DNA of 23,386 nt, from the IMG/VR virus record IMGVR_UViG_3300028589_000050, positions 1-23,386 of that record, one strand, 5' to 3'. The notes under the pieces were generated by a model, which worked only from the letters and a program-made list of their open reading frames with translations, had not been told where the DNA came from and did no database searches. This document shows positions 1-23,386 of the stretch, piece by piece (position 1 is the stretch's first letter; every line of letters begins with the position of its first letter). The translations under genes and the position numbers were made by a program. Origin of the DNA: a virus.

Positions 1-4
1 TCAT

Positions 5-10
5 GGAGGT
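5..10 (+). promoter_or_regulatory. Shine-Dalgarno that sets the start of the first gene
   Basis: GGAGGT lies directly against an ATG at 11, which leaves no spacer, but 9 bases before the in-frame ATG at 20. Normal spacing favours the start at 20. The ATG at 26 is also in frame but sits 15 bases away. Confidence 0.7.
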
Positions 11-19
11 ATGCGCCCT

Positions 20-325
20 ATGAGCATGTGGGACGATACAAAACTGGCGCTTGCAGGGCTGATCGGGGCCATCGTGGTTTTGCCGATTGAGAAGGAACTC
101 ACGACATGGAAGGGGAAGCTGTTTTTCTTGTTTTCTGGTGTCGCCTGTTCCTACTTCACCACCCCGCTGGCCGTTTACAAGTGGAGCATCATCCCGGAAC
201 TAGCCGGTAGTGTCGGGTTCCTACTTGGAGCTTTCGGGGCTTCCTTGCTCGCCGCAGGAATACGGGCGGTAAAGTCGATCGACATGGTTGCCCTGATCAA
301 ATCACGGTTTGGAGGGGATAACTAA
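20..325 (+). CDS. Small three-span membrane protein, putative holin
   Basis: The protein has 101 residues from the ATG at 20, chosen because the ribosome site at 5-10 is correctly spaced for it. Three hydrophobic stretches are visible at about residues 8-23, 32-48 and 57-80, followed by a short basic tail ending in KSRFGGDN. Small size, three predicted spans and a charged C-terminus are what class I holins look like. Holins make the membrane lesion that releases or activates the endolysin. The gene overlaps the next membrane protein by one base (TAATG), so the two are probably translated together and may act as a pair. No endolysin is visible, though it could lie to the left of the window. 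The holin role is inferred from topology and position, since I recognise no specific family signature. Another small virion or inner-membrane protein is possible. Confidence 0.55.
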   Translation: MSMWDDTKLALAGLIGAIVVLPIEKELTTWKGKLFFLFSGVACSYFTTPLAVYKWSIIPELAGSVGFLLGAFGASLLAAGIRAVKSIDMVALIKSRFGGDN

Positions 326-648
326 TGGTCTTCATTGGCGCTTGTGCCGTTGTCATCATCGCGATTCACGCCTTCTGGTGCCTACTGTCCCGCCGAGTCA
401 GTGACGGGATTGTCGGAAAAGTCCTATACCTTATGCTTGTACTCGCCGCTCTTGGCGAACTGAGCCGGCCAAACTCACAGGTGGCGGATGCGGTTCTTTA
501 CTGCACCTTCGCTGCCATCGGCATCCGTCACTGGTGGATGAAAACGATCTGGCCGCATGTCAGGTTTTACATGGTCAACCGAATCCGCTGCGCCACCTGC
601 CCACACAAGGAGAGCCACAATGCCAACCCCTCAAATGACGTTCGATGA
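325..648 (+). CDS. Second small membrane protein, possible holin or antiholin, with C-terminal CxxC
   Basis: The protein has 107 residues and begins in the stop codon of the upstream gene. Three hydrophobic stretches lie at about residues 2-21, 31-45 and 52-68. A basic, aromatic segment (HWWMK) and a polar tail follow. The tail carries a CATC motif at C89 and C92, unusual for a holin. The layout of three short spans in about 100 residues resembles putative 3TM phage holins such as Phage_holin_3_7, but this is a loose resemblance. The last 29 bases overlap the following gene in another frame. The tandem arrangement with the upstream membrane protein suggests a holin/antiholin or holin/accessory pair. 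The function is inferred, and confidence that the gene is real is higher than confidence in the role. Confidence 0.55.
   Translation: MVFIGACAVVIIAIHAFWCLLSRRVSDGIVGKVLYLMLVLAALGELSRPNSQVADAVLYCTFAAIGIRHWWMKTIWPHVRFYMVNRIRCATCPHKESHNANPSNDVR
607..614 (+). promoter_or_regulatory. Ribosome binding site inside the upstream coding region
   Basis: AAGGAGAG sits 5 bases before the ATG at 620. It lies within the end of the preceding membrane protein gene. It supports 620, rather than the longer in-frame start at 557, as the start of the 172-residue protein. Confidence 0.75.
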
Positions 649-1138
649 ATTCGTAATTGCCCAGGGCCTGATCTTTCGGGCAGAGATTGGCTATACCGGG
701 ATCGCCGCCGCCGGATTTGCCTACAGCGGTATCACCACCGGCGCCGATGAGCTGGTGATTCTTCAGCGTGCATACAGCAGCAGCGAGGCTACGCTGACAG
801 TCGAGTTGTTCGAAGCAACCTTCACCGGCGGCACCGATCCGCGCTTTCTCAATCGCCGCTTCACCAGTCAACAAGCCAACCCAGCCACCATCAAACAGGG
901 CGTCACACCTGGCTCGCTGACCACGCCAATTACCGGCGCTACCTACCGCGCAAGCACCGGAACCGGCCAGGCATCCGTCAGCGTACCTGGCGACGATAGC
1001 CGCCTATACCTGAAGCCAAACACCAGCTACGTCGTGCGCTACACCAACGGCGGTACAAACCCGGCTACCATCGCCAATGCCTTCGACTTCCGCAAAACGC
1101 TGAAAGGCAACTGGGACGGCCTACTGGTCAGCGCCTAA
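620..1138 (+). CDS. Hypothetical protein, beta-rich and possibly structural
   Basis: The protein has 172 residues from the ATG at 620, which has a good ribosome site 5 bases upstream. An in-frame ATG at 557 would add 21 residues that read as an out-of-frame copy of the upstream gene, so I reject it. The protein is rich in threonine, alanine and glycine, with alternating polar and hydrophobic residues that suggest beta structure. There is no membrane segment, signal peptide or cysteine pair. A motif around LYLKPNTSYVVRY, near residue 133, resembles the edge strand of small phage decoration or beta-sandwich proteins, but I cannot name a family. It sits between the membrane proteins and the terminase, 15 bases before the small terminase start. 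It could be a virion accessory protein. The function is unknown. Confidence 0.6.
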   Translation: MPTPQMTFDEFVIAQGLIFRAEIGYTGIAAAGFAYSGITTGADELVILQRAYSSSEATLTVELFEATFTGGTDPRFLNRRFTSQQANPATIKQGVTPGSLTTPITGATYRASTGTGQASVSVPGDDSRLYLKPNTSYVVRYTNGGTNPATIANAFDFRKTLKGNWDGLLVSA

Positions 1139-1140
1139 AC

Positions 1141-1146
1141 AAGGGA
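1141..1146 (+). promoter_or_regulatory. Ribosome binding site of the small terminase gene
   Basis: AAGGGA is 7 bases before the ATG at 1154 but only 1 base before an in-frame ATG at 1148. The spacing favours 1154. Confidence 0.6.
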
Positions 1147-1153
1147 AATGGGG

Positions 1154-1741
1154 ATGACTTACGAACTCCAGAAACGCAAAAAGAAAACAGCCGACGGCGA
1201 GCCAACCGGCAAGCCGCGGCTGTTTTGTGAATTCTACATTTCCGACAATGGCCTGAATGGCGCACTGGCTGCGCGCCGTGCAGGCTATTCGAAAGCCAGT
1301 TCAGGCCAAACGGCCTATCGGCTGATCAATGACCCGCTGTGCCAGGCCTACATCGCCAAGCTGTCCAAAGAGCGCAAGGAGCGGCTTCAGGTCGATTCCG
1401 ATTATGTGCTGCAGCGCCTGTATGACATGGATCAGATGGACATCGTCGACATCCTCAACGACGACATGTCACTAAAGCCACTGAGCGAATGGCCGAAGAT
1501 CTGGCGACAGTCCCTCAATGGCGTGGAGATTGCCGACCTGTTCGAAAACGAAGGCGATGCGCGCAAAGTCATGGGCGTCCTGAAGAAAATCAAGTGGATC
1601 GACCGCCTGAAGAACCTGGAGCTGCTGGGCAAACACGTCGAGGTTGGCGCCTTTGCCGAACGCGTGATCGAGGAAGACGCTGGAACCCTGGCCGAACGAC
1701 TGGCCAAAGCTCGCAAGCGCCGCGATGAGGCATCCGCATGA
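1154..1741 (+). CDS. terS: Terminase small subunit
   Basis: The protein has 195 residues from the ATG at 1154. The small subunit recognises the packaging site on phage DNA and loads the large subunit. The N-terminus is basic (QKRKKK). It is followed by the pattern FCEFYISDNGLNGALAARRA and then GYS at about residues 24-47, which matches the helix-turn-helix region of the Terminase_2 family. The middle and C-terminal parts are charged and helical, as expected for oligomerisation and for contact with the large subunit, and the C-terminus is very basic (AKARKRRDE). The gene ends in an ATGA overlap with the large terminase gene, so the two are translationally coupled. Adjacency to a convincing large terminase makes the assignment strong. 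Confidence 0.88.
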   Translation: MTYELQKRKKKTADGEPTGKPRLFCEFYISDNGLNGALAARRAGYSKASSGQTAYRLINDPLCQAYIAKLSKERKERLQVDSDYVLQRLYDMDQMDIVDILNDDMSLKPLSEWPKIWRQSLNGVEIADLFENEGDARKVMGVLKKIKWIDRLKNLELLGKHVEVGAFAERVIEEDAGTLAERLAKARKRRDEASA

Positions 1742-3240
1742 GCGCTGCCGTTGAACTGACCCAGGCCCAGTTTGATGAGGCGCTGCTGGTGGACATCGCC
1801 AGCTTCGACAAAGATCCGCTTGGATTCGTTCATTACGCCTATCCATGGGGCGAGCCTGGCACCGAGCTGCACAAAAAGACCGGGCCGAGAGCTTGGCAGA
1901 AAGGGATTCTTGGAGACATTGGCGACCACCTACAAAACCCGACGACGCGGCACCAGCCACTGCGCATTGCCGTCGCCTCTGGCCACGGGATCGGTAAATC
2001 CGCGCTGATCAGCATGATCATCGACTGGGGCCTGTCCACATGCAATGACTGCAAGATTGTCGTCACCGCGACCACCGACACCCAGCTGCAAACCAAGACC
2101 TGGCCAGAGGTCACCAAGTGGCGCGGCCTGTCCATCGTCAGCAATTGGTTCACCACCAACGCCACCAGCGTGGTATCCAACGACCAGGCCCACCGCAAGC
2201 TCTGGCGCGCTGACGCAATCCCGTGGAGCGAACACAACACCGAGGCCTTTGCCGGCCTGCACAACGTCGACAAACGCATCATCCTGATTTTTGACGAGGC
2301 TTCCGGTATCGCTGACAAGGTGTGGGAAGTGGCCGAAGGCGCCATGACCGACGAGAACACCGAAATCATCTGGATCGCGTTTGGCAACCCGACACTCAAC
2401 ACCGGGCGTTTTTCCGAATGCTTCACCCGCTACGCTCACCGCTGGCTGCACCGCCAGATCGACAGCCGCACCGTTGAAGGCACCAACAAGAAAGAGATCG
2501 CCAAGTGGTTGGAAGACTACGGCGAGGACTCCGACTTTTTCCGTATCCGCGTGCGCGGAGAATTCCCGAGGGCTTCCGAATTGCAACTGATCCCGCAAGA
2601 TTGGGTGGCCGAAGCGCGCAAGCGCCCGGTGTACAGCACGATGCACGACGGCCTGGTGATGTCCATCGACATCGCCCGGGGCGGCGCCGACAACAACGTG
2701 ATTCGCTTCCGGCGTGGCATGGATGCCAGGTCCATCAAGAAGCTGAAGATCCCCGGTAGTGAAACCCGCGACACCACCAAGTTCGCGATGAAAGTCTGCA
2801 CGCTGATCGATGAACACAAGCCGGACGCCGTGTTTGTCGATAGCACTGGCGTCGGCGGCCCAGTTGCAGACCAAATCCGCAAGCTGCGCCCGAACGCTGT
2901 GGTGATCGATATCAACTTCGGCAGCGCTTCGCCTGACCCAAAATTTCTCAACATGCGCACCTACATGTGGTGGCAAATGCGCGAGGCCCTGCGCGCCGGC
3001 CTGGCCATCGAGGATGATCCGGAACTGGAACGCGAATTGACCGCGCCGAACTACAACACCGACGCCAAGGAAGTCGTGCATCTGGAGAAAAAGAAGGACA
3101 TCAAGAAACGCCTTGGCATGAGTCCCGACGACGCCGACGCTCTTTGTCTATCCTTTGCCATGCCGGTCATGCGCCGGGACCACAAACCCGGCACCAACAG
3201 CGACGGCGTCCAGACGGAGTTCGATCCCTATGCAGCCTGA
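1738..3240 (+). CDS. terL: Terminase large subunit (ATPase/nuclease)
   Basis: The protein has 500 residues, a usual length for this family. It is the packaging motor that cuts concatemeric DNA and pumps it into the prohead through the portal. The N-terminal ATPase has a Walker A motif SGHGIGKS at residues 81-88 (K87) and a Walker B strand IILIFDE ending in D186 and E187. The C-terminal RNase H-like nuclease shows acidic residues where they are expected: D311 in MSIDIARGG, D368 in FVDSTGVGG, and D464, D465 and D467 in DDADALCL. All catalytic elements look intact. The start overlaps the small terminase stop (ATGA), and the 3' end overlaps the acetyltransferase gene by 11 bases. Confidence 0.95.
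   Translation: MSAAVELTQAQFDEALLVDIASFDKDPLGFVHYAYPWGEPGTELHKKTGPRAWQKGILGDIGDHLQNPTTRHQPLRIAVASGHGIGKSALISMIIDWGLSTCNDCKIVVTATTDTQLQTKTWPEVTKWRGLSIVSNWFTTNATSVVSNDQAHRKLWRADAIPWSEHNTEAFAGLHNVDKRIILIFDEASGIADKVWEVAEGAMTDENTEIIWIAFGNPTLNTGRFSECFTRYAHRWLHRQIDSRTVEGTNKKEIAKWLEDYGEDSDFFRIRVRGEFPRASELQLIPQDWVAEARKRPVYSTMHDGLVMSIDIARGGADNNVIRFRRGMDARSIKKLKIPGSETRDTTKFAMKVCTLIDEHKPDAVFVDSTGVGGPVADQIRKLRPNAVVIDINFGSASPDPKFLNMRTYMWWQMREALRAGLAIEDDPELERELTAPNYNTDAKEVVHLEKKKDIKKRLGMSPDDADALCLSFAMPVMRRDHKPGTNSDGVQTEFDPYAA
3216..3219 (+). promoter_or_regulatory. Ribosome binding site within the end of the large terminase gene
   Basis: GGAG lies 10 bases before the ATG at 3230. It supports this start over the upstream in-frame ATG at 3155, whose extra 25 residues are only a shadow of the terminase reading frame. 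Confidence 0.6.
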
Positions 3241-3670
3241 CATCATCCAGACCAGGCCCTACCGCCCAGGCGATGCCGCACTGATCCCGGTGGCCGAGGT
3301 TGACCCGTTCGGCTTCTGGCTGCGCGAGATCGAAGAGGTGGGGCGCGGCCTGACCAGCTACTACCTCGACGATCTGCTGGTAGCCGTCTCGCTGTACACG
3401 CCAGCCTGGCGCGGCGTGGCTGATTCCTGCGCCCTGGTGAACCGGGATTTATCCAGGGGCCACGGGAAAGCCCTGGCGCGCAGCATCCGCCAGCGCATCG
3501 ACCAGCTGATGATCAGCGACAACTTGCACCGTGCGCAGGCCACCGCCTACGTCACAGACCGCCCAAGTCAGGTATTCTTGCGCGCAATTGGCTACCGTTA
3601 TGAGTCGACGATGAAACGCGGCGCAGCAGATGGTAGTGACCTTTACGTTTATGCCCTGCTTGGAGAATGA
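3230..3670 (+). CDS. GNAT-family N-acetyltransferase-like protein
   Basis: The protein has 146 residues from the ATG at 3230. GNAT enzymes move an acetyl group from acetyl-CoA to an amine. The fold signs are an N-terminal strand with a basic RPYRPGD turn, a central strand-turn-helix with RGHGKA at residues 76-81, and a C-terminal SQVFLRAIGYRYE segment. RGHGKA matches the R/Q-x-x-G-x-G/A acetyl-CoA pyrophosphate loop, and the C-terminal segment matches the usual end of GNAT domains. The loop is intact, so catalysis is plausible. The gene overlaps the terminase stop by 11 bases and is followed 3 bases later by the next gene, so it is embedded in the packaging operon. Small GNAT-like proteins occur between terminase and portal in some phages, but their substrate is not known to me. 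It could modify a virion or host protein, or act only structurally. Confidence 0.65.
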   Translation: MQPDIIQTRPYRPGDAALIPVAEVDPFGFWLREIEEVGRGLTSYYLDDLLVAVSLYTPAWRGVADSCALVNRDLSRGHGKALARSIRQRIDQLMISDNLHRAQATAYVTDRPSQVFLRAIGYRYESTMKRGAADGSDLYVYALLGE

Positions 3671-3673
3671 AAC

Positions 3674-4018
3674 ATGTCCAAATCCATCAGAAAAACCGTC
3701 GCGAAGTTTGACCTGGGCCATCAGTTCGGCAAGAAGTTTGGCCTGCCTGACCCAGTGGGAGACACGCTGTATGGCTCTGACCGCGCCTTGTCGCCCACCG
3801 AGGCCGCTGCCAAAGCCGCCAAGGATGCCGCCGAGGCCGCCGGCACCGTCACATCTGAATCGGTGCCGGTGGCCGTCAGTGACGACACGCTGGCCGCACG
3901 GGATGCGCAGAAGAAGCGCCAGCTCGCCGCCGCCGGACTCTCTGGCACCATCCTCACCGGCTCGCAAGGTCTGGCCGCGCCGGCCACCACGTCGATGAAG
4001 AGCCTCTTGGGGAGCTGA
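3674..4018 (+). CDS. Hypothetical small alanine-rich virion-region protein
   Basis: The protein has 114 residues, with GGAG 8 bases before the ATG. The N-terminus is basic (SKSIRKTVAKFD). The centre is an alanine- and lysine-rich stretch, likely a helix or coiled coil, at about residues 42-60. The C-terminus holds a GLSGTILTGSQGL segment followed by KSLLG. A similar ending (STILTG-like, then a short K-x-LLG tail) occurs in small unassigned proteins beside portal genes in many tailed phages. That points to a conserved head-assembly accessory protein, but no function is known to me. It lies 5 bases before the portal gene and shares its transcription unit. There is no membrane segment or catalytic motif. 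Confidence 0.65.
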   Translation: MSKSIRKTVAKFDLGHQFGKKFGLPDPVGDTLYGSDRALSPTEAAAKAAKDAAEAAGTVTSESVPVAVSDDTLAARDAQKKRQLAAAGLSGTILTGSQGLAAPATTSMKSLLGS

Positions 4019-4023
4019 TCCTG

Positions 4024-5760
4024 ATGGACGACAAAAAAAAAGGCGGCAAGAACAAGCACTACGCCGAGCTTGAGCGCCTGCAGAAGAAGGCCAACGCGCT
4101 GGTCAACGAGCGCAATAAGTCCTGGCTGCCGGTCTACAAGGATCTGCGCGCCTACATTTCGCCCTACTCGGCGCAGTTCGAAGAAGACACCACCAATTCT
4201 GGCGAGCGCCGCGACCAGAAGATCAACAACCCGAAGCCGATTCGTTCCAGTGAACGTCTGTCGGCCGGTATGTCCAGCGGCATGTCGAGCAAGTCGCGGC
4301 CGTGGTTCGAAGTGGTTCGACCCAAGGATGCCAAGGACACCATGCCGGTGCGCCGCTGGCTCTACGCCGTGCAAAACGCCCTGCGCCTGACGCTGTCGAA
4401 AACTAACCTGTATGAGTCGCTGGAGCAGGTCTACAACTCTGAAGGCATCTTCGGAACCGCGGCGATGTCCTGCGTTCCGCACAAGGATGAGGTGATCCGC
4501 TTCACCCATTACCCGTGCGGCTCTTACTGCCTGGACACCAACGACCAGGGAGACGTTGATACCTTCTACCGCAACGAGCAGATGACGCCGCGGCAGATGG
4601 TGCAGAAGTTCGGCAAGGACAACGTATCGGCGCAGACACGGCTGGCCGCCGAGCGCGGCGACATCACCCGCGTCACCGTACATCACATGATCGAGCCCAA
4701 CCCTGACGCCGACATGCGTTACGTCGACAACCTGTCGATGGCCTACAAGTCGACCTACTGGGAATCGAACGCCGGCGGTGACAATTGCGGCATCCTGCGC
4801 CGCAGTGGCTTTAAGCAATTCCCGATTGCCGCACCGCGCTGGATCGTCACCGGCAACAACGTCTACGGCACCGGGCCTGGGTATATCGCCCTACCGAAAT
4901 CGCGGGAACTGCAAAAACTCGAGTCGGATAAAATGCGCCTGATCTCGCACCTGTCCAACCCGAACCGCACGGCGCCAGTCAGCCTCAAGGGTTTGGGCGG
5001 TGGCTCCATCGTCCCGGGCGGCATCAACTGGGTGCCGGACAACCTGATTGGCCTGGCCATGCAACCGACCTACGTGCCAGACCCGAACGCCATCGGAAAC
5101 CTGCGCGCCGAGATCAACGAGTGCGAAACCGACATTGGCGAGGCGTTTTCCGAAGACCTGTTCTTGCTGATCACCAACCGCGATTCCACCATGACCGCGT
5201 ATGAAGTGGCGCAGCTGCAGGAAGAGAAGATCGCCATGCTCGGCCCGGTGATCGAGCGCAACGAAAAGGAATTGCTGGATCGCGTGGTCACCCTGACTTT
5301 CGACGCCATGGTTGAACAATCGATGCCGCGTTGGATGGGCCTATTGCCCGGTGAGCCACTGTTGCCGATCCCGCCGGAAGAGCTGCAGGACATGAAGCTG
5401 GAGATTGGCTATATCAGCGTACTGGCCCAGGCGCAGAAGGCCGTGGCAACGTCGTCGATCCAGCGCGCCGCGCAATTCACCGGCATGCTGATTGGCGCCG
5501 GCTTCCAAGATGCCGGCGACAAGTTCAACCCGGACGCGGCCCAGGATGAGTACTACGACGCCATAGGCGCACCACCAACTATCCTCCGTGGGGATGATGA
5601 AGTTGCGGCGATCCGCCAGAACCGCGCCAATCAGCAGCAGCAGATGATGGCGATGGAACAGGGCAAAGCGCTGGCCGACAGCGCCAAGACCTTGTCCGAA
5701 ACACCAACCGGCGGCGACACCGCGCTGAGCGCAATCACTGGAGCATCGTCGAATGGATGA
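4024..5760 (+). CDS. Portal (head-to-tail connector) protein
   Basis: The protein has 578 residues. The portal is the dodecameric ring at one capsid vertex through which DNA enters and leaves, and to which terminase and then the tail attach. The sequence fits the podovirus head-to-tail connecting family (T7 gp8 and epsilon15/BPP-1 type) in length and in landmark segments. These are an N-terminal RNKSWLPVYKDLRAYISP region, the RSSERLSAGMSSGMSS segment near residue 80, and a helical region with ITNRDSTMTAYEVAQLQEEK near residues 383-402 that matches the stem and crown part. The last 40 residues are low-complexity and glutamine-rich. Codons 4-6 are a run of nine A bases. GGGGAG at 4009-4014 gives a normal spacing, and the gene overlaps the next one by 8 bases. 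Confidence 0.92.
   Translation: MDDKKKGGKNKHYAELERLQKKANALVNERNKSWLPVYKDLRAYISPYSAQFEEDTTNSGERRDQKINNPKPIRSSERLSAGMSSGMSSKSRPWFEVVRPKDAKDTMPVRRWLYAVQNALRLTLSKTNLYESLEQVYNSEGIFGTAAMSCVPHKDEVIRFTHYPCGSYCLDTNDQGDVDTFYRNEQMTPRQMVQKFGKDNVSAQTRLAAERGDITRVTVHHMIEPNPDADMRYVDNLSMAYKSTYWESNAGGDNCGILRRSGFKQFPIAAPRWIVTGNNVYGTGPGYIALPKSRELQKLESDKMRLISHLSNPNRTAPVSLKGLGGGSIVPGGINWVPDNLIGLAMQPTYVPDPNAIGNLRAEINECETDIGEAFSEDLFLLITNRDSTMTAYEVAQLQEEKIAMLGPVIERNEKELLDRVVTLTFDAMVEQSMPRWMGLLPGEPLLPIPPEELQDMKLEIGYISVLAQAQKAVATSSIQRAAQFTGMLIGAGFQDAGDKFNPDAAQDEYYDAIGAPPTILRGDDEVAAIRQNRANQQQQMMAMEQGKALADSAKTLSETPTGGDTALSAITGASSNG
4033..4041 (+). repeat. Run of nine A bases at the start of the portal gene
   Basis: Codons 4-6 of the portal gene are AAA AAA AAA and encode three lysines. 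A run of this length in a GC-rich gene stands out, and polymerase or ribosome slippage could occur there. The reading frame is open as given. Confidence 0.9.
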
Positions 5761-6067
5761 CGAGGCGATTTTGAGTAATGAGGCCGCTGCCAGTAAACTG
5801 CTGGCCAACCGCATCAGGGACGGCGCCCGCTACATGATGGGCAACCGTTCAGGACGCGCACTGATGTGGTATCTGCTGGAGCAGTACGGCGTGTTTCAGG
5901 AAGGCTTCAGCAGCGATGCGCTGATCTTGGCCAGGACATCCGGACGCCGATCAGCCGGCCTGCAACTGATGCAACTGATCGATACCTTCACGCCAGAGAA
6001 GTACCAGAAGATGGTCGACGAAGCCCGTGAAGACGCAATCATCACCAACCCAATGGGGGAAGAGTAA
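5753..6067 (+). CDS. Bbp19-like phage head-region protein
   Basis: The protein has 104 residues. A central segment GRALMWYLLEQYGVFQ (about residues 34-49), followed by GRRSAGLQLMQLI, resembles the Bbp19 family first seen in Bordetella phage BPP-1. Members are about 100 residues long and are encoded beside the portal and scaffold genes of podoviruses. The role is not established to my knowledge; a head-assembly or virion accessory role is inferred from position. The gene starts inside the end of the portal gene (8-base overlap) with GGAG 9 bases upstream, and it stops directly before the scaffold ATG, so all three are probably coupled in translation. There are no membrane segments or enzymatic motifs. 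The family name rests on recall. Confidence 0.75.
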   Translation: MDDEAILSNEAAASKLLANRIRDGARYMMGNRSGRALMWYLLEQYGVFQEGFSSDALILARTSGRRSAGLQLMQLIDTFTPEKYQKMVDEAREDAIITNPMGEE

Positions 6068-6838
6068 ATGCACGGTATCAATACACTGCGTAAATTGTTC
6101 GGCCTAGTGCCGATGAGCGAAGCGCCAGCGGATGGCGGCCAGGGTGGCGGCGGAAGCGATCCAGCTCCTACAGGTTCCGACTCCGCGCCAACCGGCGAAA
6201 CCCCTGTAAACGTTGAAGGTTCCAGCCTGCTGGGCGACCTGAAACCCGAGGAAAAAACCGATCTCGCTCCTACAGATGAAAAGCCTGAAGGCGAGAAGAA
6301 AGACGACGAGGACGGCGAGAAGAAGGACGACAAGCCGGACGAAGGCGCCCCGGAAGTGTACGAGGCATTCAAGGCCCCGGACGGCATCGAGCTCGACGAA
6401 GCCGTGATGCCCGAAGTACACGAAATCTTCAAAGACCTGGGCCTGTCGCAAGAGAAGGCGCAGGAGGTTTTCGAAAAGTTCCTGGGCATTCAGCAGAAGC
6501 TCGCAGGCACCCCGGAAGAGCAGATGCAGGCCGCCGAGCAGCAGATCGTCGCACTGAACACGCGCCTGGCCGAAGAGTGCAAAAACCTGCCGGAAATCGG
6601 CGGGGAGAAGTTTGCCGAATCGCTGGCCACCGCATCGAAAGTGATTCAACAGTTCGGCACACCGGAATTTCGCCAGCTGGTTGCCTACACTGGCGTGGGA
6701 TCGCACCCGGAATTTTTTAAGATGATGGTTGCAATTGGTTCTAAGATGTCCCCCGATAACTTTGTGCAAGGAGGCGATCCGGCAGTAACCGAGCGCCGAG
6801 GCGAAGACATCATGTTTGGCCACCTGTTCAAAAAGTAA
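6068..6838 (+). CDS. Capsid assembly scaffolding protein
   Basis: The protein has 256 residues. Scaffolding proteins guide capsid subunits into a correctly sized prohead and then leave. The N-terminal third is low-complexity and strongly charged, with runs of E, K and D around residues 60-95, which is typical of disordered scaffold N-termini. The rest is predicted to be helical, with a KAPDGIELDEAVMPEVHEIFKD segment that matches the T7-type capsid assembly and scaffold proteins. The C-terminal segment carries GVGSHPEFFKMM, another motif common in this group. It starts directly after the stop of the previous gene, with GGGGGA 8 bases upstream, and lies immediately before the major capsid gene, the usual place for a scaffold. 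Confidence 0.87.
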   Translation: MHGINTLRKLFGLVPMSEAPADGGQGGGGSDPAPTGSDSAPTGETPVNVEGSSLLGDLKPEEKTDLAPTDEKPEGEKKDDEDGEKKDDKPDEGAPEVYEAFKAPDGIELDEAVMPEVHEIFKDLGLSQEKAQEVFEKFLGIQQKLAGTPEEQMQAAEQQIVALNTRLAEECKNLPEIGGEKFAESLATASKVIQQFGTPEFRQLVAYTGVGSHPEFFKMMVAIGSKMSPDNFVQGGDPAVTERRGEDIMFGHLFKK

Positions 6839-6871
6839 CACCACCCCGAAAAAGTGAAGAGGATTTAAACC

Positions 6872-7876
6872 ATGGCATTGCTCTCTACCGTCTCGCTGAC
6901 GCTGGCCGACTTGGCGAAACGCCAGGAAGGTACTGACGCCGGGAAGAAAATCGCGATCATCATCGAGATTCTCTCCCTGCAAAACGAAATGCTGCAGGAC
7001 ATCCCATGGATGCCGGGTAACGACGGCACCGGCCACAAGACCACCGTGCGGTCCGGCCTGCCATCCGGCACCTGGCGCAAACTGAACTATGGTGTGCAGC
7101 CTGAGAAGTCGACCACCGTTCAGATCCGCGATCAAACCGGCATGCTTGAAACCTACTCCGAGATCGACAAGAAGCTGGTGGCGATCTCCAAGGACAAAGA
7201 AGGCTTCATGATGTCCGAGAGCCGTGCTTTCCTTGAAGGCATGTCGCAGAACATGGGCACCCAGCTGATCTACGGTGACGCTGCAGTCAACCCTGAGCGC
7301 ATCACCGGCCTGGCGCCTCGCTTCAACAGCCTGGCAGCTGAGAACGGTGACAACATCATCGACTGCGGCGGCACCGGTTCCACCAACACTTCCATGTGGC
7401 TGATCGCCTGGGGCGATACCACCGTGCACGGGATCTTCCCGGACGGTTCGGTGGGCGGTATCCAGATCGGGGAAACCAAGGAAGAAACCCTGCTGGACAA
7501 CCAGACCCCTGCTGGCAAGTACGAAGGCTACCGCACCCACTACAGCTGGGACGCTGGCCTGACCGTGCGTGACTGGCGCTACGTGGTGCGCGCCGCCAAC
7601 ATCGACGTGACCACCTTGAAGAAGGACGCCGCGACCGGTCCGGATCTGGTCGACATCATGGTGCAGATGCTGGAACTGCTGCCGAACGAAACCACCGGCA
7701 CCCTGCGTTTCTACGTGCCGCGTGTGATCCGTTCTTACCTGCGCCGTCAGATCAAGAACAGCAAAAACGTGTTCATCAACATGGGCGAAGTAGCTGGCAA
7801 GAAGGCCGTGATGTTCGACGACGTTCCTGTTCGCCGCATGGATGCCATCCTGTCCAACGAAGCCCGCGTGGTCTGA
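6872..7876 (+). CDS. Major capsid protein
   Basis: The protein has 334 residues, close to the 327-335 residues I recall for the BPP-1 and epsilon15 capsid proteins. It builds the icosahedral shell. Supporting features are the N-terminal helix-rich part (LTLADLAKRQEG), a glycine-rich TTVRSGLPSGTWRKLNYGV segment near residues 54-72, a mixed central region, and a C-terminal part ending in DDVPVRRMDAILSNEA, typical of the HK97-fold proteins of these phages. There is no N-terminal protease-cleaved delta domain, which fits the presence of a separate scaffold. The gene has a strong ribosome site (AAGAGGA at 6857-6863), follows the scaffold after 33 bases, and is followed by a hairpin at 7883-7902. 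Its codon use looks strongly biased, as for a highly expressed protein, though I did not count it. Confidence 0.92.
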   Translation: MALLSTVSLTLADLAKRQEGTDAGKKIAIIIEILSLQNEMLQDIPWMPGNDGTGHKTTVRSGLPSGTWRKLNYGVQPEKSTTVQIRDQTGMLETYSEIDKKLVAISKDKEGFMMSESRAFLEGMSQNMGTQLIYGDAAVNPERITGLAPRFNSLAAENGDNIIDCGGTGSTNTSMWLIAWGDTTVHGIFPDGSVGGIQIGETKEETLLDNQTPAGKYEGYRTHYSWDAGLTVRDWRYVVRAANIDVTTLKKDAATGPDLVDIMVQMLELLPNETTGTLRFYVPRVIRSYLRRQIKNSKNVFINMGEVAGKKAVMFDDVPVRRMDAILSNEARVV

Positions 7877-7882
7877 TTCGAC

Positions 7883-7902
7883 GCCGCCCAGCGATGGGCG
7901 GC
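7883..7902 (+). terminator. Perfect 8-bp hairpin with GNRA-type loop after the capsid gene
   Basis: GCCGCCCA and TGGGCGGC form a perfect 8-base-pair stem around a GCGA tetraloop, a GNRA type. It starts 6 bases after the capsid stop. The bases that follow (ATGACCCTTTGCCTTT) are only partly U-rich, so this may be a weak terminator or a 3' RNA-stabilising stem for capsid mRNA rather than a full stop. Confidence 0.6.
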
Positions 7903-7936
7903 ATGACCCTTTGCCTTTCATGATTGAGGAAACAAC

Positions 7937-8374
7937 ATGAGCATCATCGACCGCTTCCTGCAAGTCTCCAACAACCAGGCGATCACCGTGACCGCCGTAT
8001 CCACCGACGTGATCGACGCCGGCGCCACCAAGAACGCAGCCATCGGCCGTGACCTTGGCGGCGGCACTCAGCTGTTCATGGAAATTTGCGTGACCGCCAC
8101 CATGACCGGCGCCGGCACCCTGGCCATCGCCCTGCAAGACTCGGCGGACAACTCCAGCTTTGCCGACGTGCTGAGCCTGCCACCGATTGCCGTGGCCAGC
8201 CTGCCAGTGGGCACCCGCCTGTACATCCCACTGCCGGCCAAAATGCGCCGCTACATCCGCAACAACTACACCATCGCTTCCGGTCCATTCACCGGGGGCA
8301 CCCTGAGCGCTCAAGTCGTCGACGGCATGACGGTTGAACGCGCCTACCCTGACTCGCTCAGCAAAGTGGTTTAA
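7937..8374 (+). CDS. Capsid cement/decoration protein, Bbp16-like
   Basis: The protein has 145 residues. It lies directly after the capsid gene, where podoviruses of the BPP-1 group encode their cement protein, a jelly-roll protein that clamps neighbouring capsid subunits. The sequence fits: an N-terminal IIDRFLQVSNNQAITVTAVST strand, the VIDAGATKNAAIGRDLGGG loop, and LAIALQDSADNSSF, where the L-x-L-Q-x-S-x-D pattern is typical of this family as I remember it. It is beta-rich, with few charged residues and no cysteine pair. TGAGGA at 7925-7930 gives a 6-base spacing. An alternative reading would be a generic head decoration protein, which has the same role in broad terms. Confidence 0.8.
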   Translation: MSIIDRFLQVSNNQAITVTAVSTDVIDAGATKNAAIGRDLGGGTQLFMEICVTATMTGAGTLAIALQDSADNSSFADVLSLPPIAVASLPVGTRLYIPLPAKMRRYIRNNYTIASGPFTGGTLSAQVVDGMTVERAYPDSLSKVV

Positions 8375-8389
8375 CTGAGCGCCTGACGT

Positions 8390-8395
8390 AAGGAG
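8390..8395 (+). promoter_or_regulatory. Ribosome binding site that sets the start of the 136-residue gene
   Basis: AAGGAG lies 8 bases before the ATG at 8404. A GTG at 8395 is in frame but overlaps the ribosome site itself, so it cannot be the start. Confidence 0.75.
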
Positions 8396-8403
8396 TGGGG
8401 ACG

Positions 8404-8814
8404 ATGGCTAAGAAAAACACCTTCATGGTGCGAGCAATCCAGATGGGCTTCCTTGGCTCACTGCGCGAGGTCGGTTCGACTTTCGCTGTGGACGACGAAG
8501 CCTTTTCTGACAAGTGGATGGAACGCCTGGAGCCGAAGGAAGCGGCCAAGGCGGCCAGTGCACCGGTGCCGGACACCGGCCTGGGCTTCACCGTCAAGCA
8601 CGTACCTGCAGGGAATTGGGTTGTGCTGAACAAGGACGGTGAGCGCTTCAGTCGTGTGTTCAAGAAGGACGAAGGCAATGCCAGGGAGCTGGCCGAGCAG
8701 GAAGCTCTACGCCTGAATGCCGGCGGTGAACCGGTGATGCCTGGGCCAAGTGGCGGCGGCGCTCAACCACCACTGCAAGAGGAAGAAGAGGACACGAACC
8801 TTCCTGACGCTTAA
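8404..8814 (+). CDS. Hypothetical head-region protein with acidic C-terminus
   Basis: The protein has 136 residues from the ATG at 8404. The N-terminal part (MVRAIQMGFLGSLREVGSTF, then FSDKWMERL, to about residue 43) resembles a short beta-type module found in many small phage proteins near capsid genes, where a pattern like VKA-GF-G--R--G--F is followed by S-KWME. The middle holds a second short compact segment (GFTVKHVPAGNWVVLNKDG), and the C-terminus ends in a run of four glutamates. No function is assigned to such proteins, as far as I know. It is the last gene before the intrinsic terminator at 8830-8849, so it belongs to the head transcription unit. A head completion or virion accessory role is an inference from position. 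Confidence 0.6.
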   Translation: MAKKNTFMVRAIQMGFLGSLREVGSTFAVDDEAFSDKWMERLEPKEAAKAASAPVPDTGLGFTVKHVPAGNWVVLNKDGERFSRVFKKDEGNARELAEQEALRLNAGGEPVMPGPSGGGAQPPLQEEEEDTNLPDA

Positions 8815-8829
8815 TCCACTACCATAACA

Positions 8830-8849
8830 GGGGCCGAAAGGCCCCTTTT
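8830..8849 (+). terminator. Intrinsic transcription terminator between head and tail genes
   Basis: GGGGCC and GGCCCC form a perfect 6-bp GC-only stem with a GAAA tetraloop, followed by TTTT and then CATTT. It lies in the 60-base gap between the last head gene and the tail tubular A gene. It probably lets some transcription read through, since no promoter is visible before the tail genes. Confidence 0.87.
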
Positions 8850-8874
8850 CATTTGCGCCGCTGGAGGACGCCAC

Positions 8875-9480
8875 ATGGCGAGCAAGATCGAGATCTACAA
8901 CATGGCCCTGTTCCACGTCGGCAGTACGTCGAAAGTGGCCAGCGTTGACGAACAAAGCATGGAAGCCATCGTGTGCAGCACGTTCTACCCGACCGCGCTG
9001 GATGCCCTGCTGGCGTACAAGTCGGCCGACTGGGGTTTTGCCACCAAAAGCGTGGCCCTGGCCGACATCGGCAGCCCGCCGACGAACTGGCTCTACCGCT
9101 ACATGTACCCCAACGACTGCGTGCGCGCCATCCAGATCGTGATCCCTGGCACGCGCAACCCGATGCAAGGCCAGGAAATCCCCTACGATCTGCAGCAGGC
9201 CGATGTCAGCCTGTCCATCGTGACAGACATGCCACAGGCCGAACTGCTGTATATCTCCCGCGGCTTGCCAGCCGAGCGCCTGCCGTCTCCCTTTGTCATG
9301 GCGTTGTCGTACCAGCTGGCCGCGCTGATCTGCACGCCGCTGAAAAAGGACATGGCCACCGCCCAGGCCCTGTTCCAGATGGCTGAGCAGTTCACCCAGG
9401 TGGCAATGGCCGCCAGCCTCAACCAGCAACAGCCGGACAACCCGCCGATCTCGATCTATGAAGCGGAGGCGCACGCATGA
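8875..9480 (+). CDS. Tail tubular protein A (T7 gp11-like gatekeeper)
   Basis: The protein has 201 residues, close to the T7 gp11 length as I recall it. In T7 this protein forms the ring attached below the portal that starts the short tail. Landmarks are the N-terminal KIEIYNMALFHVGS helix, the YPTALDALLAYKSADWGFATK segment with its conserved W, and the WLYRYMYPNDC pattern near residues 73-83, all typical of phage gatekeeper proteins. The C-terminal helical part covers about residues 140-190. TGGAGGA at 8862-8868 is 6 bases upstream. The gene ends in an ATGA overlap with tail tubular B, which supports coupled production of the two tail parts. Confidence 0.88.
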   Translation: MASKIEIYNMALFHVGSTSKVASVDEQSMEAIVCSTFYPTALDALLAYKSADWGFATKSVALADIGSPPTNWLYRYMYPNDCVRAIQIVIPGTRNPMQGQEIPYDLQQADVSLSIVTDMPQAELLYISRGLPAERLPSPFVMALSYQLAALICTPLKKDMATAQALFQMAEQFTQVAMAASLNQQQPDNPPISIYEAEAHA

Positions 9481-11819
9481 CCACCAGCATCATTCAAACC
9501 AGCTTCAGCCGTGGCGAGATCGGCCCACAACTGTTCGGCCGTGTTGACTTGGCCGCCTACCAGAACGGCCTTAAACAGCTGAGCAATTGCATCGTCACGC
9601 CCTACGGCGGATTCGTGAACCGCGCAGGCTCCTACTTCCTGGCGCAGACGCTGAACAACGAAATTGCCCGCATGATCCGCTTCAAGTTCAACAACTCGGA
9701 CGCCTACGCGCTGGAGTTCACCCACCTGGCCATGCGCGTCTACCGCAACGGCGGGCTGGTGCTGAACACCGGCGGCCCGAACGTCGGCCTGCCGTTCACA
9801 CTGGTTACCCCGTTCACCCGCGACGAACTGTTTTCTATCAACTTCACCCAGTCCGGTGACGTGATGGACATGGTGCACATCAACCACAAGCCGCAGAAGC
9901 TCAAGCGTTTCGCCCACGACAACTGGACGATAAACCCGGTGTCGCTGGTGCCGAGCGTCTCAGCCCCGGCCAGCGCCACCGCCACCACCCCTGGCGGCGG
10001 CACCGGCAACACCCAGGTGTGGAAATACCAGATCACTGCCGTGCTGGACGACGGCAGCAACGCCATCGAAGAATCGCTGCCCGTGACATCCAACAGCGTG
10101 ACCGTGTTCAACAGCAACGTGCAGGCCACCGTGACCTGGCCGGCGGTGGTCGGCGCCGCCTATTACAACGTGTACAAGGACAATGCCGGTTCTGGCATTT
10201 ATGGCTTCGTCGGCAAGGCCAACGCGCTGACATTCACCGACAACAACATTGCACCGACCAAGACCGACACACCGCCAACCGGCACCGATCCATTTGTGGG
10301 CGCCGGCAACTTCCCCCGCGCCGTGACCTACTACCAGCAGCGCCTGGCCTACGCCTCGACGCTGAACAAGCCGCAAACCCTGTGGTTCAGCAAGACCGGG
10401 ATCTTCACGAACTTCGGCTACTCGACGCCGCAGAAGGATGACGATGCAATCACGTGGTCAATGTTCAGCACTGAAGTGAACATGATCCTGCATCTGGTGC
10501 CGCTGAAGTCCCTGCTGCCCTTCACCGATGGCGCGGAATGGGTAGTGCAGGGTTCCACCGCCGGTTTCACCGCAAAGACCATCAACGGCAGCGCCGAGAG
10601 TTACAACGGCATCGGCCAGCTGCGCCCGCTGCTGATCGGCACCAGCGTTGTCTATGCCCAGGAACGCGGCCGCGAGGTGACTGCCTTCGGCTACAGCCTG
10701 CAGGCCGATGGTTTCAGCGGCAGCACGATCAGCATCCTGTCGCCGCATTTGATCGAGGACTACAGCCTGGTCGATTGGGATTACCAGAAGATCCCCTACC
10801 ACGTCATTTGGGCGGCCCGCTCTGATGGCGCGGCAGTCACCTGCACCTACATCCCGGAGCAGGACGTAAACGGCTGGTCGCATCAGCACACGGATGGCAA
10901 CTACATGTCAGTGTGTTCCGTGCCAGAAGGTCGTGATGATTCGGTTTATGCGTGCGTAGAGCGCGACATCGGCGGCGTTGTAAAACGCTATGTCGAGCTC
11001 TTCGCCAATCGCATTCTGGATCGCTACAAAGGCACTGCAATCATCAGCCGCGCCCACTTTGTCGACTGTGGACTGGCGTTCAATGGCACCAACACCACCG
11101 CCACCACCCTGACCATCACCGGCGGGACCGCCTGGCAGTCACCGGAGACGCTCACCGTTAACGCTTCGGCCTCGATCTTTGCCGCCGGTGACGTTGGCGA
11201 CATGTTGCAGTACGTGCCAGATCCAATTTCTGACCCGTTCCGCTTCAAGATCCTCACCTACACCAGCCCGACATCGGTAAAGGTTCAGCCGCTCGGGCCA
11301 GTACCGACAGCCATCCGTGGCGTAGCGTTCACCACTTGGGCATTCGCCCGCGACACCTTCACCGGCCTGAGTCACTTGGAAGGCCGAGTGGTTTCCGTGC
11401 TGGCAGACGGCAACGTGGCGCCGCAACAGGTCGTCACCGCCGGAAAGATCACCATCCCCGATCCGTCAGCCATCGTGCACATCGGGCTGCCCTATCGTTC
11501 ACTGGCGGAAACCCTGGCCGTCAACATCGCCGGACAGGAAACGCTGCTGGACAAGCCTGTGCAAGTGGCCAGCGTGTCGTTGCTGGTGAAGGATTCACGC
11601 GGCGGCAAAGTCGGCAGTAAGGAAACCAACCTGTTCGAAATGAAACAGCGCTCCACCAGCGACAACTACGGCAGCATGGCGGCGATCAATGGGCTTGCTG
11701 AAGTCAGCGTCAGCGACACCTGGCAGAACACCGGGAACTTCTTCATCGTGCAGGATGATCCGCTGCCAATGAACGTGATCGCCGCCATTCCCCGTGATGA
11801 AGTGGGGGGCAAGCTGTGA
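9477..11819 (+). CDS. Tail tubular protein B (T7 gp12-like nozzle)
   Basis: The protein has 780 residues, against about 794 for T7 gp12. It forms the hexameric nozzle of the short tail. The N-terminus (QTSFSRGEIGPQLFGRVDLAAYQNGL) is the usual signature of this family, including the S-x-GE-x-P pattern. The next region (CIVTPYGGFVNRAGSYFL and RMIRFKFN) is also conserved. Around residues 161-271 there is a beta-type insertion (WKYQITAVLDDGSN, TVTWPAVVGAAYYNVYKD) that looks like a fibronectin type III-like domain, as seen in some tail nozzle proteins. A later segment (FPRAVTYYQQRLAYASTLNKPQ) matches the FP--V-F---RL-F--T--- family pattern. The gene overlaps the previous one by 4 bases and the next one by 4 bases (GTGA). 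Confidence 0.9.
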   Translation: MTTSIIQTSFSRGEIGPQLFGRVDLAAYQNGLKQLSNCIVTPYGGFVNRAGSYFLAQTLNNEIARMIRFKFNNSDAYALEFTHLAMRVYRNGGLVLNTGGPNVGLPFTLVTPFTRDELFSINFTQSGDVMDMVHINHKPQKLKRFAHDNWTINPVSLVPSVSAPASATATTPGGGTGNTQVWKYQITAVLDDGSNAIEESLPVTSNSVTVFNSNVQATVTWPAVVGAAYYNVYKDNAGSGIYGFVGKANALTFTDNNIAPTKTDTPPTGTDPFVGAGNFPRAVTYYQQRLAYASTLNKPQTLWFSKTGIFTNFGYSTPQKDDDAITWSMFSTEVNMILHLVPLKSLLPFTDGAEWVVQGSTAGFTAKTINGSAESYNGIGQLRPLLIGTSVVYAQERGREVTAFGYSLQADGFSGSTISILSPHLIEDYSLVDWDYQKIPYHVIWAARSDGAAVTCTYIPEQDVNGWSHQHTDGNYMSVCSVPEGRDDSVYACVERDIGGVVKRYVELFANRILDRYKGTAIISRAHFVDCGLAFNGTNTTATTLTITGGTAWQSPETLTVNASASIFAAGDVGDMLQYVPDPISDPFRFKILTYTSPTSVKVQPLGPVPTAIRGVAFTTWAFARDTFTGLSHLEGRVVSVLADGNVAPQQVVTAGKITIPDPSAIVHIGLPYRSLAETLAVNIAGQETLLDKPVQVASVSLLVKDSRGGKVGSKETNLFEMKQRSTSDNYGSMAAINGLAEVSVSDTWQNTGNFFIVQDDPLPMNVIAAIPRDEVGGKL

Positions 11820-12277
11820 TCAAGGTACGGCGCATGACCGCCGACGACATCGAGCCGATTGCCGCCGCCGCACGCCAGCCGGACCGCGACGAGATCGAGC
11901 AAGGCTGTGGCCAATCCATCGCTTCGGCACTGACCCTGGGCCTGCGTTCCAGCGTGGCCGCGCATGTCATCGCCTGGGGCGACACGCCGCTGGCCGCCTT
12001 TGGCGATGTCTGCTACAGCCCTGGCGCCGGGATCGGCATACCGTGGCTGATCAGCACCGAGGCCATCGAGCAACATCCGCGGGCCTTCTTGCGGATCTGC
12101 CGGCCACTGGTGACGCAGATGCTGGAGCGCCACCAAACCCTGATTAACTACGTCGACACGCGCAACACCGCGGCCATCCGCTGGCTGGAGTGGCTGGGCT
12201 TTAGCATGGGCAGCCCTACGCCCTACGGGCCAAACCAGCTACTATTTCGGCAATTCGAAATGATCAGGGGAAACTGA
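11816..12277 (+). CDS. Internal virion protein, T7 gp13-like (GNAT-fold, DUF2833)
   Basis: The protein has 153 residues from a GTG start that overlaps the stop of the nozzle gene. GGGGGG at 11804-11809 serves as the ribosome site 6 bases upstream. It holds the gp13 position of T7, between gp12-like and gp14-like genes, and looks like the DUF2833 family. The N-terminal IKVRRMTADDIEPIAAAA and the C-terminal INYVDTRNTAAIRWLEWLGF are typical of GNAT-fold proteins, but the acetyl-CoA loop (R/Q-x-x-G-x-G/A) is absent from the central region (PWLISTEAIEQHPRAFLRIC). It therefore probably keeps the fold without the enzyme activity. T7 gp13 is needed for virion assembly and DNA delivery. It belongs to the ejection cassette by position. 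An active acetyltransferase with a divergent loop is less likely. Confidence 0.8.
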   Translation: MIKVRRMTADDIEPIAAAARQPDRDEIEQGCGQSIASALTLGLRSSVAAHVIAWGDTPLAAFGDVCYSPGAGIGIPWLISTEAIEQHPRAFLRICRPLVTQMLERHQTLINYVDTRNTAAIRWLEWLGFSMGSPTPYGPNQLLFRQFEMIRGN

Positions 12278-12278
12278 T

Positions 12279-12842
12279 ATGTGCTGGATGGCTTTAATTC
12301 CCGTAGCAATCGCCGCAGTCGGCGGCATGATGCAGGGCCAGCAGAAGTCTGCCGCTGACATCAGCCAGGCTTCGGCGCTCACGCAAAACGCCGCGTACCT
12401 CAACCGTGCCGCCAATGATGCGCGCTATCGTGGCGTGGTCGATGCTGACACGCAGCGCGTGCAGACGCAGAACCTGATCGGCACCCAGCGCGCCGCCATG
12501 GCCGGCAACGGTGGCTTTGTCGACGACGGATCGAACGCGATCATCCAGCAGGACACCGCGCAGTATGGCGAACTGGACGCCATGATCATCAGCAACAACG
12601 CCGCCCGCGAAGCCTACGGCTATGAAGTGCAGGCTACCAGCAACCTGAGCAACGCCAGCACGCTGAAGAAGAACGCCAAAACCGGTCTGGTCAGCTCGTT
12701 GCTCGGCGGCGTGGTCGGCGGTTTGGGAAGCGCCTATTCCGGCGGCCTGTTCAGTGGCGGCAGCAGTAACGGCCTGGGCACCGGCACCAACGCGGCACTG
12801 GGCGGCAATGCTCGGCTAAACAACAAACAAGCCATAGCATAA
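12279..12842 (+). CDS. Internal virion protein, T7 gp14-like
   Basis: The protein has 187 residues, against 196 for T7 gp14. In T7 this protein is ejected into the outer membrane and forms the outer part of the DNA conduit. The N-terminus MCWMALIPVAIAA matches the start of T7 gp14 (MCWMAAIPIAI as I recall), which is a distinctive similarity. The middle is a long alanine- and glutamine-rich helical region, and the end is glycine- and serine-rich (about residues 140-170). The hydrophobic N-terminal segment fits membrane insertion. AGGGGAAA at 12266-12273 is 5 bases before the ATG. It sits one base after the gp13-like gene and 9 bases before the transglycosylase gene. The order gp13-gp14-gp15-gp16 is kept as in T7. 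Confidence 0.85.
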   Translation: MCWMALIPVAIAAVGGMMQGQQKSAADISQASALTQNAAYLNRAANDARYRGVVDADTQRVQTQNLIGTQRAAMAGNGGFVDDGSNAIIQQDTAQYGELDAMIISNNAAREAYGYEVQATSNLSNASTLKKNAKTGLVSSLLGGVVGGLGSAYSGGLFSGGSSNGLGTGTNAALGGNARLNNKQAIA

Positions 12843-12851
12843 GGGGGAATC

Positions 12852-14951
12852 ATGGCCGTACAAATTCCAACGCTCGGCGGTCCAGGCGTGCGCACTCGCG
12901 CCATGGCCGTTCCACAGGTGCAAGTCGCCACCGAAGACAGCCTTGGCGCCGATCTGGCGAAGCCAATCACCCAGGCCGCAGGGCAGATCTGGCAGAAGAC
13001 CCAGGACGACGCCGACACCGCCGCACTGATGGAGGCGGAAAGCAGCCTGAGCCAGTGGCAGACCAACACCCTGTTCAACCCGGACAACGGCGTGTACACC
13101 CGCAAGGGCAAGAACGCCATCGACATCACCAACCAGACGCTGCCTCAGTTCCAGGCCCAGGTTGACGCGATCAGCAACAACCTCACCAACGACCGCCAGC
13201 GCCAGCGCTTCAGCCAGATCGCCAAGAGCCAGGAAACACGCTTAAACGGCGAGCTGAACCGCTACGAATACGGCGAGCGCCAAGTGTTCTACAAGCAGGC
13301 CGAGGACGCCACGTTGAACGCCGCCACGCAAAGCGCCGTGGCCTATTACGACGACCCGCAGCAAGTGGCCTACTACCAGAACAAGGGCACCCGCGTCATC
13401 GCCATGCAGGGCGAGCGCAACGGTGAAGCGCCGGAACTGACCCAGGAAAAGGTCTTGCAGTACAACAGCGGCATCAATACCGCCGTGATCCAGCGCCTGA
13501 TGCAGACCGACCCTATCGGCGCCCAGCGCTATTACGCCAAGGCCTACGACGGTATGACCGTTGACGACCAGGCCAAGACCACCAAGTTGCTTGGGACCAG
13601 CGTGCGCCAGCAGCTGGGCAGCCAGATCGGCGAAGCCGCCTACACCGCCGGCACCGTGGGCATCAATGGCCTGAGCAATCTGGTGATCCAGGCCGAGAGC
13701 AGCGGCGATCCTACGGCTGTCTCGCCAAAAGGCGCCAAGGGCCTGATGCAGCTGATGCCAGAGACGGCCGAAGAAATGGCCAAGGAACTTGGCATTCCCT
13801 ACAGCGAAGAACGCCTGACCGCCGACCCGAACTACAACATGGCCCTGGGCAATGCCTACCTGAACAAGATGCTGGGGCGTTACGGCGGCAACTCGACACT
13901 GGCCGTCGCCGCGTACAACGCTGGCCCTGGCAGCGTGGACAAGTGGATCAAGGCCAACGGTGACCCGCGCACCGATCAGATCACAGATGAAGCCTGGATC
14001 AACGCCATCCCCTTCGAAGAAACCCGCAACTACACCGGCAAGATCGTCAGCCAGCTGGTTCCGTCGACGGCCAGCAGCAAACTTGCCGCCGCCACTAGTG
14101 CCGCCGCCAAGATCAAAGACCCGGAGACGCGAAAATACGCGATGGACCGCATCGACGACCTGAACAAAGCCGACCAGCTGACGATCAAGGCCAACTACGA
14201 GACGGCCGCCAACATCGCGCTTGAGGACGGTTATAACGCCATCCCTCCGCAGGTGCTGGTGACCATCGGCGCTGAAGACCGGGTGAAGCTGCAGGCGCTC
14301 GACGAACACCGGCGCAAAGGCACCGAGCCGACCACCGACGAAGGCAAGCTGCGTGAATTCCTGTCGATGCCAGGTCCGCAGTTCGGCGAACTGAGCCTGA
14401 CCCGCGACATCCGCCCGTACCTCAACGATGCCGATTACAAGACCGTCAAAAGTTCTTGGGAGAAAGCCGTGCAGGGCGACTTCAGCGACCAGCGTGCGAC
14501 CAAGGCCGAGAACGATCAGCTGACGCTGGTGATGCAGCAGGCCGGGATTCTCACAGGCGATAGTCTCAAGGCTACGTCACCAAAGAACCTGGCCGCCCAA
14601 GAGAAGTTCCGCGCCTCCTACCAGAGCCAGAAGGATGCTTTCTTCCTGGCCAACGGCCGCCAGCCCACCGCCAAGGAATCCAGCGACATCGCCAACTCAC
14701 TGCTGATCGACGTGCGCCTGCGCGGGACCGGAATCACCAGCGACAACACCCAGCAGCTGTGGAATGTGGCGCCGGAGCAGATGCAAGACGCCTACCTGCG
14801 CGCCAAAGACATAGGCCTGAATGACATCCCGCCAACCGACCGGGCGAAGATCGTACGCACCTTGCGTAACCGCGGCGAACCGGCCAGCGCAGAAAACATC
14901 ATTGCCATGTATGTTCAGGGCATTTCTGATCTTGGAGTGAAAGCACAATGA
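12852..14951 (+). CDS. Internal virion protein with lytic transglycosylase domain (gp15 position)
   Basis: The protein has 699 residues, similar to T7 gp15 (about 747). It is predicted to be ejected with the DNA and to build part of the periplasmic tube. It also carries a family 1 lytic transglycosylase (SLT) domain at about residues 273-400, with the likely catalytic glutamate E282 in IQAESSGD, the GLMQ motif at 297-300, and AYNAGP at 354-359. Such a domain cuts peptidoglycan glycan strands so DNA can cross the cell wall. Upstream, residues 1-265 are helical and glutamine-rich; downstream is a long helical region without recognised motifs. In T7 the SLT domain is in gp16, so it is placed differently here. 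The 3' end overlaps the next gene by 4 bases. Confidence 0.9.
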   Translation: MAVQIPTLGGPGVRTRAMAVPQVQVATEDSLGADLAKPITQAAGQIWQKTQDDADTAALMEAESSLSQWQTNTLFNPDNGVYTRKGKNAIDITNQTLPQFQAQVDAISNNLTNDRQRQRFSQIAKSQETRLNGELNRYEYGERQVFYKQAEDATLNAATQSAVAYYDDPQQVAYYQNKGTRVIAMQGERNGEAPELTQEKVLQYNSGINTAVIQRLMQTDPIGAQRYYAKAYDGMTVDDQAKTTKLLGTSVRQQLGSQIGEAAYTAGTVGINGLSNLVIQAESSGDPTAVSPKGAKGLMQLMPETAEEMAKELGIPYSEERLTADPNYNMALGNAYLNKMLGRYGGNSTLAVAAYNAGPGSVDKWIKANGDPRTDQITDEAWINAIPFEETRNYTGKIVSQLVPSTASSKLAAATSAAAKIKDPETRKYAMDRIDDLNKADQLTIKANYETAANIALEDGYNAIPPQVLVTIGAEDRVKLQALDEHRRKGTEPTTDEGKLREFLSMPGPQFGELSLTRDIRPYLNDADYKTVKSSWEKAVQGDFSDQRATKAENDQLTLVMQQAGILTGDSLKATSPKNLAAQEKFRASYQSQKDAFFLANGRQPTAKESSDIANSLLIDVRLRGTGITSDNTQQLWNVAPEQMQDAYLRAKDIGLNDIPPTDRAKIVRTLRNRGEPASAENIIAMYVQGISDLGVKAQ

Positions 14952-17900
14952 GCCTCGAAGTCCCATCGCTTCTGGCCCCCGTGGACGACACCGTCCAGCA
15001 ACCAACCCCTACGCCACTGACCACCGCCATCCGTGATTCGTTCGACGATGAGCGCACCGATTTCGTCAACAGCCTGAAGACAGTGGCCAGCATTGCCCCG
15101 GCCGAGTATGGCAAGGCCAATGCCACCGCCCGCCTGAGCGGAATTCCTGCCGCCACGCTGTACCAGCAACGCGACCGCATGGCCGAACTGGAGAAGGGCA
15201 ACAAGTACGCCGCCATCTACGATACCAGCCGCAAGACCGCCAACGCCCTACGCGACGGCAACTTGGCGGCCGTGGCACAGAACGACCTCGATGCCCTGAC
15301 CCGCATCGAAGGCGCGGCCAGCGACACCCGCTTCAACCAGCAGAGCCTGGGCGAAAAGATGCTCGGCGCGATTCAGCAGCAGTGGACCAGTCAGGCCCAG
15401 GGCACCAACGTCGCCGACGCCAGCAACCTGCAGAAGATCGGCGCCAGCTTTGACGCGGTGGATGCTGAGATTGCCCGCGCTACCGCCGCCGGCGTGCAAC
15501 CGTTCCTCGACGCCAGCGAACCCGGCGGCTTTGCCGGCGAGTACCTGCGCAGCACACCAGGGCAGCGCCAGATGATGCGAGACAACCTCAACAGCCAGCA
15601 AGCCGAGTTCGTCAGCCGCGTGGGCGAGCAGCAGCATGAACTGGAAGCGGCCCCGGTTGATCCGGCAGCGCGGCAGATCCAGCAGCTGCAGACCAGCGAT
15701 CAGATCGGCATCCCGCTCGGCGGCCTGGATCGTCAGGTGATCGACACCGGCGAAGGCATGAGCAGCTTCGATGCCACGCTGGAAGGCCTGACCCCTGGCT
15801 TTGCCGTCCGCACTGCGCTGGGCGCCGCCACGGCTTCAGCACCAACCTTGCTCGCCGGTGCCGTTGGCGGCATCCCGCTCGCCGCCGCGCTCAACTTCGG
15901 CACCGAGTTCGATGTGAAGCTGGCCGACGTGATCCGCGAAGCTGGCGTGGACTTCAAAGACCCGGCCGCTCTGATGAAGGCGCTGCAAGACGATGAACTG
16001 ATGGCCACCGCCAGCGACAAGGCCGTATTGAAGGCCGCCGGCACAACCGCCGTCGACACGCTGGGCATGATGTTCGCCGGCAAGCTGCTGGCGCCCACGC
16101 GCATTGCCGGCCGACCATTGACTGAAACCCAGCGCGAGCTGACCAACCTGGCCGTGCAGTTCCCTGTTCAGGGCATCAGCGAAGGCGCTGGTGAGGCCGC
16201 TGGGCAATTTGCCGCAGAAGGCAAGGTCGACACCGGAGAAGTGTTGCTGGAAGGCATTGCCGGCGGCCTGGGCTCCAGCGCCGACGTAATCGCCTTCGGT
16301 GGCAAACGCATGTTCACCACCCTAGCCGCTGGCCTGGAGAAATCCCGCCAGGCCCGCGTTGGCCAGCAATCGCTGAGCGCCGCCGCCGCCGCTTCCATGG
16401 AGAGCGAGACGCGCAAACTCGACCCTGGCACCTTCAACCAGATCGCCACCCAGCAGCTCGCCGGCACCCCGCTGGAAACCCTGTGGATTCCCGCCGCCGA
16501 GTTGCAGCGCCTGAACCAGTCCGGGGCCATCGACCTTCCGGCGATCCTGGCGCAGATCCCCGGCCTGACCGAACAGTTCGGCGATGCCTTGGTGCGTGAC
16601 GGAAACGTGGCGATGAAGGGCGCCGATTACCTGACTTACCTTGCCGACTACGACGAACAACTGTCGAAGAGCGTGCGCACCAGCGCCGGCAGCTTCAGCG
16701 CCGAGGATGCACAAGCCTGGAGCGACCAGCAGGAAGAGCAGTTGACCCAGCTCGCTGAAGAGTTCCGCAAAGGACCGGATGCACGCGCAAAAGCCCAGCA
16801 GGATTTTGTCGGGCAGTTGGTGCAGGCCGGCTTCCGTCGTGCCGATGCCGAGCAATACGCCGCCCTGCATTCGTCCGTGCTGACCAACCTGGCCGAGCGT
16901 AATGCGCTGGGCCTGGATCAACTGGATCAGCAATTCCCCCTCGACATCCGCAACAAGGCCCCGGAAGACCTGCGCCGCGTCAGCGTGGACGACGCCACCC
17001 TGCTGATCCAGCGTCTGCGCGCTGGCGACATTCCACAGGCCGGCGACATCTTCGGCAAGAGCCTGGGCCAATACCTGCGCGATGCCGGCGGCGTCAGTGA
17101 TGAAGGTGGCGAACTGGCCGCGCTGGACGCCGACGTGGGCAAGGTCGGGCGCAACCGCATCACCCGCAAAGACGGCGGCATAAGCCTCGACGATGCCGCG
17201 ATGAATGCCTGGGAACGCGGCTATTTCCCCGGCGTGACCCGCGAGCAAGTCACTCCGCAGCTGATCGTCGACGCCATGCGCGATGAGCTGGCCGGCAATC
17301 CGCGCTACAGCACCGAGCAGGAAAACCCGAACAAGGCCGACACCGCCGACACGCTCAACCAGCTGCAGGAGTATTTCGACCGCCTGGGCGTCAACCTCGA
17401 CGAGCTCAGCGATCAGGAAGCGCTGGCGCTTCTGCGCAACCCGCAAGCGGCAGAGGCCAGTGACCAGCAGCAGCTGGAACAGGGTGGTAACGATGACGCC
17501 GCCCGTGGCTTCATCACCTTCAGCCCACGCGGCCAGACCAACCGCAAATTCAACATCACCCTTGGCGAGAAGCGCGACCTGTCGACGCTGGTGCATGAGC
17601 TGGGGCACTACTACCTGGAAGTGATTCAGGATCTGGCCCAGGCCGAGAATGCGCCACAGCAGATCAAGGATGACGTGACAGCGATCCGCGACTGGGTGGG
17701 CGCCGAAGATGATGTGCCGCTGACCACCGAGCAGCACGAACAGTTCGCCCGCGGCTTCGAAGCGTACCTGGCCGAAGGCAAGGCCCCGGCGCCGGAACTG
17801 AACGGCGCGTTTGCCCGCTTCAAGCGCTGGATGCTCGCCATCTACAAGCACCTCAGCCGCCTGAACGTGGCGCTGAACGACGACGTGCGCCAGGTGTTTG

Positions 17901-20900
17901 ACCGCATCGTGGCCAGTGACGAGCAGATCCAAGACGCCGAACGCATTGCGGAAGCCCTGCCGCTGTTCAAGGATGCCGAAGCCGCCGGCATGACCGAAAC
18001 TGAGTTTGCCCAGTACCAGAACAGTATCGAGTTGGCGCACACCGACGCCCGCGACAGTGTGGAAGAGCAGATCACTCGGGAAGAAACGCGCCGCCAGTCG
18101 AAGTGGTGGAACGAACAGCTGGCCGCGATCCGCCAGGAAGTGACGGAAGAAGTCGACCTGCAGCCGGAATACGTGGCGCGCAATGCCCTGCGCAGTGGCC
18201 AGTCGCCGGACGGACGCCCTGGTGAATTCAAGCTGAACAGCAGCGAACTGGCCGACCGCTACGGCAAGCCCGCCGTACAGAAGCTGGCCTTCACCCACAG
18301 CAAAACCGGCATGCCACTGGACCTGGCCGCCAACATCCTGGGCTTCGAATCCGGCGACGACATGGTGAAGACCATGATGGGCGCGCAGCCACGCAAAGCC
18401 GTGATCGAGCAGGAAGCTCTGCGCCGCATGGAAGAGCGCCACGGGCCAAAGCAAACCGGCGAGATTGCCGAGCGCGCCATGGACGCCGTACACAATGAAC
18501 GCCGCGCCGAAGTGTTGGGCAAGGAACTGCGCCGCCTGGCCCAGGTGGGCAACCGCAAGAACGTCACCAGTCAGCAGATCCTCAAGGACGCCGCTGCCCG
18601 GGTGATGAGCGAGCGCAAGGTGCGCGACATCCAGCCGATTGAATACCAGCGCGCCGAGGCCAAAGCCTCGCGCCAATCCTTCGAAGCCTTCACCAAAGGC
18701 GATCTGGAAGCGGCGTATGAGGCCAAGCAGCGCCAGTTGCTGAACTTCTACCTGTACCGCGAAGCCAGCAAGGCCAAGGCCGAAGTGGAAACCATCACCG
18801 AGCGTCTGAACGGCTACAACAAGACCAGCAAGCGCCAGAAGATCGGCAAGGCCGGCGGCGACTACCTCGACCAGATCGATGCCGTCATGGAGCAATACGA
18901 GTTCCGCAACGTCAGCCTGCGCCAGATCGACAAGGCCAAGTCGTTTGGTCAGTGGTACAACGATCAGGTCGCGGCCGGCAACGATCCCTACGTACCGGAA
19001 TTCATCCTCAATACCATGGGCCGCACCAACTACAAGGAATTGAGCCTGGCCCAGCTGCAGGAGCTGGACGAGTTCGTCGCGCACCTCAACCACCTGGCCA
19101 GCCTCAAGGGCAAGTTGCAGGCCAACAAGCGCGTCAAAGACCAGAAGGAAGCGCAAACCCTGCTGATCCAGGCCATGGAACAGAACCTGAACAAGGGCAA
19201 GCCGCTGCCGCTCAACGATTCCAGCCGCACGCTGCCGGAAGCCATGGGCGATTGGCTGTCCGAGGCGAACAGTTCACTGATGAAGCTGGAACAGATCATT
19301 GAGCAAGCCGATGGCGGTGATCCGAACGGACCCTGGACACAGATCTGGTGGGAACCGCTGGCCGATGCCCAGGCGCGTCGCGACGACCTCAACCGCGAGA
19401 TCACCCAAAAACTGATGAAAGCCACCGATGAGTGGTTTGCCGCAGCTGGCGCCCGAGCTGGGCAGAAGGTTCACATCAACGGCCTGGGCAAATCCATCGA
19501 TTCCAACGGAATTCTGGCCACCGCGCTGAACAGCGGCAACGCTGGAAACCTGAAAAAGATGCTGGCCGGCAATGGCTGGAGCGATGCCACCCACGCCGAG
19601 ATCCTCAGCCACATGCAGGAGGCTGATTGGCGCTACGTGACCAACCTGTGGGAGATCGTCAATTCCCTGTGGCCGGACATCGTCGCGCTGGAAAAGCAGG
19701 TGAATGGCATCGCCCCGGAGAAGGTCGAAGGCATTCAGGTGCAGACCCCGTTCGGCGTGGTACAAGGCGGATACTGGCCGCTGGTCTACGACTTCCTGTC
19801 ACCGCAGTACGCCCAGGTGCAAGCCAACCTTGGCGAACTGTCACCCCTCAATGAACAAGGCGGCGCCCGTGCTACCACGCCACGCGGTCACACCAAGGCG
19901 CGGGTTGACGGCTTTGCGGCGCCTGTGGTGCTGGACGTGACCATGATCGCCAACCACCTGAGCGGCGTGATTCACGACCTGACCCACCGCGTGGCCATCG
20001 CTGACGCCCGCAAGCTGATCACCGCGCCGACCGTGCGCCAGGTGATGAACGAACGCATGGGGCGCTTCCAGGCGCAGCAGTTCGTCAACATCCTCGACGG
20101 CATCGCCAACGACCTGAGCCCGGGCAGCGCCAGGGGCGTGGGCATCTTCCGCCGCACGATGAACGCCCTGCGCGGCAACGCTGCCATCGCCTGGATGGGT
20201 TACAGCGTCAGCACGATGTTCAACCAGATCGGCGGCGCCAGCCAGGCACTGGAGTACTTCGCGCAGAAAGGCCAGCGCAAGGACTACATGCGCGCCCTGG
20301 CCAAGTTCAGCATGAACCCCATCGCCACCCGGGCCGAAGTCATGAGCCTGTCCGGCGAAATGCGCAACCGCTCTATCAACCTCGATCCGTCGATTCGTGA
20401 AGCCACCAACCGCATCATCCGCGTGGGTGAAGGGCGGATCGGTTCAGCCTTCAACAAGGTGAAGAACGGCCACGACGCCATCCGGCGCTGGGCCTTTGTG
20501 CCGATGTCGATGATGCAGAGCGTGGTCGACACCCCGGTGTGGATGGCCGCCTACGAGGCGGAAGGCGGCGTGAACTCGGGCAACGGTGGACAGGACGCTA
20601 TCCATGCCGCCGACCGTGCCGTGCGTCTCACGCAGATGGCCGGCGGAGCCAAGGACCTGGCCCCGATCCAGCACAACGAACTGGCGCGCTTCTTTCTTCT
20701 GGTCTACGGCTACGCCTCACTGCTGTGGAATCGCAACGTGGACATCGCCCGCAGTGGCGTGCAGTCGCTCAAGGACAAGGACGTGCAAGGCACGCTGGTC
20801 GCACTGGAGCGTTTCGTTTACCTGAATATCATCCCGGCGATCCTAGCCGGCGCGATCAAAGGCGCACTGCCGAATGGCGATGATGACGACCGCGACAAGG

Positions 20901-21256
20901 ACAAGATGGGCGACACCTGGCCGGAATACATCGCAATCCAGACCCTGCTGAGCGTCACCAACGGCGTTCCGCTGGCCCGCGATGCCGCGCAAGGCTTCTT
21001 CAGTGACTTCGGTTATGGCGGCGCCTCACCCATCGGCGGTGGCATTGACGCACTGATCAAGGCGTCCCACTCGACCAAGTCGGAAGCCCTGGCCACCAAC
21101 ATGACCACCGCTGTCGGCATGCTCACCGGCCTGCCTTCATCGCAGATTAACCGCGCCACGCGCACGTTCTACAAGCTGGAAGATGGTGAAATGGAGAACG
21201 ACGCCTTTACCATTGCCAAATCTGTACTGTTCGGCCCACCACCAAAGAAAGACTAA
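14948..21256 (+). CDS. Giant internal virion/ejection protein with HExxH metallopeptidase domain (gp16 position)
   Basis: The protein has 2102 residues, far more than T7 gp16 (1318). It holds the gp16 position and should be ejected into the host. N-terminal helices are followed by hydrophobic and glycine-rich parts at about residues 280-318 and 400-450. The second, with ISEGAGEAAGQF, looks like the associated regions of large polyvalent proteins. LVHELGHYYLEVI carries a zincin HExxH motif (H883, E884, H887). E931 or E938 in HEQFARGFEAYL is the candidate third zinc ligand. Residues about 1000-1700 are long charged helices. The C-terminal part has hydrophobic segments near 1743-1771, 1913-1938 and 1955-1977. 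The segment from VVDTPVWMAAYE through GGAKDLAPIQ matches a C-terminal module that I remember from large ejection proteins. No SLT domain is visible. It may process ejected or host proteins. The structural role is well supported; the protease activity is inferred. Confidence 0.88.
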   Translation: MSLEVPSLLAPVDDTVQQPTPTPLTTAIRDSFDDERTDFVNSLKTVASIAPAEYGKANATARLSGIPAATLYQQRDRMAELEKGNKYAAIYDTSRKTANALRDGNLAAVAQNDLDALTRIEGAASDTRFNQQSLGEKMLGAIQQQWTSQAQGTNVADASNLQKIGASFDAVDAEIARATAAGVQPFLDASEPGGFAGEYLRSTPGQRQMMRDNLNSQQAEFVSRVGEQQHELEAAPVDPAARQIQQLQTSDQIGIPLGGLDRQVIDTGEGMSSFDATLEGLTPGFAVRTALGAATASAPTLLAGAVGGIPLAAALNFGTEFDVKLADVIREAGVDFKDPAALMKALQDDELMATASDKAVLKAAGTTAVDTLGMMFAGKLLAPTRIAGRPLTETQRELTNLAVQFPVQGISEGAGEAAGQFAAEGKVDTGEVLLEGIAGGLGSSADVIAFGGKRMFTTLAAGLEKSRQARVGQQSLSAAAAASMESETRKLDPGTFNQIATQQLAGTPLETLWIPAAELQRLNQSGAIDLPAILAQIPGLTEQFGDALVRDGNVAMKGADYLTYLADYDEQLSKSVRTSAGSFSAEDAQAWSDQQEEQLTQLAEEFRKGPDARAKAQQDFVGQLVQAGFRRADAEQYAALHSSVLTNLAERNALGLDQLDQQFPLDIRNKAPEDLRRVSVDDATLLIQRLRAGDIPQAGDIFGKSLGQYLRDAGGVSDEGGELAALDADVGKVGRNRITRKDGGISLDDAAMNAWERGYFPGVTREQVTPQLIVDAMRDELAGNPRYSTEQENPNKADTADTLNQLQEYFDRLGVNLDELSDQEALALLRNPQAAEASDQQQLEQGGNDDAARGFITFSPRGQTNRKFNITLGEKRDLSTLVHELGHYYLEVIQDLAQAENAPQQIKDDVTAIRDWVGAEDDVPLTTEQHEQFARGFEAYLAEGKAPAPELNGAFARFKRWMLAIYKHLSRLNVALNDDVRQVFDRIVASDEQIQDAERIAEALPLFKDAEAAGMTETEFAQYQNSIELAHTDARDSVEEQITREETRRQSKWWNEQLAAIRQEVTEEVDLQPEYVARNALRSGQSPDGRPGEFKLNSSELADRYGKPAVQKLAFTHSKTGMPLDLAANILGFESGDDMVKTMMGAQPRKAVIEQEALRRMEERHGPKQTGEIAERAMDAVHNERRAEVLGKELRRLAQVGNRKNVTSQQILKDAAARVMSERKVRDIQPIEYQRAEAKASRQSFEAFTKGDLEAAYEAKQRQLLNFYLYREASKAKAEVETITERLNGYNKTSKRQKIGKAGGDYLDQIDAVMEQYEFRNVSLRQIDKAKSFGQWYNDQVAAGNDPYVPEFILNTMGRTNYKELSLAQLQELDEFVAHLNHLASLKGKLQANKRVKDQKEAQTLLIQAMEQNLNKGKPLPLNDSSRTLPEAMGDWLSEANSSLMKLEQIIEQADGGDPNGPWTQIWWEPLADAQARRDDLNREITQKLMKATDEWFAAAGARAGQKVHINGLGKSIDSNGILATALNSGNAGNLKKMLAGNGWSDATHAEILSHMQEADWRYVTNLWEIVNSLWPDIVALEKQVNGIAPEKVEGIQVQTPFGVVQGGYWPLVYDFLSPQYAQVQANLGELSPLNEQGGARATTPRGHTKARVDGFAAPVVLDVTMIANHLSGVIHDLTHRVAIADARKLITAPTVRQVMNERMGRFQAQQFVNILDGIANDLSPGSARGVGIFRRTMNALRGNAAIAWMGYSVSTMFNQIGGASQALEYFAQKGQRKDYMRALAKFSMNPIATRAEVMSLSGEMRNRSINLDPSIREATNRIIRVGEGRIGSAFNKVKNGHDAIRRWAFVPMSMMQSVVDTPVWMAAYEAEGGVNSGNGGQDAIHAADRAVRLTQMAGGAKDLAPIQHNELARFFLLVYGYASLLWNRNVDIARSGVQSLKDKDVQGTLVALERFVYLNIIPAILAGAIKGALPNGDDDDRDKDKMGDTWPEYIAIQTLLSVTNGVPLARDAAQGFFSDFGYGGASPIGGGIDALIKASHSTKSEALATNMTTAVGMLTGLPSSQINRATRTFYKLEDGEMENDAFTIAKSVLFGPPPKKD

Positions 21257-21268
21257 GGGGAAATAACC

Positions 21269-23386
21269 ATGACGGTTAGCAGCCAAACCAGCAACGAGAC
21301 GTTCCACGGCAACGGGGTCACCACCGTTTGGGATTTGCCATTCCGCTTCTTCAACAACTCGGACATCTTCGTGTACCGCGTTGATCCGGCCACCCAGGTA
21401 ACGACGCTGCTGGTACTGGGCACCGACTACACGCTGACCGGCGCCGGACTGCCGGAGCAATTCGGCGTGGCACCGGGCAAGATCACCACCACCGTTCCCA
21501 TGCCCACCGGCAAGGATCTGTACGTTGAACGGGTGATGGACATCGAGCAGCTGACCGACATCGTCAACCAGGGCAAGTTCTTCCCTGAAGTGCACGAAGA
21601 CGTGTTCGACCGCCTGACCATGCTGATTCAGCAGGATGCGGCCCAGCTCAGCCGTGCCCTGTTGCGCCCAGTCGGCAAGGACTATTACGACGCGCAGAAC
21701 CGCATCATTTCCAACGTCAAAGACCCGGTGTCACTGCAGGATGCGGTGACCAATGCGTTCATGCAGCAGTATGTCGGCGGCCTGATTGGCGCTGGTACGG
21801 GGCCGATGAACCTGGCGAGCAACGTCCTGTACATCGATCCCTACGGCGTGACGAAAGTCGTGCAGAACATGTCCGGCCCGCAGGGCGGCAAGCTCAACGG
21901 CTTCAAGCAGACCGGCACCGGCACCAAACAAAGCGACTTTTACGAGAAGACGCGCCGCGAGATTGAGTTCCACGACTATCTGCCTGGCGGCCTGGACGAC
22001 ACCGTGCAGTGGCAGAACATGCTGGCGGACATCCCGAACAAGACCACCAGCCGCATGATCTCCATCCCTGGCCTGACCGCCAGCTACAGCGGCACCACGC
22101 CGCGGGTGATCGTGCGTTCCGCGGACCTGTCGATTAGCTCAACGCTGAGCCCGCCGGCATACCTGCGCCTTGAAGGCGAAATGACCTTTTTGACCATGAC
22201 CAACTCGGCGCTGGACATCTTTTCAGCGGAGGCCTACCAGTGGGAATTGCTCGGGTTTGTGCTGATCGGTGGGCGCCACCAGCTGGACCTGTACAACGCC
22301 AACATCAACTCCACGATGATCGACCTGCAATACGTCGAGCATTTCTTGTCGTCCGGCTTCGCCATCAACACCCGGGCAACCGGCGGCACCTTCACGCACC
22401 TTTCCACTGAGTTCAACGTCTACAAGGCGCGAATCATGGCGTGCAAGCAGGCCATCAACAACGCGTGCGACAGCATGACGGTGAAGAACAGCTGGGTGCA
22501 GCCGAACAAAACGAACATGGCGCCTTCTACGGCCGTATTCGTCAATAAGGGTGCCAGCGTCACCGATCCGGACTGCTTCACCCGGCTGAAGCTGCAGGAC
22601 GTATTCCTGATCCCCGACCTTGGGGCTGAAGGCGTTGACCGCGTGAACAGCGTGCGCTGGGTGGACAACTACGGCAGCTTCATGGCTGACCACGCCCGCT
22701 TCGGCGGCGAGAACGGCGGCATCCCGATTGTGTGGCAGCACGGCGCACCAAACACCGCGTTCCCATGGAACACCACGGAAGTGATCCTGAAGAACTCGAC
22801 CCTGTTTTGCGGTCCGGATTCGCGTATCGACTCTTGCGTGCTGGGCATCCAGGGCCAGGTGCCGAACACCTTCATCATCGAGGGATCCCCGGGGCCTGTC
22901 GGCAAGCCGCTGATCGCCAACCTGTCGTCGACTGACCTTCCCTCCTACTTTGCAGCCTTCGAAGCGGCGAGCGGCAAGAAGGCCTACGAGTACTTCAAGG
23001 TCAAGGTTGACGTTGACACCAACGACATCAACGCCTACTTCCCGATCCGCCCGATCATGCCAAACGGCATGTACCCGTACCTTGTCAAAGGCCGCAGCAC
23101 CGCCGTGCGCAAGCAGACGCAGTCCCTGGCCAATGCCTTTGCCGTCAACCTTGTGTCGTTCGCTACCATCACCGACGACAACCTGGGCGGGTTCGCGATT
23201 GCCAACCCGACACGACTGGTCATGCCAGGCGGCTGTTCGAAGATGAACATCGACGTCAGCGTGACCATCGCCGTGGATGGCGCGGCGAAAACGGTATCGA
23301 TCGACATCGTCGACTCTGGTGGTTCGCTGATCGATGGCGACACCGGGCTGCGCGGCATCAACCCTGACAACGACCGCATCAAAGTG
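21269..23386 (+). CDS. Tail spike/fibre with T7-type N-terminal domain, partial at the window edge
   Basis: The frame stays open for 706 codons from the ATG at 21269 to the window edge, so the 3' end is missing. GGGG at 21257-21260 is 8 bases upstream. The N-terminal ~130 residues match the phage T7 tail fibre N-terminal domain, which attaches the fibre to the tail: TFHGNGVTTVWDLPFRFFN, a YTLTGAG turn, and NQGKFFPEVHEDVFDRLTML. Near residue 230, FHDYLPGGLDDTVQWQNML followed by ISIPG resembles the D-G-x-x-DDT-x-A entry into a right-handed parallel beta-helix, typical of tail spikes. The region from about residue 625 (LVMPGGCSKMNIDVSVTIA) looks like a C1q-type jelly-roll. Spikes bind, and often degrade, surface polysaccharide. 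No catalytic residues can be named here, so depolymerase activity is only a possibility. Confidence 0.88.
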   Translation, partial: MTVSSQTSNETFHGNGVTTVWDLPFRFFNNSDIFVYRVDPATQVTTLLVLGTDYTLTGAGLPEQFGVAPGKITTTVPMPTGKDLYVERVMDIEQLTDIVNQGKFFPEVHEDVFDRLTMLIQQDAAQLSRALLRPVGKDYYDAQNRIISNVKDPVSLQDAVTNAFMQQYVGGLIGAGTGPMNLASNVLYIDPYGVTKVVQNMSGPQGGKLNGFKQTGTGTKQSDFYEKTRREIEFHDYLPGGLDDTVQWQNMLADIPNKTTSRMISIPGLTASYSGTTPRVIVRSADLSISSTLSPPAYLRLEGEMTFLTMTNSALDIFSAEAYQWELLGFVLIGGRHQLDLYNANINSTMIDLQYVEHFLSSGFAINTRATGGTFTHLSTEFNVYKARIMACKQAINNACDSMTVKNSWVQPNKTNMAPSTAVFVNKGASVTDPDCFTRLKLQDVFLIPDLGAEGVDRVNSVRWVDNYGSFMADHARFGGENGGIPIVWQHGAPNTAFPWNTTEVILKNSTLFCGPDSRIDSCVLGIQGQVPNTFIIEGSPGPVGKPLIANLSSTDLPSYFAAFEAASGKKAYEYFKVKVDVDTNDINAYFPIRPIMPNGMYPYLVKGRSTAVRKQTQSLANAFAVNLVSFATITDDNLGGFAIANPTRLVMPGGCSKMNIDVSVTIAVDGAAKTVSIDIVDSGGSLIDGDTGLRGINPDNDRIKV

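Follow-up and report, generated by a model that had tools for sequence, protein, structure and literature searches.

A conserved zincin domain and an associated L-x-Q motif suggest self-processing of a giant phage protein

The stretch of DNA analysed here, 23,386 bases long (the window), is the incomplete IMG/VR virus record IMGVR_UViG_3300028589_000050. It encodes a giant protein of 2102 residues in which a zincin-type metallopeptidase domain with invariant catalytic residues lies at a nearly fixed distance from the C-terminus, next to a zone of swappable cassettes. In relatives of this protein, the short segment L-x-Q is tightly associated with the zincin. Reading these sequence patterns together, we lean toward a model in which the zincin cleaves the chain that carries it, rather than a host target, at L-x-Q junctions and so frees modules.

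A zincin domain in a protein encoded among virion genes

The giant ORF is read through without an internal stop, and its product corresponds to phrog_9880 (E=0), with tblastn matches in 43 phage records. Its start is joined to the upstream gene by an ATGA overlap, and the gene order in the window runs from a T7_gp14-like protein through an SLT-domain virion protein and the giant protein to a T7-type tail-fibre N-terminus. A lysozyme or SLT protein is found at the equivalent site in AF, HU1, UFJF_PfDIW6, Carin1 and epsilon15, and the SLT-domain neighbour in the window is probably a partner of the giant protein in the ejection apparatus. Feature coordinates are collected in Table 1.

Table 1. 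Features of the giant gene and its upstream neighbour, in window coordinates
Feature	Position	Strand	Basis
Virion protein bearing a transglycosylase SLT domain, upstream neighbour	12852..14951	+	Pfam SLT E=4e-29
Giant polyvalent-type virion/ejection protein gene, relative of Bbp10 (phage BPP-1)	14948..21256	+	ORF and translation
LPD22 domain, residues 41-133	15068..15346	+	Pfam PF18834 E=9.8e-16
Variable segment, residues ~701-800, in cassette zone	17048..17347	+	Missing from L007/L008
L843-E844-Q845, candidate processing motif of L-x-Q type directly ahead of zincin (QQQLEQGGNDDAARG)	17474..17482	+	Motif counts
Zincin core, residues ~853-955: strands, HExxH helix, Glu helix	17504..17812	+	AlphaFold2 and conservation
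HELGH motif (residues 883-887), predicted pair of metal ligands plus catalytic Glu	17594..17608	+	Invariant
E931, favoured candidate for third metal ligand (HEqfArgFE)	17738..17740	+	Invariant column, alignments A1, A3, A8
E938, second invariant Glu on same helix, alternative ligand	17759..17761	+	Invariant column, alignments A1, A3, A8
C-terminal constant module (residues 1005-2102), nearly all helix	17960..21253	+	AlphaFold2 pLDDT 82.9, pTM 0.71

The protein resembles polyvalent proteins in both setting and content: its gene sits among virion genes, its chain combines LPD22 with the zincin, and its orthologues carry ADP-ribosyltransferase (ART), PBECR, GNAT and LPD cassettes. LPD22 is common to all ten family members scanned (the window protein and nine relatives), and a Pfam scan of the window protein recognises no effector domain. 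We consider it probable that the giant protein travels in the particle and enters the host together with the DNA.

HELGH is the sole HExxH in the giant protein, against 0.017 such motifs expected by chance from composition. It was kept, along with E931 and E938, in each of the 24 diverse homologues aligned first. We then counted the motif in viral loci fetched by other parts of the protein. HExxH was present in 80/80 loci fetched by the pattern ExYxxEGKAP, which lacks HExxH and contains E938, not E931, and in 75/75 evaluable loci fetched by GGYxPxxY, a motif ~720 aa downstream of the zincin (5 further loci run into a contig end before the zincin). Thus H883, E884 and H887 are never lost in these loci, as expected for an enzyme. 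The earlier note, which had proposed a zincin within a polyvalent-type ejection protein, placed the motif and both candidate third ligands correctly, and the gene order that it implied agrees with the one seen here. Its zincin proposal is borne out by the gene context and by the conservation of H883, E884 and H887, the loss of which in homologues it had named as grounds for rejection.

E931 and E938 lie on one helix (927–943) and are equally invariant, so conservation cannot pick the third ligand. A sub-threshold alignment to Peptidase_M78 spans HELGH to F937 and covers E931; this alignment and the pattern E-x-x-A-x-x-F would both fit E931 better than E938.

AlphaFold2, run with 59 homologues, gave block pLDDT values of ∼92–97 across the HExxH helix and the majority of the helices after it. 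In model numbering (to which 689 is added to obtain protein numbering), a helix at 133–149 is followed by strands at 152–155, 165–169 and 179–183, a helix at 189–209 that bears HExxH, and a helix at 238–254 that bears E931 and E938. This succession, in which an N-terminal helix and three strands lead into the HExxH helix and then the Glu-bearing helix, is the one expected of a zincin. Searches with the zincin against Pfam, NCBIfam and PDB sequences gave sub-threshold matches only (Peptidase_M78, DUF4344, M3, SprT), and a Foldseek comparison of the model to the PDB gave a best E of 0.73, the query there being a 421-aa multi-domain model in which flanking helices were too numerous to let the core be searched fairly. 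None of these searches linked the domain significantly to a known zincin family, a solved zincin structure or a proven protease. Conservation supports the view that the zincin-type domain is real and would be catalytically intact.

A fixed C-terminal module beside a variable cassette zone

The C-terminal module is near-constant in length across the family. From HExxH to the C-terminus, relatives span 1182–1346 aa (SD 30, n = 72), compared to 628–1731 aa on the N-terminal side of HExxH. In the first set of relatives, the median distance to the C-terminus was 1234.5 aa, a single truncated protein standing apart at 573; the part before HExxH reached 2084 aa. Because the C-terminal distance is constant while the upstream length varies, the zincin always borders the variable zone. 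This fixed position of HExxH, which in nearly all relatives stands ∼1235 aa before the C-terminus and beside swappable cassettes of ART, RNase-like, GNAT and toxin type, is new here. When compared to PDB folds with Foldseek, the C-module gave a best E of 0.36, with no known relative.

In the variable zone, ART-PolyVal was found in 16 of 52 cases and PBECR5 in 9; other cassettes there include GNAT, PBECR3, LPD3, LPD23, ddrB-ParB, RadC, Zeta toxin and GGDEF. The protein of BPP-1, for example, has PBECR1 at 643–729 and then HESGH at 797, and that of Caulobacter phage SR18 has ART at 575–740 and then HEAGH at 783. The variable segment of the window protein is missing from two close relatives that are 85–89% identical to the window protein in the flanks, and in one of them (L008) the equivalent of residues 1–700 is joined directly to that of 801–900. 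Fission of the gene between zincin and C-module was also considered, as two loci (L128, L214) resembled a natural split; this was rejected, since the frame end in L128 looks out of frame and is a probable frameshift.

The L-x-Q motif and the substrate of the zincin

Within the 25–45 aa that precede HExxH, [LFYIVM]xQ occurs in 112 of 122 non-redundant relatives, compared to ∼30% in control windows, a count that excludes [FY]IQF, which is a strand within the zincin. The remaining 10 relatives lack L-x-Q at this place.

The ART cassette provides a second view of this association. When ART cassettes were fetched by a motif that excludes L-x-Q, 25 of the 26 copies in zincin-bearing ORFs ended in L-x-Q, versus 5 of 50 others (Fisher P=4e-14). 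One of these five exceptions, L212, has the zincin and C-module following in another frame; three are ORFs that end at a contig end, and the last, L242, bears a different HExxH. On an ART tree, built from a short alignment and with weak supports, the zincin label changes 33 times, compared to a mean of 34.4 when labels are shuffled, and hence common descent does not explain the association. At the codon level, Leu is drawn from six codons and Gln from both, and the middle residue is free; this variation in the Leu and Gln codons argues for selection on the protein. LPD23 cassettes show a similar split (8/8 versus 0/50), although the eight copies cluster on the tree (2 label changes), so that they are confounded by descent and carry little weight as a replicate. 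We note that the zincin here always occurs in the giant-protein family, and effects of the protein family and of the protease cannot be fully separated.

The earlier note had not settled on one target: it named ejection proteins, which the protease could mature, as well as host defence and envelope proteins. The unvarying site of the zincin, together with L-x-Q where cassettes join, speaks for its own chain being the substrate. We envisage a modular chain consisting of an N-terminal part with LPD22, interchangeable effector cassettes, the zincin and a constant helical C-module of ∼1100 residues. The main substrate of the zincin would be the chain that carries it, cut either in cis or by another copy. 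It would recognise or cut near short L-x-Q segments at module junctions, and the cut would separate effector modules from the C-terminal module. In the window protein the junction is predicted at Q845, which would give fragments of ∼90 and 139 kDa. The architecture, the invariant catalytic residues and the close link between L-x-Q and this zincin are results of computation; cleavage itself, the exact scissile bond, its timing (while particles assemble, within the head or once the protein is ejected) and packaging in the virion are what we infer here. To the fuller proposal of an injected self-cutting polyprotein, whose zincin reads L-x-Q as a border code and whose incoming cassettes acquire L-x-Q and so stay releasable, we would give even chances. 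If true, this would amount to a junction code for injected phage effectors of modular build, L-x-Q could serve to locate the borders of effectors in large phage proteins, and a little-studied family could yield a sequence-specific protease. It would also explain podophage giant injected proteins that unite an ejection module with many unrelated enzymes.

Other readings of these data need to be weighed. The zincin could be an effector that cuts a host defence or envelope protein after injection, as has been published as a possibility (PMC5512222), with L-x-Q a mere linker preference of the family. The invariant catalytic residues and the host-directed look of the variable cassettes in the same chain are consistent with this. 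However, the cassettes swap while no evaluable C-module chain lacks the zincin, even though the hosts of these phages differ widely, which is what an internal function would predict, and a host target leaves unexplained why ART ends in L-x-Q almost only in zincin-bearing chains; we regard this reading as unlikely, albeit with a real chance of being right. It is quite unlikely, in our estimation, that the domain is a structural packaging element without proteolysis and L-x-Q the first strand of its fold. Such a role would accord with phage N4, where a region including the HExxH domain is needed for encapsidation yet vRNAP is unprocessed (PMC5512222), and with the lack of a significant proven-protease match in the searches made. 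Moreover, in the AlphaFold2 model the LEQ segment of the window forms a short strand where the zincin begins, and hence the motif adjoining the zincin could be structural. On the other hand, E884, which in zincins is the catalytic base and not a metal ligand, is never lost, and L-x-Q also ends ART copies far from the zincin (12 of 13), hundreds of residues before it, where the motif cannot belong to a strand of that domain.

Phage proteins often mature by proteolysis, and the zincin is encoded beside other internal virion proteins, as would suit a protease that cuts such proteins in trans (e.g. the SLT protein or a scaffold) during particle maturation. We find this improbable, because the window has its own separate protease gene (6068–6838, phrog_458), the capsid proteins of BPP-1 are reported to be uncleaved (PMC3863775), and the motif evidence indicates the giant chain itself. 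Finally, L-x-Q could be a scar of recombination, its association with the zincin being mechanical, if cassettes were exchanged at the encoding sequences. Cassette exchange is indeed frequent and L-x-Q sits at cassette borders, but a free middle residue, six Leu codons and both Gln codons leave little DNA identity to recombine on, making this explanation very hard to credit.

Comparison with known systems

Bbp10 of Bordetella phage BPP-1 belongs to the same family, phrog_9880, which public records label lysin or crystallin-like. It shares ∼30% identity with the window protein over window residues 842–2086, has HESGH at 797 and an N-terminal LPD22, and its gene occupies the corresponding position among the late genes. 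Its cassette before the zincin is PBECR1, a predicted RNase, whereas the window protein has no recognised Pfam domain there. Residues 700–1000 of Bbp10 are given as one seed of the CLCA_X zincin family, defined in 2013 (PMC3650047); the window domain is homologous to this seed, and by that account had already been named a zincin. The CLCA_X consensus HExxHxxxD does not hold here, as the window has E891 and the D is not conserved in the alignment. In its description of CLCA_X, that paper gives no processing motif that we could find.

The earlier note placed the giant protein where T7 encodes gp16, and the likeness holds for gene position: T7 gp16 and epsilon15 gp16/gp17 are similarly encoded near a tail fibre or tailspike gene, after a T7_gp14-like protein. 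It does not extend to sequence or fold, no similarity between T7 gp16 and the giant protein having been detected in either. T7 gp16 bears the SLT domain itself, whereas in the window SLT is in a separate upstream gene; epsilon15 has two genes at the equivalent place, and neither contains HExxH. We also considered the C-module as a homologue of T7 gp16, epsilon15 gp17 or N4 vRNAP and rejected this, as no homology was detected.

The N4 vRNAP, gp50, is alike in layout, with cargo, then an HExxH domain, then ∼1100 helical residues, and its HExxH lies 1273 aa from the end, compared to ∼1235 in the giant family. It is reported to be packaged unprocessed (PMC5512222) and, given the similar layout, this counts against self-cleavage. 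Homology to the N4 vRNAP C-terminal domain was not detectable (hmmsearch E 0.25; hhalign probability ≤7%), and the N4 segment shown before HELVH is without L-x-Q, unlike the giant family.

The closest precedent in concept is the 2017 paper on polyvalent proteins, which proposed self-processing by MPTase (zincin) domains (PMC5512222). The proteins described there share with the giant family LPD22, the ART, PBECR and GNAT cassettes (seen here in relatives), the zincin and a virion gene neighbourhood. That paper defines no cut site: the terms linker, scissile and recognition site are absent from it, 'cleavage site' appearing only in its reference list. Relative to it, our analysis adds the fixed layout and the L-x-Q association, and the latter provides a concrete, mutable candidate site with predicted fragment sizes, which makes the 2017 idea of partner release testable.

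Gene context and family

The gene for the giant protein runs for 2102 codons without interruption, and its start codon overlaps the preceding gene's stop codon (ATGA). The window, an IMG/VR virus record 23,386 bases long and probably a fragment, opens with genes for a holin, the terminase subunits, a portal, a protease and a BPP-1/epsilon15-type capsid protein, followed by tail tube proteins, a T7_gp14-like protein, an SLT-domain protein, the giant protein and a T7-type tail-fibre N-terminus, an order resembling that of epsilon15 and BPP-1. Two long antisense ORFs opposite long genes most likely reflect codon composition rather than genes.

Features of the window (nucleotides) and of the giant protein (residues)
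Feature	Position	Strand	Remark
Antisense ORF	6104-8314	-	736 aa, TTG start
Giant protein ORF	14948-21256	+	
Antisense ORF	16322-19156	-	944 aa, TTG start
Tail-fibre gene	21269-23386	+	T7-type N-terminus; continues past contig end
LPD22 domain	residues 41-133		
Segment absent from two relatives	residues 701-800		
L-x-Q	L843-E844-Q845		LEQ
HExxH helix	residues 878-898		
HELGH	residues 883-887		
Following helix	residues 927-943		contains E931 and E938
C-module	residues 1005-2102		

The protein is assigned to phrog_9880, and tblastn found relatives in 43 phage records, among them Pseudomonas HU1 and AF (~50% identity), Xanthomonas CP2, Cobetia Carin1, Bordetella BPP-1, and Vibrio, Caulobacter and cyanobacterial phages. 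It is a member of the Bbp10 family and works like MPTase-bearing polyvalent proteins. Many family members (records H17-H40) are publicly annotated as lysin, lysis protein or beta/gamma-crystallin motif protein, names for which nothing found in this analysis gives support. The 39-kb circular record of Limnohabitans phage DC33 (PQ492659.1, L020) carries tailed-phage genes of this family and is listed under Inoviridae; that taxonomy line is probably wrong.

The zincin domain

The earlier note had read a HELGH motif in this protein, with E931 and E938 as proposed third ligands. The motif is present as the sole HExxH (0.017 expected by chance from composition), and it and both glutamates are intact in 24/24 diverse aligned relatives. 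Loci fetched by the downstream patterns ExYxxEGKAP and, ~720 residues further on, GGYxPxxY, chosen to avoid obvious bias, keep HExxH in 80/80 and 75/75 evaluable cases, respectively, once among the latter in a neighbouring frame.

The AlphaFold2 model (59 homologues) predicts a helix, three strands, the HExxH helix and the helix bearing both glutamates, with block confidences of ~92-97 across the HExxH helix and most helices after it. This is the minimal zincin order given for polyvalent MPTases (PMC5512222). Profile and fold searches gave no significant match of the domain to a known peptidase, and a fold search with the zincin model found nothing; sub-significant sequence matches were repeatedly HExxH metallopeptidases. 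In a 2013 paper (PMC3650047), Bbp10 residues 700-1000 are one seed of the CLCA_X zincin family, so the domain itself had been described before. Although homologous to this seed, the giant protein departs from the HExxHxxxD consensus published there.

Cassettes and the L-x-Q motif

Among complete relatives, 1182-1346 aa (SD 30, n = 72) separate HExxH from the C-terminus, and 628-2084 residues precede it. The C-module, predicted at good confidence to be almost all helical (pLDDT 82.9, pTM 0.71), had no match in the PDB. Exchangeable cassettes before the zincin, scanned in 52 relatives and mapped in position in nine, include ART-PolyVal (16/52), PBECR5 (in 9), GNAT, PBECR3, LPD3, LPD23, ddrB-ParB, RadC, Zeta toxin and GGDEF. 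Exchange is recent: loci L007 and L008 lack residues 701-800 yet are 85-89% identical in the flanks of this segment.

On reading the linkers before the zincin, we found L-x-Q to recur (LFQ, LNQG, LYQG). Of 122 non-redundant relatives, 112 have [LFYIVM]xQ 25-45 residues ahead of HExxH, a count that leaves out the zincin's own [FY]IQF strand; equal-width windows further upstream average 30%. The L and Q codons vary (in a tally with some IQF strands still within the Q and P2 counts), which speaks for selection on the protein.

L-x-Q also follows 12/13 far-upstream ART cassettes. In a control set from viral contigs, retrieved with [VIT][GNE]N[RVT]G[TES]FD[PA], a pattern in which the motif is not present, L-x-Q ends 25/26 ART copies in zincin-bearing ORFs vs 5/50 copies in others (Fisher P = 4e-14), where endings like DIRYS or DIRFS are often found instead. 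Among these five exceptions, zincin and C-module follow in another frame in L212, the ORFs of L225, L253 and L268 run into the contig end, and the HExxH of L242 is of a different type. A tree of 102 ART domains shows 33 changes of the zincin label, vs 34.4 for shuffled labels, indicating that ART cassettes move freely and L-x-Q follows the zincin. For LPD23, L-x-Q directly precedes the FAG start in 8/8 copies with zincin vs 0/50 without, but those eight cluster on the LPD23 tree.

Some giant proteins have two HExxH domains: in Pseudomonas phage AF (L010, giant-protein residues 669-830), L031 and L271-L350, a second metallopeptidase motif of a different kind, HEVQH/HEIQHAIQxxEGFA, comes after LPD23. 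The pairing of LPD23 with an HExxH downstream is also widespread among phage proteins that lack the Bbp10-type zincin, and there without L-x-Q.

Proposed self-processing and known systems

Architecture, conservation and motif association are what the analysis shows. In the simplest reading, the zincin would cut its own protein into modules at the L-x-Q junctions; for the window, a cut near Q845 would yield fragments of ~90 and 139 kDa. We infer the cleavage with its scissile bond and timing, as well as the packaging of the protein. Against self-cutting, the N4 vRNAP (C1/C2 domains, PMC12633501), with a similar layout and HExxH 1273 aa from its end, is reported unprocessed and lacks L-x-Q in the segment leading up to its HExxH; moreover, the window's LEQ is predicted in a short strand (AlphaFold2), and the zincin always accompanies the giant-protein family. 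A role against a host target, in maturation, or as a purely structural domain remains a rival to self-cutting.

Searched for linker, recognition site and scissile, the 2017 paper (PMC5512222) contained none, with 'cleavage site' confined to its references; our literature searches, which covered a minority of subscription papers, turned up no such processing motif.

The earlier note had placed the protein where T7 encodes gp16; searches detected no homology to T7 gp16 or to N4 vRNAP. In Schitoviridae loci L352-L372, those N4-like virion RNA polymerases whose end is complete have HExxH at a nearly constant ~1267-1300 aa from the C-terminus. This distance is close to the Bbp10-family value, although sequence homology between the two is not detectable. 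In epsilon15 (L110, 14669-19329) the gene order is the same, but two genes, gp16 (634 aa) and gp17 (918 aa), both without HExxH, replace the giant protein, and only gp16 is weakly similar to its N-terminal part. Both the zincin domain and the self-processing idea (PMC5512222) were already known; our data support that published hypothesis and make it specific.
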